Source: an uncultured Clostridia bacterium
GTDB lineage: Bacteria > Bacillota > Clostridia > UBA1381
DNA: 64,000 bases
Assembly (NCBI GenBank): GCA_944392335.1
Contig: CALXWJ010000017.1
Coordinates: 1-64,000 of the forward strand
Direction of reading: 5' to 3'
Notes under the pieces: model-generated
What the model saw: the letters and a program-made list of their open reading frames with translations, nothing else
What the model was told of the DNA's origin: nothing
Database searches by the model: none
Program-made: the position numbers and the translations under genes
Shown: one piece after another, positions 1 to 64,000 of the stretch
How the letters are laid out: every line of letters starts with the position of its first letter
Numbering within the stretch: the stretch's first letter is position 1

Positions 1-44
1 ACAGATTTACAGTCTGCCCCCTTTGGCCACTCGGGAACTCTCCC
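1..44 (-). tRNA. tRNA-Tyr (GUA), 5' portion, cut by window edge
   Basis: The minus strand reads an acceptor 5' strand GGGAGAG, a D-arm with CCCGAG...GGGG, and an anticodon arm whose loop CTGTAAA holds GTA, the tyrosine anticodon. The variable arm (long in class II tRNA-Tyr), T-arm and 3' end lie outside the window. The next tRNA ends six bases away, so the two probably form a cotranscribed cluster on the minus strand. Confidence 0.88.
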
Positions 45-50
45 CAATAA

Positions 51-126
51 TGGAGCTGGTGATGGGACTCGAACCCGCGACCTGCTGATTACAAATCAGC
101 TGCTCTACCAATTGAGCTACACCAGC
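51..126 (-). tRNA. tRNA-Thr (UGU)
   Basis: This is a complete 76-nt cloverleaf on the minus strand, including an encoded 3' CCA. The acceptor GCTGGTG pairs with CACCAGC. The anticodon stem GCTGA/TCAGC encloses loop TTTGTAA with anticodon TGT (threonine). The T-loop is TTCGAGT. It lies just upstream of tRNA-Tyr in the same orientation. Confidence 0.95.
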
Positions 127-352
127 ATATAATTTATTGCATAATATTATTATTATACTCTAAAAAATTTATTTATACAAATTTAAAAATATTTATTATT
201 TTGGCAATAATTTAGATTATATTATTAAATCTTTTATTTTCTTTTATTTTCTCTCATTTCTTGTTTTTTATGAATGAATTATTATAAATATATTTGTTTT
301 ATTTCGGAAATTTTTTATTATAAGCTTACTTTTTTTCATTTGATTATAAATA

Positions 353-490
353 CAGACAAGATGTACCAAATCTATGTAGGCGGCAATTTCCATATCTGTA
401 ATCTATGTGAGAGTATAATCTCCCGCTGATTACAGCGGTATATAGTCGTGTTATTGTCCTATTTGAATAACGGGACAAGTCATTATTGAA
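353..490 (+). repeat. Dispersed palindromic repeat, copy A
   Basis: This intergenic unit fills much of the 555-bp gap between tRNA-Thr and the ComEA-like gene. Its first module resembles GACAAGATGT. Its centre is an inverted repeat with arms CTGTAATC (396-403) and GATTACAG (428-435). Its right module ends in GGGACAAG...TTATTGAA. The same modules recur at 6383-6472, 24861-24992, 39561-39662 and 44731-44761. The rest of the gap (127-352 and 491-660) is AT-rich with no recognisable gene; a TATAAT at 634-639 could be a -10 box for the downstream gene. Confidence 0.6.
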
Positions 491-681
491 TAAATCTGAA
501 TTTCTCTTATTTATAATATACGAACTTTCATAAAATATAATTGTTTTTTGAGCTATTCTATTTTATCCTATACAAATTTTTACGAAATCAAAAAAAAATG
601 TAAAAAACAGTAGAAATATATCAAATTTTCTGATATAATAAAATGAAATAATAACATTTATATTATCGGGAGAGATTGCAT

Positions 682-1071
682 ATGAAAAAGAATCGTAAAG
701 TGAAAATCATATTATTTACATTTATTCTCATTATAGCGGTAATTGGCGGAATAATAATACAGGCATATGATAATCGTTACAGAAATTTCTTTATAGAAAA
801 ACAGCCTCTCGGTGAAGTTGTATCAGAAGCACCCACACTCGATCCCGAACCCGCCGAAATATCAACAGAAGATAAGGTTTATGTCAACATTAATACCGAT
901 GACATTAGTGAGCTTGACAAATTAGATGGAATAGGCGAGAAAATGGCCCAAAGAATTATAAACTACAGAAAAGAACACGGTAATTTCGAGGTGATCGAAG
1001 ATATTATGAGAGTCAGCGGTATCGGAGAGAAGACCTTTGAAAATATTAAAGATAATATTTATGTAAAATAA
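682..1071 (+). CDS. ComEA-like helix-hairpin-helix membrane-anchored protein
   Basis: This is a short protein of 129 residues with one N-terminal membrane segment (about residues 7-28), a low-complexity linker, and a C-terminal ComEA-type double helix-hairpin-helix. The motif is seen as VNINTDDISELDKLDGIGEK followed by a second VSGIGEKT hairpin. In the family such domains bind double-stranded DNA without sequence specificity, and ComEA delivers DNA to the ComEC channel. The ATG at 682 is preferred over a TTG at 676 because GGGAGA lies 8 nt before it. No comEC or comEB follows directly, but a ComEC-like hydrolase domain protein lies 730 bp downstream. It may act in DNA uptake or be a general extracytoplasmic DNA-binding protein. 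Confidence 0.8.
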   Translation: MKKNRKVKIILFTFILIIAVIGGIIIQAYDNRYRNFFIEKQPLGEVVSEAPTLDPEPAEISTEDKVYVNINTDDISELDKLDGIGEKMAQRIINYRKEHGNFEVIEDIMRVSGIGEKTFENIKDNIYVK

Positions 1072-1145
1072 TTAAAAACTCCCATTTTTTAATTTATTTT
1101 TAATCTTTCATAATTATTATATATTAAGAAAGAGGGTGTGTTATT

Positions 1146-1814
1146 TTGAAACTTTTAATAATAGATGACTCTGTAGATCTGTGCAGTGCCATAAGAAAAA
1201 ATTTAATTAACAACAATTACGAAGTAGACTGTGCCCATGATGGAAAAAAAGGCTTGCGTATGGCTCTTGAAAATGAATATGACATAGTACTTCTTGATAT
1301 TATGATGCCGCAAATGAACGGTTTTAAAGTTCTTGAAGAACTCAGAAAACAGGGAAGAACTGTTCCGGTTATCCTTCTTACAGCAAAAAATGATGTAACT
1401 GATAAAATAGCCGGGCTTGAATTAGGCGCCGATGATTACATACAAAAGCCGTTTAACATTGATGAGCTTATGGCGCGGATACGTGCTGTTGCCCGAAGAA
1501 GCAATATGAATGACTATGACAGTAATATAATAAAATATGCCGATATAATACTTAATAAAACAGATTGCAATATTTACGCCGGAGAATTGCAGATGTCTCT
1601 TTCAGGGGAAGAATGTATGGTATTGCAATATTTTATAAAAAACAGTTCGGTTATAATTCCCTGTGATAAAATCAATGAAGTATGTTTTAACAGTAATTTC
1701 AATATGCAGAAAATTGAGATATTGATTAACAGGCTGAAATATAAATTGCTTATGGTTCATTCGAAAGTGCAGATTATATTTATTAAGAAAGTAGGATATA
1801 AATTATGTGCATAA
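1146..1814 (+). CDS. Orphan OmpR-type response regulator with divergent output domain
   Basis: The N-terminal receiver domain (about residues 1-118) keeps the acidic pair D7/D8, the phosphoacceptor D51 in LLDIMMP, T79 and K101. The C-terminal 95 residues have the length and order of an OmpR winged helix and end in KKVGYKLCA, but the usual recognition-helix arginines and the RGxGY turn are poorly kept. DNA binding may therefore be altered. The start is TTG at 1146, with AAGAGGG about 9 nt upstream. No histidine kinase is adjacent; the only kinase nearby is at 5015. The stop overlaps the next gene by 10 nt, so the two are translationally coupled. Confidence 0.85.
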   Translation: MKLLIIDDSVDLCSAIRKNLINNNYEVDCAHDGKKGLRMALENEYDIVLLDIMMPQMNGFKVLEELRKQGRTVPVILLTAKNDVTDKIAGLELGADDYIQKPFNIDELMARIRAVARRSNMNDYDSNIIKYADIILNKTDCNIYAGELQMSLSGEECMVLQYFIKNSSVIIPCDKINEVCFNSNFNMQKIEILINRLKYKLLMVHSKVQIIFIKKVGYKLCA

Positions 1815-2662
1815 AAATCAGAAATCTTGTATTTACAATGATTGCTGTTGCCGTTTTATTTTCAGCCGTTGCCTGCAACAGTAATATTGAGAAGCCTGTT
1901 TCTGTTGATGTTCCGGATGTAACAGGTATATTCAATGTTGAAATACTTGATATAGGAAAAGCTGATGCGATAATTCTCACGTCACTAAATCATACCGTAT
2001 TGATTGATTGCGGAGAAAAAGGTGATGGAGATGAAGTATTAGATTGTCTGTACGAAAAAAATATTGATGAAATTGATTATATGTTCATTACACATTTTGA
2101 TAAAGATCATGTGGGAGGGGCAAAAAAGATACTCAATAATATGCAGGTAAAAAAAATAATTACGCCTGATTATGAAGGAACAAATAATGAATATACCGAT
2201 TTTATTGAAGCAATAAAGGAAAATAATTTGTCATCTTCGGTATTGGAAAATGAAATGAGCTTTGTTCTTGATGATGTATTATATGAAATTTACCCCCCTC
2301 AAAAAAACAGTTATGAAGAGGGAGATAACGATTATTCCATTGTGATAAAAACAACTCACGGAGAAAACACGTTTCTTTTTGCGGGAGATGCGGAAGAGGA
2401 ACGCTTGGCGGAACTGGATATTCAGATGGATCTTGATTCGGATTTTTTAAAAGTACCTCACCATGGTAATTACAATGAAAATACAAAAAAATTCATACAG
2501 GAAGTATCCCCTTTATATGCCGTAATTACATGCAGTGAAAAGAATCCTGCATCGCAAAATGTTATTGATCTTCTTAACAGTTGTAATTGCAGCGTTTTTC
2601 TGACACAAAATGGTGACGTAAGTGTTGTAAGTGACGGTACAACAATTCAAATAACCCAATAA
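1805..2662 (+). CDS. ComEC-like metallo-beta-lactamase-fold lipoprotein
   Basis: It has a lipoprotein signal peptide (hydrophobic residues about 8-22, cleavage before Cys24 in AVAC), so it should be anchored outside the membrane. The mature part is a metallo-beta-lactamase fold of the ComEC/Rec2 hydrolase subgroup. It carries the metal motif THFDKDHVGG, a FAGDAEEE strand and VPHHGN. ComEC normally carries this domain at the end of a large membrane channel; here it stands alone at 285 residues. Family members are predicted nucleases or hydrolases. It is coupled to the response regulator upstream and lies near a ComEA-like gene, which suggests extracellular nucleic acid processing. The substrate is not shown by the sequence. 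Confidence 0.82.
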   Translation: MCIKIRNLVFTMIAVAVLFSAVACNSNIEKPVSVDVPDVTGIFNVEILDIGKADAIILTSLNHTVLIDCGEKGDGDEVLDCLYEKNIDEIDYMFITHFDKDHVGGAKKILNNMQVKKIITPDYEGTNNEYTDFIEAIKENNLSSSVLENEMSFVLDDVLYEIYPPQKNSYEEGDNDYSIVIKTTHGENTFLFAGDAEEERLAELDIQMDLDSDFLKVPHHGNYNENTKKFIQEVSPLYAVITCSEKNPASQNVIDLLNSCNCSVFLTQNGDVSVVSDGTTIQITQ

Positions 2663-2808
2663 TTTTAATGTATTTTTAATATTTTTATTTTATAATGTAT
2701 ATGTAATATAATTAATTAAAGCTGTCTGTTCATTTATTAATGAGTATGAATTTGACAACTGCAAATTTTGTATTACTTCAAATACTTTTGTGAAACGGAG
2801 GGATTGGA

Positions 2809-3546
2809 ATGTCAATTGAAGTTTTTAACAGATATGAACACAAATATATATTGAAATCCGACGCATATCTGAAATTGATTGAAATTCTTGACTCGAAAAT
2901 GAATCTTGATGATCATAATAAAAATCATAATTGCTACACTATTGCCAATATATATTATGATACCAAGGATGATTATCTTATAAGACACTCATTGGGCAAA
3001 CCGAGCTATAAAGAAAAATTAAGACTGCGTGCATATGGCGTCCCCCAAATGGACTCAATGGTTTTTTTAGAGATAAAAAAGAAATTTAACGGAGTGGTAA
3101 ATAAACGCAGAACCAATTTGAAGCTTGCGGAAGCATATGAGTTTATTAATGAGCACAAAAAACCTGCATATAAAAGTTATATGAACAAACAGGTCCTAAA
3201 TGAGCTTGAATATTTTTTGCAAATATATCATTTAATGCCGAAGGTGTACCTTGCATATGACAGAATTGCATATTTTGAAAACGGGAATGATGATTTAAGA
3301 ATTTCTTTTGACACCAACATACGTTCAAGAAGGTATGATCTTGCATTGGAAATGGGAGATCACGGCAGACCATTGCTGAAAAATGATATTTATATTATGG
3401 AAATAAAAACATCTGTTACCAAACCGTTATGGCTTTCGCATCTGCTTTGCGAGCTTGATATTAAAAGAAGCAGTTTTTCCAAATATGGAACAGAATATAA
3501 AAACAATGCAAAGTATTTAAAATCTTTCCAAAATAATATGAGGTGA
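2809..3546 (+). CDS. VTC-domain protein (polyphosphate polymerase-like)
   Basis: The 245-residue protein is almost wholly a VTC domain of the CYTH/triphosphate tunnel superfamily. It shows the basic strands RYEHKY, KEKLRLRAYG and FLEIKKKFNGVVNKRR, and a C-terminal EIKTS strand. In yeast Vtc4 this tunnel makes polyphosphate from ATP. The bacterial homologues are usually annotated as polyphosphate polymerase domain proteins, but few have been tested. The start ATG follows GGAGGG. It overlaps or abuts the DUF4956 gene downstream, a pairing common in Clostridia, and a two-component system follows. Confidence 0.83.
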   Translation: MSIEVFNRYEHKYILKSDAYLKLIEILDSKMNLDDHNKNHNCYTIANIYYDTKDDYLIRHSLGKPSYKEKLRLRAYGVPQMDSMVFLEIKKKFNGVVNKRRTNLKLAEAYEFINEHKKPAYKSYMNKQVLNELEYFLQIYHLMPKVYLAYDRIAYFENGNDDLRISFDTNIRSRRYDLALEMGDHGRPLLKNDIYIMEIKTSVTKPLWLSHLLCELDIKRSSFSKYGTEYKNNAKYLKSFQNNMR

Positions 3547-3551
3547 TTTAC

Positions 3552-4238
3552 ATGAACGAACTATTCAACACTGTTTTAACCAATGTTTCCAGTGATATAA
3601 CAATATATTCCGCTCTTATTACAATTTTTTCCTCACTTATTCTCGGAATAATTATTACCTTTACCTACTATCTGACCTGCGACGAAATCATGTATCAAAA
3701 AAGCTTTGCGATCACTTTATTGATGCTCCCGATAATCCTTTCGGTCATTATACTTTTTATCGGCAGCAACATTGCAAGAGCTTTCAGTCTGGCAGGTACA
3801 CTGTCCATCATTCGTTTCCGAAGCGCGCCCGGAGACCCAAAGGATATTGCTTTTATTTTCTTTGCAATAGCTGCCGGTCTTGCCTGCGGAGTGGGATTTT
3901 TTGGATATGGGTTACTGTTTGTAATAATATTATGTATAGTAATAATTATATTAAGTAAAACGAATTTATTCGAATCAAACGCATCTCAAAAAATTCTTAA
4001 AATAACAATACCTGAAGACTTGAATTATCAAAATGCGTTTGATGATATCCTAAAAAAATATACAAAAAAATACAAGCTTTCCAAAATCAGGACAACCGAC
4101 CTGGGCTCGTTGTTTGAATTGGTCTACAGCATATCAATGAAAAACGATTTGGATGAACAAGAATTTATAAATGAATTGAGATGCAGAAACGGTAATCTTA
4201 ATATTATCCTCTCTGTTTCTCCAAATACTATAATTTAA
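3552..4238 (+). CDS. DUF4956 family membrane protein
   Basis: The sequence FSLAGTLSIIRFRSAPGDPK is the hallmark of DUF4956. About four membrane helices lie in the first 140 residues, followed by a soluble C-terminal domain of about 85 residues with an alpha/beta pattern. The ATG at 3552 is preferred over the GTG at 3543, since GAGGTGA overlaps the stop of the VTC gene and sits at proper distance from 3552. Function is unknown. Its constant partner is the VTC-domain protein, so a membrane partner for polyphosphate or another anionic polymer is a reasonable inference only. Confidence 0.82.
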   Translation: MNELFNTVLTNVSSDITIYSALITIFSSLILGIIITFTYYLTCDEIMYQKSFAITLLMLPIILSVIILFIGSNIARAFSLAGTLSIIRFRSAPGDPKDIAFIFFAIAAGLACGVGFFGYGLLFVIILCIVIIILSKTNLFESNASQKILKITIPEDLNYQNAFDDILKKYTKKYKLSKIRTTDLGSLFELVYSISMKNDLDEQEFINELRCRNGNLNIILSVSPNTII

Positions 4239-4263
4239 TGAAAAATGATCGTCATACAAAAAT

Positions 4264-4291
4264 AGTACCGCTTAAAATTACAGGCGGTACT
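4264..4291 (+). terminator. Intercistronic hairpin
   Basis: Arms AGTACCGC (4264-4271) and GCGGTACT (4284-4291) enclose a 12-nt loop. They are followed by TAAATGATTTTT rather than a clean T-run. It lies between DUF4956 and the response regulator and could attenuate or stabilise the transcript. Confidence 0.45.
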
Positions 4292-4316
4292 TAAATGATT
4301 TTTACGGAGGTATATT

Positions 4317-4988
4317 ATGCGGCTGCTTGTTGTTGAAGATGAAAAGGATCTAAATAAAGTTATTGTTAAACGTCTTGAAAAAGCCGGTTATTGCATTGAC
4401 AGCTGCTTTGACGGCGAAGAAGCACTGGATTACATCCGTGCAGGGGAGTTTGATGCTATTATTCTTGATATTATGCTTCCGAAAATAAATGGCTTTGATG
4501 TATTAAAATCAATACGCTCCGGCGGGAATAAAACTCCTGTATTATTTTTAACGGCAAGAGACAGCATATCGGACAGGGTTGCCGGTCTTGACGCCGGCGC
4601 GGAGGACTATCTTGTCAAACCGTTTGCTTTTGAAGAACTGTTAGCAAGAATAAGAGTAATGACCAGAAAAACGACAGGTGATACGTCAAATGTTTTTGAA
4701 ATTGCCGATCTTTCTTTGGATGTAAACACTCATACAGTTAAAAGAGGAAACGATATAATCAATCTTTCCGGCAAAGAATTTGATATACTTGAATATCTCA
4801 TCAGAAACAAAGGGATCGTTTTATCACGTGAAAAAATTGAAAACCATGTATGGAATTTTGACTATGAAGGCGGAACCAACGTAGTTGACGTATATATACG
4901 GTATCTGAGAAAAAAAATCGATGATCCTTATGATGTTAAATTGATCCATACTATAAGAGGAGCCGGTTATGTCTTAAGAGAGGATTGA
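4317..4988 (+). CDS. OmpR/PhoB family response regulator
   Basis: This 223-residue regulator has a receiver domain with E/D acidic residues near 8-10, the phosphoacceptor in IILDIMLPK (about residue 51), TA at 79-80 and K101 in VKPFAFEELLAR. A canonical winged-helix output domain follows, ending in RGAGYVLRED. The start ATG follows GGAGG. The stop overlaps the beginning of the histidine kinase reading frame, and the kinase start lies 27 nt on, so the two are an operon and a cognate pair. The upstream VTC/DUF4956 genes may belong to the same unit or regulon. Confidence 0.93.
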   Translation: MRLLVVEDEKDLNKVIVKRLEKAGYCIDSCFDGEEALDYIRAGEFDAIILDIMLPKINGFDVLKSIRSGGNKTPVLFLTARDSISDRVAGLDAGAEDYLVKPFAFEELLARIRVMTRKTTGDTSNVFEIADLSLDVNTHTVKRGNDIINLSGKEFDILEYLIRNKGIVLSREKIENHVWNFDYEGGTNVVDVYIRYLRKKIDDPYDVKLIHTIRGAGYVLRED

Positions 4989-5014
4989 TCCCTTGTGGGA
5001 AAGGAGTGTTTTTC

Positions 5015-6370
5015 GTGAATAAATTATCGATCAAGCTGAGAGTTACGCTCTGGTATTCTCTTATTATGATAATTATATCTTCGATTGTATTGGTCATTAT
5101 GGTATCTTTTAACCAAATGCTATTGGAACGCGATTTTGAAACACGTATTGTTAAAACCGTTGATGAAAATGAAAAAAGAATATCATTATTATATAATATA
5201 CCGCATTCCCCGAAGGATATAAAATATTTTGATTACGGAGTCCACATGGCTTTATATTCTGAGGATGGTGAAATAATCGAAGGGCAAATACCTTTTGACG
5301 CAATAACCGATACGGAATTTTCCGACCGGGAGCTGAGAAAACTAAGTATCGGCAATAACCAATATTATATATATGACAGAAAAATAATTCAATGGAATTT
5401 AAATGTTATATGGCTTAGGGGTATAATTTCCGTTACCAATGAAAGCTATATGCTCCGTTCCTTTATAAAAGCAAATCTAATCCTGTCTATGGTACTTATA
5501 GTTATTGCTTCTTTCGGCGGATATCTGATCATTAAAAGAGCGTTGATCCCGGTCGAAAAAATACGCATAACTGCGAAAGAGATAAGCGAAGGAGAGGATC
5601 TGTCAAAAAGAATATCAATAGGCAGCGGCAAAGATGAAGTAAGCCGTCTGGCAAATACATTTGACGACATGCTTGATAAAATTGAACAAACCCTTGAAAA
5701 GGAAAAACAATTTACCTCCGACGCATCACACGAGCTGCGGACTCCCGTTGCCGTTATAACCTCAGAATGTGAATATATGCTTGACTGTGCACAGGATACC
5801 GACGATCTGAAGGAATCTGCACAGGTCATTAAAAGACAGGTCGACAAAATGTCAAAATTAATATCAGAATTGCTTACCATGTCAAGAATGGATAAAAATA
5901 CTCAGAATATTAATTTTGAAATGGTTGACATCAGCGAGCTGCTGACAATTGTATGTGAAGAACAAACTAAAATCCAAACTGACAGCATTACCTTGACTGC
6001 CGATATACCGGAAAATATCCATGCAATGGCAGACAGGTTTTTAATAGCACGTTTATTTATAAATCTTATTTCCAATGCGTATAAATACGGCAAAGAAAAC
6101 GGGCATATATGGATATCCCTTTGTGAAGATAAAAATGATATTACCTTTATTATAAAGGATGACGGTATAGGAATTTCCGAAGAAAACCTGCCGAAGATAT
6201 GGGATCGGTTTTATCAGGTCGATCCGGCACGTACCTCGAATGAAAAGTCCGGAATCGGATTGGGGCTGTCAATGGTAAAATGGATTTGTAACTGTCATAA
6301 AGGGAATATAACCGTAAAAAGCGAATTGGGTGTAGGCTCTGAATTTATATTTAAAATGCCAAAAAAATAA
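5015..6370 (+). CDS. Sensor histidine kinase (HAMP-HisKA-HATPase)
   Basis: This membrane kinase of 451 residues has one N-terminal helix (about 10-33), an extracytoplasmic loop of about 110 residues, a second helix (about 145-168) and a HAMP linker. The HisKA motif is SDASHELRTPVAV, with the phospho-histidine in SHELR, and the ATPase boxes include NLISNAYKYG, DDGIGI and GIGLGLSMVK. The GTG start at 5015 is chosen because AAGGAG lies 8 nt upstream; an ATG at 4985 has no good site. It is the partner of the response regulator before it. The signal is unknown, as the sensor loop has no recognised domain. Confidence 0.92.
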   Translation: MNKLSIKLRVTLWYSLIMIIISSIVLVIMVSFNQMLLERDFETRIVKTVDENEKRISLLYNIPHSPKDIKYFDYGVHMALYSEDGEIIEGQIPFDAITDTEFSDRELRKLSIGNNQYYIYDRKIIQWNLNVIWLRGIISVTNESYMLRSFIKANLILSMVLIVIASFGGYLIIKRALIPVEKIRITAKEISEGEDLSKRISIGSGKDEVSRLANTFDDMLDKIEQTLEKEKQFTSDASHELRTPVAVITSECEYMLDCAQDTDDLKESAQVIKRQVDKMSKLISELLTMSRMDKNTQNINFEMVDISELLTIVCEEQTKIQTDSITLTADIPENIHAMADRFLIARLFINLISNAYKYGKENGHIWISLCEDKNDITFIIKDDGIGISEENLPKIWDRFYQVDPARTSNEKSGIGLGLSMVKWICNCHKGNITVKSELGVGSEFIFKMPKK

Positions 6371-6382
6371 AATAATCGGTAT

Positions 6383-6472
6383 TCTGCAATCAGCGTGAGA
6401 TTACACTCTCACGCTGATTACAGATATTAAACCCCCTCCGATATAAGCGGGGACATCTTGTCCGCAGTTATA
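6383..6472. repeat. Dispersed palindromic repeat, copy D
   Basis: This unit begins with a near-perfect palindrome, CTGCAATCAGCGTGAGA / TCTCACGCTGATTACAG (6384-6423), with a 6-nt loop. It continues with GGGGACATCTTGTCCGCAG. On the reverse strand it matches the order of modules in copies A and C. It lies directly after the histidine kinase and may also help end its transcript. A weaker TATGTC...GACATA hairpin follows at about 6470-6492. Confidence 0.6.
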
Positions 6473-6498
6473 TGTCTAAAACTTTCGGACATAAAATT

Positions 6499-6534
6499 CC
6501 TCCTATGGTTTTTATTTTAACATACCATAGGAGG
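6499..6534. terminator. Bidirectional hairpin between convergent genes
   Basis: A perfect 10-bp stem CCTCCTATGG (6499-6508) / CCATAGGAGG (6525-6534) has a 16-nt AT-rich loop. T-rich tracts lie on both sides. It separates the histidine kinase (+) from the aldo/keto reductase (-). The following 125 bp to 6659 show no gene. Confidence 0.55.
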
Positions 6535-6659
6535 TTTATTCGTTTTTACCGTTTCTGTTCACAAGCACGGTGCGGTTTTTCTGTATCCATAAATGGTGTA
6601 TCGCATATGTATTACAGAAAAATTTATTCATCTGCTTCAAAATTTAACATGACATTTAA

Positions 6660-7577
6660 TCAAAGAATATTTTTTCCTGCACTTTTATATAAGTCATACC
6701 ACTCTTTCCTGCTTATCTCAATTTCTGCGCCCTTTGCACATTCGGTCAGTCTTTTTATGTTGGTTGTTCCTGTTACGGTCTGAATATGTGCCGGATGTCT
6801 TGCTATCCATGCAACCGCGATTGCCGTTTTAGTTGTATTATACTCATTTGCAACCTGCTGGAGCATATCATTAAGTTCTTTATATCTCGGGTCGTCTATA
6901 AATACACCGCCGAAAAATCCTGACTGAAGCGGTGACCATGCCTGAAGCGTTATATCATTCAATCTGCAAAAATCCAATACGTTTCCATCCCGATCCAATG
7001 CTCGGTCATTTTCGTTGTTTACATTAAGACCCACATCAACCATGGAACAGTTTGTGATACTAAACTGCATTTGATTTGCAACAATAGGCTGAGTCATGTA
7101 TTTTTGCAAAAGCTTTATCTGATACGGATTGTGGTTTGATACACCGAAATAACGCACCTTACCCGAAGTATGCAGTTCATTTAATGCTTCAGCCACTTCC
7201 TCCGGCTCGCATAATGCATCAGGTCTGTGAAGCAATAAAATATCAATATAATCGGTATTAAGTCTTTTTAATGATCCCTCTACAGCCTCTTTAATATGCT
7301 CTTTTGAAAAATCATACATACCGTTTGTAATACCGCATTTTGTTTGTATAATAATTTTTTCTCTGATATCATCATTCATATGTATGGCTTTTGAAAAAAT
7401 TTCTTCACATTTTCCGCCGCCGTAAATATCTGCATGATCAAAAAAGTTCAGTCCGTTTTCAATTGCTGTTTTTATAAAGTTTTCTACTTCATTTTCACTT
7501 TTTCCGGATATTCTCATACATCCGACAGCAATATTCGGAATTTCCATTCCTGTTCTTCCGAGTTTTATTTTTTTCAT
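6660..7577 (-). CDS. Aldo/keto reductase
   Basis: The 305-residue TIM-barrel oxidoreductase is full length for its family. The active-site Asp and Tyr are seen in NFFDHADIYGGG, and the family strands KIIIQTKCGI, LLHRPD, RYFGVSNHNP and NQMQFSI are present. Near the C-terminus AWIARHPA and TGTTN fit the NADPH-binding end. The start ATG at 7577 follows AGAGGTG by 8 nt; an upstream in-frame extension has no ribosome site. The substrate cannot be read from the sequence. The gene stands alone with no operon partner. Confidence 0.9.
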   Translation of the reverse strand: MKKIKLGRTGMEIPNIAVGCMRISGKSENEVENFIKTAIENGLNFFDHADIYGGGKCEEIFSKAIHMNDDIREKIIIQTKCGITNGMYDFSKEHIKEAVEGSLKRLNTDYIDILLLHRPDALCEPEEVAEALNELHTSGKVRYFGVSNHNPYQIKLLQKYMTQPIVANQMQFSITNCSMVDVGLNVNNENDRALDRDGNVLDFCRLNDITLQAWSPLQSGFFGGVFIDDPRYKELNDMLQQVANEYNTTKTAIAVAWIARHPAHIQTVTGTTNIKRLTECAKGAEIEISRKEWYDLYKSAGKNIL

Positions 7578-7897
7578 AGTTAATACACCTCTTTTGATTA
7601 GTTTTGACCGTGAATAATATATCATAAAATTAACTTAATGTCAAATATAATAAAAAAACATATGACAATACCGCAATTAAAAAAATTTCTGTATATTAAT
7701 CACTAAACATAATCTGTTTTTTTGTGCATTACGTCATAAATACAATAAAATTACAAAATTATTTTATTAAAATAAATAAAAAATGAACCGGTTTTATTTA
7801 CATGACTATTTTATGTATGAGAAGTTTTTGAATATTAATACATATTTGTTATATTATGTATTTTATAAATAAATATCAAAAGGAGGGTGAATATGTA

Positions 7898-9616
7898 ATG
7901 AAAAAACTTATTTCACTGATGCTTATACTTGCCGTACTTCCCTGTATAAGCTATGCAGACACGCCGATTGGTCATGGAGATCTTGCGGCTCCGTCAGAGT
8001 GGGCAAGAAGTGATATTGCCGAAGCTGATGCAATCGGTATGCTCGATTATTTCAAAGTGCCTTGGACGATACCTATTACAAGGGAACAATTCTGTAACCT
8101 TGCATACAATATGCTTGATGTTTCCATGAATATTAATTGGAAAAAAATATCTCCAAACCCCTTTGATGATACCGACAACGAAAAGGTAATCAGTTTGTAT
8201 CTGGAAGATATAATTGAGGGAAAAGAAAACAAGACCTTTGCTCCTGATGATGAGCTTACACGAGAAGAGGCTGCTGTTATTTTATACAGAATAGCGGAGT
8301 ATGCAAAACTAAAACCTGAAACATCAGAATCAATTCTTTTGATGTATGCTGATGATGAAGAAATATCGGACTGGGCAAAAGATGCGGTTTATAATTTGTA
8401 CGACATGAACATTATGAACGGAACAGAAAAGGGATTTGAACCTCAATCTCCATATACAGTTGAACAGTCAATTGCAACGCTTATGAGACTGTATCGTATT
8501 ATTAATCCATTTTCTTCCTTTGAAGATAAGATAAACGCACAAATGCCATCTGATAAAAACTATATGTTCTCTCCTCTTTCTATACAGATGGCGTTGGCAA
8601 TGGCTGCAAACGGCGCCGCTGCAAGCAGTGATACTCAAAAAGAAATTCTTTCGGCCCTTGATATTAATGATTTAAAAACCTATAATGAAAACACAAAAAA
8701 TTTAATTGAAAAATATTCTGCATCCGACCTTTTACAACTTAATGTGTCAAATTCAATCTGGATAAATACCGATAACACCAATCAAAAATTTTCACAGGAA
8801 TATGAGTCCCTTGTAAAGGATGTTTTCGGTGCAACCTCCGATACCGTAACAAAGGATAATGCCCTTGAAAAAATAAACGGTTGGGTATCCGAAAAAACCA
8901 AAGATAAGATTCCTACCATAATCGGAGAGGATGGTACTAATTTTTGGGCAATGCTTATTAATGCCGTATACTTTAAGGGAAGATGGCAAAATGAATTTAA
9001 TAAAAATGCAACAAGCAAGGATACTTTTACCGACAGAAACGGCAAAGAAAGTCAAATAGATTTTATGCACAAAACTTTTTATGCACACTATTCTGACAAT
9101 AACGGAATTCAGATAATAGAACTTCCTTATTTAACCTGTGAAAATAAATATGATGAAAACGGAGAGTATGTTGGAACAAATAAATTAGATTTTAGTGTAA
9201 GTATGTATCTTATGATGTCGGACAATGACTTCAATCCGGTTGATACGCTAAATAATGCAGAATTTTCAAATGAATATATTGATTTATCAATGCCTAAATT
9301 TAACATCGAGTACAACACCCAACTTAATGATATTCTTAAAAATATCGGAATAAACAGGGCTTTTGAAATGAACGCTGAGTTTGGAAATATGTTTGACAGC
9401 GGTAATATGTGGTTAACCGATGTAATTCACAAAACATATATCAACGTTGATGAAGAAGGCACTGAAGCGGCGGCAGTAACAGCTGTCGGTATGGGAGGCA
9501 GCAGTCTTCCCCCCGAACCTTTAAAGGTAGACTTTAACAAACCGTTTACTTTTGTTATACGTGATAATACTTCAGGAAACATTTTGTTCATGGGCGAATA
9601 TGCATTCGCAGATTAA
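7898..9616 (+). CDS. Secreted serpin with N-terminal SLH repeats
   Basis: The order is a signal peptide (residues 1-20, cleavage near SYA), three S-layer homology repeats (about 25-200; for example TREQFCNLAYNML and LTREEAAVILYRIAEYA) and a complete serpin domain (about 205-572). SLH repeats tether proteins to cell-wall polymers, so this is probably a surface protease inhibitor. Serpin signatures include MFSPLSIQMALAMAANGA, NAVYFKGRW and FNKPFTFVIRD. The reactive loop hinge EEGTEAAAVTA is of the inhibitory, small-residue type. Counting from the hinge to LPPE places Ser-Ser at P1-P1'. The ATG at 7898 follows AGGAGGG. It is monocistronic with a strong terminator. Confidence 0.93.
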   Translation: MKKLISLMLILAVLPCISYADTPIGHGDLAAPSEWARSDIAEADAIGMLDYFKVPWTIPITREQFCNLAYNMLDVSMNINWKKISPNPFDDTDNEKVISLYLEDIIEGKENKTFAPDDELTREEAAVILYRIAEYAKLKPETSESILLMYADDEEISDWAKDAVYNLYDMNIMNGTEKGFEPQSPYTVEQSIATLMRLYRIINPFSSFEDKINAQMPSDKNYMFSPLSIQMALAMAANGAAASSDTQKEILSALDINDLKTYNENTKNLIEKYSASDLLQLNVSNSIWINTDNTNQKFSQEYESLVKDVFGATSDTVTKDNALEKINGWVSEKTKDKIPTIIGEDGTNFWAMLINAVYFKGRWQNEFNKNATSKDTFTDRNGKESQIDFMHKTFYAHYSDNNGIQIIELPYLTCENKYDENGEYVGTNKLDFSVSMYLMMSDNDFNPVDTLNNAEFSNEYIDLSMPKFNIEYNTQLNDILKNIGINRAFEMNAEFGNMFDSGNMWLTDVIHKTYINVDEEGTEAAAVTAVGMGGSSLPPEPLKVDFNKPFTFVIRDNTSGNILFMGEYAFAD

Positions 9617-9654
9617 TAACGCTTTTTCCTTCTAAATATATAAAAACTCAAACC

Positions 9655-9696
9655 AAGCAGAACCCCCGGTTACCACCGGGGGTTCTGCTTTTATAA
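9655..9696 (+). terminator. Strong rho-independent terminator after the serpin
   Basis: The perfect 16-bp stem (9655-9670 with 9675-9690) contains CCCCCGG/CCGGGGG and a 4-nt loop, then TTTTATAATA. It ends the serpin transcript. Confidence 0.92.
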
Positions 9697-9789
9697 TATA
9701 CTTTATGAAAACAAAATACAATCATTTTGCATAACTTACTGATAATAATTATTGATATAAAATTACCGGAATAACTATATAAGAATTTA

Positions 9790-9835
9790 TAAAAATAAAA
9801 GCGGATTTAATGAAAACTCAAAAAATACCGCTTTA
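9790..9835 (-). terminator. Probable terminator of the ferredoxin gene
   Basis: On the minus strand the stem TAAAGCGG/CCGCTTTT (9828-9835 with 9797-9804) is followed by TATTTTTATAAATT. It lies 16 bp past the ferredoxin stop. The loop is long (23 nt), so it is of moderate strength. Confidence 0.55.
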
Positions 9836-9850
9836 TTTATAAAAATATCA

Positions 9851-10021
9851 TTACGCCTGCTGAGGAGCTCCTACAGGGCAAGTATCAGCGCAAGCACCGC
9901 ATTCGATACAGGTAGCTTCATCAATTACATATTGAGAATCGCCTTCTGAAATAGCGTTTACCGGACATTCACTTGCACAAGCACCGCAGCTGATGCAATC
10001 TTCACTTATTTTATATGCCAT
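9851..10021 (-). CDS. 2x[4Fe-4S] bacterial ferredoxin
   Basis: The 56-residue protein has two CxxCxxCxxxCP clusters, [12 protein letters not shown] and [12 protein letters not shown], which ligate two 4Fe-4S clusters. This is the classical clostridial electron carrier linking pyruvate oxidation, hydrogenase and other low-potential reactions in the cytoplasm. The start ATG follows AAGGAGGTG. It is monocistronic, with the ricT operon upstream on the same strand and a hairpin terminator behind. Confidence 0.95.
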
Positions 10022-10072
10022 TTTGTTACACCTCCTTAATTCATTGGCTTTATTATAACATATTATTTTAAA

Positions 10073-10942
10073 TTATTCAAGATTTTTTAATAAATCTTCA
10101 TCGATTTTTTCTTCATCGTCAACAACCTTGCCGTTTTTGATTATTTTTACCTCATCAACACTGTAATCTTGATATACAGTTTCCTTTTCTGTCTCAATTT
10201 TTATCTTGAGCATACCTTTTAAAATATTAACATACTCAACCGTTCCGACACCCATCGGCGTGTTTACTACCGCACCTACTCTGGGCGTCACCTTTAACAA
10301 TTCATCATAAGCTTCCTGCTCATATTTCAAACAACACATCAATCTGCCGCATGAACCGGAAATTTTTGACGGATTTAAACTCAGACCCTGTTTTTTTGCC
10401 ATATTTATCGATACAGGTTCAAATTCTCCCAAAAATTCCGAACAGCATATTCTTCTACCGCAAATACCGTAGCTTCCAAGAGCTTTTGATTCATCTCTGA
10501 CCCCTATCTGACGCAATTCTATCCTTGTCTTAAATACGGTTGCAAGATCCTTTACAAGCTCACGGAAATCAATTCTTCCGTCAGCCGTAAAATAAAACAA
10601 AATTTTCGACCTATCAAATGCATATTCCACTTCCACAAGCTTCATAGCAAGCTTATGCTTTGATATTTTTTCCAAGCATATGGAAAATGCTTCCTTTTCT
10701 TTCTTTTTGTTTTCTTCTTTCTGGGCAATATCCTTGGAATTGGCTACTCTTACGATAGGCTTTAGAGGTTTAACTATCTCATCATCTTTGATCTCTCTTC
10801 TGTCAAATACAACCTCGCCTATTTCTATGCCTCTTGACGTTTCAACAATAACATAATCATTTTTTTTAACATTGAAATTTACAGGATCAAAATAATAAAT
10901 TTTCCCTACTGCCTTAAATCTTACTCCTATAATATCAGCCAT
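10073..10942 (-). CDS. ricT: PSP1/RicT (YaaT) family protein
   Basis: The 289-residue protein carries the PSP1 domain, with the conserved cysteine pattern YGICGRRICCSEFL and GSCGRLMCCLKYEQ in its middle. In Bacillus subtilis the RicT (YaaT) protein works with RicA and RicF in an Fe-S complex that promotes RNase Y cleavage specificity and affects sporulation and competence. A poorly conserved C-terminal tail (about 255-289) is lysine- and aspartate-rich. Its start overlaps the end of the membrane protein gene upstream by 8 nt, so the two are coupled. Confidence 0.9.
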   Translation of the reverse strand: MADIIGVRFKAVGKIYYFDPVNFNVKKNDYVIVETSRGIEIGEVVFDRREIKDDEIVKPLKPIVRVANSKDIAQKEENKKKEKEAFSICLEKISKHKLAMKLVEVEYAFDRSKILFYFTADGRIDFRELVKDLATVFKTRIELRQIGVRDESKALGSYGICGRRICCSEFLGEFEPVSINMAKKQGLSLNPSKISGSCGRLMCCLKYEQEAYDELLKVTPRVGAVVNTPMGVGTVEYVNILKGMLKIKIETEKETVYQDYSVDEVKIIKNGKVVDDEEKIDEDLLKNLE

Positions 10943-11387
10943 TTAAACTCTCCTTTAAAATTCGTCTCATCTCATCATCCGGATCGATTACCAGACATTT
11001 TAGACCCTTATCATATATAATATAACATAAATTATTCTTTCCGAATATTCTTGCCGTCATATAAACAATATGCTCCGGTAACTTTGTCGGTTTTGAAAAA
11101 TATATGTTTTTTATCTTACTCAATAAAATTTCTTCCTTTATTTCTCTTCTGCCTATTTTTCTTTCCGCAATAAATTTTTTTTCGGTAACTTCATAAACAA
11201 AAACCGCACAATAATGTACATATATAAAATATACAACAATGACCATTATTACAATAAAAATAATATCTGCTACAAAACTGTTCTTTATCACGACGCCGAT
11301 AAGATCACACAGTACCCATATTATAAGACAAACGGCCAGACTCAGTATATATTGTTTCACTCCTGCTTTATTTTCCTGCTTGTACAT
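10935..11387 (-). CDS. Small membrane protein of unknown function
   Basis: The 150-residue protein has two adjacent membrane helices (about residues 12-34 and 38-62) and a cytoplasmic C-terminal domain of about 85 residues. The beta-rich pattern FVYEVTEKKFIAERKI...EILLSKIKNIYF resembles bacterial PH-like domains, though this is a weak match by eye. It overlaps ricT by 8 nt and precedes it in an operon. No function is assigned. Confidence 0.7.
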   Translation of the reverse strand: MYKQENKAGVKQYILSLAVCLIIWVLCDLIGVVIKNSFVADIIFIVIMVIVVYFIYVHYCAVFVYEVTEKKFIAERKIGRREIKEEILLSKIKNIYFSKPTKLPEHIVYMTARIFGKNNLCYIIYDKGLKCLVIDPDDEMRRILKESLNG

Positions 11388-11533
11388 CCGATCACCTCGC
11401 TATACCGTAAATATCACAACATAACCTTTTCAATTATTACCGTACATTAAAAATTATATTATAAATTTTCAATTATGTCAAGTGACATGTTTTTAATATT
11501 CGTAAAATCGCTTAAAAAATATGAGTTTATTTA

Positions 11534-11595
11534 AAAATAATCAAGGGGCTGTCGCTTTGAACGCATCCCATGCGGTTCTTAATGCGACACCCCTT
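11534..11595 (-). terminator. Terminator after rseP
   Basis: On the minus strand AAGGGGTGTCGC (11595-11584) pairs with GCGACAGCCCCTT (11555-11543). An inner hairpin GAACCGCAT/ATGCGTTC lies within, and GATTATTTTT follows. It lies 32 bp beyond the rseP stop. The 11388-11533 stretch holds no gene. Confidence 0.85.
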
Positions 11596-11626
11596 AAAGT
11601 TTAAAATATTAAATACATACTATTTG

Positions 11627-12805
11627 TTACTTTACGATTATTTTCATAATATCGTTGTATGATATTATTATACTGAACAACAAAAGCAGCATCAATCCGA
11701 TTGCGTGGACCATACCTTCCTTTTCCGGCGGAATTGGTTTTCTTCTTATCAATTCTATTAGCATAAAAAATAATCGTCCTCCGTCCAATGCCGGCAGTGG
11801 CAAAAGATTAAATACACCTAAATTTATCGTAAGTATTGATGCCAATGACAAAATATTTACCAATCTGTATTGAACGCTTGTATTTATAGCGGTATTTACC
11901 GCACTTATGATACCTACCGGTCCGGATACCTCACTGAATCCCGTTTTTCCCGTTATCATATCCCAAAGCGCCCTGTATACCATTTTTATTACATATCCAG
12001 TATAATGATAAGCATATGGGACAATATTAAATACCGTGACCTCCTGCTGATGTGCCTCAAAGCCGATCAGATACCTCTTTTCCGACGCCGTTTGTCCTAT
12101 TACATCACGGACATTTTCTTTTACTTCATCGGTATATTCTACAATTTCCGTTGTTTCAATACCATTGATTATCGTGGTAACAGTTGCGGAATTTTCGCCG
12201 TATTCATAAATTGTCTCACTCAATGTCGGCCTTACTTCAAATTCTAATCTTTCCTTGCCCCTTTCCACTGTAATCGGAATTATCTCATCACCTTCAAGCT
12301 TTGAAGTATACAATCTGATCTCATCATAAATATTTATTTTATGTCCGTCTATTTCAACGATCTTATCACCTGGTTCTATCCCTGTTTCTTCAATATGGGA
12401 GTTTTCAACCAATGATTCAATTATCGGTGTACTTATAGTATTCGGCTGCCCCTCGGGATGAGGCTGTATACTTATCATAATAATTATGAGGACAAATCCC
12501 AATATAATATTTAAAATAGCGCCTGCCGCTACGACCAAAAATCTTTTCCACAGCTTTTGATTGCAAAAGGCTGTAGGATTGTCGGTCCCGCCGTCTTCTC
12601 CGTCAAGCTTACAATATCCGCCTATCGGGAAAATTCGTATAGAATACAATGTCTCTTTTCCCTTTTTTTTGAATATTGCCGGTCCCATACCAACCGCAAA
12701 CTCCAAAACACTCACACCGGATATCTTTGCCATAATGAAATGTCCAAATTCGTGCAGCGAAATCATTATCAAAAATATTAAAATAGTAACAATTGCTGTC
12801 AGCAT
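11627..12805 (-). CDS. rseP: RIP metalloprotease RseP (site-2 protease)
   Basis: The 392-residue intramembrane protease has the zinc motif HEFGH in the first helix (residues 18-22) and a central PDZ domain (about 125-175, with EPGDKIVEIDGHKI). The LPLPALDGGRLFF motif in the third helix supplies the metal-binding Asp. It cleaves membrane-spanning substrates such as anti-sigma factors and signal peptide remnants. About 60 residues between the PDZ and the third helix (near YEYGENSATV...) look like an insertion compared with short homologues. It lies downstream of dxr, the usual bacterial order, though cdsA and uppS are not adjacent here. Confidence 0.95.
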   Translation of the reverse strand: MLTAIVTILIFLIMISLHEFGHFIMAKISGVSVLEFAVGMGPAIFKKKGKETLYSIRIFPIGGYCKLDGEDGGTDNPTAFCNQKLWKRFLVVAAGAILNIILGFVLIIIMISIQPHPEGQPNTISTPIIESLVENSHIEETGIEPGDKIVEIDGHKINIYDEIRLYTSKLEGDEIIPITVERGKERLEFEVRPTLSETIYEYGENSATVTTIINGIETTEIVEYTDEVKENVRDVIGQTASEKRYLIGFEAHQQEVTVFNIVPYAYHYTGYVIKMVYRALWDMITGKTGFSEVSGPVGIISAVNTAINTSVQYRLVNILSLASILTINLGVFNLLPLPALDGGRLFFMLIELIRRKPIPPEKEGMVHAIGLMLLLLFSIIISYNDIMKIIVK

Positions 12806-12924
12806 TTTACAATCATCTCCTAAAATTTGTTATACACATTTTTATTTTATGAATAGATTTTCCCCTCTGCCCGATAATCGGGTATTATCAAATAAAAGAT
12901 AAATAAAAATGTCCGTTATATATT

Positions 12925-14085
12925 TTATTTTCGTAATTGTTCATTATATACGTATTCTCTGGCAGCCTTATCAGTCTGGATTATCTCATCAACGGTCGGC
13001 TCTTTTATATTCTTTATATTATACATTGCCTTCTCTATTACATCGCTGATCTCAAGATATTTTATTTTCCCATCCATAAATAATTCAACGGCCGCCTCAT
13101 CGGCACCGTTAAATACAGCTGCCATGCTTCCTCCCTCTTCGGCCGCTTTATATGCAAGCGCCAGTGCATGAAACGTTTGCATATCCGGTTCATCAAAAGT
13201 AAGCGTGTTATATTTTGTGAAATCAATTTCATTACCCTTCATTGGAAGCCTTTGCGGATATTCAATCGCATATTGTATCGGAAGCTTCATATCCGGATAA
13301 CCCAGCTGGGCGATAACTCCGTTATCCTTATATTCAACCATTGAATGAATAATGCTTTGTCGGTGTATGAGTACCTTTATATTCTTTGTATCGACCCCAA
13401 AAAGCCATTTTGCCTCAATTACTTCCAGCCCCTTATTTACAAGAGTGGATGAATCTATTGTGACCTTTGCACCCATATTCCAATTCGGATGTTTTAACGC
13501 GTCTTCCGCCTTTATGTTTTCAAGCTGATCTTTTTTCATACCGAAAAATGGTCCTCCCGAGGCAGTCAGCAATATTCTTTTTACATCCTCTTTTCTAAAA
13601 CCCTGCATTGACTGAAAAATTGCAGAATGCTCGCTGTCAATAGGAATCAATTTTACATTGTATTCTTTACAGAGCTCAGTAATGATATGTCCTGCACAAA
13701 CAAGTGTTTCTTTATTGGCAAGAGCAATGTTTTTTTTGTTTTTTATCGCATTTATTGTAGGTATCAATCCGGAAATCCCGACTACGGCAGTGAGTGTGGT
13801 GTCTGCCTCCTTAACGCACGCCACATCGCAAAGACCCTCTGTCCCCGATAAAATGACAGTATCTGTATCGGCGGTTTTCAATCTCAATTCTTTCGCTTTT
13901 TCATTTGATACAACACACGCTACCTTCGGTCTGTATTTTCGTATCTGTTTTTCAAGCAGCTCAATATTTGAATTTGAAGACAAGCCCCAAACCCTTATAT
14001 TTTTACAATTGTCCGCAACTTCTAAAGTCTGTGTCCCTATAGAGCCTGTTGACCCTATTATTGTTATATTATGTATATTATCCAT
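12925..14085 (-). CDS. dxr: 1-deoxy-D-xylulose 5-phosphate reductoisomerase
   Basis: The enzyme converts DXP to methylerythritol phosphate with NADPH, the first committed step of the MEP isoprenoid pathway. The 386-residue protein has the nucleotide loop GSTGSIGTQTLE, the metal and substrate residues in IDSEHSAIFQ, ASGGPF, and HPNWNMGAKVTIDSSTLVN with KGLEVIEA. The ATG at 14085 is chosen because homologues start at this point. AAAGGA lies about 14 nt upstream, and the upstream in-frame extension is not conserved in character. It is followed by rseP. Confidence 0.96.
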   Translation of the reverse strand: MDNIHNITIIGSTGSIGTQTLEVADNCKNIRVWGLSSNSNIELLEKQIRKYRPKVACVVSNEKAKELRLKTADTDTVILSGTEGLCDVACVKEADTTLTAVVGISGLIPTINAIKNKKNIALANKETLVCAGHIITELCKEYNVKLIPIDSEHSAIFQSMQGFRKEDVKRILLTASGGPFFGMKKDQLENIKAEDALKHPNWNMGAKVTIDSSTLVNKGLEVIEAKWLFGVDTKNIKVLIHRQSIIHSMVEYKDNGVIAQLGYPDMKLPIQYAIEYPQRLPMKGNEIDFTKYNTLTFDEPDMQTFHALALAYKAAEEGGSMAAVFNGADEAAVELFMDGKIKYLEISDVIEKAMYNIKNIKEPTVDEIIQTDKAAREYVYNEQLRK

Positions 14086-14322
14086 TTTTATTACAGTTAT
14101 CCTTTCATTGGTACATGATAATACTCTTACAGATTGTATCATATCAAAGGTGATTTGTCAAATTATACATTTCATTACCAATAGGTTTAGTATCACATAT
14201 CTTCATACATTATTAACACAATATTAATAAATTACATCAAAAAGATTTATGATTTATTAATTGACTTTTACTGATTCTTGAATTATAATCATACATACGA
14301 TATTAATGTATGGAGGGGCTTT

Positions 14323-14736
14323 ATGAAGAACTTTATGTATAAAGTACATCAATTTATGTACGGTCGTAATGGTATTGACGGCTTTGGCATTTTTTTATTT
14401 ATTCTCAGTCTTATAATAAAAAATATTGCTTATTTTTCCTTTAATGTACTGTTGGATATTCTAAGTATATTGATTATATTATTTTTAATATACAGAATAT
14501 TTTCAAAAAACCTTGCCCGCAGACAAAAAGAAAATGAATTTTTTATGACATATTTCAAAAAAATATATTCATGGTTTTCAGCAAAAACGCATCTTGCCAA
14601 AGAACGGGCAAAAGTCAGAAGTACACATAAAATATATGTTTGTCCGAAATGCAAAAGACTTTTAAAAGTACCTCGCCATAAAGGTAAAATTGAAATAAGC
14701 TGTCCGTGTTCATATAAATTTTATAAAAGAACATGA
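14323..14736 (+). CDS. Membrane protein with C-terminal zinc ribbon, unknown function
   Basis: The 137-residue protein has two hydrophobic segments (about residues 18-36 and 40-57), a basic amphipathic stretch and a C-terminal rubredoxin-like ribbon CPKCKRLLKVPRHKGK...CPC. Such ribbons resemble the TFIIB-type zinc finger of many small clostridial proteins. The ATG follows GGAGGGG. It lies about 65 bp before the pfkB-family kinase, in the same direction. Function is unknown. Confidence 0.72.
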   Translation: MKNFMYKVHQFMYGRNGIDGFGIFLFILSLIIKNIAYFSFNVLLDILSILIILFLIYRIFSKNLARRQKENEFFMTYFKKIYSWFSAKTHLAKERAKVRSTHKIYVCPKCKRLLKVPRHKGKIEISCPCSYKFYKRT

Positions 14737-14801
14737 GTTATAAAAGCTCAAAACGACAATACTATACCATATACATTAATTTTTTGAAAGGATTTATCTT
14801 T

Positions 14802-15752
14802 ATGACAAACAACAAAATAATTACCGTTACATTAAATCCCTGTATAGACAAAACCGTTGAAATAAATAATTTTAAAACCGGAATGGTAAACCGGACTCTG
14901 TACACTCGAATTGATGCGGGCGGTAAAGGTATAAATGTTTCAAGAGTTTTATCTGATTCAGACGCCGGCTCACTTGCCCTCGGTATTATCGGCGGTATGC
15001 AAGGAAAAATCTTAGAAGATATTTTAACCGGGGAAAATGTTTGTTTTGATTTTATCCATGGTTCGGGCGAAACCAGAACAAACTTAAAAATATATGATAA
15101 GATCACAAGGATCACAACCGACATAAACGAACCCGGGCCCGAGATAACTGGTAATACCCTGAACTTATTTTATGAAAAGCTTATTTGCGTTCTTCCCAAT
15201 GCGCGGGTTTTGGTTCTTGCGGGCAGCGTTCCGCCGGGATGCGATACTTCCGTTTATGCCTCAATAATAAAAATCGCGAAAGAATATAACGTAAAGGTGA
15301 TACTTGATGCAGACGGAGAATTACTTGCAAATGGGATAGGAGCCGTTCCTGCCGTTATCAAACCCAACATACATGAATTGGAGAATTTATGTAAAAAGAA
15401 ATTTACGGATGAAAAAGAAATTATATCTTCCCTAAAAGATATCTCGAACAAAGGGATCGAACTAATAGCCGTCTCATTGGGTAAAGACGGCGCCATATTC
15501 TATAATAACGGCAAAGTAATAAAAGCGAAATCTCTTGATGTGAATGTTAAGAGTACTGTCGGCTGCGGCGATTCTATGGTGGCAGCAATAGCATATGCGT
15601 CAGTTAATAATTTTGATCTGCAAATGCTTTCCAAAACAGCGGTTGCCGCCGGTTCATTAACGGCCTCAAAGGACGGTACCAATATGTGCCGTATTACCGA
15701 AGCACTTAAAACTGCTGCAAATGTTGAAATTCAAACCATTACAGAAATTTAA
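14802..15752 (+). CDS. PfkB-family hexose-phosphate kinase (1-phosphofructokinase type)
   Basis: The 316-residue ribokinase-fold enzyme shows TLNPCIDKT at the N-terminus, the substrate motif AGGKGINVSR, AGSVPPG, the KPNIHELE strand, and the anion-hole/catalytic motif VGCGDSMVA with the base Asp. The family members FruK, LacC and PfkB phosphorylate fructose-1-P, tagatose-6-P or fructose-6-P. The N-terminal motif fits the 1-phosphofructokinase/tagatose-6-P kinase group. The usual fruR and fruA neighbours are absent, so the physiological substrate is open. The ATG at 14802 follows GAAAGGA; upstream in-frame codons lack a site. Confidence 0.87.
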   Translation: MTNNKIITVTLNPCIDKTVEINNFKTGMVNRTLYTRIDAGGKGINVSRVLSDSDAGSLALGIIGGMQGKILEDILTGENVCFDFIHGSGETRTNLKIYDKITRITTDINEPGPEITGNTLNLFYEKLICVLPNARVLVLAGSVPPGCDTSVYASIIKIAKEYNVKVILDADGELLANGIGAVPAVIKPNIHELENLCKKKFTDEKEIISSLKDISNKGIELIAVSLGKDGAIFYNNGKVIKAKSLDVNVKSTVGCGDSMVAAIAYASVNNFDLQMLSKTAVAAGSLTASKDGTNMCRITEALKTAANVEIQTITEI

Positions 15753-15827
15753 CTTTAAAAATCTAATGGTTATGCATTTGATATGAATACTCGTTTAGTT
15801 TTTTTCATTATTACCATATATGTAAAT

Positions 15828-15862
15828 GTAAAAACAGCAGGCAAATCACCTGCTGTTTTTAC
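15828..15862. terminator. Bidirectional terminator between convergent genes
   Basis: A perfect 14-bp stem GTAAAAACAGCAGG / CCTGCTGTTTTTAC has a 7-nt loop. The A/T flanks give a T-run in both directions. It serves the kinase (+) and rpsR (-). Confidence 0.9.
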
Positions 15863-15889
15863 ATATTTTCAAATAGTTCTTATTCGTTA

Positions 15890-16135
15890 TTATTCAGCAA
15901 CAAAAGGCAAAAGCGCGATCTGTCTTGCTCTTTTAACAGCTTCGGTAAGCTGTCTTTGGTGTTTTGCGCAGTTTCCGCTGATACGTCTCGGAACAATTTT
16001 ACCGCGTTCGGTAATAAATCTTCTGAGCTTTGCAGTATCTTTATAATCAATAGAATCAGCTTTATCTACACAAAAAACACAAACCTTTTTCTTTGTACGC
16101 TTAACCTTCATGGGTTTTTCAGTCTTTTCAGACAT
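15890..16135 (-). CDS. rpsR: 30S ribosomal protein S18
   Basis: The 81-residue protein has the S18 core, [20 protein letters not shown] and [19 protein letters not shown]. It pairs with S6 on the platform of the small subunit. The two N-terminal cysteines keep the zinc-binding type partly. The ATG at 16135 follows AAGGAGG. It is the last gene of the rpsF-ssb-rpsR operon. Confidence 0.97.
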
Positions 16136-16172
16136 ATCAATAACCTCCTTCACAATTTTTATCAATCACAGT

Positions 16173-16619
16173 TTAAAACGGTAAATCATCCTCAGAACCA
16201 CCCATTGCCGCAAATCCTGATGAATCAAATTCATCATACGGAGCTTCTGCCGCCGGTGTATGAGCAGCCGGCTGATAACTGCCGTTGGCATTAGTCCCGG
16301 TTTCATTCTTTGATCCCGTAAAATAAACCTCATCGACTACAACATCGGTTGCATATTGCTTTTTACCGTCCTGACCGTCCCAAGAACGTGTCTGGATGCT
16401 TCCGACAACAGCGATCATACTGCCCTTTGCAAACCATTTGCTTATAAATTCCGCTTGCTGACGCCATGCAGTACAACTGATAAAATCAGCCTGCTGCTGG
16501 CCTTCTTTTGCAAATCTTCTGTTTACCGCTATTGTAAAACGGCATACCGGTATTCCCTGTGGCGTTTGCTGTAATTCAGGATCTCTTGTTAACCTTCCCA
16601 TTAAAATTACTTTGTTCAT
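16173..16619 (-). CDS. ssb: Single-stranded DNA-binding protein
   Basis: The 148-residue protein has the OB fold MNKVILMGRLTRDPE...GIPVCRFTIAVNR (residues 1-105), a flexible Gly/Ala/Pro linker, and the acidic tail DSSGF...SEDDLPF that recruits replication and repair partners. It protects single-stranded DNA during replication and recombination. It sits between rpsF and rpsR, the usual bacterial arrangement. Confidence 0.97.
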   Translation of the reverse strand: MNKVILMGRLTRDPELQQTPQGIPVCRFTIAVNRRFAKEGQQQADFISCTAWRQQAEFISKWFAKGSMIAVVGSIQTRSWDGQDGKKQYATDVVVDEVYFTGSKNETGTNANGSYQPAAHTPAAEAPYDEFDSSGFAAMGGSEDDLPF

Positions 16620-16643
16620 AATTCACACCGCTTTCCAGAACAA

Positions 16644-16946
16644 TTACTTATCTTCTTTACGAATGATAATTGTTCTTAAGATACCGTCAGTAATTCTGTA
16701 TTGTCTGTCAAGCTCTTTCGGGAAATCCGAACCGGCTTTAAAATCAACCAAAACATAATATCCCTCTGTTTTGTCATCGATTTCATAAGCAAGCCTTCTT
16801 TTGCCCCATTCATCTACAGCCTCCACAGTACCGTTCTTTTCGATCAGAGAAGTAAACTTTTCCTGTAATTTTGTTCTTGCTTCCTCATCAATACCGGCAT
16901 CCATGATAAAAATTGTTTCATAGCTGTTCATAATTTTTTCAGCCAT
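16644..16946 (-). CDS. rpsF: 30S ribosomal protein S6
   Basis: The 100-residue protein begins with MNSYETIFIMDAG and has the family segments WGKRRLAYEIDDKTEGYYVL and YRITDGILRTIIIRKE. It binds S18 and 16S rRNA helix 22. Its ATG follows AAGGAGGTG. A structured leader lies between the promoter and the gene. Confidence 0.96.
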   Translation of the reverse strand: MAEKIMNSYETIFIMDAGIDEEARTKLQEKFTSLIEKNGTVEAVDEWGKRRLAYEIDDKTEGYYVLVDFKAGSDFPKELDRQYRITDGILRTIIIRKEDK

Positions 16947-16964
16947 TTTAACTGCACCTCCTTA

Positions 16965-17032
16965 TGGACATATGTCCCAAAATCATGTTTTGGGCAAGGA
17001 TTGTCCGATCTGATCGGACAATTGTCGAAAAT
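16965..17032 (-). promoter_or_regulatory. Structured 5' leader of the rpsF operon
   Basis: Read on the minus strand, three palindromes follow in order: TTGTCCGATC/GATCGGACAA, CCCAAAA..TTTTGGG, and GGACATATGTCC ending just before the ribosome binding site. Several bacterial rpsF leaders bind the S6:S18 complex for feedback control, using a hairpin with a CCG bulge. This leader could serve the same role, but the motif match was not established. Confidence 0.45.
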
Positions 17033-17052
17033 ACATAATATTCAACCATATC

Positions 17053-17081
17053 ATTATACAGTAAATTTTTTATTATGTCAA
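17053..17081 (-). promoter_or_regulatory. Sigma-A promoter of rpsF-ssb-rpsR
   Basis: On the minus strand TTGACA (17081-17076), a 17-bp spacer and TATAAT (17058-17053) form a consensus promoter about 107 bp before rpsF. The stretch 17082-17352 is AT-rich and otherwise without a visible gene. Confidence 0.9.
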
Positions 17082-17352
17082 TAAATTTATTTTATTTTCT
17101 TTACAATTGATCTAATGTTCTCAAAATTTATTGTAAAATATATTTAAAATAACCAAATATATACCTACACGAATATTTTTGCTCATCAACATTTATTTTA
17201 ATCAAGCAATTACCATCTGAAAAAAATATTTCCCGATCTTTCCATAATGCTGTGTCATAAAAACAACAAACATTTTTATAAATTAATCTTGTTTTTTTCT
17301 ACATAATATTATATAATTATTTGTAAAAAATAAAGGATAAGGAAAATCGTAT

Positions 17353-18003
17353 ATGAGAATGAGAAAGAAAAAACATTGTGATGAAAGATTGGAAAAGTGT
17401 TCATCGCTTTGGATAAAAGATCCCGAAAATTATAAGGGAATATGGAATGAACTGTTCAGAAACAACAATCCGATTCATATTGAGATAGGATGCGGAAAAG
17501 GTCAGTTTATCTGTCAGACTGCGCAAAACAATCCCGATATCAACTATGTAGCCATAGACGTTGTTCCCGATGTACTTGTTCTTGCATTGGAAAAAGCAAC
17601 TGCGAAAAATTTAGACAATGTCAGATTCATTATTGCAGATGCAAATAAATTATGTGATTTCTTTGCATTTGATGAAGTAAAACAAATATATCTTAACTTC
17701 TCGGATCCGTGGAAAAAAAATAAACAAGCCAAAAGACGCCTCACACATAAAAATTTTCTTGACATTTATAAAAAATTGCTGAAAAACGGAAACCTGATAT
17801 GCTTCAAAACAGATAACAAAGCACTGTTCGAATTTTCCCTAAATTCATTTGCGCAGGAAAATTTCAAGCTTCAAAATATAACTTTGGATCTTCACAATTC
17901 AAAATTTGAAGGCAATGTGATGACGGAATATGAAACAAGATTTGCCGAACAAGGTCTTCCCATTTACAGGCTTGAAGCTAAATATATCGGATGGACCGAT
18001 TAA
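17353..18003 (+). CDS. trmB: tRNA (guanine-N7-)-methyltransferase
   Basis: The 216-residue SAM-dependent enzyme makes m7G46 in tRNA variable loops. It has the SAM loop EIGCGKGQFI, the acidic residues IDVVPDVL and IADANKL, the family signature YLNFSDPWKKNKQAKRRLT, and FKTDN in the C-terminal half. The ATG follows AAAGGATAAGG. It is monocistronic and followed by a terminator. Confidence 0.95.
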   Translation: MRMRKKKHCDERLEKCSSLWIKDPENYKGIWNELFRNNNPIHIEIGCGKGQFICQTAQNNPDINYVAIDVVPDVLVLALEKATAKNLDNVRFIIADANKLCDFFAFDEVKQIYLNFSDPWKKNKQAKRRLTHKNFLDIYKKLLKNGNLICFKTDNKALFEFSLNSFAQENFKLQNITLDLHNSKFEGNVMTEYETRFAEQGLPIYRLEAKYIGWTD

Positions 18004-18069
18004 CCTACGCAGGTTGCACCGAGATGAGAAAAAAAGAATGATAAATGATATATAAGATAAGTATAAGAT

Positions 18070-18101
18070 GAAAAGGAGCTGTTTTTTGCAGCTCCTTTTT
18101 A
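18070..18101 (+). terminator. Terminator after trmB
   Basis: Stem AAAAGGAGCTG (18071-18081) / CAGCTCCTTTT (18089-18099) has a 7-nt loop and ends in a T-run. Confidence 0.88.
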
Positions 18102-18145
18102 ATATAAATACAAATTAATGTGTAAAGATGGTGTAGATTTTCTAT

Positions 18146-18538
18146 TTAAGTATTTTCCGAATAGTTGATTGCAAGAGCACTTTTCAGCCATTTACAGAAG
18201 AAAACAAGCGGAATACATACGGCAAGCCACAAAAAGCTGTAACCGAGGCAAACCTGCCCCAAAATGTTATATGGCATATCGGAATAATCCCATACATGGA
18301 GCCCCAGTTTTACATTGACTATGAGGCCCGCGACAAGCTCTATGAATGTTATGGCAAGACTTCCCGCAGCAGCTTTAATAAAAATAGGCGTATTGCCTAA
18401 AATATCAAAAATATGATAAATAAGAAAAAAACATATTCCGCCGCAAATAAGCATTGTCCAATGTGTGTAGCCTCTCCATAATATTTCCAACAGTCCGTAC
18501 CCGGCAGCGCCGATGAAAAAGACAAATAATTGTTCCAT
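18146..18538 (-). CDS. CmpB-like putative ABC transporter permease family membrane protein
   Basis: The 130-residue protein has four membrane helices with short loops. The sequences FFIGAAGYGLLEILWRGYTHWTM and ELVAGLIVNVKLGLHVWDYSDMPYNILGQ fit the ABC_trans_CmpB family (PF06541), common in Firmicutes and of unknown role. It is a short single-domain member. It lies downstream of ylbJ on the same strand with 59 bp between and may be cotranscribed. Confidence 0.72.
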   Translation of the reverse strand: MEQLFVFFIGAAGYGLLEILWRGYTHWTMLICGGICFFLIYHIFDILGNTPIFIKAAAGSLAITFIELVAGLIVNVKLGLHVWDYSDMPYNILGQVCLGYSFLWLAVCIPLVFFCKWLKSALAINYSENT

Positions 18539-18597
18539 AAATAAAACTCCGTAAAAAAATTTCTATAAGTTATTATGAGAAATTTTTTGATATTTAT

Positions 18598-19683
18598 TCA
18601 TGCGCATTTATGTTTTCTTCCTTTCGGACGGTATATTAAAGACATTATTATAAGTGCAATAACGGTTAGAATACAGACTGAAACATATAATGCACCAATG
18701 CAAAAGCCCGCGCTTAATTTCTGTGTATTATGTGTGTATGTAAATACAGTCTGGGTTATCGGTATAAACTTTAGTGCGATATATGTGTATAAAAGTGAAA
18801 AAAAACCGTGCAGGAATTTTCCCGCCAAATATGGCTTGAGACTCAGACCCGACCTTGAAACGACACCCATGACCTGCAAATGTACGCTTATCCCCGCGAA
18901 AGCGCATACCCATGAGGAAATAATAATTTTATTAAAAAGCGACGTATCCAAAACAGATATTTTATTCAGCCCGGATACAAATTCCATTATACTTGACAAT
19001 ATTGCTTCAGAAGTAGGGTTTATATGTATCAGATCCATGATAAGGCTTGATATTACGCTGCAAAAAATGACCACTCCGCACACTGTGAGAATACTGTTTA
19101 TTGAATTTGAAATAACATCCGAAAATATACGGGAGAGATTCCTTTGGTTTGTTGTGACCGTTGACTGCGGAGCCAAAAAAGCTTTTGGCTTATAAAACCG
19201 GAAAAGAATTCCTACGGTTATTGCACCCAAAATATGAGATAAATAAATAATCAGTCCTATTTTGGGACTGTGGTACATGGATACTCCAACCGCACCCAAA
19301 ATAAACAAAGGGCCAGAGTTGTTGCAAAATGCAAGCAAGCGTTCGGCTTCGGATTTAGAAAGATAGAGCGAATCATACAGCTGGCATGTTGTAACGGCGC
19401 CGAGAGGATAGCCGCTTACAACGCCCAGAATAAAAGCTGCCGCACCGGTTGAATTTATATTGAACAACGGCTTCATGACGGGACGGAAAAAACCGGCAAG
19501 AACTTCGCAGAAGCCTGAATATATTAGCAGCCCCGAGCATACAAAAAAAGGAAAAAGAGATGGGATTATAACATCAAAGCAAATATCTATTCCGTTCTGT
19601 GCATACATGACCGACTTATCGGGATTTATTATTAAAAGAGCTGTGATAGAAAGTATGAATATATAAATTATTGCCTTTTTCAT
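18598..19683 (-). CDS. ylbJ: Sporulation integral membrane protein YlbJ
   Basis: The 361-residue protein has about eight membrane helices and the nucleoside-recognition/Gate-like segments SLFPFFVCSGLLIYSGF, VVSGYPLGAVTTCQLY and AFCNNSGPLFILGAVG that mark YlbJ. In Bacillus subtilis ylbJ is under the mother-cell sigma E and is needed for heat-resistant spores. The ATG at 19683 follows GGAGGAC. The neighbouring yqfC and yqfD, transcribed divergently, are also sporulation genes. Confidence 0.85.
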   Translation of the reverse strand: MKKAIIYIFILSITALLIINPDKSVMYAQNGIDICFDVIIPSLFPFFVCSGLLIYSGFCEVLAGFFRPVMKPLFNINSTGAAAFILGVVSGYPLGAVTTCQLYDSLYLSKSEAERLLAFCNNSGPLFILGAVGVSMYHSPKIGLIIYLSHILGAITVGILFRFYKPKAFLAPQSTVTTNQRNLSRIFSDVISNSINSILTVCGVVIFCSVISSLIMDLIHINPTSEAILSSIMEFVSGLNKISVLDTSLFNKIIISSWVCAFAGISVHLQVMGVVSRSGLSLKPYLAGKFLHGFFSLLYTYIALKFIPITQTVFTYTHNTQKLSAGFCIGALYVSVCILTVIALIIMSLIYRPKGRKHKCA

Positions 19684-19947
19684 TTCTGTCCTCCGATTTT
19701 TCTGCAAAAGCAGTATTTTTTATTGTCACTGTTACTCGGCTGCAGTCCCATTGTATGTTGCTCAAACCACAAGATTCCGCGGCGCCCGACCAAAATATAT
19801 AATGATATTTTTCTTATTGTATTGGTTCGTCCTGTCTTTTGGGATCAAATTATTTGTTTTGTTTAAATATATGAATTTATCAGCGGATTATTGCATAAAT
19901 TCAAATAAAGGATAAAGTTTTTTGAGAAAGGACAGGTAACCGTTACA

Positions 19948-20232
19948 ATGAGCAAAATACGAGAAAAAATCGCTGACATGACAGAGCTTCCGAAAGACGT
20001 TATTATGGACTTGCCGAGAATGGTTATTATCGGTAACAGAGAATTGCAGATAGAAAATTATAAAGGGCTTTTGGAATATACACAAAACAGCATAAGAGTG
20101 GCAACAAACAATAAACAAATAATAATAACGGGAGCGGAACTTTGTATAAACAGGATGGAAGCCGAAACAATCTTTATAGGAGGCAGGTTTATTTCAATTG
20201 AGTTTTGTTCCAAAAACAATAGAAGGGCTTGA
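19948..20232 (+). CDS. yqfC: Sporulation protein YqfC
   Basis: The 94-residue cytoplasmic protein has the family core DLPRMVIIGNRELQIENYKGLLEY and a run of short beta strands. YqfC is sigma E-controlled in Bacillus and lies directly before yqfD, as here. The ATG follows AAAGGACAGG by about 9 nt. Its molecular role is unknown. Confidence 0.9.
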   Translation: MSKIREKIADMTELPKDVIMDLPRMVIIGNRELQIENYKGLLEYTQNSIRVATNNKQIIITGAELCINRMEAETIFIGGRFISIEFCSKNNRRA

Positions 20233-20376
20233 AATTACGGCATAATACGGTATATATTTATGACAGAATTTTTGACTTAGTATAAAATTGATAAATCTTT
20301 ATAAAAAAATGTAACAAAATCAACAAAAGTTTAAAAATTTAATATAAAAAAAGTAGAAAAATAAGAGGTTTTTAAT

Positions 20377-21591
20377 ATGTTTTTTAATAAAATCTTTCAT
20401 TTTGTGAAAGGATATGTTATAATAGAAATAACAGGCTTTTACATTGAGCGTTTTTTATACATATGCGCAAAACGCGGCATCAAGCTGTTCTCAATAGGGA
20501 AAAGAACGGAAAACGGCGTTGCGGCATGTATAAGTATTTCGGATTTTTACAGGGTCAGACCGGTACGTTTTAAAACCGGGACCCATATACGCATTATAAA
20601 AAAGTGCGGATTACCTTTTTTGATAAAACAATTTAAAAAGAGAAGCTTTTTGATTATCGGATTGCTGTTGGTCGCAATAGTTATGTTTATTTCTTCAAAT
20701 TTTATATGGTCGGTGGAAATACGGGGAGATAACGATGACCTTTCGCATTCGGTAGCAGCTGCCGTAAGAAAAACAGGAGTTCACATCGGTGCTTATAAGC
20801 CCTCGCTCATGGAGGGCGAAAGCATGAAAAGTATCATACTCAACAATACCGAAAATCTTGTATGGGCTTGGGTGTATATAAACGGAACCAAGGCTGTTGT
20901 GGAATACAAGGAAGGGATCCTTCCGCCCAAAGTGGTGGATAAATCGTCCCCTTGCGATATTGTCGCGCGAAGAGACGGGTTGATAGTGAGTATTGTTGAA
21001 AAAAGCGGAAGAGCAAGAGTGATGAAAAATGATACTGTGGAAAAAGGCGATCTTTTGATTGCCGGGACCATTGACATGAGCAGCGGTGATTATAAAACGG
21101 TACATGCAATTGGGGACGTTTATGCATATACATGGCATGAGAAAAGCGGAGAATATAAAATGTATGAGGATATAAATACTCCGACGGGGAAAGAAAAAAA
21201 ATTCAGAACCTTTAAGCTTTTTTCAAAATGCTTTGATCTGTTTTTTAAGGATGATGTGAATTTTGAGAATTATACGGTAAGTGAAAAATTGTCGGAAATA
21301 AAGATCGGGGACGATAATTATCTGGGAATAGGGATGTATGAGAAAACATACAGTGAAGTAACAACCAAGAGAAAACCGATTTCATATGATATTGCAGTGG
21401 AAAAAGGCCGCAATGATCTGGAAGAAAAAATCGCGAAAGAGCTTGCCTGCGGATCAAGACTTACCGACAAAAAAGTTTTTCACGAACAGATAGATAATGA
21501 GACGGTAAAGGTAACCGTAACAATGGAATTTATTGAAAAAATCGGTGAAGAAATACCGATAATCGATCAAAATGCCGAGCCTGAAGAATAA
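20377..21591 (+). CDS. yqfD: Sporulation protein YqfD
   Basis: The 404-residue protein has an N-terminal cytoplasmic part, one membrane helix (about 93-112, FLIIGLLLVAIVMFISSNFI) and an external region. The signature EIRGDNDD follows the helix, and AWVYINGTKAVVEYKEG and PCDIVARRDGLIVSI lie beyond. This is the layout of YqfD/YqfD-like SpoIV proteins. It sits in the conserved block yqfC-yqfD-phoH-ybeY-dgkA-era-recO. The ATG start follows AGAGG. Confidence 0.92.
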   Translation: MFFNKIFHFVKGYVIIEITGFYIERFLYICAKRGIKLFSIGKRTENGVAACISISDFYRVRPVRFKTGTHIRIIKKCGLPFLIKQFKKRSFLIIGLLLVAIVMFISSNFIWSVEIRGDNDDLSHSVAAAVRKTGVHIGAYKPSLMEGESMKSIILNNTENLVWAWVYINGTKAVVEYKEGILPPKVVDKSSPCDIVARRDGLIVSIVEKSGRARVMKNDTVEKGDLLIAGTIDMSSGDYKTVHAIGDVYAYTWHEKSGEYKMYEDINTPTGKEKKFRTFKLFSKCFDLFFKDDVNFENYTVSEKLSEIKIGDDNYLGIGMYEKTYSEVTTKRKPISYDIAVEKGRNDLEEKIAKELACGSRLTDKKVFHEQIDNETVKVTVTMEFIEKIGEEIPIIDQNAEPEE

Positions 21592-21596
21592 ATACA

Positions 21597-21720
21597 GTGT
21601 TTATTATAATCTCCCACTGAAACGCTGAGGAGCTAACGCTCCTATTGCTGGCTGCAACGTTTTCAAACTCTATTTCAAATAAGCTTGATGGAGCGTTGCT
21701 CCGATTTAAATTATGGGTCA
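21597..21720. repeat. Intergenic palindromic segment (partial match to the repeat family, copy F)
   Basis: This segment contains GGAGCTAACGCTCC (perfect-arm hairpin) and GGAGCGTTGCTCC, plus ATAATCTCCCACTGA, which resembles the middle of copy A. It lies between yqfD and phoH. It may be a diverged or composite member of the repeat family, or transcript-processing hairpins. Confidence 0.4.
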
Positions 21721-21744
21721 TACAATTGAAAGGAATGGGATGAA

Positions 21745-22767
21745 TTGAGCGAAAGACAAATTAGGATACCGGAATCTGTCGATGTTTCGGAATTTTTCGG
21801 TGATTTTGATTTAAATGTAAAGTTATTGGAAAAGGCTTTATCTGTTACACTTACGGGCAGAGACAGCATAATAAAAATTGCCGGTGAAGAAGAGAATGTT
21901 GAAAAATGTGCGGATGTTATAGATGCTCTGATAGAGATACTTGAAAAAGGCGAAAAAATTGATGAACAAAAAATTCTCTACGCCATTACAATGGTGCAGG
22001 AAAACGGCGAATTTGATATGAAAATGCTCGGTGATGACTGTGTGGCGATCAGTCAAAAGGGAACACCGATAAAGACAAAGACATTAGGGCAGAAAAAATA
22101 TGTTGAAGCTATTAGGGAAAATACAATAGTTTTCGGCATAGGGCCTGCCGGAACGGGTAAGACGTATCTCGCGGTTGCAAGAGCGGTTACGTCATTAAGA
22201 AATAAAGAAGTATCAAGAATAATCTTAACAAGACCTGCGGTTGAGGCAGGAGAAAAACTCGGCTTTTTGCCGGGAGATTTACAAAACAAAGTTGATCCGT
22301 ATTTAAGACCGTTATATGACGGGATGTATGAAATGATGGGTCCTGAGACTTTTTTAAGACAGCAGGAGCGCGGCGTTATCGAGGTTGCACCTCTTGCATA
22401 CATGAGAGGAAGAACATTAGATAATGCTTTTATAATACTGGATGAGGCTCAAAATACAACTCCTGAGCAGATGAAAATGTTTTTAACAAGAATAGGATTC
22501 GGTTCACGTGCGGTTATTACCGGTGATATTACACAGATCGACTTGCCTGACGGTAAAAAGTCCGGACTTAAAGAAGTACAAAAAATATTAAAGGATATTG
22601 ACGATATAGCTTTTTGTGAATTTACCGAAAAGGATGTTGTGCGTCATCCTCTGGTACAAAAGATAATCAAAGCATATGAAAAGTATGACAGAGAACGGGT
22701 GAAAAAAGATGGCAAAAGTGTATCTAGAGAACGATCAGGACGAAACAGAAATAACAGAACAGACTGA
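21745..22767 (+). CDS. phoH: PhoH family ATPase
   Basis: The 340-residue protein has an N-terminal KH-like segment (about residues 20-75) and a PhoH P-loop ATPase domain with GIGPAGTGKTYLAVA (Walker A), ILDEAQNTTPEQMK (Walker B) and TRIGFGSRAVITGD. PhoH proteins are thought to act in RNA or ribosome metabolism together with YbeY. The start is TTG at 21745 with GAAAGGA about 10 nt upstream; a closer ATG is out of frame. The C-terminal basic tail overlaps ybeY by 59 nt, an unusually long overlap. Confidence 0.92.
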   Translation: MSERQIRIPESVDVSEFFGDFDLNVKLLEKALSVTLTGRDSIIKIAGEEENVEKCADVIDALIEILEKGEKIDEQKILYAITMVQENGEFDMKMLGDDCVAISQKGTPIKTKTLGQKKYVEAIRENTIVFGIGPAGTGKTYLAVARAVTSLRNKEVSRIILTRPAVEAGEKLGFLPGDLQNKVDPYLRPLYDGMYEMMGPETFLRQQERGVIEVAPLAYMRGRTLDNAFIILDEAQNTTPEQMKMFLTRIGFGSRAVITGDITQIDLPDGKKSGLKEVQKILKDIDDIAFCEFTEKDVVRHPLVQKIIKAYEKYDRERVKKDGKSVSRERSGRNRNNRTD

Positions 22768-23203
22768 AACACTTATCACGGAGTGTATCAATAAAGTCCT
22801 TGATCATGAGAAATGCGGTTTTGATGCTGAGGTAAGTGTAACGATCGTGGACAGCAATGAAATAAAAGCATTAAATAAAGAACACCGAAACAAAGATACC
22901 GTTACCGATGTCTTGTCTTTCCCTATACTGGAGTTTGATGAAAATAGGGATATTGTGAACAGTGAATACGATTTTGACGGTAATTTGGTTGTACTCGGAG
23001 ATATTGTGATATGCGCCGAACGCGCAAAGGAACAGGCAGAAGAATACGGCCATTCCTTTGTGAGGGAAATAGCATTTTTGACAGTTCATTCCATGCTGCA
23101 CTTACTTGGATATGACCATGAAAACAATACCGATATGGAACAGATAATGTTTAAAAAACAGGAAGAAATACTGTCTCAAATGGGTATAATAAGAGATAAA
23201 TAA
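22709..23203 (+). CDS. ybeY: Endoribonuclease YbeY
   Basis: The 164-residue zinc-dependent RNase acts in 16S rRNA maturation and 70S quality control. The zinc motif HSMLHLLGYDHENN gives the three metal-binding histidines. RNKDTVTDVLSFP is the conserved substrate-groove segment. The ATG lies inside the 3' end of phoH. An acidic N-terminal extension (residues 1-20) is present. Confidence 0.94.
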   Translation: MAKVYLENDQDETEITEQTETLITECINKVLDHEKCGFDAEVSVTIVDSNEIKALNKEHRNKDTVTDVLSFPILEFDENRDIVNSEYDFDGNLVVLGDIVICAERAKEQAEEYGHSFVREIAFLTVHSMLHLLGYDHENNTDMEQIMFKKQEEILSQMGIIRDK

Positions 23204-23391
23204 TAGATTATTGCCGGAAAAAGAAATATTATATTTGGAAATTTGATAAAAAAAATCAATAGTACCGGATTTATTGGCTTTAATGTTATTGCTCAATGCC
23301 TGCGGCAATAATGATCACGTACAAAATATCAGACGCCGAATTTGCTTATCACGGCAACGGTACGTTAATCACATCGGAATGAGGATTTGGA

Positions 23392-23856
23392 ATGTATAAA
23401 AACAAGAATATGATACAAAGCTTTAAAAATGCTTTTTGGGGAATGGTAAGACCGTTCAGAACGGAGATCAATTTGAGGATCCATTTTATGATCGGGAATC
23501 TCATTATCTTGTTTGCATTTTTTTATGGCCTGTCAAGAGTTGAATGGGCAGTTTTGATCTTAACTATTGCCCTTGTTTTCTGTGCGGAATTATTTAATAC
23601 TGCTATAGAAAATTCAGTTGATACCGCTACAAAGGAGTATAGGAACACGGCAAAAATTGCAAAGGATGCCGCGGCGGGAGCCGTTCTGTTTTCGGCAATA
23701 TGCGCTGTTACAGTGGGATTTTTTCTGTTTTTTGATCCGGATAGAATCTGCGCGGTGCTCACACATATTTTTACCACTCCTGAAATATTGATACCGAGCC
23801 TTGCTTTGGGACTGGGCGATATACTGTTCGTGATGTTCGGCGGGAGAAGAAATTAG
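23392..23856 (+). CDS. dgkA: Diacylglycerol/undecaprenol kinase DgkA
   Basis: The 154-residue membrane kinase has three DgkA helices and the catalytic segments CAELFNTAIENSVD and AKDAAAGAVL. In Gram-positives the enzyme phosphorylates undecaprenol to recycle the cell-wall lipid carrier. About 25 extra residues at the C-terminus, including a fourth hydrophobic stretch, go beyond the usual 120-130 residue form. The 188 bp before it (23204-23391) hold no supported gene. Confidence 0.92.
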   Translation: MYKNKNMIQSFKNAFWGMVRPFRTEINLRIHFMIGNLIILFAFFYGLSRVEWAVLILTIALVFCAELFNTAIENSVDTATKEYRNTAKIAKDAAAGAVLFSAICAVTVGFFLFFDPDRICAVLTHIFTTPEILIPSLALGLGDILFVMFGGRRN

Positions 23857-23922
23857 GATATTAAAAGTACAAAGTATATTTTCATTTTTTGTACTTACTA
23901 AGAAAATAAGAGAGGAATAATT

Positions 23923-24819
23923 ATGAATAATAAAAAGGAATTTAAATCGGGATTTTGTTCAATTGTGGGTATGGCCAATGTCGGAAAATCCACTTTGCTG
24001 AATCAGATCGCGGGGCAAAAAATAGCGATCATATCAAATAAACCGCAGACCACAAGAAATAAAATACTTGCAATATATAATACTGATGATGAACAGATAA
24101 TATTTACCGATACGCCGGGGATACATACTCCCCATACAAAATTGGGTGAAGTAATGGTAAAAACGGCAAACGAGTCCATGAACGAAATGGATGTTATTAT
24201 ATTTGTGGTAGACGCTTCAACAAGCATTAATGACATGGAATACAAAATAGGAAAAGATATTGCAAAATCAAAGATACCGTGTATATTGGTATTAAATAAA
24301 ATAGATACCATGCGAAAAGACGAACTACTGCCGGTAATTGCCGATTATTCAGGGATATGTGAATTTGAATCGATCGTTCCGATAAGCGCGAAAACAGGCG
24401 ACGGAATAGAGATACTTCTAAACAATATAAGACAGTTTATCAAAAAAGGGCCGAAATATTTTTATGACGATATGGTAACAGATCAGCCGGAAAAGCAAAT
24501 TGCGGCTGAGATCATCAGGGAAAAATTACTATGGCTCCTGGATAAAGAGATACCTCACGGAGTGGCTATCGAAATCGAAAAGATGCAGGAAAAGGCAAAT
24601 GTTACCGCTATCAGTGCAAGCATATATTGCGAAAAAAACTCGCATAAGGGTATTATTATAGGCAAAAACGGAGAAATGCTGAAAAAAATAGGGACTATGG
24701 CAAGAGGAGACATTGAAAAAATGCTTGGCAAAAAGGTATATCTTGAGCTATGGGTCAAGGTAAGAACCGATTGGAGAAACAACAATGCTTTAATAAAAAA
24801 TTTCGGATTTGAGAGTTAA
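23923..24819 (+). CDS. era: GTPase Era
   Basis: The 298-residue GTPase has G1 GMANVGKST, G3 DTPGIH, G4 NKID, G5 SAK and a C-terminal KH RNA-binding domain with GIIIGKNGEMLKKIG. Era binds the 3' end of 16S rRNA and helps assemble the small subunit. Alanine replaces the common Pro in the P-loop (usually RPNVGKS). It stands in the conserved block between dgkA and recO. Confidence 0.97.
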   Translation: MNNKKEFKSGFCSIVGMANVGKSTLLNQIAGQKIAIISNKPQTTRNKILAIYNTDDEQIIFTDTPGIHTPHTKLGEVMVKTANESMNEMDVIIFVVDASTSINDMEYKIGKDIAKSKIPCILVLNKIDTMRKDELLPVIADYSGICEFESIVPISAKTGDGIEILLNNIRQFIKKGPKYFYDDMVTDQPEKQIAAEIIREKLLWLLDKEIPHGVAIEIEKMQEKANVTAISASIYCEKNSHKGIIIGKNGEMLKKIGTMARGDIEKMLGKKVYLELWVKVRTDWRNNNALIKNFGFES

Positions 24820-24860
24820 CAATAAAAACTTTCGATATTGCCTGCAAATTAACCTAAGCA

Positions 24861-24992
24861 AAAATGTCCCCCGCATCTGTAGTTGTGGGGCTGCATATCT
24901 GTAATCGGTGTGATATTATATTCTCTCATTGATCACAGCACAGCCATGCTGTGCTCTTGTCCTCGCCCGAGACGGGACAAGCCCTTATTGAA
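24861..24992 (+). repeat. Dispersed palindromic repeat, copy B
   Basis: This unit fills the era-recO gap. It holds CTGTAATC...GATCACAG arms, the palindrome AGCACAG/CTGTGCT (24937-24955), and TTGTCCTCGCCCGAGACGGGACAA. The right half matches copy C over about 36 nt with one visible mismatch. The end runs into TTATTGAAAGGAG, so it may contribute the recO ribosome binding site. Confidence 0.65.
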
Positions 24993-25012
24993 AGGAGCTA
25001 ACGGATAAATAT

Positions 25013-25765
25013 ATGTCTTTGGTAAAAACAAAAGGTATTATTATAAAACAATACGATTACGGAGAAGGAAACCGTATTTTAAATATTTTTACAAAGGATC
25101 AGGGAATAATCAAGGCCGTATTGTACGGCGCGAAAAGTATTAAAAATAAAAACAGCGCCGCTGCCCAGTTTTTAACATATGCGGATTTTATTCTTTCAAA
25201 TTCGGGAAGGGATATGTATACGGTAAGAAGCTGTGAACCCATTGAATGTTTTTTTAAAATTCATGAGGATATAGAAAAAGTGGCTCTTTGCACCTATATG
25301 GCTGATCTGATTTACACATTGATCAACCTTAATTCTCCTGATGAAAATATTTTAAATTTATTTTTAAACTGCTGTTATGCCACGGCATATAAAGATACCG
25401 ACAATGAGAAGATACGTGCGGTATTTGAGCTAAGGGTTATAGCATATTCGGGGTATATGCCAAATCTTATCAATTGTACGAAATGTTTGTCTAATGAAAA
25501 TATAGCGGCTTTTTCACCTAAAAGCGGTGGGATTGTTTGTGAGGGATGTATGCAGCCGGAGGATTTTGAACTCAATGCAGATATATATCATACTTTAAAA
25601 TATATCCTTACGGCAGAAGCCAAAAAGATTATGTCATTTTCTGCATCGGAGACGGTTATGAGAACCGTTTCGCAAATAGCAGAAAAGTATGCCGCATTAC
25701 ATACGGAAAAGGACTTCGCGTCGCTGGAATATTATAAAAAAATATCGGGAAGGATGAATACTTGA
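25013..25765 (+). CDS. recO: DNA repair protein RecO
   Basis: The 250-residue protein has the N-terminal OB fold (LVKTKGIIIKQYDYGEGNRI) and a C-terminal helical domain with zinc ligands CTKC...CEGC (about residues 154-185). RecO loads RecA on SSB-coated DNA with RecR. The start ATG lies at the end of repeat B with AAAGGAGC upstream. The dCMP deaminase follows almost directly. Confidence 0.93.
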   Translation: MSLVKTKGIIIKQYDYGEGNRILNIFTKDQGIIKAVLYGAKSIKNKNSAAAQFLTYADFILSNSGRDMYTVRSCEPIECFFKIHEDIEKVALCTYMADLIYTLINLNSPDENILNLFLNCCYATAYKDTDNEKIRAVFELRVIAYSGYMPNLINCTKCLSNENIAAFSPKSGGIVCEGCMQPEDFELNADIYHTLKYILTAEAKKIMSFSASETVMRTVSQIAEKYAALHTEKDFASLEYYKKISGRMNT

Positions 25766-25779
25766 AAGGAGAGTCGTCC

Positions 25780-26268
25780 ATGGAAAGACGTGACAAGAAC
25801 AACTATTATCTTGATATTGCACAAACCGTTGCCGAGAGAGGAACTTGTTTAAGGAGAAATTACGGCGCAATAATAGTACATAATGATGAAATAATATCAA
25901 CGGGATATGTAGGTGCTCCGAGAGGGAGAAAAAACTGTAACGATCTTGGTGTTTGTATCAGAATGAAATTGAGTATTCCCAGAGGTGAAAGATATGAAAT
26001 GTGCCGCAGCGTTCATGCGGAGGCAAATGCCATAATTTCGGCGTCAAGAAGGGACATGATCGGGGCGACGATGTACCTTGTGGGACTTGAGGCAAACACC
26101 AAAGAGATCGTTGCAAACAGCTGCTGCTGCTCCATGTGTAAAAGAATGGTTATAAATTCGGGAATAAAAGAAGTTATTATAAGAGATACCGAAAACGAGT
26201 ACAGGATCATATCGGTACAGGATTGGATAGACAACGATGAGTCGCTTGACGGCGTTAAGGGATATTGA
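25780..26268 (+). CDS. Deoxycytidylate (dCMP) deaminase
   Basis: The 162-residue zinc deaminase of the ComEB/dCMP deaminase family turns dCMP into dUMP for thymidylate synthesis. The motifs are VHAEANAI (zinc His, catalytic Glu) and CCSMCKRM (two zinc cysteines). The residue before the first zinc Cys is Cys instead of the usual Pro. The ATG at 25780 follows AAAGGAGAG; an upstream TTG at 25762 is in the recO stop region. Confidence 0.9.
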   Translation: MERRDKNNYYLDIAQTVAERGTCLRRNYGAIIVHNDEIISTGYVGAPRGRKNCNDLGVCIRMKLSIPRGERYEMCRSVHAEANAIISASRRDMIGATMYLVGLEANTKEIVANSCCCSMCKRMVINSGIKEVIIRDTENEYRIISVQDWIDNDESLDGVKGY

Positions 26269-26292
26269 TCATACAGAGGGGTAAATAAATAT

Positions 26293-27252
26293 ATGAGATA
26301 TGAAATATTAAAGGGAACAACCGATAAGATAGGCAAAATTGCTTTGGGAACCGATGTTTACGGAACCGACCTTGATAAGGATACCGCGTTGAGCTTGCTT
26401 AATGAATTTTGCGAGCTGGGCGGAAACGTTATAGATACCGCTTCGGTGTACGGCGGAGAGTATGATAATATAAGCGAAAAATTTATCGGCAAATGGATGA
26501 AGGAAAAGAAAAACAGAAATGATATTTTTATATCGACCAAGGGCGCGCATCCGAGAGTTGACACGATGAATATTTCACGGTTATCCAAAGAAGATATAGA
26601 ACATGATATTGATCTGAGCCTGAAAAATTTAGGAACCGATCATATTGATATTTACTGGCTCCATCGTGATGATGAGAGACTGCCTGTTGAGCCCATTATG
26701 GATACTTTAAATGAGCTTGTGAAAAAAGGAAAGACAAGATATATCGGAATGTCAAACTGGACCTGTGAGCGTATAAATAAAGCTAATGAATACGCAAAGA
26801 AAAACAATATGGCAAATATTATTTCAAGCCAGATACAATACAGCCCCGCAAAGGCGGTTGTTGAGAACAATGATCCGACTCTGGTTCTGATGAACGACAA
26901 TGAATATAAATACTTTAAAAATCATGATTTAAGCGTATTTGCATATGCGTCCCAGGCGAAAGGCTTCTTTTCAAAGCTTGACGCCGGAGGAAAGGATAAG
27001 TTAAGCGAAAAGGCAAGAGAAAGATATTTGTGCGATACAAATCTAAAAATATATGATAATATAAAACAAATACAGAAGGATGTCAGCGGCACTGTAGGCG
27101 CATTGGTAATAGCAGCATTGGTCAATGATAATAATTTTCAGACAATCCCGATTATCGGATGCAAAAACCTCGACCAGCTTCACGACAGCCTGAGCGGCAC
27201 AGATATAAAGCTTACTCAGAAGGATTGTGAGTTTATTTTACAAAGATCATAA
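26293..27252 (+). CDS. Aldo/keto reductase
   Basis: The 319-residue TIM-barrel reductase has NVIDTASVYGGEYDN (catalytic Asp/Tyr), IFISTKGAHPRVD, YWLHRDDE, RYIGMSNWT and SQIQYSPA. The C-terminal IPIIGCKN segment fits NADPH binding. It differs clearly from the reductase at 6660 and is nearer to the Tas/YdhF-like group. It follows the dCMP deaminase by 24 bp. The substrate is unknown. Confidence 0.9.
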   Translation: MRYEILKGTTDKIGKIALGTDVYGTDLDKDTALSLLNEFCELGGNVIDTASVYGGEYDNISEKFIGKWMKEKKNRNDIFISTKGAHPRVDTMNISRLSKEDIEHDIDLSLKNLGTDHIDIYWLHRDDERLPVEPIMDTLNELVKKGKTRYIGMSNWTCERINKANEYAKKNNMANIISSQIQYSPAKAVVENNDPTLVLMNDNEYKYFKNHDLSVFAYASQAKGFFSKLDAGGKDKLSEKARERYLCDTNLKIYDNIKQIQKDVSGTVGALVIAALVNDNNFQTIPIIGCKNLDQLHDSLSGTDIKLTQKDCEFILQRS

Positions 27253-27297
27253 CATAAGAATATTCTTAAGAAGAGTTGCGGAAAGGGAGGTTATATT

Positions 27298-29649
27298 ATG
27301 AAAAAATTATTATCGGTTATACTTGTATTAAATTTTATGTTTTTATTCGGCGTCGTTGAAGTTTCAGCCGAAAGCCCGGATATATTTACATATACCGTGT
27401 CGACGGACGGAGTGATAATAACGAATTGCAATAAATCTGCAAGCGGGTATATTACCATTCCGTCAACTTTGGACGGGTATCCGGTAACGGGCATAGAGAT
27501 GTATGCATTTGCAGGCTGTAATGGTATTACAGGTATAACAATTCCCAACAGCATAACAAACATAGAAGAAGACACATTTGCTTTTTGTGTAAACATTAAA
27601 AGTGTAATTCTTCCTGACAGATTAAAATGTATATTAGGCGGTGCATTTATAGGCTGTAGCAGTCTTACGGACATAACAATTCCGGACAGTGTAACAAGTA
27701 TAGATTCTTCCGCATTTAGTTACTGCAAAAGCCTTGAAGAAATAACAATTCCCAACAGCGTAACAAGCATGGGAGACGAAGTATTTAAAAACTGTGTAAG
27801 TCTTATGGATATAACGCTTCCCGACAAGTTAGAAAGTATAGGAGACAGAGCATTTGAAGGCTGTATCAATCTTACGGATGTAACAATTCCGGACAGTGTG
27901 ACAAGTATTGGAATATGTGCATTTGAAGACTGTACAAATCTTACACAGATAACAATTCCTAACAAGGTAATAAGTATTGGGAGAAGTGCATTTGAAGACT
28001 GTGTAAGTCTTTCGGATATAACAATCCCGGACAGTGTAACAAGTATAGGAGATTACGCATTTTATGATTGTAACAGTCTTATAAGAGCAGCAATCGGCAG
28101 CGGCACAACGAGTATAGGAGAAAGAGTATTTGACAATTGCGTCAGCCTGAAAAATATAACGGTAAACAATGACAATAACACTTATTGTGATGTAGACGGA
28201 AATTTATTCACTAAAGATATGACGGAATTGATAAAGTATGCAGTATGTAAAACAAATACGCAATATTCAATCCCTGCCGGTGTAACAAGCATAGGAAGCA
28301 GAGCATTTGAAGGCTGTGTAAATCTTACGGATATAACAATTCCGGACAGTGTAACAAGCATAGAAGATTACGTGTTTTATTTATGTGACAGCCTGAAAAG
28401 TATAACAGTAGATAAAGACAATAGCGCTTATTGTGATATAGACGGAATTTTATTCACTAAAGACATGACGGAATTAATAAGGTATGCATCAGGCAAAACA
28501 AATACAGAATATTCAATCCCTGATGGAGTAACAACCATAGAAGAATATGCATTTTCGGGCTGTGAAAGCCTTACGGATATAACAATCCCGGACAGCACAG
28601 AGATTATAAGAGATTACGCATTTGACAATTGTAACAGTCTTACAGATATAACGGTAGATGAAAAAAATGATAATTTTTGTGATGTTGACGGAAATTTATT
28701 CACTAAACACAAATCAGTATTGATGCTGTATGCAAAGGGTAAAGAAAATACGGAATATGTAATCCCGTACACAGTAACGCAAATAAAAGAAAGAGCATTT
28801 GCGGACAGTAAAAATCTTACGAAGGTAGTGATCCCCGACGGTGTATCACGCATAAAAGACAGCACATTTTCAGGCTGCGTAAGTCTCAGGGAGATAACAA
28901 TTCCGGACAGTGTAACAGGTATACAAGATTACGCATTTTATAATTGCGTCAGTCTTACAAGCATAGTGATCCCGAATGGAGTAGGGTATATATCAAGAAG
29001 CATATTTGAAAATTGCAGTAATTTATCAAGCATATATTTGGGCGATGTAATAAATATTAAAAATTATGCTTTCTACGGCTGCTCAAATTTAAAAACCGTA
29101 TATTGCAAGCTGAATCAGGAAGACTTTGCAAGAATTAACATAGAAGACGGAAACGAAGCTTTGGAAAATGCAAATATCATTTATTCAAGCAAGCTTGTCA
29201 GGTTTACGGGAGATTATATGGATGACCGTATAATAAAGGAAAATGAAACAGAGCTACCTATTCCTCCCGAAGGATATGAATATGTATTTACGGTCAATGG
29301 TCAGCCCTGGGACGGAAAAAACATAACTGAAAGTGTTACGGTTCAATGTACACAGGTGCCTTTGGCGAAGATTACGGTATCGGACAAATATTATAATGAC
29401 GGTAAGTACTATGTTAACGTCAGTGTAAATTCGTACCCGGACTCAGGCAAACTGATGATGGCTGCTTATGACATCTGGGGAAAAATGACCGCGTTTTCCG
29501 ACAGCGTTGAACCCGGAACGTGGAACTATTTGCCCTGTGATGAGTATCTTCACCATGTTAAGGTGTTTTTGTGGAAAGACTTCAACACGATGATACCTCT
29601 TGCAGATATGGTCAAGATTTATACGTTTCCTGTTGTTTGGCCGAAATGA
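27298..29649 (+). CDS. BspA-type leucine-rich-repeat surface protein
   Basis: The 783-residue protein has a signal peptide (residues 1-22), about 20 tandem 23-residue Treponema-type leucine-rich repeats (about 60-620, unit like LTDITIPDSVTSIG.YAF..C), and a C-terminal region of about 170 residues with beta-rich domains. Three spaced modules with CDVDGNLFTKDMTELI interrupt the repeats. BspA-like proteins bind host or bacterial surfaces. No SLH, LPXTG or dockerin anchor is seen, so it may be secreted or bind by its C-terminal domain. The DNA repeats are nearly identical over tens of bases. Confidence 0.9.
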   Translation: MKKLLSVILVLNFMFLFGVVEVSAESPDIFTYTVSTDGVIITNCNKSASGYITIPSTLDGYPVTGIEMYAFAGCNGITGITIPNSITNIEEDTFAFCVNIKSVILPDRLKCILGGAFIGCSSLTDITIPDSVTSIDSSAFSYCKSLEEITIPNSVTSMGDEVFKNCVSLMDITLPDKLESIGDRAFEGCINLTDVTIPDSVTSIGICAFEDCTNLTQITIPNKVISIGRSAFEDCVSLSDITIPDSVTSIGDYAFYDCNSLIRAAIGSGTTSIGERVFDNCVSLKNITVNNDNNTYCDVDGNLFTKDMTELIKYAVCKTNTQYSIPAGVTSIGSRAFEGCVNLTDITIPDSVTSIEDYVFYLCDSLKSITVDKDNSAYCDIDGILFTKDMTELIRYASGKTNTEYSIPDGVTTIEEYAFSGCESLTDITIPDSTEIIRDYAFDNCNSLTDITVDEKNDNFCDVDGNLFTKHKSVLMLYAKGKENTEYVIPYTVTQIKERAFADSKNLTKVVIPDGVSRIKDSTFSGCVSLREITIPDSVTGIQDYAFYNCVSLTSIVIPNGVGYISRSIFENCSNLSSIYLGDVINIKNYAFYGCSNLKTVYCKLNQEDFARINIEDGNEALENANIIYSSKLVRFTGDYMDDRIIKENETELPIPPEGYEYVFTVNGQPWDGKNITESVTVQCTQVPLAKITVSDKYYNDGKYYVNVSVNSYPDSGKLMMAAYDIWGKMTAFSDSVEPGTWNYLPCDEYLHHVKVFLWKDFNTMIPLADMVKIYTFPVVWPK

Positions 29650-29698
29650 AACAATTATAAAAAAATTTATGAAATCATAAAAAAAGTATAAAAAACAC

Positions 29699-29727
29699 TT
29701 GCAATTTTTCCATTTTTGTGATAAAAT
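29699..29727 (+). promoter_or_regulatory. Promoter of rpsT
   Basis: TTGCAA (29699-29704), a 17-bp spacer and TAAAAT (29722-29727) lie about 40 bp before the rpsT start. It is close to the sigma-A consensus. Confidence 0.8.
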
Positions 29728-29767
29728 ATCTTTGTATTTTGTATTAAACTAGATGGAGGTGTAGATT

Positions 29768-30034
29768 GTGCCAAACATTAAATCTGCAAAGAAGCGTGTT
29801 AAGGTTATCGAGAAGAAAACTCTCATAAACCAAATGCACAAAACAGCATTAAAAACTGCTGTTAAGAAGTTTGAAGCAGCTTGCGAAGCAAATGATAAAG
29901 AAAACTTAAATGTTTTATTTAATGACGCTGTTAAAAAGCTTGATAAGGCAGTAAGCCAGGGTATTCTTCATAAAAATACTGTTGCAAGAAAGAAATCACA
30001 GCTTGCTTTGAAGCTTGCAAAAGCCAATTCGTAA
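29768..30034 (+). CDS. rpsT: 30S ribosomal protein S20
   Basis: The 88-residue, lysine-rich helical protein has [17 protein letters not shown] at the start and [16 protein letters not shown] near the end, typical of S20. The start is GTG at 29768, well placed behind GGAGGTG. It is monocistronic with its own promoter and terminator. Confidence 0.96.
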
Positions 30035-30086
30035 TTTAAACCTTTTGGTATTGCGAAAACATATTATCATGTATAATACAAATTTT

Positions 30087-30116
30087 GAACTCTGTTGACA
30101 GAGTTCTTTTTTTTTG
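30087..30116 (+). terminator. Terminator after rpsT
   Basis: Stem GAACTCTG (30087-30094) / CAGAGTTC (30099-30106) has a TTGA loop and then ten or more T. Confidence 0.92.
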
Positions 30117-30130
30117 TTAAAAAAGTAATG

Positions 30131-30200
30131 AAATACTAAAGTATTTTATTTATATTTTTTTAAAGGTATTGACTTATGTTTTTTTATATAATATTATAAT
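30131..30200 (+). promoter_or_regulatory. Possible promoter and operator of the lipoprotein gene
   Basis: A palindrome AATACT-AA-AGTATT (30132-30145) is followed by TTGACT (30169-30174) and TATAAT (30195-30200). The spacer is 20 bp, longer than usual. A half copy ATACTAAAG follows just after the -10. The arrangement suggests a regulated promoter, but this is tentative. Confidence 0.4.
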
Positions 30201-30278
30201 CATACTAAAGCATTAACGAAAGAAAGGTTTATGTGGGATATTTTAAACTATGTAATATATAGGGGAGGAGAATCTGTT

Positions 30279-30893
30279 ATGAAAAATATAAAAATAAAGA
30301 GGATAATGTTTTGGATTGTTGGAATTATTAGTGTGTCATTGCTGTTTTCCTGCTCAAAAAAGGGGAATGAAGTAAAAAATGATGATATGTTTTCCTTTGC
30401 AGCGGCAGAACAAATAGGTCAGCCGATAGAAAATGTATGTGAATTTTTAGAAATTTCGGAGGATGAGTTGATTCCGAGTAAATCAGTGGGAAGATTTGAT
30501 TTTAATGAACCGGTACTATATGAAAATGTTGAATTTACCAAATATCTGTTATTCGGGGATTATTCATCAAAACAGGATGTATTATATGGTATGGGATATG
30601 AGTGTCGTTTGGAAGATCGGGATGAAGAATTATCTTTTCTGGTAACTGCTATTAAAGAAGATTTAACCGAGTTGTATGGATCGCCGACAACCGATGCCGG
30701 TATTGTAAATGTTATAGGTGAAGAAAGAGATTTTTCAAAATATCCTATTCCTACCCGTTTAATAGAGCGATGGTCTGCAAATGATGATTCCGGTGCGGAA
30801 ATAGAAATGGCAGTCTTTATTTTGGATGATTGGGTTTCAATTACGGTTGAAGATAAGCTGAGTATGTTGCCAAATGTGACGAAACAAGAGTAA
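30279..30893 (+). CDS. Lipoprotein of unknown function
   Basis: The 204-residue protein has a lipoprotein signal (hydrophobic stretch near residues 8-25, LLFSC lipobox) and is probably anchored on the outer face of the membrane. The mature part is acidic and shows no known domain. The ATG at 30279 follows GGGGAGGAG. It stands alone between rpsT and the flavoprotein gene. Confidence 0.75.
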   Translation: MKNIKIKRIMFWIVGIISVSLLFSCSKKGNEVKNDDMFSFAAAEQIGQPIENVCEFLEISEDELIPSKSVGRFDFNEPVLYENVEFTKYLLFGDYSSKQDVLYGMGYECRLEDRDEELSFLVTAIKEDLTELYGSPTTDAGIVNVIGEERDFSKYPIPTRLIERWSANDDSGAEIEMAVFILDDWVSITVEDKLSMLPNVTKQE

Positions 30894-30948
30894 TAGGCAA
30901 ATGGGTTTTACCCGGTAATTTAGTAATAAATTATTTGCTTTTAAACTG

Positions 30949-30980
30949 AAAAGAGGTCGGATAAATTTTCGACCTCTTTT
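30949..30980. terminator. Bidirectional terminator
   Basis: Stem AAAAGAGGTCG (30949-30959) / CGACCTCTTTT (30970-30980) has a 10-nt AT-rich loop. It lies between the lipoprotein (+) and the flavoprotein (-). Confidence 0.85.
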
Positions 30981-30986
30981 ATAATG

Positions 30987-32270
30987 CTAATCATTCATTG
31001 TTAAAATATTTTGTATTTCAAAGGGGGATACATCTCGTAATTCTCTGTTTGTTTTAACTGCAATTGCTGCGGCAATTCCGCAGGCTTCTCCGATAGCTAC
31101 GCAAATAGGCATTGCACGGAAATTGGAATGTGCCATATGAGTACCCGAAATATTTCGACCGGATAAAAGCAAACCGTTAATTTCTTTAGGAACAAGACAG
31201 CCATACGGAATTGTATATCCTTTGGTTTGTTTAAAGTTTTTCTGTACTCCTGTTTTGTCAAGACTTGCCCCTGTAATATTGTGAACGTCAAAATTAAAAT
31301 ATGCATCACTTACAACCCAATCATCAAACACTTTTGCCGCAAGAATATCTTCTTCGGTTATTTGTTTGCAGCCGATAAAATGTCTGGTTTCCCTTATACC
31401 GATTAATGAAGCGGCACTTATAATATAACAGTTTTCATAGCCGGGCACATATTCACGCAAAAAATCAACAATAGGAATCATTTGTTCACGGCAGATGATT
31501 TCGGCTTTTGTCAAGTCCTCTACTTTTGTGCCGTTAACATCAATGCAGTTTGTCATGTTACAGGTTACAATTCCTGGTATTGTTGAACGGTACAGCAGTA
31601 CGTGACCTGCAGGATAAGGCAGCAATTTTTTTGCGAGTTCTTGTAGTTCTCCTTTGGGAGTTTCTACGGTTGTTTCAAAAGACCCGGGGAAAACCGCACG
31701 TTCCATATCAACGCCGCCGACCTTAAACATAAGCGTTGCAGGCTGCATTTTATTGTCGTTTTCTCTTCCCAAAAAATATGATGCACCTGCGTGCATTGCA
31801 ACATCACCGTCTCCGGTGCAGTCAATAACGGCTTTTGCCGTATACGCTTTACGTCCGCTTTTACTTTCAGTGACTACTCCGATGACTTTATTGTCTTTTG
31901 TTATTGTATCGCATACAAGGGTATATAACAATATGTTTACTCCTGCTTCTTTAAGCATTTCCATATAAGTAATTTTAAGCATTTCAGGATCTATATGGAT
32001 TTTAGGAGAGTAATTTTTAAATGTATTTTTTTCTGCTGCTCTGTTCAGTATTTCATCATAAAGGTGACTTCGTACACTTCCTGTAAAGTGACTCATAAGA
32101 CCGCTGGTTGAAATGCCTCCCACACTTCCGCAGTACTCAATCATAAGGACTTTTGCACCTCTGCGTGCTGACATCAGTGCGGCAGAAACTCCTGATGGAC
32201 CCGATCCTGCTACAATTACATCATAATTTTTTTCTATCGGAATATTCATTTCCGCTTGATGATAAAACAT
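30987..32270 (-). CDS. FAD-dependent oxidoreductase
   Basis: The protein of about 427 residues has an N-terminal FAD loop VIVAGSGPSGVSAALMSARRGAKV, an ST-rich segment GGISTSG, a second DCTGDGDVAMHAGA motif, and C-terminal GLLLSGRNISGTHMAHSNFR with GEACGIAAA. This is the FAD_oxidored family (PF12831), found in sugar and sugar-acid catabolism and in other redox steps. The ATG at 32270 is preferred since GGGAAGTGA lies upstream; an ATG 15 nt earlier is possible. A PocR/AraC regulator diverges from it, which suggests substrate induction. The substrate is not known. Confidence 0.85.
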   Translation of the reverse strand: MFYHQAEMNIPIEKNYDVIVAGSGPSGVSAALMSARRGAKVLMIEYCGSVGGISTSGLMSHFTGSVRSHLYDEILNRAAEKNTFKNYSPKIHIDPEMLKITYMEMLKEAGVNILLYTLVCDTITKDNKVIGVVTESKSGRKAYTAKAVIDCTGDGDVAMHAGASYFLGRENDNKMQPATLMFKVGGVDMERAVFPGSFETTVETPKGELQELAKKLLPYPAGHVLLYRSTIPGIVTCNMTNCIDVNGTKVEDLTKAEIICREQMIPIVDFLREYVPGYENCYIISAASLIGIRETRHFIGCKQITEEDILAAKVFDDWVVSDAYFNFDVHNITGASLDKTGVQKNFKQTKGYTIPYGCLVPKEINGLLLSGRNISGTHMAHSNFRAMPICVAIGEACGIAAAIAVKTNRELRDVSPFEIQNILTMND

Positions 32271-32390
32271 TTTTTCACTTCCCATTGACTTTAATATTAA
32301 TTTTGATTATAATAAGATTATATATTAAAAAATGTAAAAAATATTCTAAAATTTATAGTAAAAATATTAAAATCGTGCAAAGGAAAAATT

Positions 32391-33239
32391 ATGGAAATAC
32401 AAATTCAGGATATTACCGGGTATATTGAGTATCTGATAAAGGAAAAAGGATTGTATGTTACACCGCATTATGACATTGCCTGTCATCAAGACCTTATAAA
32501 ATATAATTTTCATTTATCTCCGTATTGCCGGTATATAAAAACTACATGTGAACAGTGGGACAACTGTATAAAACGTCAGTATAAGGTGATACAAAAGTGT
32601 GCTGAGGGTGAATTTTTTGGAGTATGTTATGCCGGGGTAGGGGAGTTTGTGTATCCTGTGAATTATAAGGGAACAATTGTGGGATTTATATCTGTAAGCG
32701 GGTATTTGTCGGATAATGAAGAAAAGACAGCGGAGAAATTAAAAATTTTTTCAAAACGCAATGCTATATCAATAAAAAAACTGCAAAGATACAGATATGA
32801 ATATCTGAATAAAGAGATACCTAAAAAGTGTGAACTGGATATATTTATTCATCCTCTTGTTTTAATGTTGGAAGTTTTTTATGAAAAATATAACTCAAAT
32901 AAAGAGTTATCGGAGGATAATACTTTGTACCGGAATGTATTGCAGTATATAACATTAAATCATACACGAAAAATAACAATGCAAGAATTGAGTGAGAAAT
33001 TTTTTTACAGTGTATCTACTTTAAGTCATATGTTTGAAAAAAACTGCAAAATGAGCTTAAACAAGTATATAGAAGCCCTGCGTATGGAGGATGCAAAATG
33101 GCTCCTTAAAAACTCTGAATATTCAATGACTGAAATATCAGAGATACTGGGTTTTTGCAATTGTGCTTATTTTTCTTCCGTATTTAAAGAAAATTTTGGG
33201 GTAACTCCAAAGAAGTACAGAAATACATTTAAAAATTAG
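32391..33239 (+). CDS. PocR-domain AraC family transcriptional regulator
   Basis: The 282-residue protein has an N-terminal PocR ligand-binding domain (about residues 20-150; cysteines and CRYIKTTCEQWDNC, ECxxG-type FGVCYAGVGEFVYPV) and a C-terminal AraC double helix-turn-helix (about 185-280; ISEILGFCNCAYFSSVFKENFGVTPKKYR). PocR domains sense small hydrocarbon or diol-type ligands. It is divergent from the flavoprotein gene and probably controls it. The 3' end overlaps the stop of the converging glycosyltransferase by 4 nt. Confidence 0.88.
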   Translation: MEIQIQDITGYIEYLIKEKGLYVTPHYDIACHQDLIKYNFHLSPYCRYIKTTCEQWDNCIKRQYKVIQKCAEGEFFGVCYAGVGEFVYPVNYKGTIVGFISVSGYLSDNEEKTAEKLKIFSKRNAISIKKLQRYRYEYLNKEIPKKCELDIFIHPLVLMLEVFYEKYNSNKELSEDNTLYRNVLQYITLNHTRKITMQELSEKFFYSVSTLSHMFEKNCKMSLNKYIEALRMEDAKWLLKNSEYSMTEISEILGFCNCAYFSSVFKENFGVTPKKYRNTFKN

Positions 33240-34210
33240 CTGTTTTCATCTGTTGGTCCATTATCTGTTTTTTCTGAAATACAGTAACGTGGACGGTGCT
33301 TTACCTCTATAAATATTTTGCCGATATATTCGCCGATAATGCCAAGACTGATTAGCTGAACTCCGGATAAAAAACATACTATGCAGGTAGTGGAAGCCCA
33401 ACCGGCAATAGTTTTGCCCAACAGACTCTCCACAACAGCCCATATTATTCCTATACCGGAGAGAAATGAAACAAAAAAGCCAAAAAAAGCAATAAATCTT
33501 ATGGGTTTTACCGAAAGCCCTGTTATGCCTTTTAAAGCAAGGGAAATCATCTTGCTTAAAGGATAATGGGATTTGCCGGAGATTCTTTCGTTGCGGTTAT
33601 AATAAACGCTTGTACTTTTAAATCCCACCATGGGAATTATTCCCCGTAAAAACATTTCTGTTTCCTGATATTTTGACAACTCATTTAATGCCCGTTTTCC
33701 TATTAATCTGTAATCGGCATGATTATATACAATTTCACCGCCGAGATTATTCAGAAGTTTATAAAACATTTGGGCAGAAAAACGTTTAAAAAATGTATCG
33801 GTTGATCTTTCGGCACGAACACCGTATACAATCTCACAGCCGTCAAGATATGAATCAACCATTTCCTCCATTACTGCTATATCGTCCTGACCGTCACAGT
33901 CAATGCTTATTGTAATGTCACATTTATCTTTTGCTTCCAAAAGACCTGCCAAAAGTGCATTTTGATGACCTTTGTTTCTGCTCAGGGAAATCCCGCAGAA
34001 ATGATTGTCTTTTTCCGAAAGTGAACATATAATTTCCCATGTTTTATCCCGTGAACCGTCATTTACAAACATAATTTTACTGTTTTTGCTTATTTTATTT
34101 TTATTAATCAACAAATCAAGTTCTGCTTTAAACATGGGTGATGTCAAAGGCAGAACTTCTTCTTCGTTATAGCATGGAATAACTATATATAATACAGGTA
34201 CATTGTTCAT
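33236..34210 (-). CDS. Family 2 glycosyltransferase (GtrB/DPM1-like)
   Basis: The 324-residue membrane glycosyltransferase has the GT-A fold with VIPCYNEEE, FVNDGSRDKTWE, SRNKGHQNALLAGL, the DxD-type SIDCDGQDD, and two C-terminal helices (about 235-262 and 268-295). Such enzymes transfer a sugar from a nucleotide donor to polyprenyl phosphate for cell-surface polymers. No partner flippase is adjacent. It ends head-on with the AraC regulator. Confidence 0.88.
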   Translation of the reverse strand: MNNVPVLYIVIPCYNEEEVLPLTSPMFKAELDLLINKNKISKNSKIMFVNDGSRDKTWEIICSLSEKDNHFCGISLSRNKGHQNALLAGLLEAKDKCDITISIDCDGQDDIAVMEEMVDSYLDGCEIVYGVRAERSTDTFFKRFSAQMFYKLLNNLGGEIVYNHADYRLIGKRALNELSKYQETEMFLRGIIPMVGFKSTSVYYNRNERISGKSHYPLSKMISLALKGITGLSVKPIRFIAFFGFFVSFLSGIGIIWAVVESLLGKTIAGWASTTCIVCFLSGVQLISLGIIGEYIGKIFIEVKHRPRYCISEKTDNGPTDENS

Positions 34211-34282
34211 TTAAATACTCATCTCCGTTTTATGTATAAAATCGGCAAGGTTTATATCGGTTTATTTTTAATAAAAGGTTAA

Positions 34283-34316
34283 TTTTTCGGCAGGAGAAAA
34301 GCTCCTGCCGAAAAAA
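34283..34316. other. Hairpin in the gap between the glycosyltransferase and glgD
   Basis: A 14-bp stem with arms CGGCAGGAG (34288-34296) and CTCCTGCCG (34302-34310) is extended by T5/A5 pairs. The T-run lies before the stem for one strand and the A-run after it, so a classic terminator is unclear. The rest of 34211-34432 is AT-rich without a gene. Confidence 0.5.
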
Positions 34317-34432
34317 ATATGGAAGTATTTAAATAAACAAATAATAACCAAGCCAATAAAATACAAGCAGTAAATTGTGTTTTAAATATTATATCATAAC
34401 AATAAATTAAAAACAAGCAAAATTAATAAAAA

Positions 34433-35548
34433 TTAAATAACAGTATTTTTGCCCACTGCAACCGGATAACTTCTTTGCCCGATTAGTTTTTTCCCTTCGG
34501 AAATAACGGTTTCTTTATCAAGTACAATATGATCAAGGTTAACTTTTTCTCCGATTACGGAATCCTGCATTATAATGCAGTTCTTAATTATCGCACCCTT
34601 ATTTATTATAACGCCTCTTGAAAGAATGGAGTTTTTAACTGTGCCTTCTATAATACATCCGTTGGAAATAAAACTGTTTTCCACAATGGCATTTTCTTTG
34701 TATGCTGTAGGCGCCATATCCTTGGATTTTGTATAAATAGGGTTTTCCAGATTAAACAGTTCTGCTCTGGTGTCCTCGTCAAGAAAAATCATATTGTTTT
34801 CAAAATATGCTTTTAGTGAGTCTATTTTCCCATAGTATCCTTTAAATTCATATCCTGTTATAATCATACCCTGTAATTTTTTTGAAAGGGCATCTTTTAT
34901 GAAGTCATGATCACCTCTTGAACTACATTCATCTATTATACTTTCCAAAAGAGCTTTTTCCATAATATATAATTCAAGGCTTGCAAAGGATGATTTTGGA
35001 TATTGCGGTTTTGATTCAATATCCGTTATTCTTTTGTTTTTATCAAGTTCAATTAAAGTATATCTAGATAAATCATCTTCGTCCGCCCCAGTCATATCTT
35101 TATAAACAATTGTTATATCGGATTGGTTTTCTATATGTTTTTCTACCACATCATTAAAGTCAATATTATATATTGCATTTCCGAGAGAAAGAATTACATA
35201 TGTCTGATGGCTTTTTCTTAGAAATGCCTTAGCATTGGCAAGCATATCCAAATCTCCTCTTTTTTTGCCGTAGTCAAATTCGGCAAGGTTTGGAGGAATG
35301 ATGTTTAGACCATGGTTTTTTCTGTCTAAATCCCATGGACTTCCTGATTTGATATGGTCCATAAGAGAACTGTAATTTGATTCGGTCACAACACCTATAT
35401 TTGTTATACCTGAATTTGCCATATTTGATAAAATAAAATCAATTATTCTGTAACTGCCGGCAATCGGCAAGGCGATTACGGCACGTTTATCTGTAATCGG
35501 CGGTATTTTCTCATCGTTTGAAACGATAATTCCCATTGTATCTCTCAT
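34433..35548 (-). CDS. glgD: Glucose-1-phosphate adenylyltransferase subunit GlgD
   Basis: The 371-residue protein is a nucleotidyltransferase-like domain plus a C-terminal left-handed beta helix (about 255-360, GCIIEGTVKNSILSRGVIINK). It lacks the catalytic GGxGxRL loop of GlgC; its start is GIIVSNDEKIPPITDKRA. GlgD is the regulatory or non-catalytic partner of GlgC in Firmicutes. It lies 4 bp after glgC in the glgB-glgC-glgD operon. Confidence 0.95.
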   Translation of the reverse strand: MRDTMGIIVSNDEKIPPITDKRAVIALPIAGSYRIIDFILSNMANSGITNIGVVTESNYSSLMDHIKSGSPWDLDRKNHGLNIIPPNLAEFDYGKKRGDLDMLANAKAFLRKSHQTYVILSLGNAIYNIDFNDVVEKHIENQSDITIVYKDMTGADEDDLSRYTLIELDKNKRITDIESKPQYPKSSFASLELYIMEKALLESIIDECSSRGDHDFIKDALSKKLQGMIITGYEFKGYYGKIDSLKAYFENNMIFLDEDTRAELFNLENPIYTKSKDMAPTAYKENAIVENSFISNGCIIEGTVKNSILSRGVIINKGAIIKNCIIMQDSVIGEKVNLDHIVLDKETVISEGKKLIGQRSYPVAVGKNTVI

Positions 35549-35552
35549 ATCA

Positions 35553-36779
35553 TTATTCTCCTTTCTTTAACAATTCAGCTTCAACCATAGAGCCTGCCGG
35601 GATAACCGTATTTTTTGGAATTTCTGTTCCGCTTTCAATTAAAATAAGGTTGTTACTGCAGAGGTGAGAAGCGAAAGGATTATCTTTGATTTTTACTGTA
35701 CCTATCTGGGCACCGTCGGCTATAACAGCACCTTCGCCTATTACTGCCTTTTTTATAATAACATTTTTGCCGATACGTGCACCGGACATTATAACAGAAT
35801 CAATTACACGTGCACCTTTTGCAATGGATACACCGGCTGAGATGACACAGTGGTTTATTTCTCCGTTTATAACACATCCCTCAGTGAGAGTGCTGTTTAT
35901 AATTTTAGCATTTTTTCCTATATAGTGCGGAGCAAGAGGCATATTTCTTGAATATATATTCCATTTTCTGTCAGAAACGTCAAATTTTGGTGGGCTGTCA
36001 ATCAAGTCCATATTTGCCTCCCACAAACTGCTGATTGTTCCAACGTCTTTCCAATAGTCATCAAATTTCCAGCTTAACATTTTTTCGTTATTGGCAAGCA
36101 TTGCCGGAATAATATTCTTACCAAAATCATTTGATGATAACGTATCATTTTCATCTTCAATAAGATATTTTTTTAATATCTCATAGTCAAAAATATAAAT
36201 GCCCATTGAAGCAAGGTTGCTTTTCGGATTTTTCGGCTTTTCTTCAAACTCGGTAATAATTCCATTTTCGTCCACATTCATAATTCCGAATCTGCTTGCT
36301 TCTTCCCATGGAACAGGCATTACGGCTATTGTAATTGCTGCACCTGATTTTTTGTGTGCCGAAAGCATTTCTCCGTAATGCATTTTGTAAATATGGTCGC
36401 CGGATAATATCAAAACATTTTTGGGGTTGAACTTCTCAAGAAAACCAAGATTTTGATATATCGCGTTTGCGGTCCCTTTGTACCATTGCTCGGCTTTCGC
36501 GCTTTGATATGGCGGAAGAACGTACACGCCGCCGTGGTTTCTGTCAAGATCCCACGGATTACCATTTCCTATATATGTATTTAACACAAGAGGTTGATAT
36601 TGCGTGAGAACACCTACGGTATCTAATCCTGAATGGGCACAGTTAGAAAGAGGAAAATCAATAATTTTGTATTTTCCTCCAAATTCAACGGCAGGCTTTG
36701 CTACGTTTTTTGTAAGTGCACCCAGCCGGCTTCCTTGACCGCCTGCAAGAATCATGGCAACACATTCTTTTAAAATCAT
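35553..36779 (-). CDS. glgC: Glucose-1-phosphate adenylyltransferase GlgC
   Basis: The catalytic subunit makes ADP-glucose for glycogen. The 408-residue protein has the pyrophosphorylase loop [31 protein letters not shown], the GTANAIYQN and GDHIYKM segments, GIYIF and a C-terminal beta-helix ([18 protein letters not shown]...). It sits between glgB and glgD, with 3 bp and 4 bp gaps. The start ATG follows GGAGGAG. Confidence 0.97.
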
Positions 36780-36782
36780 TTT

Positions 36783-38717
36783 TTAATCTCCTCCGTTTTT
36801 TTTGTTTTTTTGTCTTTGCTGTTTTTTTCTTTTAATATAAATAGTCGACAATCCGTTGATATTAAATTGGATTGTGTAATTAAAGTTTTCAAATTGTGCT
36901 TTTTTTGCTTTCATGATTTTTTTGCGTGAAGAAGAATTACCGCCGAATTTAGTGTCTGCACTGGACAATACAATTTCATATTCACCCGTTTGAGGGACGC
37001 CTATCGTATACCGTTTTCTGTCAACGGGAGTAAAGTTAGAAACAATAATGGTGTAATCTCCTTTTGTTTTGCCTTTTCTCATAAAGGAAATGACTGAATT
37101 TTCATTATCATGATCGTTTATCCATTCAAAGCCGTCCCAACTGTCATCGATCTGCCAAAGGGATTTGTTTGATGTATAGAAATGGTTAAGCTGTTTAACA
37201 TATTCTTTTAGCTTTATGTGTTTATCGATTTTAAGAACATTCCATTCCAGTTGCTCCTCAAAACGCCATTCGAGAAATTGACCGAATTCACCGCCCATAA
37301 AAAGTAATTTTTTGCCTGGAAGAGACATATAATAACCAAGCAGGGTCTTGTATGATTCAAATTTCTCATCATAATTTCCGTACATTTTATCGATCAATGA
37401 ACGTTTTCCGTGAACAACCTCATCATGAGACAAAGGAAGAATGAAGTTTTCGGAGTATGCATAAAACATTAAAAAGGTCAAAAGATTATGATTGGGGTTT
37501 CTGAACAAGGGATCCATTGACATGTAACGAAGTGTGTCATTCATCCAGCCCATATTCCATTTGTAATTAAATCCGAGACCTCCCTGATCGGTGGGGGCGG
37601 TAACATTTGCCCATGCGGTTGACTCCTCTGCTATCATTAATATATTGGGGAAATTTGCAAACATTATCTTGTTTAATTTTTGCAGAAAGCTAATTGCTTC
37701 AAGGTTTTGATTGCCTCCGTAGATATTTGGAATCCATTCTCCGTGGTTACGGCTGTAATCACGGTAGAGCATTGATGATACAGCATCAACTCTCAAACCG
37801 TCAAAATGAAATTCATTTACCCAATAGAATGCAGAAGACAGAAGGAATGAAATAACCTCGCCTTTGGAATAGTCGAAAACCATCGTCCCCCAGTCTTTGT
37901 GCTCGCCCAGTCTTGTATCACTGTATTCATATGTGGGTGTACCGTCAAAATGATAAAGTCCGAAAGCATCTCTTGGAAAATGCGCGCCAACCCAATCCAT
38001 TATTACATAGATACCAGCTTTATGGAATTTGTTTACTGCGTATTTTAAGTCCTCCGGCGTACCGTAGCGGCTTGTGGGAGAAAAAAAGCCTGTTACTTGG
38101 TAGCCCCATGAACCGTCAAAGGGATATTCGCATATGGGCATAAATTCCACATGAGTATATCCCATATCGATAAGATAATCACATAATTCATCAGCTAATT
38201 CACGGTAGCTTAAAAAGCTGCCGTCCTCATGCCTGCGCCAACTGCCGGCATGTACCTCATATATAACCATGGGTTTATCGTAAGGTGCGGTTTTTTTGCG
38301 CTTTTGGAGCCATTTGGAATCCTCCCAATCAAAGCCGGAGAGACCGCATACAACGGATGCGGTGCCGGGACGCAGCTCCGAATAAAAAGCAAAGGGATCC
38401 GCTTTTAAATTTATTTTACCTTGTTTGTCTTTGATGGCATATTTATATATATCATTTTCCTTGATACAATCCAGAATTACGGCCCAAACCCCTGTTGAAC
38501 CGAGCTTGTACATTGGATGGGCGGTATTATCCCAACCGTTAAAATCCCCGGTTACATATACGGCTTCGGCATTCGGCGCCCATACCGCAAATCTCCATCC
38601 TTTATCTATTTTATGTGCTCCAAGGAATTCGTATGACTGAAAATTTGTTCCTTCATTAAATAAATATAACTGGTATTCGCTGATACCTGTTTCACTTGCG
38701 GCCTGTGTAGGGGACAT
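36783..38717 (-). CDS. glgB: 1,4-alpha-glucan branching enzyme GlgB
   Basis: The 644-residue enzyme adds alpha-1,6 branches to glycogen. It has a CBM48 N-terminal domain (about 35-120, WRFAVWAPNAEAVYVTGDFN), a GH13 barrel with VYEVHAGSWRR, GLRVDAVSSM (nucleophile Asp), IAEESTAW (acid/base Glu) and LSHDEVVHGK (third acidic residue), and a C-terminal beta-sandwich. It leads the glgB-C-D operon; no glgA or glgP is in the window. The start ATG follows GCGAGGA. Confidence 0.96.
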   Translation of the reverse strand: MSPTQAASETGISEYQLYLFNEGTNFQSYEFLGAHKIDKGWRFAVWAPNAEAVYVTGDFNGWDNTAHPMYKLGSTGVWAVILDCIKENDIYKYAIKDKQGKINLKADPFAFYSELRPGTASVVCGLSGFDWEDSKWLQKRKKTAPYDKPMVIYEVHAGSWRRHEDGSFLSYRELADELCDYLIDMGYTHVEFMPICEYPFDGSWGYQVTGFFSPTSRYGTPEDLKYAVNKFHKAGIYVIMDWVGAHFPRDAFGLYHFDGTPTYEYSDTRLGEHKDWGTMVFDYSKGEVISFLLSSAFYWVNEFHFDGLRVDAVSSMLYRDYSRNHGEWIPNIYGGNQNLEAISFLQKLNKIMFANFPNILMIAEESTAWANVTAPTDQGGLGFNYKWNMGWMNDTLRYMSMDPLFRNPNHNLLTFLMFYAYSENFILPLSHDEVVHGKRSLIDKMYGNYDEKFESYKTLLGYYMSLPGKKLLFMGGEFGQFLEWRFEEQLEWNVLKIDKHIKLKEYVKQLNHFYTSNKSLWQIDDSWDGFEWINDHDNENSVISFMRKGKTKGDYTIIVSNFTPVDRKRYTIGVPQTGEYEIVLSSADTKFGGNSSSRKKIMKAKKAQFENFNYTIQFNINGLSTIYIKRKKQQRQKNKKNGGD

Positions 38718-39231
38718 TTTATAAATCCTCGCTTTCTTTTATCTTGTGGTAACTGTTTTTATTGTGTTTTTGTATTTTTATAATATAAACATCAACGAAA
38801 TATATTTATACTAAAATGTAAAATAAAATCTTTCATATACATATACGTTTTATTTTTCATTCAAAATATATATACATTTATATTATATCATAATTTTTTT
38901 GTTTGTAAATACTATTTTATTTAGAAAAAAATATTATAAAATTGTACAAAATAACACAATTTACACAGAAATTACAAACAATATGTATATTTTTTAAAAA
39001 GAACATTTGATTTATATGTGTTTTTTTGTATTTTTTTACTGTATTTTAATGTTTTTCGGGTGACGATTATTATATATTAATTCTATGTAATTGTTTATAT
39101 TTTTATGTGAAATAACTAAAAAAACACGAAAATTTACAATAAGATTTGTTCTCGTTAATAGGTATTATTAAAACGGAATAAGAAGAGATTATTATATTTT
39201 ATACAAATTTATAAAATTGATAAAAATCGAG
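38718..39231. other. AT-rich intergenic stretch between glgB and pheST
   Basis: The 514 bp are strongly AT-rich and show no gene. They must hold the promoter of the glg operon on the minus strand, but no clear consensus box could be picked by eye. Confidence 0.6.
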
Positions 39232-39260
39232 TTGACATTTGAAGGACTTTGTGATAAAAT
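39232..39260 (+). promoter_or_regulatory. Sigma-A promoter of the pheST T-box transcript
   Basis: TTGACA (39232-39237), a 17-bp spacer and TAAAAT (39255-39260) lie just before the T-box leader. Confidence 0.9.
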
Positions 39261-39266
39261 ACCAAA

Positions 39267-39507
39267 ATACGATGAAGATGTGTAAGTAGTATATATCGTT
39301 ATCATAAAAGAGAGCGGATATCATGGGCTGTAAGTATTCGTTATGATGATATGTATGAATTTCAGCATTGGAGTGTCCTGCGAAGTTCATATGATATAAG
39401 CAGGGTGTTACCGTTCACGCAAAAACGGATCAAGTGCGAAGCAACGCTTCGAAGTTGGGTGGTACCGCGGGTTATTATACTCGTCCCTTTCGGGACGGGT
39501 TTTTTTG
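39267..39507 (+). promoter_or_regulatory. T-box leader, phenylalanine-specific
   Basis: The leader senses uncharged tRNA-Phe. Stem I is closed by ATATCAT (39318-39324) with ATGATAT (39391-39397). The specifier TTC (Phe codon, 39386-39388) stands just before the closing stem. The antiterminator T-box core GGGTGGTACCGCG is at 39457-39469. The terminator stem is 39479-39487 with 39492-39500, followed by a T-run to 39507. Charging of tRNA-Phe ends transcription; lack of charging allows read-through into pheST. Confidence 0.96.
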
Positions 39508-39560
39508 TTTTTTTAAATTGAAACATAATTCATGCTTTCGTTGAGTTGGTGCATGATGTA

Positions 39561-39662
39561 TTCGATAAGGGCTTGTCCCGTCTTGGGCGAGGACAAGAGC
39601 GCGGGCTATGCTTTGCTGTAATCAGTGAGAGATTGTACTGGACATATTGTCCACAGTTATAT
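39561..39662 (-). repeat. Dispersed palindromic repeat, copy C
   Basis: Read on the minus strand it gives ATAACTGTGGACAATATGTCC, CTCTCACTGATTACAG, then CTCTTGTCCTCGCCC and AGACGGGACAAGCCCTTA. It matches copy B closely. It is inverted relative to copies A and B and lies inside the 5' UTR of pheS, behind the T-box terminator. Confidence 0.65.
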
Positions 39663-39705
39663 TACTAATATTTTATTGACGTTGTTGTCGGAATGGAGGA
39701 TAAAA

Positions 39706-40758
39706 ATGACAGATAAAACATTGCAGATCAAACAGGAGTTCCTTGAGAATTTAAAAGGAGTAAAAGATATTGCCGGTTTGGAAACAGTTAAGGTTCAATA
39801 TCTCGGAAAAAACGGAGTTATTACGGCATTGATGAAAGACATGAAATCTCTTGATGCCGAAAAAAAGAAACAATTCGGTCAAATTGTGAATGAACTCAAA
39901 ACAGAAGTCAGTAACGCGGTTACAGACAAATTTGAAGAGCTTAAAAAAGCGGCTGTTGAGGCAGAAATAAATCTTATGGAGGATTTTGATGTTTCAACTC
40001 CGGCAAACCTTGAAAGAGGCTCTTATCACCCGATCACACTTGTACAAAGAGAGTGTGAAAAAATATTCAAATCTATGGGATTTACCGTTGAAGATTACAG
40101 CGAGATCGTAACCGATTATGAATGCTTTGAATCGCTGAACATACCTAAGCATCATCCGGCAAGAGATATGCAGGACACATATTACCTTGAAAACGGACAA
40201 TTGTTAAAAACACAAACTTCCGCGGCGCAGAACGCGATATATAGAAAATACAAAGATGCTCTTATAAATGAAGGAAAACCTATAAAGGCGATTTTCCCCG
40301 GAAGATGCTTCAGAAACGAGGCAACCGACGCTTGTCACGAAAACACGTTTTTCCAGATGGAAGGCGTCATGGTTGATAAGAATATTTCGATCTCAAATCT
40401 GATATTTTTCATGAAAACAATGCTGTCGGAAGTGTTCCGAAAGGATATCAAGGTCAGACTTCGTCCGGGATTTTTCCCCTTTGTGGAACCGGGATTTGAA
40501 TTGGACATAAGCTGTTTGATATGCGGCGGGGACGGATGCCCTTCATGCAAGCACAGCGGATGGCTTGAATTATGCCCATGCGGAATGATACATCCGGAGG
40601 TTTTGAAAGCAGGCGGAATAGACCCCGAAGAATACACGGGATTTGCTTTCGGTCTCGGTCTCACCAGACTTGCCATGATGAAGTACGGAGTTAAAGATAT
40701 TCGTGATTTAAACAGCGGAAATTTAAAAAGCCTTTCGCAGTTTACCGATGATGAATAA
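39706..40758 (+). CDS. pheS: Phenylalanine-tRNA ligase alpha subunit
   Basis: The 350-residue class II synthetase subunit has motif 2 PGRCFRNEATDACHE, HHPARDMQDTYYL and motif 3 GFAFGLGLTRLAMMKYG. A Cys-rich insertion CLICGGDGCPSC...LCPCGM is typical for many Firmicutes. The N-terminal coiled coil binds tRNA. The ATG at 39706 follows GGAGGA; upstream in-frame codons belong to repeat C. It forms an operon with pheT. Confidence 0.97.
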   Translation: MTDKTLQIKQEFLENLKGVKDIAGLETVKVQYLGKNGVITALMKDMKSLDAEKKKQFGQIVNELKTEVSNAVTDKFEELKKAAVEAEINLMEDFDVSTPANLERGSYHPITLVQRECEKIFKSMGFTVEDYSEIVTDYECFESLNIPKHHPARDMQDTYYLENGQLLKTQTSAAQNAIYRKYKDALINEGKPIKAIFPGRCFRNEATDACHENTFFQMEGVMVDKNISISNLIFFMKTMLSEVFRKDIKVRLRPGFFPFVEPGFELDISCLICGGDGCPSCKHSGWLELCPCGMIHPEVLKAGGIDPEEYTGFAFGLGLTRLAMMKYGVKDIRDLNSGNLKSLSQFTDDE

Positions 40759-40775
40759 GAGAGGAGAGGAAATAT

Positions 40776-43136
40776 ATGTTTTTATCAATGAACTGGATTT
40801 CTGATTATGTTGATTTAACGGGAATTGACAAATTACAGCTGATAAATAAATTTTCATTGTCCACCGCAGAAGTTGAAAATGAGATATTTTTTAAAGGCAG
40901 TGACATAAGCGGTATTGTTGTTGCCGAAATAAAGGAGGTAAATGATCATCCCAACTCAAAAAAGCTGCATCTTTTAAAGGTTGATGCAGGCGATAATGAG
41001 CTTACTGAGGTAGTGTGCGGCGCTCCGAATGTAAGAGTTGGTATGAAAACCGCCTTTGCAAAGGTAGGCGCACAAATCGGCGGGATACAGATCGCTGCAA
41101 GAGAACTGGCAGGCTATGTTTCCAATGGTATGTGCTGTTCGGAGAAGGAAATCGGTATCAGTGATAATCATGACGGTATAATGGAAATCACCGACGATGT
41201 AAAGAACGGTACCGACTTAAAAGAAGTGTATGAAATAGACGATATAGTTTTTGAGGTGGACAATAAATCATTGACAAACCGTCCCGATTTATGGGGTCAT
41301 TACGGTATTGCCCGGGAATTTGCCGCATTGGCGGGAAGAGAATTAAAACCTCTTGATTTAGCCGATTTATCAAAATATGACGAACTTCCGAAAGTTGATA
41401 TGAAGATCGAGGATAATTTATGTCAAAGATATTCATGTATGCAGGTCAGAAATATTGAAAGAAGTGTAAGCCCGGTCAATATGCGTATCAGGCTTTACTA
41501 TTGCGGGATGAGAGCAATCAATTTTCTTGCGGATATGACAAACTATCTTATGCTTGAAATGGGTCAGCCTATGCATGCATTCGATTCAAGAAAGATAGAA
41601 AAGATCAGAATAAAAAGATTTGATAAGCCGTTTATTTTTAAAACCTTAGACGGTATTGACAGAAATATTGATGAAAATACCTTGATGATATGCAATGACA
41701 ACATACCGGTAGCAATAGCAGGAATTATGGGAGGACTTGATTCGGAAATTGTCGAAGATACTACAACGCTTACTCTTGAATCGGCAGCCTTTGATGCGGT
41801 GTCGATCAGAAAATCAACAGTAAGACTTGCTCACAGAACAGATGCTTCTATGAGATATGAAAAATGTCTCGACCCTGAAATGACAGTAACCGCCATTGCA
41901 AGATTCATAAAAATTCTTACGGATATCGACGGTGATGTTGAGGTCGTATCGTCACTTACAGATGAATATGCGGTTAAATACGATAAGATAAGTCTTGATT
42001 TTGATAAAAAATTTGTCGACCGATATACGGGTATTGAGATCGATAATGATACGATAGTAAAAACTTTAAAATCACTTGGATTTGGCGTTGAATGTGAAAA
42101 CGACAATTTCCATGTGGATGTTCCGAGCTGGAGAGCTACAAAGGATGTTACCATCAAAGCCGATATTATTGAAGAAATAACAAGAATATACGGATATGAC
42201 AACTTTGATGTCAATACGGCTTTGGCGCCGCTTTATCCCGTAAGACCGTCGGATGAGAAAAATGTGGAAGAAAAAATAAAAGATATTCTTGTAAAACGTT
42301 ATTCAATGCATGAGGTGCATTCATATGTTTGGATGTATTATGATGAATACAAAGAATTGGGCATTGAAATTGAAAATAATATAAAGATCGCAAACGCGAC
42401 AAATCCCAATATTGAAACGATAAGAAAATCTATAGTTCCCACACAGCTTTGTCAGGTAAGATATAATAATTCATATTCGCCCGATTTTGCGGTATTTGAA
42501 ATAGGAAGAGTGGTTGACGGGCTGAAAACCGATAATATGTGCAATGAAAAGAAGAAGCTTACCATGACCATGTTCAGCAAAACCAAGTCAATGGAAGAAT
42601 TGTATCTGGAATTAAGGGATATTCTTTGCGTTATTGCTGATGATATCAAACATAAGCCGCTTAGCTTTGAAAATACGAAAGCATCACATTCATATCAGCA
42701 TCCGAAGAATCTGAATTTGGTTATTTGTGACGGAAAAATTATTGGTGAAATGGGTATCGTGCATCCGGTCGTATCTAAAAAAATCGATAAGAAGGCAAAT
42801 ATAATCTATGCCGAGATCGATATAAATGATTTTGCCGGTATAAAAAATGACAGTATCGTTTATTCGGAACCTTCACGTTTCCCGGGAATGGAAATAGACA
42901 TAACCTTTGTATCAAAGACATATGCACCTATAGGCAAGGCAATTGAAGAGGAAAACTGCAACTGGGTCAAAGATGTTAAAATAGTTGATACCTATATTGA
43001 TAATAATTCGAAATCAATAACAGTGAGAATATTCTTCTCTGATTCTGAACGTACTCTTGTAAAAGATGAAGTTATGAAACATATTGATTCAATCATAGAG
43101 AGATTGGAAAAACAAGGAATAAGCTTAAAGAAATAA
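40776..43136 (+). CDS. pheT: Phenylalanine-tRNA ligase beta subunit
   Basis: The 786-residue subunit has an N-terminal tRNA-binding (EMAP-like) domain (about 40-150, VNDHPNSKKLHLLKVDAG), the B3/B4 editing domain, B5 (about 400-470), a catalytic-like core and a C-terminal FDX-ACB anticodon-binding domain (YSEPSRFPGMEIDITFV). It lies 17 bp after pheS and is followed by a terminator. Confidence 0.97.
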   Translation: MFLSMNWISDYVDLTGIDKLQLINKFSLSTAEVENEIFFKGSDISGIVVAEIKEVNDHPNSKKLHLLKVDAGDNELTEVVCGAPNVRVGMKTAFAKVGAQIGGIQIAARELAGYVSNGMCCSEKEIGISDNHDGIMEITDDVKNGTDLKEVYEIDDIVFEVDNKSLTNRPDLWGHYGIAREFAALAGRELKPLDLADLSKYDELPKVDMKIEDNLCQRYSCMQVRNIERSVSPVNMRIRLYYCGMRAINFLADMTNYLMLEMGQPMHAFDSRKIEKIRIKRFDKPFIFKTLDGIDRNIDENTLMICNDNIPVAIAGIMGGLDSEIVEDTTTLTLESAAFDAVSIRKSTVRLAHRTDASMRYEKCLDPEMTVTAIARFIKILTDIDGDVEVVSSLTDEYAVKYDKISLDFDKKFVDRYTGIEIDNDTIVKTLKSLGFGVECENDNFHVDVPSWRATKDVTIKADIIEEITRIYGYDNFDVNTALAPLYPVRPSDEKNVEEKIKDILVKRYSMHEVHSYVWMYYDEYKELGIEIENNIKIANATNPNIETIRKSIVPTQLCQVRYNNSYSPDFAVFEIGRVVDGLKTDNMCNEKKKLTMTMFSKTKSMEELYLELRDILCVIADDIKHKPLSFENTKASHSYQHPKNLNLVICDGKIIGEMGIVHPVVSKKIDKKANIIYAEIDINDFAGIKNDSIVYSEPSRFPGMEIDITFVSKTYAPIGKAIEEENCNWVKDVKIVDTYIDNNSKSITVRIFFSDSERTLVKDEVMKHIDSIIERLEKQGISLKK

Positions 43137-43144
43137 CATTTAAA

Positions 43145-43185
43145 AAAACATATCTCCGGGAATATTTTTCGGAGATATGTTTTAT
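43145..43185 (+). terminator. Terminator after pheT
   Basis: Stem AAAACATATCTCCG (43145-43158) / CGGAGATATGTTTT (43170-43183) has an 11-nt loop. Confidence 0.87.
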
Positions 43186-43223
43186 CCTCAAAAAAATAAA
43201 TTACTGCATACATGAGGTTAAAT

Positions 43224-44171
43224 ATGAAGCTGATTGCACCCGATTACTACAAAAAATTTGTATGTATTGCAGATAAATGCAGACATAATTGCTGTATAGG
43301 CTGGGAAATTGATATTGATGATGATACATATGAATATTATAAAAATGTAAAAGGCCCTTTAGGGAAAAAACTAAAACTAAATATATCTCTATCCGATACA
43401 ACGCATTTTATTCTTGATAAAAATGACAGATGCCCTTTTCTTAATAAAAATAATTTGTGCGAAATAATTCTTAATTTGGGTGAAGAAAAGTTATGCGGTA
43501 TATGCAGTGATCATCCGCGATTCAGAAATTTTTTTGAAAACAGAACCGAAATAGGGTTAGGACTATGCTGTGAGGCTGCCGCCGAATTGATAATCAAAAA
43601 CAAGGAAAAAGTTTTGTTTATAAATATTGAAAATTGTGAAGAAAATACAAAAGAATGGGGCGAAGAAGCAGAATTTCTTCTTTTAAGACAAAAGATTTTT
43701 GATATTATTCAAAACAGGTCTGTTTGTATTGATAAAAGAATCAACATTCTGATTTGTGAATTTGGTATTTTTGTCCCGGATATATTGTCAAATGAAGTAA
43801 TAGAAAAATATTTTGAACTTGAAAGACTGGACATACAATGGGATAAAGAATTGAATGGTTTAAGGATGCTCGACAAAACAGATAATAGCTTATTTTCATC
43901 TGAAGATTTTGAAATTGCATTTGAACAGCTTATTATTTATTTTCTATACAGACATATGCCGGATGGCTTATATGATGGAAAAATCAAAGAACGTATTGCA
44001 TTTTCAATATTAAGCGTGATGACAATAAAAGCTTTGTGTGCCGCAAAAGCAAAGATAAAAGGTAAAATTTGTATTGAAGATTTGATCGACTATGCTAGAA
44101 GATATTCTGCAGAAATTGAATATTCAAGTGAAAATATCGACATGATACTTGATTTTTTGGAAAGAGGTTAA
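43224..44171 (+). CDS. Flagellin lysine-N-methylase (FliB-like)
   Basis: The 315-residue protein has a Cys-rich N-terminal part, FVCIADKCRHNCCIGW, CPFLNKNNLCEI, LCGICSDHPRF and LGLCCEAAAELI. This is the FliB family, whose Cys cluster resembles the YkgJ Fe-S/zinc type. Salmonella FliB methylates flagellin lysines. No flagellar gene is near, so the substrate here may differ. The ATG at 43224 is preferred, as GAGG lies 6 nt upstream; an ATG at 43212 has no site. Confidence 0.87.
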   Translation: MKLIAPDYYKKFVCIADKCRHNCCIGWEIDIDDDTYEYYKNVKGPLGKKLKLNISLSDTTHFILDKNDRCPFLNKNNLCEIILNLGEEKLCGICSDHPRFRNFFENRTEIGLGLCCEAAAELIIKNKEKVLFINIENCEENTKEWGEEAEFLLLRQKIFDIIQNRSVCIDKRINILICEFGIFVPDILSNEVIEKYFELERLDIQWDKELNGLRMLDKTDNSLFSSEDFEIAFEQLIIYFLYRHMPDGLYDGKIKERIAFSILSVMTIKALCAAKAKIKGKICIEDLIDYARRYSAEIEYSSENIDMILDFLERG

Positions 44172-44184
44172 AGGGGGTATAAAA

Positions 44185-44727
44185 ATGAGTATAAAAATAG
44201 TTGATGCAACCAATCAGGAACAAATTAAAAAGATATATGAACTTTACATGAAAGCGTTTCCGAAAAGTGAAAGAAAACCATTTTCAATCATCACTCAAAA
44301 ACAAAAAGAAGGAACAGTTGACATACTTTCAATTGAGGACGAAACTAATGAATTTATCGGTGAAGCAATAGCTGCAAAATATAAAGATTTGGTTTTACTT
44401 GATTATTTTGCTGTTGATCCGGGAAAACGAAGTGCCGGATATGGCTCTTTGGCATTAAATTTATTACAGGAAAAGTATGATAAAAAAAGATTTATATTGG
44501 AAATAGAACGCGATGATATTGAATGCGGCAATAAAGAACAAAGAATTAAAAGAAAAAAATTTTATTTAAAGAACTCAATGCAGCTTATGGATTACAATGT
44601 TTGTCTTTTCGGAGAGGAAATGAACATACTGACATATCAATGTAATGTGTCTTTTGAAGAATACTACAGCATCTATTTGAATGTATTTGGTGAAAAGGCG
44701 GCAAAAAATGTATATCTCTTAGATTAA
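44185..44727 (+). CDS. GNAT family N-acetyltransferase
   Basis: The 180-residue protein has the GNAT core with LLDYFAVDPGKRSAGYGSLALN, where the RSAGYG segment is the acetyl-CoA pyrophosphate loop. Typical beta strands flank it. The substrate is unknown. The ATG at 44185 follows AAGGGGG. It begins 13 bp after the FliB stop and is likely cotranscribed. Confidence 0.85.
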   Translation: MSIKIVDATNQEQIKKIYELYMKAFPKSERKPFSIITQKQKEGTVDILSIEDETNEFIGEAIAAKYKDLVLLDYFAVDPGKRSAGYGSLALNLLQEKYDKKRFILEIERDDIECGNKEQRIKRKKFYLKNSMQLMDYNVCLFGEEMNILTYQCNVSFEEYYSIYLNVFGEKAAKNVYLLD

Positions 44728-44730
44728 TTA

Positions 44731-44768
44731 TATAACCGCGGACAAGATGTCCGCGGTTATATAAAAAT
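44731..44768. terminator. Perfect hairpin (repeat copy E) acting as terminator
   Basis: Perfect 14-bp arms TATAACCGCGGACA (44731-44744) and TGTCCGCGGTTATA (44748-44761) enclose loop AGA, followed by AAAAATATG. The sequence is the GACAAGATGTCC module of the repeat family (copies C, D), with the arms made fully symmetric. It ends the GNAT transcript and faces ldh. Confidence 0.7.
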
Positions 44769-44813
44769 ATGATTTATTTGTAGTCATTTTCAAATTCTGA
44801 TATACATACCAAT

Positions 44814-45758
44814 TTATTCGATATCCAGTTCTTTGATCAATTCCCTCAAAGTATAGGCGCTGTTATTCAAACCCTTCATTTCCTCCTTTGAAAACGGCAC
44901 TTCAAGGACCTTTTCGATTCCAAGCCCTCCTACCTTTGTAGGCACCGACAAAGCCACATCTGATATTCCGTACTGTCCGTCAAAGACACTTGAAACGGTA
45001 AGAATGGAATTTTCATCCCCGGCAATACATTCAACAATTCTTTCCACCGCGACGGCTATCCCATAAAATGTCGCACCCTTTTTTTCTATTATTTCATATG
45101 CAGAATTTTTAACGTTTTCGTACATTTCTTTTAAATCATCCTGTGAACACTTACCTGTTGCCGCGCAAAATTCCTGCATTGACATACCGCCTATATTTGT
45201 TATGCTCCAGGCGGCGACTTCACTGTCGCCATGTTCACCGATAATATAGGTATGGCAATTTCTTGCATCGATTCCGGTTTTTCTGCTTATGAGATATTTC
45301 AAACGTGATGTGTCAAGAACCGTTCCCGAACCGAGAACCTGATTTTTCGGCAGCCCGGAAACCTTATAACTTACATAGGTCAATATATCCACCGGATTTG
45401 TTACAGTCAATAATATTACGTCATCCGGAGCGTATTTCATTATATTTTCCGTGATGCTTTTTATTATTGAAGCATTTTTCTTTAATAAATCCAGCCTGCT
45501 TTCTCCGGGAGATTGATTTACTCCCGCCGTAATCACTACGATATCCGCATTTTTACATTCTGCGTAATCACCTGCAAAAACGTTTACCGGTTTTTTTAAA
45601 GCAACACCGTGAGCAATATCCATTGCATCACCTTCCGCTTTATCTTTATTTATATCAATGATTACAATTTCCGAAAACAATCCACCCAGCATAATCGTAT
45701 ATGCCGTGGTGGATCCTACAAATCCGGCTCCTACTATTACTATCTTTCCTCGAAACAT
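44814..45758 (-). CDS. ldh: L-lactate dehydrogenase
   Basis: The 314-residue enzyme reduces pyruvate to L-lactate with NADH. Motifs are IVGAGFVGSTTAY (NAD loop), ITAGVNQSPGESRLDLL (Gln fits lactate rather than malate specificity), DTSRL, and the active-site loop IIGEHGDSEVAAWS with catalytic His. It is monocistronic. The start ATG follows AAAGGCGGG. Confidence 0.95.
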   Translation of the reverse strand: MFRGKIVIVGAGFVGSTTAYTIMLGGLFSEIVIIDINKDKAEGDAMDIAHGVALKKPVNVFAGDYAECKNADIVVITAGVNQSPGESRLDLLKKNASIIKSITENIMKYAPDDVILLTVTNPVDILTYVSYKVSGLPKNQVLGSGTVLDTSRLKYLISRKTGIDARNCHTYIIGEHGDSEVAAWSITNIGGMSMQEFCAATGKCSQDDLKEMYENVKNSAYEIIEKKGATFYGIAVAVERIVECIAGDENSILTVSSVFDGQYGISDVALSVPTKVGGLGIEKVLEVPFSKEEMKGLNNSAYTLRELIKELDIE

Positions 45759-46121
45759 TATTAGCCCGCCTTTCTTTTAAAATAATATACTTTATTTTTT
45801 CCCAAAAAAAGAAAAATATTCGATACAGTAAAGCATATTAAAATACGATCGATAAAAATATACCCTTTAATAATTCTCATCCACAACATCAATATTAAAA
45901 TAATATTTTTCATCATCAGACAATTTTATTCCATTATCTTAATATATATTATGTTTTTATCCTATGACATCATCTGCCGAAAATATTATTTTATTGCAGT
46001 CATTAAATACGGCAATGCATAAATATACTTATACAAATATCTCTCAAAGATAATTATTGATATAAATAACGATATGCAAATAAATTAACAATATATTTAC
46101 ATAAAAACTAATTTTTCATTG
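45759..46121. other. AT-rich intergenic stretch between ldh and the activase
   Basis: The 363 bp hold no visible gene. They separate two divergent genes and must include the ldh promoter; a clear consensus was not found on that strand. Confidence 0.6.
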
Positions 46122-46150
46122 TTGACTAATTGAGTAAAATCACGTATAAT
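46122..46150 (+). promoter_or_regulatory. Sigma-A promoter of the acyl-CoA dehydratase activase
   Basis: TTGACT (46122-46127), a 17-bp spacer and TATAAT (46145-46150) lie 56 bp before the activase start. Confidence 0.9.
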
Positions 46151-46206
46151 ATATGGTGGTGAAAATTCGACATATTTTTACCATAACATAAATGGAGGTA
46201 ATGTTT

Positions 46207-49200
46207 ATGCCCGAAGTATATAAACTTGGAATAGACGTTGGTTCCACTACCGTTAAAGTGGTAGTGACCGATAAACATAATGATATAAAACACTCTGAAT
46301 ACATGCGTCATTATTCGGATATCAAAAGTACGGTAATGACAATTTTAACAAACACAAAAAAAGCCATGGCAAGCTCCCAGATGCAGGTTGCCATTACGGG
46401 GTCCGGCGGATTATTGCTGTCAAAAATGCTTAACCGCAGCTTTGTTCAAGAGGTTATTGCAACAAAAAAAGCGGTTGAAGTATTCCTTCCCGGGACGGAT
46501 GTGGTGATCGAGCTCGGCGGTGAAGACGCAAAAATCTTGTATCTTACACACGGTCACGAACAAAGAATGAACGGAACATGCGCAGGCGGTACCGGTTCCT
46601 TTATAGATCAGATGGCGGTCCTTTTAAAAACCGATGCAAGCGGTTTAAATGAGCTCGCAAAAAATCACAAGACTATATACCCAATAGCGGCACGCTGCGG
46701 TGTATTTGCAAAGTCTGATGTTCAGCCTTTATTAAACGAAGGGATATCAAAAGAGGATGTTGCGGCTTCGATCTTTCAGGCCGTAGTAACACAGACCATA
46801 AGCGGTCTTGCACAAGGAAGACCTATACGCGGTAAGGTAGTATTTCTGGGAGGCCCTCTTTTCTTCCTTTCACAGCTTCGGGAACAATTTAAAATATCTC
46901 TTGAAGGAAAGGCTTCGGGCTTTGATATCCCCAATGATGCTCAATTATTTATTGCAAAAGGCGCTTCTCTTTTTGCGGACGGAAAAATTACCACAGCAGA
47001 CGAGCTTATAAACACATTGCACTCGGCCCCGCATGTTGAGGCTGAGATCACAAGAATGCCGCCGCTTTTTGAAACGGAGGAAGAAAAGGCAGAATTCGAT
47101 CTGCGCCATAATAAAGATACCGTCGCAAAAGGCAGTATATCCGATGCAACGGGTAAGCTGTACCTTGGGCTTGACGTAGGCTCGACCACCATCAAAGCGG
47201 CATTGATCGATGAAAATAATAATTTGTTATATACGCATTATTCCAAAAATCAAGGAAATCCCATTGGATGTGCAGTCAATATCTTAAAAGACATATACTC
47301 AAAAATGCCTGAAAATTGCTATATTGCAAATGCCGGTGTTACCGGATACGGCGAAAACCTTCTAAAGGCCGCCTTTAATATTCCGATAGGTGAAATAGAA
47401 ACAATAGCACACTACAAAGCCGCGGAGTTTTTCTGCCCCGGAGTTGATTTTATAATCGATATCGGAGGGCAGGATATGAAATGCATGAAAATCAAAGACG
47501 GCGTTATCGACTCGATCATGCTGAATGAAGCTTGTTCATCAGGCTGCGGATCTTTTATCCAAACCTTTGCGGAATCTTTGGGTTATACAACTGAGGATTT
47601 TTCAAAAGAAGCTCTTCATGCAAAAAATCCCGTTGATTTAGGCACAAGATGTACCGTTTTTATGAACTCAAGAGTTAAACAAGCTCAAAAAGAAGGCGCC
47701 ACAGTCGGTGATATAAGCGCCGGATTATCTTATTCTGTTGTGAGAAATGCTTTATATAAAGTAATAAAACTGCGCGATCCCGCGCTTATGGGTGAAAAAA
47801 TTGTTGTTCAGGGCGGGACATTCTTAAATGACGCTATTCTTCGCGCCTTTGAACTTTTATTGGATAAGCATGTGATAAGACCAGATATTGCCGGTTTGAT
47901 GGGCGCTTTCGGCTGTGCTTTGATCGCAAAAGAACGATACACGGGCGAAAACGCGCATCTCCCCACACTTGAAGATCTTGACGTCTTTTCCTTTAAAAAT
48001 TCTACCGCGCGATGCAAAGGATGTTCAAATGCCTGCCGTCTTACGATTACCGATTTCGGCAATAACAGAAAATTCATATCGGGTAACCGCTGCGAAAAAG
48101 GCGCGGGAAAAACCAAACAAAAGAACAACTATCCCGACTTGTTTGAATATAAATATAACAGGATCTTTGATTATAAACCTCTTGAAGAAAAGGATGCTCC
48201 CAACGGTGTTATCGGTATACCGAGAGTATTAAATATGTATGAAAACTATCCTTTATGGTTCACATTATTTACCGAACTCGGTTTTTCCGTAAAGCTGTCT
48301 CCTAAAAGTACTCATGAGATATATGAAAAAGGTATTGAATCCATCCCTTCCGAATCCGCGTGTTATCCTGCAAAGCTTGTGCACGGTCACATCCAGGCTC
48401 TTGTTGAAGACGGCGTTACAAGGATTTTTTATCCGTGCGTTGCCTATGAACAAATAGAATATGAAGATGCCGGCAATCACTTTAACTGCCCTATGGTAAC
48501 ATCTTACCCTGAAGTTATCCACAATAATATGGATATACTGCGGAATAAAAAAATAGATTTCATGTATCCGTTTGTTAATCTTGCAGACCGGCCATCCTTT
48601 AAAAAACAAATCGGAAAAACATTAAAGCAATTTGATTTTTCCCGCTCACAAATAGATGCCGCCTGCGATAAAGCCTTCCAAGAGCTTGCCGCCTTTAAAC
48701 AGGACATACGGAAAAAAGGTGAAGAGACCCTTAAATGGCTGGACGAAAATGATGAACGGGGAATTGTTCTTGCGGGACGTCCCTATCATATTGATCCTGA
48801 AATAAATCATGGTATACCAAGTATGATCACATCTTTGGGATTTGCGGTATTGACAGAGGATTCAATAGCTCACCTTGGTCATTTGAAGCGGGATATACGT
48901 GTCGTGGATCAGTGGGCATATCATACAAGATTGTATGAGTCGGCTGCCGAAGTTATTAAAAACAACAGGCTTGAGTTAATACAGTTAAATTCTTTCGGCT
49001 GCGGTCTTGATGCGGTTACAACCGATCAGGTCCAGGAAATCCTGCAATCTCATCAAAAAATATACACTTCGTTAAAAATTGATGAAGTATCAAATCTGGG
49101 AACGGCAAAGATAAGGGTTCGTTCATTGAAAGCCGCCGTTGTAGAAAGGGAGCAAAATCATTTTAATCCGAAAAAAATTGAAGATTATACAATAAACAGA

Positions 49201-50517
49201 GTACCCTTTACTCCAGTTGAAAGAAAAAAACACACTCTTATATTCCCTCAGATGAGTCCTGTCCATTTCAGATTATTTGAGGCTGTATTGAATAATCATG
49301 GCTACAATGCTATATTATTGGACAAAGCTACCCCTGAAGATATTGAAGCGGGTCTTAAAAGTGTAAACAATGACGCCTGCTATCCATCTATTATAGTCAC
49401 AGGCCAATTGATCAACGCTTTTGTATCGGGTAAATGCGATCCCAACAACACATCGGTAATGATAACTCAGACGGGAGGCGGCTGCCGTGCAACAAACTAT
49501 ATTGCTTTTATCAGAAAGGCCTTAAAGGATGCAGGTTATGCCAATGTTCCGGTCGTCAGTCTTAATTTTTCCGGACTTGAGGGCAATACCGGATTTAAAA
49601 TCACTCCCTCACTGTTATTCGATCTGATCAACTGCTGTATTCTCGGCGATCTGCTTATGACCTGTTATAATTGTATATTGCCGTATGAGGTCAACAAGGG
49701 AGAAACCACGAGAGTTTACCGTGACTTGCTTTCAAAAATCTATACTCTTATAATAAATAACAGCAAAGAAATAAAAAGGGCAAAAAATCTTATTGATGAG
49801 ATAGTTAATACCTTTGATTCGATACCGATCAAAAAGACAAACAAACCAAAAGTCGGCGTAGTGGGAGAAATCCTTGTTAAATTCCACCCTGACGCCAACA
49901 ATAATGTTATGCAGGTTATTGTTGATGAGGGCGGAGAGGCCGTTATGCCCGGATTACTCGATTTTATGCTTTATTGTTTTTACAATACCAATTTCCGGCA
50001 CAAAAATCTCGGTCTTAAATCCTCGACAATGATCATATGCAATTTGGGGATCAAAATTCTTGAATATATGAGAAAGCATATGGCAAATGCATTATTGGCA
50101 AATGAAAAGTTTCATGACCGTGCTCCTAAGCCCATCAAGGTACTTGCAGACGGTGCAAAGGATGTTCTTCAGCTCGGGCACTGCAGCGGTGAAGGGTGGT
50201 TTCTTACGGGTGAAATGGTCGAACTAATTGAATCCGGCGTTCCCAACATAATTTGCGTTCAGCCTTTTGCATGCCTGCCCAATCATGTTACCGGAAAAGG
50301 TATGATCAAAGAATTGAGACGCCTACACCCTCTTGCCAATATAGTCGCGATAGATTACGATCCCGGAGCAAGTGAAGTTAATCAATTAAACAGGATCAAG
50401 CTCATGATGGCAATTGCCTTTGAAAATCTAAACAAGGAAGCAGAAATAGATACATCTAAAGAGGCAGAGCATCGGATGCCGAAAACCAATTCCAAATCTG
50501 TAGGCGTCCCGGTATGA
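46207..50517 (+). CDS. Two-ATPase acyl-CoA dehydratase activase fused to DUF2229 and HgdB-like domains
   Basis: This 1436-residue cytoplasmic protein joins two BadF/HgdC-type ASKHA ATPase domains: about 5-270 with [12 protein letters not shown] and [15 protein letters not shown], and about 318-590 with [19 protein letters not shown] and [11 protein letters not shown] cysteine cluster [10 protein letters not shown] (about 603) follows, then a DUF2229 domain and a C-terminal HgdB-like part ([29 protein letters not shown]). The HgdC activator uses ATP to inject one electron into 2-hydroxyacyl-CoA dehydratase through a 4Fe-4S cluster. The long fusion is known in Clostridia but its partner is not. 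No hgdAB genes are adjacent. The ATG at 46207 fits GGAGGT at 46194. Confidence 0.87.
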
Positions 50518-50575
50518 TTTCAAGAAATGTCAGGATGTATATAAAACACTGTTCTTAAAAGAAAGGATCTAACTT

Positions 50576-51079
50576 ATGAAAAAAATTGCAAAATTTGAAA
50601 AGGTATCTCTCCGACAGTTTGAATATTCCTGGAAGGATACATTTGGTGAAGGTGAAAATGTTTACAATGAAATCAAACTCCCTCATCGTGCCACATCAGG
50701 CTCGGCAGGCTATGATTTTTATTCGCCGCTGGATTTTTCACTTGCTCCCGGTGAATCAATCAAAATTCCGACAGGCATAAGAGCCAAAATAGCTGACGGA
50801 TGGGTGCTGAAAATTTATCCGAGAAGCGGACTGGGATTTAAATACAGACTTCAGCTCAATAACACCGTTGGGATAATCGACAGCGACTATTACAGCTCCG
50901 ATAACGAAGGGCATATATTCATTAAAATCACAAATGATTCCAAAGAAGGTAAAACATTGGAAGTAAAAAAAGGCGATGCTTTTGCTCAGGGAATTTTTAT
51001 TGAATACGGTATCACCGTCGATGATGATGCCGACGGGGTAAGAAACGGCGGTTTCGGAAGCACGTCCTCGAGCCATTAA
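50576..51079 (+). CDS. dut: dUTP diphosphatase
   Basis: The 167-residue trimeric dUTPase splits dUTP to dUMP and PPi, preventing uracil in DNA. The five family motifs are visible: ATSGSAGYDFYS, YPRSGLGFKY, GIIDSDYYS, KGDAFAQGIF and RNGGFGSTSSS. An N-terminal extension of about 35 residues precedes motif 1. It has its own ribosome site (AAAGGA) and a hairpin behind it. Confidence 0.95.
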   Translation: MKKIAKFEKVSLRQFEYSWKDTFGEGENVYNEIKLPHRATSGSAGYDFYSPLDFSLAPGESIKIPTGIRAKIADGWVLKIYPRSGLGFKYRLQLNNTVGIIDSDYYSSDNEGHIFIKITNDSKEGKTLEVKKGDAFAQGIFIEYGITVDDDADGVRNGGFGSTSSSH

Positions 51080-51104
51080 ACAAATATAACACAAAACATG
51101 AAAA

Positions 51105-51156
51105 AAGACTGTTAAACATGCGTATTTTTACATACACATCATAACAGTCTTATTTT
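51105..51156. terminator. Terminator between dut and spoVFB
   Basis: Arms AAGACTGTTA (51105-51114) and TAACAGTCTT (51142-51151) have a 27-nt loop, then ATTTTC on the plus strand and A/T-rich bases on the other side. It serves two converging genes. Confidence 0.7.
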
Positions 51157-51192
51157 CATTGCAATTGCTTATCTTTGGCAAAATCTATATGA

Positions 51193-51771
51193 TCAGCACA
51201 GTACCGGCTGGAATTGTTTTCCATCCAAAGCTGCTTTTACAGTATCCTGGATTTTTGACATGTCTGCAACAAGGGAATTTGGTTTTTTTACATAATCATC
51301 CTGCCCAAAGGGGACAAAATACAGATTTTTATAATTTAACAAGGCTCCTATATTCTTTGCGGCATTTCCAAGTCCGTCATTTGTCGACACGGCAATAACA
51401 AGAGGTTTCTGATTCCTCAGATGCGCCTTAGCCGCCATTGTTACCGAACTGTCCGCAATTCCCAACGCAAGTTTTGCAAGAGTATTCCCGGTACACGGAG
51501 CAATTATCAGCACATCAAGATAACCCTTTGGCCCTATCGGTTCTGATTCTTTAATCGTCTTTATTATCTCATTGCCCGTGATTTCTTTTATTTTACTGCA
51601 AAAATCATTTGCTTCTCCGAATCTTGTGTCGGTGGAGAATGCTGTTTCACTCATAATCGGATAAATGACCGCGCCGGTATGTGAAAGCTCTTCCAGCTCT
51701 TTTAAAACCTTTTTAAAGGTACAAAACGATCCGCACAATGCAAAACCTATTTTTTTATCGGTTAACTCCAA
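51193..51771 (-). CDS. spoVFB: Dipicolinate synthase subunit B
   Basis: The 192-residue flavoprotein-like subunit belongs to the Dfp/flavoprotein family and makes dipicolinic acid with subunit A in the mother cell during late sporulation. Seen are IGFALCGSFCTFKKVL, IIAPCTGNTLAKLALGIADS and PLVIAVSTNDGLG. The start is TTG at 51771 behind GAGGGGGTG, which lies at the end of the spoVFA remnant, 3 bp after its stop. Mother-cell sigma K control is known for the family; no promoter was identified here. Its partner gene is split by a mobile element. Confidence 0.93.
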   Translation of the reverse strand: MELTDKKIGFALCGSFCTFKKVLKELEELSHTGAVIYPIMSETAFSTDTRFGEANDFCSKIKEITGNEIIKTIKESEPIGPKGYLDVLIIAPCTGNTLAKLALGIADSSVTMAAKAHLRNQKPLVIAVSTNDGLGNAAKNIGALLNYKNLYFVPFGQDDYVKKPNSLVADMSKIQDTVKAALDGKQFQPVLC

Positions 51772-51774
51772 ATC

Positions 51775-51855
51775 CTACACCCCCTCTTCAGCAATTATGT
51801 TGACAACGGTATCTTTAATTATTTTCCCTGATGTTATCGGGGCTACTCTTCCCGG
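51775..51855 (-). pseudogene. spoVFA: 3' remnant of spoVFA (dipicolinate synthase subunit A), interrupted
   Basis: On the minus strand, an open frame of 26 codons ends with TAG at 51775-51777 and reads PGRVAPITSGKIIKD then TVVNIIAEEGV. Its content and place, directly ahead of spoVFB with 3 bp between, fit the C-terminus of SpoVFA (DpaA). An in-frame TAA at 51856-51858 marks where coding ends. The serine recombinase begins 28 bp further on. The N-terminal part of about 270 codons is missing from this site and should be looked for beyond the right end of the element. Identity was inferred from gene order and a short tail only. Confidence 0.72.
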
Positions 51856-51882
51856 TTAGATTGTTATAAGTTGAAAATAAAA

Positions 51883-53403
51883 TTAATAAAAAATAAAATC
51901 GGCAGTTCTGCCCTCTAATACGATTTCTTGTATAACCTCTTTTGCAATCTTCTTTTTTGTTTCAATTGTAAAGTCTTGCCAGCCGGTTAAAATATAATCA
52001 ATATCAAAATTCAGCGAACTTGCTTTGTTCGCTTTTAATTCCTGTTTTGCGATTTCCTCTAAAATTTTATTTTTTTCACTATCCAACTTTTCTATATGCT
52101 GATTCAAGTATGATACACTAATATCGGAACCTTCTGCGATACTTTCGATAATATTATTTATTTTCTTGTCAATATTTGCAATCTGAATTTTAAGCTCATT
52201 TATTTCGGGAGTATCACGAACAACCTCAACGCTTTTTAACTCCTTTAATTCTTCAAGTCTTGATAAAATCTCTGCTTCTGCAATTTCTTCCAAGTCTTTG
52301 ACCGCAAGCATGGTTTTAGGATATGGACAAGAGTTGTTTTTTCTGCCTCTGCAATATAAATATTTATATTCCTTAACACTATTTTTATTTTTGTGTTTTT
52401 TAACATAATATGTATATCCGCATTTGCATTTTACCAAGCCTTGAAGCCATGATAAGCTCCCTGTTCCAAGATTGGAATGATTTTTCTTCTTGTTAATCAA
52501 ACCTTGCACATTCAGCCATAATGAAGGTTCTATAATTCCTTCATGCAGTCCCAATGATACAAAATCATTTTTTAAATTTGTAAATTTTGAACCTTTTCTT
52601 TTTTCCGTAGTTCCGTAAACATAACAGCCATATTTTCCGATATAATCTTCAACAGGATTTGTCATTGTTCCGCCAAGTCCTTGAAGATAATTGTATATAT
52701 CTGCATTAGCTTTTACATATACAGGATTTTTGAGCATTCTTGCGATAGCGGTTTCACACCATGGTCTGTTTCTTTTTGAAATGACCTTATCATTATTAAG
52801 GCCTCTCGCAATTTCACTCATACTTTTTCCATTGATGTAGTCATTAAATATTTTTAAAAGAATCTTGCTTTCGTCTTTGTTTTCTTCAAATGTATATGTT
52901 TTAAGACCGTTTACGGTTGTTTCAATCTTATTATATCCAAATGGAGCGGGTCCGCCTAAATAAAAGCCTTTTTCACCTCTTGCATAATAGTTATCTTTTA
53001 TTCTTTGCTGTATATTCTCTCGTTCCATTTCTGCAAACATCATAAGAATATTTAAAATCATTTTTCCCATTTGTGTAGATGTGTCAAAATCTTCGGAACA
53101 GGAAACTAATTTTACTCCGTATTTTGAAAAATCTTGCTGCATTGATAAAAAATCAATCAGAGAACGGCTGATTCTATCAAACTTATAGATTATAATTTTA
53201 GAAACAATCCCTTTTCTGACTTCATTCATCATTTCTTGAAATTGTGGTCTGTCTGTTGATTTTCCCGAATATCCTTTATCATAAAAAATGCTGAAATTCT
53301 CAGTATCAAGCTTCTTTTTACAATCGTTGATTTGAGTTTCAATGCTGATACTGTCTCTTTTGTCAACCGATTGCCTTGCATAAATAACTTCAATTTTGTT
53401 CAT
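51883..53403 (-). CDS. Large serine recombinase (integrase/excisionase)
   Basis: The 506-residue enzyme has the N-terminal resolvase domain with catalytic Ser12 in IYARQSVDKRDS, IIYKFDRISRS and MMFAEMERENIQQR. A recombinase domain (PAPFGYNKIE...), a zinc ribbon (CKCGYTYYVKK..., CRGRKNNSCPYP) and a C-terminal coiled coil follow. Such enzymes integrate and excise phages and elements by a double-strand break and rotation. The ATG at 53403 fits AGGAGA; an in-frame extension of 24 residues has no site. It is transcribed toward the spoVFA junction, with its stop 27 bp inside the boundary. Confidence 0.95.
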   Translation of the reverse strand: MNKIEVIYARQSVDKRDSISIETQINDCKKKLDTENFSIFYDKGYSGKSTDRPQFQEMMNEVRKGIVSKIIIYKFDRISRSLIDFLSMQQDFSKYGVKLVSCSEDFDTSTQMGKMILNILMMFAEMERENIQQRIKDNYYARGEKGFYLGGPAPFGYNKIETTVNGLKTYTFEENKDESKILLKIFNDYINGKSMSEIARGLNNDKVISKRNRPWCETAIARMLKNPVYVKANADIYNYLQGLGGTMTNPVEDYIGKYGCYVYGTTEKRKGSKFTNLKNDFVSLGLHEGIIEPSLWLNVQGLINKKKNHSNLGTGSLSWLQGLVKCKCGYTYYVKKHKNKNSVKEYKYLYCRGRKNNSCPYPKTMLAVKDLEEIAEAEILSRLEELKELKSVEVVRDTPEINELKIQIANIDKKINNIIESIAEGSDISVSYLNQHIEKLDSEKNKILEEIAKQELKANKASSLNFDIDYILTGWQDFTIETKKKIAKEVIQEIVLEGRTADFIFY

Positions 53404-53421
53404 CTTCATTCTCCTATATAA

Positions 53422-53459
53422 ATAGTGCGGCAATCCAATATGACTGATTACCGCACTAT
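53422..53459. terminator. Hairpin upstream of the recombinase
   Basis: Arms ATAGTGCGG-CAAT (53422-53434) and ATTA-CCGCACTAT (53447-53459) have a 12-nt loop. It lies between the small gene at 53465 and the recombinase, so it may lower read-through into the recombinase or act as an RNA control element. Confidence 0.6.
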
Positions 53460-53464
53460 AATTC

Positions 53465-53698
53465 TTACGATACACTTTTTTGAATAACTCGTATTATACG
53501 GTCTTTAATCTCTGTGTTTCGTTTTTCTTTTTGGGTTTTATTCAGTTTTGGAATATGAATCTTGACTGTTACCCCGTTTTTTACATATTCTTTGTACAAT
53601 TCATATACTTCCTGCTGCTTTGTATGTTGCTGAATCGTTTGTTTATCGCAACTGATATATGCCTTGTCTTGTGTTTGGCATAAAGTATCAGACAGCAT
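53465..53698 (-). CDS. Small basic protein of unknown function
   Basis: The 77-residue protein is rich in Lys and Gln, with QTIQQHTKQQEVYELYKEYV and KIHIPKLNKTQKEKRN. No domain is recognised. AAAGGAG before the ATG at 53698 supports translation. It lies 61 bp before the recombinase on the same strand, a position where recombination directionality factors or regulators are found, but that role is only a guess. Confidence 0.6.
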   Translation of the reverse strand: MLSDTLCQTQDKAYISCDKQTIQQHTKQQEVYELYKEYVKNGVTVKIHIPKLNKTQKEKRNTEIKDRIIRVIQKSVS

Positions 53699-53828
53699 TT
53701 TTACTCCTTTCATGATATTTTACAAGCCTTACTTTTCAAAGCTGTGTATGCGATTATAATACACAACTTTGAAAAAGTAAACGGCATAAATTTATTTTTT
53801 ATAAATTGTATTATTATTTGTGCTTGTC

Positions 53829-54419
53829 TTATTCATTTAATTTGTTTTTCATATTAAGCGTTTGCATTAAACCATTAAATAATGCCTCATGCCTATCCGA
53901 AACCCAATACTCATATACACAATAATAGGTATTATCTTTTCCCTTATCAAGGATTAGTCTTTCCCAGTCTTTTTTATAGTTCAATTTTTCGAGCCACCAT
54001 AAAGCGTCTCCATATTGCATACGCTGTCTGAAAGTAAAACCATTTTTTCTTTTGTTGATTCGCTTTCTCATATAACCGGTTGCTCCGTTTTTTCCACTCC
54101 TAAGAATCAACGTTATTCCTTCTTGGGTTATTTCCATTATAACAATATCATATTTATCAATTTTAAGAATTGATTTTTCTCTGATATGTGGACAGCCTTC
54201 TCTGACGGTTATGATTTCACCATCCTGACCTTCCATTTCTATTAATTTCCCATGTCTTTCTTTATCTGCTGTTTTTGCGTACTTAAGATTTTTTGCGAGC
54301 ATTTCTTCATTTTCTCCTTTTTTCATTTCAAATAATTTGTTAATTAAATTCTTGGTTTCTGTTTTGATAACTGTGTTATTTTCATTTGTCATAATCTCTA
54401 TGTTATTTTCTTTTATCAT
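53829..54419 (-). CDS. Hypothetical protein of the mobile element
   Basis: The 196-residue protein is charged, with a lysine-rich helical N-terminal half and a C-terminal domain containing GCPHIREKSILKIDKYDIVIME and FRQRMQYGDALWWLEKLNYKKDW. No family is recognised. AAAGGAAAG lies upstream of the start. It is part of a same-strand row with the small genes around it. Confidence 0.65.
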   Translation of the reverse strand: MIKENNIEIMTNENNTVIKTETKNLINKLFEMKKGENEEMLAKNLKYAKTADKERHGKLIEMEGQDGEIITVREGCPHIREKSILKIDKYDIVIMEITQEGITLILRSGKNGATGYMRKRINKRKNGFTFRQRMQYGDALWWLEKLNYKKDWERLILDKGKDNTYYCVYEYWVSDRHEALFNGLMQTLNMKNKLNE

Positions 54420-54474
54420 AATTTCTACTTTCCTTTCAGTACTTGAAATTTTTAAATAAATATAATTTTTTCGT

Positions 54475-54789
54475 TTATTGTCTTTTCCATGTTTCTGTTA
54501 TTGTAACAGCTAATAGCATAGGTCCTATAGAGCATTCGCCAATATCAGAATCACAGAAAACATAATTTTTACTTTTTAAATAATCAACGGCTTCTTCATA
54601 GGAACAAGTTTTTATTTTGTTAAAATCTTCTTCTAAATAACCAAGTGTTATATCATGTATGGGTGCAGAACCTATGCGTAATGGTATGAATAGAATGGCA
54701 GTATCGTATTTTTTATAAATAGTTGTAACGTCTGTGGGGTTAGCGTGATAGTTATTATTAGCTTTGTTTATAATATTATTTTTTTTCAT
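54475..54789 (-). CDS. Hypothetical protein of the mobile element
   Basis: The 104-residue protein has a predicted alpha/beta pattern with TAILFIPLRIGSAPIHDITLGYL and DYLKSKNYVFCDSDIGECSIGPMLL. No known family is seen. The ATG at 54789 follows AAAGGAGA. Function is unknown. Confidence 0.62.
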   Translation of the reverse strand: MKKNNIINKANNNYHANPTDVTTIYKKYDTAILFIPLRIGSAPIHDITLGYLEEDFNKIKTCSYEEAVDYLKSKNYVFCDSDIGECSIGPMLLAVTITETWKRQ

Positions 54790-54990
54790 TTTTAATAAAT
54801 CTCCTTTTAACATTTAAATTTTTTGATTGTTTAGAAAATATTGGGTGGCTCGCCGCTTATATACAAGCGTATTAAATGCATAATAAAACACTCCTTGTTT
54901 CTATATGATTTTATATCATTATCAGCCATTTAAAACCATGCATAGGTATTATTATATTGATAAAGGGAACGCATAAAATAACTATATTTT

Positions 54991-55779
54991 TTATGGTTTT
55001 ATATACTGTTCATATGCTGTTTTCCAACAACCATAAACTTCACCGTCATTTTGATTTACGGCTACGTACTCGTTTTCAGCAGAATAAGTTTTAACCATAT
55101 TATCAGGCTTACAATTCTTATATTTATCTCTGCTTTTTTTGATTTTCATATCCTTTGAATGTCCATATATCTTTAAATACGGAGGATAATAAATAAGTCG
55201 TGATATTTTGTTTTCAAATCTTGTAATGTCAAAATAAAACGGCAATGTTGCAATATTGGATGGAGTTTTTACAGCTACTTCATGACCATGCAACCATAAA
55301 TCGCAGACAGTTTCAACTGTGATATTAAACAGCTTTTCATCTAATCTCTTTATAAGAGAATGTATATGCCATGAACCGTTTTCTTGTGGCTCTTTAACAT
55401 AAAAATATCTGCACTTACAATATCTTCTTTCCAGTTTCTGCATGAACTTTTTAAAATCATATGACAGCCTATATGGATCTTCCATTTTTGAAGAATAAGT
55501 CAGCGTGATAAACTTCTCTGTAGAATCACCGTCAAAATATCCTCTAATTAATCTTGGAACATTTTTAAAATCTCTTTTAAAGTTATCAATAGACTTGCTG
55601 TGTGAATATTTATATTCTTTTATCTCGTTAGTAGTGTTATCTACATATTGCGTCTGACTCAATTTTGTTACTTTAACTTGCTGGGTTTCTTGTCTACAGC
55701 AAATAATTTCTCTGTATTTGCCGCTATAATATACGGTTACCAATTCATCATCCTTAATTAATTTATTATCAATTTGCAT
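54991..55779 (-). CDS. HUH endonuclease, rolling-circle Rep-like replication protein
   Basis: The 262-residue protein has a rolling-circle replication initiator core: motif 1 FITLTYS (90-96), motif 2 GSWHIHSL with the HUH histidines 138 and 140, and tyrosines in the 200-220 region (IYYPPYLKIYG) for motif 3. Such enzymes nick one strand at an origin and become linked to it by tyrosine. It resembles ORF2/G2P-type proteins of clostridial mobile elements. The flanking noncoding DNA contains two strong inverted repeats. No helicase or primase is adjacent. Confidence 0.82.
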   Translation of the reverse strand: MQIDNKLIKDDELVTVYYSGKYREIICCRQETQQVKVTKLSQTQYVDNTTNEIKEYKYSHSKSIDNFKRDFKNVPRLIRGYFDGDSTEKFITLTYSSKMEDPYRLSYDFKKFMQKLERRYCKCRYFYVKEPQENGSWHIHSLIKRLDEKLFNITVETVCDLWLHGHEVAVKTPSNIATLPFYFDITRFENKISRLIYYPPYLKIYGHSKDMKIKKSRDKYKNCKPDNMVKTYSAENEYVAVNQNDGEVYGCWKTAYEQYIKP

Positions 55780-55827
55780 ATTTTTTTATCTCCTACAATT
55801 ATAAAATATTCTTGATGTGTCCATATT

Positions 55828-55915
55828 AATTAAAATATGAATATTTTAATTTGGAATACAAATGATATGTATTCACAGACAATAATTCTTTATTTTAGCT
55901 CTATTAAAGAATTAT
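55828..55915. repeat. Two inverted repeats upstream of rep (possible origin or operator)
   Basis: One perfect palindrome has 11-bp arms AATTAAAATAT (55828-55838) and ATATTTTAATT (55841-55851). The second has arms ATAATTCTTTA (55882-55892) and TAAAGAATTAT (55905-55915). Both lie in the 357-bp gap between the rep gene (-) and the DUF6076-like gene (+). The gap has no other gene. Confidence 0.6.
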
Positions 55916-56136
55916 ATTTGCTTTTTGTTTATCACCTCCGTTATGTATTGTCATAAAATTTCAACATTCTCCTTTCTGTATGCACCATTAATTGCGTCCA
56001 TATAATCGTGCAGACTCTTTATCAGATAATTATCTTATAAATCTATTATAGCAAAAAAATATATTAAAAGATATTGCTTTTTTTCCTTTTTTTTGATAAA
56101 ATAAAATAACGGAAAAATACTTTAGAGGGTGATAAT

Positions 56137-57147
56137 ATGGATAATAAATATGGTATATCAGAAAGTGCCTGTTACTTATTCGAATATAGTTTTGATGTGG
56201 GAGTAAAAACAGAAGCGTTAAAAATAATCAATGGTGATTATATTGAGAGTGACACTTATATTGCAAGACATTTTATTGATTATTTTTTATTTAGTTATTA
56301 TCGCATAGGGAAACATTTGGGTTGTGAGCCGTTTAAAAATCCATTTCAAAAACCGTATGATGATTTTGGGGCAGCTCCTGTATTAAAACAGCTGTTAAAA
56401 AATGCTTTGTGTGCAGATAACAGAGAAAAAACTAAAATTTATTTTGAAAATATAGCACTTCTTCTTAAAAATAAGGAATGTCATAACGAGAAAGCATTAA
56501 AATGTTTGTGTGAATTTATGAATGTAAAAATGCCAGAATATGAAAGCGATTTAATAAATGACATTCCAATTGAACTATATGCTAATCAAGACAACAATCA
56601 TTGGTTTAACTATTTAAAAGAGAATACTAAACCGATAAAGAGAAAACATAAGCCGATTATAGCGGAAGGCAATGTAGGATTTGATAATGTTAATATAGTA
56701 TATAAAATCAATTCACTTTTAGATTTATGGTTAGCGAGTTTGTATATATTGTTTAATCTTAATGGAACAATAAAAATTTGTAGGAATTGCGGTAAACCGT
56801 TTGTATTATATAACCAGAAAAATAGGGTTTACTGCTCGGACAATAATAGTAACTGCGTACAAGAGGGCAGAAAAGCAAGGGAACGTGAGCGTTATAATAG
56901 TGTTCATATCAAATTGTATAAAAATATTCGTATGAAACTTAAATATAAGGGGGATACATGTTTAGATACTGTTTCTTCGATTAATGAATGGGAACAACTG
57001 GCAAAAAAATTTTCAGAAAAGTATAAAGATTATAAAAAAAAGAAAATATCTGATGATAAAATTATAGAATGGCTTAAATCTGTAGATATGCAGTATAAGA
57101 ATCATAAAAATACTGTTTTTGAATTGCCTGATATAGAGAAAGAATGA
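56137..57147 (+). CDS. DUF6076-like protein with CGNR-type zinc finger
   Basis: The 336-residue protein is mainly helical and has a zinc-binding segment ICRNCGKPF...YCSD...C at about residues 215-242, followed by EGRKARERERYN. This finger resembles the CGNR and DUF6076 families, which occur in mobile elements and toxin or regulator proteins. The C-terminal part is lysine-rich. The start ATG follows AGAGGGTG. It is transcribed away from the rep gene. Its function is not known. Confidence 0.65.
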   Translation: MDNKYGISESACYLFEYSFDVGVKTEALKIINGDYIESDTYIARHFIDYFLFSYYRIGKHLGCEPFKNPFQKPYDDFGAAPVLKQLLKNALCADNREKTKIYFENIALLLKNKECHNEKALKCLCEFMNVKMPEYESDLINDIPIELYANQDNNHWFNYLKENTKPIKRKHKPIIAEGNVGFDNVNIVYKINSLLDLWLASLYILFNLNGTIKICRNCGKPFVLYNQKNRVYCSDNNSNCVQEGRKARERERYNSVHIKLYKNIRMKLKYKGDTCLDTVSSINEWEQLAKKFSEKYKDYKKKKISDDKIIEWLKSVDMQYKNHKNTVFELPDIEKE

Positions 57148-57369
57148 GTGCATCCAAATAAAATATAAATATAAAAAATTTTGAGGCAAGCTGCTTATGG
57201 TAAAATAGTTAAAGCATTACAACATAATCTACTCCTGATAATTCCTAACCGTGCTGAGATGTCATATTTTGACTTAGGTTTATTCTTTTTAACAAACCTA
57301 TATAATCTTAATATTTGGTATAAAAAGTTTCTTAGAATTACAATCTGTAATGAAAAGAGGTAATACCCT

Positions 57370-57561
57370 ATGAATGAAACAAGCTGTAATGAAAAATCTT
57401 TTGCTACTGATGTTATATTTGCAAAAGATGTAATAAAAGATATGATAGACTCCATACATGATTATTGTCCGAGTGATTACCATATGCTTTTACCCACGCT
57501 TCATAAAGCATATGATTGCATGACACTAATACAATTTTATTTAAGAGATATTGCACAGTAA
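57370..57561 (+). CDS. Small protein of unknown function
   Basis: The 63-residue protein is helical, with DVIFAKDVIKDMIDSIHDYC and HMLLPTLHKAYDCMTLIQFYL. AAGAGG lies about 10 nt before the ATG. It follows the DUF6076-like gene on the same strand by 222 bp; that interval shows no other gene. It has no recognised family. Confidence 0.5.
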   Translation: MNETSCNEKSFATDVIFAKDVIKDMIDSIHDYCPSDYHMLLPTLHKAYDCMTLIQFYLRDIAQ

Positions 57562-57909
57562 CCATTACCAGAGTGTCTGAGCAACCTTAGAATAAACTTT
57601 TTTTTATTCTATAATATAAATTAATAACTTAAAAATATTACATAAGATGAGGGATTTTTCTATGCTTTGAAAAAGAGAAAATCCCCTGTTTTATGTAAAT
57701 CTCATTTTGGATTATATAATATAATATTATATCAAAATCCGTATTCATGTAAAGGCTAAAATGCATGATAAAATCCACCTTGACAGAAATACGGATTGTT
57801 GATTTTTTTTGTATTTACATAACATGTGTTTTAATTCTTACATAAAAGTGGAATAGTTCCATCATAAGATGAAATTGCTTTATTTTATGTAGTAATATAA
57901 ATACATCAT
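57562..57909. other. Structured noncoding interval with repeated TTACATAA motifs
   Basis: This 348-bp gap has a long inverted repeat built from TTACATAAGATGAGGGATTTT and AAAATCCCCTGTTTTATGTAA (57638-57698). Another pair, AATCCGTATT (about 57737) and AATACGGATT (about 57787), also lies here. TTACATAA or its complement occurs at 57638, 57689, 57815, 57838 and 57883. The repeated motif suggests protein binding, a small RNA or origin function. No ORF is supported. Confidence 0.5.
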
Positions 57910-58092
57910 TTATGGTTTTGGCTTTACAGAATTACTGCTACCACAAGACGGACAAACATTACTGTTTGCTTTTGTTTTATCCAAGTGAGGATATTTCCCT
58001 GCTTTTAAACAGTAATTACACCACGAAGCACCGCATTTTTCACAATAGAACATATTTGCTCCCGATGTTTTACATAATTGACAGTATGCCAT
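57910..58092 (-). CDS. Small zinc-ribbon protein
   Basis: The 60-residue protein has three CxxC or C..C pairs: CQLC, CEKCGASWCNYC and CPSCGSS, giving two zinc sites. AAGGAG precedes the ATG. It lies 47 bp after the TIR gene and is probably the last gene of the same operon. Such ribbons often mediate protein contacts. Confidence 0.75.
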   Translation of the reverse strand: MAYCQLCKTSGANMFYCEKCGASWCNYCLKAGKYPHLDKTKANSNVCPSCGSSNSVKPKP

Positions 58093-58139
58093 AATTTCAA
58101 CTCCTTAAAATTTATCATTATATTTTGTATTTTTATTTA

Positions 58140-60308
58140 TTATGGTTTCATTATAAAGGCATAATCATAACCATCGTATGTATCATCAATAGAGGTATTA
58201 AGTTCTCTTATATATGCGTTACATCCATTTATTTTGAAAATCAGATAGCCGTCTCCATATTCTTTTCTTTCAAAATTACCAAGTTTATTCTTCAAGTCAG
58301 TTTCAGTCCTAGGTCCATTATAATCTATTGTCATAGAGTTAAATATATCGGCTAATTTCATAGCACAGCCAATCACATTATTTTGCTTGTCAAATAAGAT
58401 AAGTGTATAGCTTTCATCTAAAACCCGTCCACATTTTTCGAACTTCAAATAACCAGATATATCATAGATATCTCGATTATTTGAGATATATCCCGCACCT
58501 ACATTATCCATACTGAAAAGGTTTTTTGAATCGGATTTGATTTTTTCCACTGATGGATTGTTTTTAAGCATAGTAGTTATATAATCAACAGAACTAAATC
58601 TGGCTTTAACCGTACTAATCTTTGAAATTGTATTCCCTGAAACCATACTTAAAATTATTGCTATGGTAACACCAATGGCAGTAACCATCTTGGACTTTTT
58701 CTTTGATTTTTCTACTTTTTTATTTAATTCAATTTCAAATTCTTTTTCGTTATCAAGCGTTGTTTTTATGTATGCTTTAAAATTAGGTGTTGAGAACAAA
58801 AGCATCGGAACAATTATCACAGCAGTTAAAGCAAGTAAAAATATGCTAAAAAATCCGACATCAAACGTACTGTCTCCATAATTAAGGACTTTGGCACCTA
58901 TAATTATAGCAACTATAGCAAATACAAAGAATATTGCAAATTGGATACATAAAAACTTTTTATATTCTGTTTTATTAGCTTTAACAACATTTATAATATA
59001 GTTTTGAAATGCTTGTTTTTTTTCGTTTTTTTCACGCAGCTCTTTTTCCATTTGTTTGAACTTGTTTAACGAAGATGTATTATATTCTTCCAATCTTTGT
59101 TTTAATTCATTATCAGCAAATCGTAATGCTTTTTTATAGTTTGAGGAATTACTGAAATCAATAGCCCGATTAGCAAGATTTTGTTCTCGGTTCACACTAA
59201 CCTCAATCATTAATTTTCCTATATAAGCTTTTACATTTTCAGGTTCAATATTTAACACTTTTTCCAACAAATCATTAGCTTTTGTCCATTCAGCTTCTTC
59301 CAAAAACATAAAAGCACGTTTTAGCATGGATTCTGATTCTGCCTTATAATCCCGAACTGATTGAATAGGCTGAAAAACTGTTGTTTTTGGGGGTTCGTTT
59401 TTGTTGTTAAGTATTTTTTTAATACCACGAATTAAATCCTGTAAAAAGCCGATTTTGTTCATATCTTGACTTTGAAACATAGATAATTCATCGGGTAAAT
59501 CATAAGCGTCCATATCCTTATAGCAGGGAATGATAACTTTATTTTTATCTTTTCTTGAAAGTGCTAAAAATCTTGACCACTCATTCTTTACCCATACCGC
59601 ATTAAAATTATCTTTTTTAGTACCGACAACAAGCATAACTTTTGAAGAATTAAGAGCAGAAAAGATATAAGGCTCATATTCTTGTCCTAACTTATCTTCA
59701 AGCGTTATTCTTGAAAAGAATACTTTATACCCCTCGTTTACCAACTGCGAATAAATATCCTGTGCAAGCACACTATCCATCGTACGCTTACCGCTGTTGT
59801 CTGTTTCCTTATAGCATATAAAAATATCATATGCTTCTTCGCTATCAGCAACCGAAAGTATATTTTTTTGTATCTCTGCTATTTTTTCAGCTTCATTTGT
59901 ATATAATTTTTCAGCGTCATAATCTAAAGCATATTTAAGAGCCGATTTATAATCTAAATCTGATAATATTGATTCATGCTGTAATCTATGACAAGTCGGA
60001 ATCCGTTTATGTGTCTTAGGGTCTTCTACATATTCTATACCATACTTAGATAATACAAGTCCCCAATATGCTTCTGCATTCTCATTGTCTTCCTCTAATA
60101 TACTTTCATATGTAGCAATGGCCTTATCAAACTCATTTTGTTGTCTGTAGTGCGTTGCTCTATTGAATAAATTGAGAACACGCTCGTCATTCGCTTTAGG
60201 TAATGTCATTGTACTGCCGCATGAATCACAAGTACCTATATTTTGCCCTTCTACGGCTTCAAGATTACCACCGCACATCTTACATTTAAATACTGCCAAA
60301 CTAGTCAC
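58140..60308 (-). CDS. Zinc ribbon-TPR-TIR-TPR membrane protein
   Basis: The 722-residue protein has, in order: an N-terminal zinc ribbon (CKMCGG...CDSCGS, 9-30), TPR-like helices (45-85), a TIR domain (about 158-290), a second TPR pair (about 325-400), a coiled coil (405-435), three membrane helices (about 452-471, 485-505, 541-557) and a C-terminal soluble domain. In the TIR, YDIFICYKE starts the fold, and E212 in GQEYEPYIF lies where catalytic Glu sits in SARM1-like NADases. It may be a NAD-consuming effector or a scaffold. It follows a small zinc-ribbon protein and an SPFH protein in one operon. Confidence 0.85.
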   Translation of the reverse strand: MTSLAVFKCKMCGGNLEAVEGQNIGTCDSCGSTMTLPKANDERVLNLFNRATHYRQQNEFDKAIATYESILEEDNENAEAYWGLVLSKYGIEYVEDPKTHKRIPTCHRLQHESILSDLDYKSALKYALDYDAEKLYTNEAEKIAEIQKNILSVADSEEAYDIFICYKETDNSGKRTMDSVLAQDIYSQLVNEGYKVFFSRITLEDKLGQEYEPYIFSALNSSKVMLVVGTKKDNFNAVWVKNEWSRFLALSRKDKNKVIIPCYKDMDAYDLPDELSMFQSQDMNKIGFLQDLIRGIKKILNNKNEPPKTTVFQPIQSVRDYKAESESMLKRAFMFLEEAEWTKANDLLEKVLNIEPENVKAYIGKLMIEVSVNREQNLANRAIDFSNSSNYKKALRFADNELKQRLEEYNTSSLNKFKQMEKELREKNEKKQAFQNYIINVVKANKTEYKKFLCIQFAIFFVFAIVAIIIGAKVLNYGDSTFDVGFFSIFLLALTAVIIVPMLLFSTPNFKAYIKTTLDNEKEFEIELNKKVEKSKKKSKMVTAIGVTIAIILSMVSGNTISKISTVKARFSSVDYITTMLKNNPSVEKIKSDSKNLFSMDNVGAGYISNNRDIYDISGYLKFEKCGRVLDESYTLILFDKQNNVIGCAMKLADIFNSMTIDYNGPRTETDLKNKLGNFERKEYGDGYLIFKINGCNAYIRELNTSIDDTYDGYDYAFIMKP

Positions 60309-60364
60309 CCCTTATGAATTCTTATTTGGTATTTCTGCGATAACGTTTAAAATTTCCATATTCT

Positions 60365-60748
60365 TTATGATTCTTTTGCTTTTTTATAAATAACAGTATT
60401 CTCTAACATAATTTCATTTAGCTTGTCGCAAACAACATATACTTGCATATGTTCCATGGCAGATTTTATATTCTTCATTGACTTATATTCAAAGATTTCA
60501 TATATCTTGTGTTCTTTGCCGTTGTCGAAAATAAGTATATCATCTAAGGTAAGCTGGGTTTGAGTTTCTCCGACTAACATACTCTTATCCGTTTTTCCTA
60601 TTTGAGAATTGTTAGATGAACCTGTAATGCGTAATGCGGGTTCTAAAACTTCATCTCTTCTCAAGGCTTTTCCGCATTTCTCACATATAAATATTTTGCC
60701 GTCTTTTTTTAGGTTTCCTATACAAAAATTGCATTTTAATGTTGTCAT
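60365..60748 (-). CDS. Zinc-ribbon protein of the SPFH/TIR operon
   Basis: The 127-residue protein has an N-terminal zinc ribbon CNFCIGN...CEKCGKALRRDE (5-25) and a C-terminal domain of about 80 residues without known family (DDILIFDNGKEHKIYEIFEYKSM). It lies between the TIR gene (56 bp) and the small membrane protein (17 bp). AAGGAG precedes the start. It may connect the other parts of the system. Confidence 0.75.
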   Translation of the reverse strand: MTTLKCNFCIGNLKKDGKIFICEKCGKALRRDEVLEPALRITGSSNNSQIGKTDKSMLVGETQTQLTLDDILIFDNGKEHKIYEIFEYKSMKNIKSAMEHMQVYVVCDKLNEIMLENTVIYKKAKES

Positions 60749-60765
60749 AACAGTTACTCCTTATT

Positions 60766-61203
60766 TTAATTCCAATATGTAGATTTTTCTTTTTCAAATT
60801 CTCTGTGTTTTTCTTCTGCTTTTGTATCAATTTTTTCTATATATTCATTCCCTGCATTTAAAGCTATAGCACGAATAACAAATACCGCTAAAATTGCTAT
60901 ATGTACTACTACGGTTATCAAAACAGGAAAATGCTTATAATAGACTATAATACATGCTATAACCGAAACAACTGTACTTACTACTGCGTATGTTACAGCA
61001 GTATAAATATAAGCAAATGCTTGCGGTGCCTTATTATTACCCTTTCCATACACGTAAAGACTTAAAGCTATACTGCCTATTGCTATAAGTGAAAAAATAT
61101 GTGATACCACAAATGTGGCTGTTATCGGTACTACTAAATACAATAATGACACTACAACAGCCGCAATCACAGAGCATAAAATAATTCTTATATTATTATT
61201 CAT
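60766..61203 (-). CDS. Small membrane protein of the SPFH/TIR operon
   Basis: The protein of about 145 residues has four membrane helices (roughly residues 7-29, 33-52, 63-87 and 92-113) and a charged C-terminal tail (KIDTKAEEKHREFEKEK). The ATG at 61203 overlaps the stop of the SPFH gene, so they are coupled; ATG at 61209 or GTG at 61212 are alternatives. No family is recognised. Confidence 0.72.
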   Translation of the reverse strand: MNNNIRIILCSVIAAVVVSLLYLVVPITATFVVSHIFSLIAIGSIALSLYVYGKGNNKAPQAFAYIYTAVTYAVVSTVVSVIACIIVYYKHFPVLITVVVHIAILAVFVIRAIALNAGNEYIEKIDTKAEEKHREFEKEKSTYWN

Positions 61204-62455
61204 TTTCATCACCGCCTAACTTATATCCACATTCAAGACAAAATTTTGCACCATGTGGAATTTCATTACCGCATTTAGGGCAAGTAAGTTGTAATTTGTT
61301 TCCACACTCCATGCAGAATTTGCCTTTAGGTGTTTTCTTTCCACAATGCGGGCAAATCATTTCATTATCAGATAATAATTCTATTTTTGTACCACACTCT
61401 AAACAGAACTTTGCATTTTGGGGTACAGTGTTACCACATTTAGGACAGGTAACATTTTTATTATTTATCTGCTGTGAATTTACAGCGTTTCCTATACTAT
61501 CATTAACAAGACCACCGACAGTACCGCCAACACCTGCCATAACACCAAGTCCTATACCGAGATTAGACATATTTCCGCTTCCCTCATTACCTGCAACAGT
61601 TTGTGCAACATCAAATCCACGTTCCTGTTGATAGGTATAGCCTTCTATATTTCGTTTCTGTGCCAACCCCTCTGCTTCAAGTATCATTTTTTGCTTTTCT
61701 GTTTCTTGCTCAATAATGCTGACACTTTGCTGTAGTCTCGCTTCTGCAATATCAGCATATTGTCTGAAGTGAATTTCTTTAAATCTCTTATAGATTCTAT
61801 CTTCTTCGGGTTTAACTATTGTTGTTACAAAAAAGTGTACAAGAGATACTCCGTATTCATCAAAGTCGGGAATAAGCATATCTTGTAAATCATTTGAAAT
61901 TTCTGTTAAATATTCATCTATCTGAAAAATGTTGATTTTATTTGTTCTGATATAGGTTGACAGATAGGTTTTGAACTTAGTCATTAAAAATGCTCTAAAT
62001 TTTTGTGTTAAACCAATCTGTGTCAATCCGTTTTCAGTACCTATAACTTTTACAAGCAGTTTCTTACCGTCTTTAACTCTTAAAGTCATTTCACCGCTTG
62101 CACCAATCTGAATAGGAAAGTTATATGTAGGCTCTACATATTCAACCTTACTGTCTGTACCCCATTTAACAGCCATTTGCTCTGTTTTATTGACAAAATA
62201 TACTTCACAATGAAAAGGCGTTTTATCATTAAATGACTTGTTGTAGAATTTATTGATTAATGGTATATTTTGTGTTTCTAATGTATGTCTGCCTGCTTCA
62301 AATACGTCTAAAATCTGACCGTTCATATAGAATACAGCTTGTTGTGACTCGTGCACTATAAGCTGTGTTTGAGTATTAAAATCTTCAATAGGTGACTTCC
62401 ATATAAATGTTGTATTGTCACCCTCATACTTGATAATTTGTGCTATATCAGCCAT
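61196..62455 (-). CDS. SPFH/band-7 protein with three zinc ribbons (YdjI/virion-core type)
   Basis: The 419-residue protein has an SPFH-like core (about 20-225: IVHESQQAVFYMNGQ, NKINIFQIDEYL, FDEYGVSLVHFFVTTI), a coiled helix (225-275), a Gly-rich linker (290-325) and three zinc ribbons (337-354, 368-384, 392-409; CPKCG...FCLECG). It resembles YdjI of Bacillus subtilis and the viral 'virion core' family. SPFH proteins form membrane platforms, and YdjGHI in Bacillus recruit PspA upon membrane stress. It leads the operon, behind a consensus promoter and a divergent RHH gene. Confidence 0.85.
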   Translation of the reverse strand: MADIAQIIKYEGDNTTFIWKSPIEDFNTQTQLIVHESQQAVFYMNGQILDVFEAGRHTLETQNIPLINKFYNKSFNDKTPFHCEVYFVNKTEQMAVKWGTDSKVEYVEPTYNFPIQIGASGEMTLRVKDGKKLLVKVIGTENGLTQIGLTQKFRAFLMTKFKTYLSTYIRTNKINIFQIDEYLTEISNDLQDMLIPDFDEYGVSLVHFFVTTIVKPEEDRIYKRFKEIHFRQYADIAEARLQQSVSIIEQETEKQKMILEAEGLAQKRNIEGYTYQQERGFDVAQTVAGNEGSGNMSNLGIGLGVMAGVGGTVGGLVNDSIGNAVNSQQINNKNVTCPKCGNTVPQNAKFCLECGTKIELLSDNEMICPHCGKKTPKGKFCMECGNKLQLTCPKCGNEIPHGAKFCLECGYKLGGDENE

Positions 62456-62491
62456 ATTTTCACCACCTTTTATATTTTTTTGTTTTTTTAC

Positions 62492-62520
62492 ATTTTATCA
62501 CATATAAACACATTTGTCAA
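62492..62520 (-). promoter_or_regulatory. Sigma-A promoter of the SPFH/TIR operon
   Basis: On the minus strand TTGACA (62520-62515), a 17-bp spacer and TAAAAT (62497-62492) lie about 37 bp before the SPFH start. Confidence 0.9.
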
Positions 62521-62523
62521 CTG

Positions 62524-62589
62524 CAATTTGCACGCAATGTTAAGTTACATAAAATATGTATATGATTTTACACAATTTGCATATATAAT
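62524..62589 (+). promoter_or_regulatory. Divergent regulatory region of the RHH gene
   Basis: The region holds direct repeats of CAATTTGCA (62524-62532 and 62573-62581), a TTACATAAAA motif (62545-62554) and the -10 box TATAAT (62584-62589) of the RHH gene. The same TTACATAAAA motif recurs in 57562-57909. It is a likely operator for the small RHH protein and, by overlap, may control the SPFH operon. Confidence 0.5.
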
Positions 62590-62610
62590 ATAGTTGAAGG
62601 AGTTGATTAC

Positions 62611-62799
62611 ATGTTTAAAGTACGTCATACGGAAGAAACAACAAACAGGACATTTCGATTTCCAAAATCATTACTTGATAAAATGTCTGTTATTGCTCAA
62701 AGAGAAAACGTATCATTAAACAGCTTTGTTGTTCAATGCTGTGAATATGCTATGAGTAACTTTCAAGAGTCAGATAACGAAAAAGAAACAGACAACTAA
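62611..62799 (+). CDS. Ribbon-helix-helix (CopG/Arc-like) DNA-binding protein
   Basis: The 62-residue protein has a ribbon-helix-helix pattern: the beta strand RTFRFPKSL, helix LLDKMSVIAQREN, turn VSLNSF and helix VVQCCEYAMSNF. Such proteins bind operators as dimers, mostly as repressors. GAAGGAG lies before the ATG. It is divergent from the SPFH operon and shares the intergenic region with it. It may be autoregulatory. Confidence 0.82.
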   Translation: MFKVRHTEETTNRTFRFPKSLLDKMSVIAQRENVSLNSFVVQCCEYAMSNFQESDNEKETDN

Positions 62800-62814
62800 G
62801 GTCTGTTTCGGTTT
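62785..62814 (+). terminator. Terminator overlapping the end of the RHH gene
   Basis: Stem GAAACAGAC (62785-62793) / GTCTGTTTC (62801-62809), with a 7-nt loop and then GGTTTCT. The 5' arm lies in the last codons of the gene. Confidence 0.8.
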
Positions 62815-62827
62815 CTAAAGAGCCTGA

Positions 62828-63595
62828 CTAACTTCTTCTATATATCTCTTTTGACAATGGAATAGTCTTTTCAATACACTCATATTGATTTTTTGCTGTG
62901 ATTTTAAATTCAACGGAAATTTCATCATAGTTGTTTTCAATGATTGTATTTCCAAAGGAATCTATAATACCAATGCCGTTTTCGCTTTCAGCAATATTGC
63001 AGATATTACGCTGATTTATTACTATGGATTCATTTATAGGATATTGATAATATGTATATCCGTTTTTCTCAGGATAAAGAAACATACTGTATCTTGCGTC
63101 ATAGAACACAGCACCCTTATCTGTATCACCGTAATAAACATAACAAGATTCATTATATGTATTATATTTTCTTTTGTAAATGATTTCTCCTGTTTCTTCA
63201 TAAATAATATATTGATATTCTTTATCATAACAATACATATAAGGCATATCAACTGTTATTTCATCAAAATCCATTATTTTACCCGTTACTGAATTATAAT
63301 ACCTTGTTCCGCAGTCATTACTAAAAAACAAATTGTGGTTAATATTATCAACAATATCATATTCACATCTGCAAAGTATGTCTGCATGATTTTCTTCTAC
63401 TTTGCACATGCCTATTTTACCGTTTTTGTATAAAATAAATGTGTTAATGCCATACAGAAAAATGTTGTCATATTCTTCATTGATAATATGAGTATTATCA
63501 TTACTGTTTATAATCCCGTATTTCTCATTATGTACTATTTTTAAATTATCTGATGTATTGTTGCCAAAAACTCTGTTTCTTACCGTATAAAGCAT
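62828..63595 (-). CDS. WG-repeat-like beta-repeat protein
   Basis: The 255-residue protein is built of short repeats of the WG type, such as KYGIINSNDNTHIINEEYDNI (first part) and GIGIIDSFGNTIIENNYDEI near the end, with other weaker ones between. The repeats form beta-hairpins in related proteins and are probable protein-interaction modules. No signal peptide is seen, so it should be cytoplasmic. It lies 16 bp after the recombinase stop and may be in the same transcript. Function is unknown. Confidence 0.68.
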   Translation of the reverse strand: MLYTVRNRVFGNNTSDNLKIVHNEKYGIINSNDNTHIINEEYDNIFLYGINTFILYKNGKIGMCKVEENHADILCRCEYDIVDNINHNLFFSNDCGTRYYNSVTGKIMDFDEITVDMPYMYCYDKEYQYIIYEETGEIIYKRKYNTYNESCYVYYGDTDKGAVFYDARYSMFLYPEKNGYTYYQYPINESIVINQRNICNIAESENGIGIIDSFGNTIIENNYDEISVEFKITAKNQYECIEKTIPLSKEIYRRS

Positions 63596-63611
63596 ATTAA
63601 TTCTTCTTTCT

Positions 63612-64000
63612 TTATAAATTTACTGCATTATAGCAATCTGTAATGACTTCTTTTGTGATACCGATATATCGTAGTGTTATTGCACTTGATGAGTGATTTA
63701 ACATTTTTTGCAATGTCTCAATGGGTACATTATTTTGGTATCTGTGAAAAGCCATTGTTTTTCTTAACGAATGAGTACCGTAATTACCCTTTATCCCTAA
63801 ATCTCTTAATGTAGTTTTGATAATATGATGAAGCGGTCTTACTCCAAGGTGTGTACCTTTTCTGCTCTTAAATAAATAATCGTTCAAATCTATACTTGAA
63901 GATGTGCTTAAATATAGCTTAATAGCTTCTTTGGCACTTTTATTTAAATTAAAGGTTTTCTTCTTATCTGTTTTTTGCTCCTTGATAGTAACTTCATCAA
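63612..64000 (-). CDS. Tyrosine recombinase/phage integrase, C-terminal part, cut by window edge
   Basis: The frame is open to the window edge on the minus strand (129 residues seen). It has the catalytic end of the family: GTHSLRKTMAFHRYQNN (HxLR), QKMLNHSSSAITLRYIGIT (second His and nucleophile Tyr). The first catalytic Arg lies outside the window. The start is not visible, so the TTG at 63887 is not the true start. It is a second recombinase on the element, of a different family from the serine recombinase. Confidence 0.9.
   Translation of the reverse strand, partial: DEVTIKEQKTDKKKTFNLNKSAKEAIKLYLSTSSSIDLNDYLFKSRKGTHLGVRPLHHIIKTTLRDLGIKGNYGTHSLRKTMAFHRYQNNVPIETLQKMLNHSSSAITLRYIGITKEVITDCYNAVNL

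Follow-up and report, generated by a model that had tools for sequence, protein, structure and literature searches.

The dipicolinate synthase gene spoVFA is split by a serine-recombinase element in a Clostridia bacterium and is probably rejoined during sporulation

The gene spoVFA (dpaA) is split in the genome of an uncultured gut-type clostridium by a 13.9-kb element with a large serine recombinase, and about one third of the relatives carry insertions at three fixed spots of the same gene, which makes it very probable that spoVFA is cut and rejoined in sporulation. The intervening sequence is probably a skin-type element that would be excised in the mother cell, rejoining spoVFA at sporulation; we infer the excision, its timing and the directionality factor from sequence. 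Dipicolinic acid (DPA) is the molecule that gives spores their heat resistance. The window, i.e. the whole stretch of DNA analyzed, consists of bases 1-64000 of a 108,251-base contig, and the assembly of 3.64 Mb in 99 contigs.

The sequence-only reading had taken the 26 codons before spoVFB for the C-terminus of SpoVFA, and the comparisons bear this out. The tail (PGRVAPITSGKIIKDTVVNIIAEEGV; coding 51778-51855 on the minus strand, stop 51775-51777) adjoins spoVFB, matched the DpaA profile with 33 bits over positions 264-288, and is in all its 26 residues the end of the intact DpaA of genome G002, which belongs to the same genus. The same reading correctly saw a large serine recombinase just past the tail (gap 27 bp) but placed the end of the tail at 51856, one base off (51855). 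The tail cannot function by itself, since a TAA immediately precedes it in frame and it has no usable start codon. The 5' part was found where it had been expected, beyond position 64000 and in the same orientation, as a 266-codon open frame at contig positions 65720-66520, just outside the window. When the assembly was searched with TIGR02853, the family model of DpaA, a single match resulted, to this frame (contig 65726-66514, model positions 2-269 of 287), and thus no second spoVFA, also as anticipated. The frame ends ...WALSLPGKVIS, the final codons being element sequence already. A sigma-K-type promoter, AC-N17-CATAATATA, is present upstream of spoVFA at contig 66561-66588, and the element separates spoVFB from it.

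Table 1. Features of the split spoVFA region and its element (window positions unless marked as contig positions).
Feature	Position	Strand	Basis or remark
spoVFB (dpaB), intact	51193..51771	-	TIGR02852, 268.9 bits at 51199-51756
spoVFA 3' part, last 26 codons and stop	51775..51855	-	26/26 residues identical to G002 DpaA
Attachment core CCGGG, near junction	51851..51855	-	by eye; G002 empty site and symmetry centre
Intervening element, 13,885 bp in total	51851..64000, onward to contig 65740	.	both cores
attP arm ATAAGTTGAAAA	51866..51877	+	perfect 12-bp inverted repeat with arm at other element end
Large serine recombinase (integrase/excisionase)	51883..53403	-	PF00239, PF07508, PF13408; phrog_95 integrase, 1.4e-104
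Imperfect inverted repeat, 12-bp arms, one mismatch	53424..53457	.	by eye, between small ORF and recombinase
Small protein directly upstream of recombinase	53465..53713	-	similar, like-placed ORFs in G008, G034, L035, L036
Sigma-A-type promoter TTTACT-17-TATAAT	53753..53781	-	10/12 matches, consensus only; upstream of small ORF and recombinase
Rolling-circle replication initiator-like protein (cargo)	54991..55779	-	PF23343, 4.5e-13; phrog_3419
Protein weakly like DUF6076 (cargo)	56137..57147	+	E 3e-4, under Pfam cut-off
TIR and TPR protein (cargo)	58140..60308	-	PF13676, 7.3e-11
SPFH/Band 7 protein with zinc ribbons (cargo)	61196..62455	-	PF13421, 3.5e-38
Tyrosine recombinase (cargo)	63612..64000; whole gene contig 63612-64199	-	PF00589, 1.6e-26

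The insertion point lies in the codons for LPG(R/K)V, 26 codons ahead of the spoVFA stop, and the minus-strand junctions read CTTCCGGGGAAGGTGATAAG on the 5' side and CTAACCGGGAAGAGTAGCC on the 3' side. The short core repeat predicted for both ends is CCGGG, and its second copy at contig 65736-65740 sets the length of the element together with the near copy. When the flanks were joined at CCGGG they gave a single 286-codon DpaA frame without a stop, which scored 423 bits over positions 1-288 of a profile built from intact relatives, where the 5' part without the tail scored 381. The joined DpaA, with a query differing from it at residue 6 (T for A), aligned with the B. subtilis structure 2RIR over 5-283; it fell below the strict TIGR02853 cut-off, as did the proteins of all genomes of the order. 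The spoVFA of G002 is uninterrupted and encodes a protein with 83% identity to the joined DpaA; its empty site reads CTTCCGGGAAGAGT / CTTCCGGGAAGAGTTGCACC, which is exactly the attB predicted from the join (CTTCCGGGAAGAGTAGCC). The claim that a mobile element splits spoVFA was thus sustained, the integration being precise and the joined layout that of the G002 empty site.

The rebuilt attP (AATCTAACCGGGGAAGGTG) has perfect 12-bp arms, TTTTCAACTTAT and the arm listed in Table 1, and showed two-fold symmetry at 18 of 23 positions a side, a value matched by none of 500 shuffles. The attB was not symmetric (just 9/23). The symmetry centre of attP is a CC dinucleotide, and the independent element of G008 is centred on the same CC. 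A five-base core by itself would be weak evidence; the core is fixed by the G002 empty site, the attP symmetry and the G008 centre taken together. An automated search for the longest match had proposed an A+T core for this junction, which was rejected as spurious in favour of the CCGGG given by the empty site and the symmetry centre. A long symmetric attP, a different attB and a short core are as in large serine integrases. As in skin-type elements, a coding sequence is interrupted with its parts in order and orientation, joining at the core restores the frame, and a serine recombinase lies near the attachment site.

The recombinase gene, ending at 51883, 27 bp from the spoVFA tail, encodes Resolvase, Recombinase and Zn_ribbon_recom domains. 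Many of the elements have a small ORF directly upstream of the recombinase, family-specific in sequence: the site-A ORFs (53465-53713, G008, G034, L035 and L036) share a (G/M)(F/I/V)TVK-like motif, and the site-C ORF has 40 residues, MELTRRQRREI..YRRGIIKELYARSRLTREEYRRLITK. The ORF in the window had no significant Pfam family and is, judged from its sequence and position, the best candidate for a recombination directionality factor. The inverted repeat between it and the recombinase is possibly an attenuator or operator; it gave no terminator score. The cargo also includes a SocA/Panacea protein. No PADLOC model matched in the element, the TIR-TPR protein included. No phage structural or lysis genes were present among the element proteins scanned with Pfam and PHROG, and no relative of the recombinase was found among the IMG/VR viral contigs. 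By gene content the element resembles a plasmid-like or island-like one. The term skin-type, used in the sequence-only reading, is right for the layout and likely right for the behaviour. The element is not a prophage, as no phage structural gene was found. Other elements carried other cargo: the 4-kb site-B element of G014 has a glmS-like gene with GATase and SIS domains (L045 4050-5876), and the 3.2-kb site-A element of G008 a sodium/calcium exchanger (L043 1014-2009). Calcium pairs with DPA in spores.

In a survey of 95 genomes of the order, 76 had a real spoVFA, full-length in 51 and interrupted in 25. Both halves were on one contig in 14 of these 25 (G000, G008, G014, G017, G025, G027, G034, G037, G042, G048, G071, G073, G074, G075), by which an artefact of contig ends is ruled out; in the rest, either the pieces break off at the same sites but lie on separate contigs, or a single piece was found. 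RecA, examined as a control in the same 95 genomes, showed no same-contig split and was broken only at contig ends, and sigK appears intact in the relatives examined. The insertions fall at three sites. Site A, near profile position 264 (LPGKV), is occupied in this window, G008, G034 and G083, and by the second insertion of G025 and G041. Site B lies near position 246 (KPGGVDF), with shared cores up to CCGGCGGGGTGGATTTT, and site C near position 133 (NAVPTA), with shared cores up to CAACGCCGTACCTACGGCG. Joining at the cores restored the DpaA frame in most pairs, the automated join being unconvincing for a few (e.g. G070, L040). Seven genomes had two insertions in one spoVFA, at sites C and B in G070, G073, G074, G075 and G024 and at sites B and A in G025 and G041, with a middle piece of roughly 22 codons left between the elements of G025. 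The site-A split was also present on the public contigs MSHC01000023.1, JAFQLH010000004.1, CASEVP010000007.1 and CANQWA010000006.1, and its 3' side on JAKJBW010000003.1. Two genomes from outside the order are split as well: G344 at site C, with the pieces on one contig, and G198 at site B, with the pieces on two. In G034 the spoVFA tail (L042 13212-13334, and L102) lacks an adjoining spoVFB; that gene is found on a different contig, with no tail upstream of it.

A large serine recombinase was present in every same-contig case of split spoVFA. The recombinase tree placed those of site B in one branch (12 rows, support 100/100) and those of sites A and C in separate deep branches, the clades thus being site-specific. 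The recombinases of the order that share 54% identity or more with that of the window (G000, G008, G034, G041, G025) are all at spoVFA site A, and those 35-38% identical are among genes resembling other mobile elements, away from spoVFA. The closest recombinase in named genomes (L033 3333-4838) shows 65% identity and comes from a contig labelled Gastranaerophilales, owing to either contamination or transfer.

The site-C insertion was common to five sister species and is probably ancestral, since the divergence of the recombinases (dS 0.23-0.64) keeps pace with that of the host gene. All gene pieces in these species showed dN/dS of 0-0.11, i.e. strong purifying selection, and the 46-codon tails of four sister species were conserved to the same degree. 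Of 22 interrupted spoVFA genes, 17 had a sigma-K-type box at most 150 bp upstream, the rate in shuffled sequence being 4%. Together with the RecA and sigK controls, the low dN/dS and the retained boxes argue that the pieces still serve as a single gene. It is quite improbable that an ordinary integrative element has disabled spoVFA in a host on its way to losing DPA synthesis or sporulation, with the halves left to decay. G001 and G002 of the same genus have spoVFA intact, so that the window's insertion may be of recent date, and the excised circle (attP) was absent from the own assembly, where a rare form would hardly be expected; both would suit a disabling insertion. Against it, the sister species sharing an insertion have kept their pieces open under the selection described while the element diverged, sigma-K boxes are retained, spoIVA, sigK and spoVAD persist in this genome, and the decay would have to be under way in one third of the order at once. 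As the window's own insertion may be young, the argument from long-term selection rests on the other insertion sites.

It is also very unlikely that the split gene works without excision, either as a 266-residue DpaA lacking its last turn or, where the split is near position 133, as two separately translated halves, even though the 5' piece retains most of the profile (381 of 423 bits) and the site-C break falls between the two halves of the protein. The tail, with no start of its own and a stop upstream, nevertheless differs from that of G002 by 9 synonymous and 0 nonsynonymous changes over 25 codons, its motif LPGxVAPxTAGxI also occurs in 2RIR, the solved structure of B. subtilis DpaA, and the longer tails of the sister species are conserved as well.

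According to the preferred reading, in which spoVFA is rejoined by excision, the 13.9-kb element has integrated at the LPG(R/K)V codons, and at sporulation the recombinase, presumably with a directionality factor, would excise it in the mother cell. This would rejoin spoVFA and reconnect spoVFB, otherwise 13.9 kb away from the sigma-K-type promoter, so that DPA synthesis becomes possible; the forespore would retain the element, which would thus be inherited. Neither the recombinase nor the small ORF showed a convincing sigma-E or sigma-K promoter, and sigma-E-like boxes within the element were scattered and unpersuasive. The sigma-A-like recombinase promoter does not speak against the model, as in C. 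difficile the skin recombinase is likewise transcribed by sigma-A, and a directionality factor under sigma-E control confines it to the mother cell (PMC5025042). A reversible excision not tied to the mother cell, as a population switch or mobile-element cycle giving a fraction of cells an intact gene, would agree with that promoter and with yin in yabG, both excised and integrated at all time points (PMC10747680), but it is highly improbable given that the promoter is not decisive and that the commonest targets are mother-cell genes.

Those targets are spoVFA, spoVFB and spoIVA, the most frequently interrupted genes here. All three are mother-cell genes in B. subtilis, and spoVAD is a forespore gene. 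Interruptions of spoVFB near profile position 155 were seen in G073 C12 (L064, L065), G074 (L073, L088), G017 (L057, L087) and G006 C11 (L085, L086), the rebuilt sites of G074 and G017 having arms AAATTGTAT and ATACAATTT; in G073 the spoVFB element comes on top of the two in spoVFA. L035 and L036 were rejected as insertions at a spoVFA site, as spoVFA is intact in L036 and the element in both cuts spoVFB at about codon 15; their recombinases, ending near 11521, are related to the site-A family. Near profile position 403, spoIVA was split in G026 C91 (L075) and G009 C8 (L076), by 12-13 kb elements with serine recombinases and cores ATACATAT or TATACATATGATG, and also in G008, G041, G013, G052 and G058. 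In G063 (C8:10739-12212) spoIVA consists of two overlapping frames with no insert between them, probably a frameshift. The forespore genes had been expected to be spared, but this rule is not clean, since spoVAD of G060 is in two pieces near position 200 on two contigs, C148 (L082) and C1 (L083), one of them beside a serine recombinase. No convincing core was found for these pieces, and no same-contig split of spoVAD was detected.

It seems somewhat probable that in this order of Clostridia-like gut bacteria late sporulation genes are as a rule kept in two or three parts, with a separate serine-recombinase element and target site for each gap, and that up to three separate excisions put the DPA operon together in the mother cell (G073). 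If so, gene assembly would be a standing developmental step of the lineage and not a rare phage accident. Only a handful of programmed gene rearrangements in sporulation are known, most of them in Bacillus. With spoVFA hit so repeatedly, one can test what leads mobile elements to settle in mother-cell genes, and also whether they gate DPA production. With the gene in pieces, annotation of such spore-former genomes will falsely report that DPA synthesis is lacking.

The interrupted genes named in the papers found are sigK, spsM, spoVFB, spoVR, gerE and yabG (PMC10747680, PMC4191935, PMC5025042, PMC5595907). No published interruption of spoVFA was found in the open-access papers searched, which agrees with the earlier suggestion of a new target, although a report elsewhere is possible. 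The nearest case is vfbin in spoVFB of Bacillus weihenstephanensis KBAB4, in the papers citing it a serine-recombinase element excised in sporulation (PMC10747680, PMC4191935, PMC5025042). As described there, it likewise lies inside a mother-cell DPA synthase gene of the same operon and pathway, but its target is the neighbouring subunit gene and it is phage-like, whereas the present element has no phage structural genes and belongs to a different bacterial order. With skin in sigK of B. subtilis and C. difficile the element shares a large serine recombinase, a precise split in one orientation and a join restoring the frame, and by analogy excision in the mother cell would be expected; unlike with skin, the gene split is that of a late enzyme, at any of three sites and sometimes twice, in relatives whose sigK appears intact. 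Also gin in gerE of B. cereus ATCC 10987 is a gene-intervening element and not a prophage (PMC5595907), and the content of the present element is nearer to gin than to skin, though target, cargo and host differ. The elements yin (yabG), vrin (spoVR) and SP-beta (spsM) are likewise insertions in sporulation genes with a serine recombinase, but with other targets and each reported as single insertions (PMC10747680, PMC4191935). The kind of element is known; the spoVFA target, the three sites per gene, the double insertions and their frequency are new to us.
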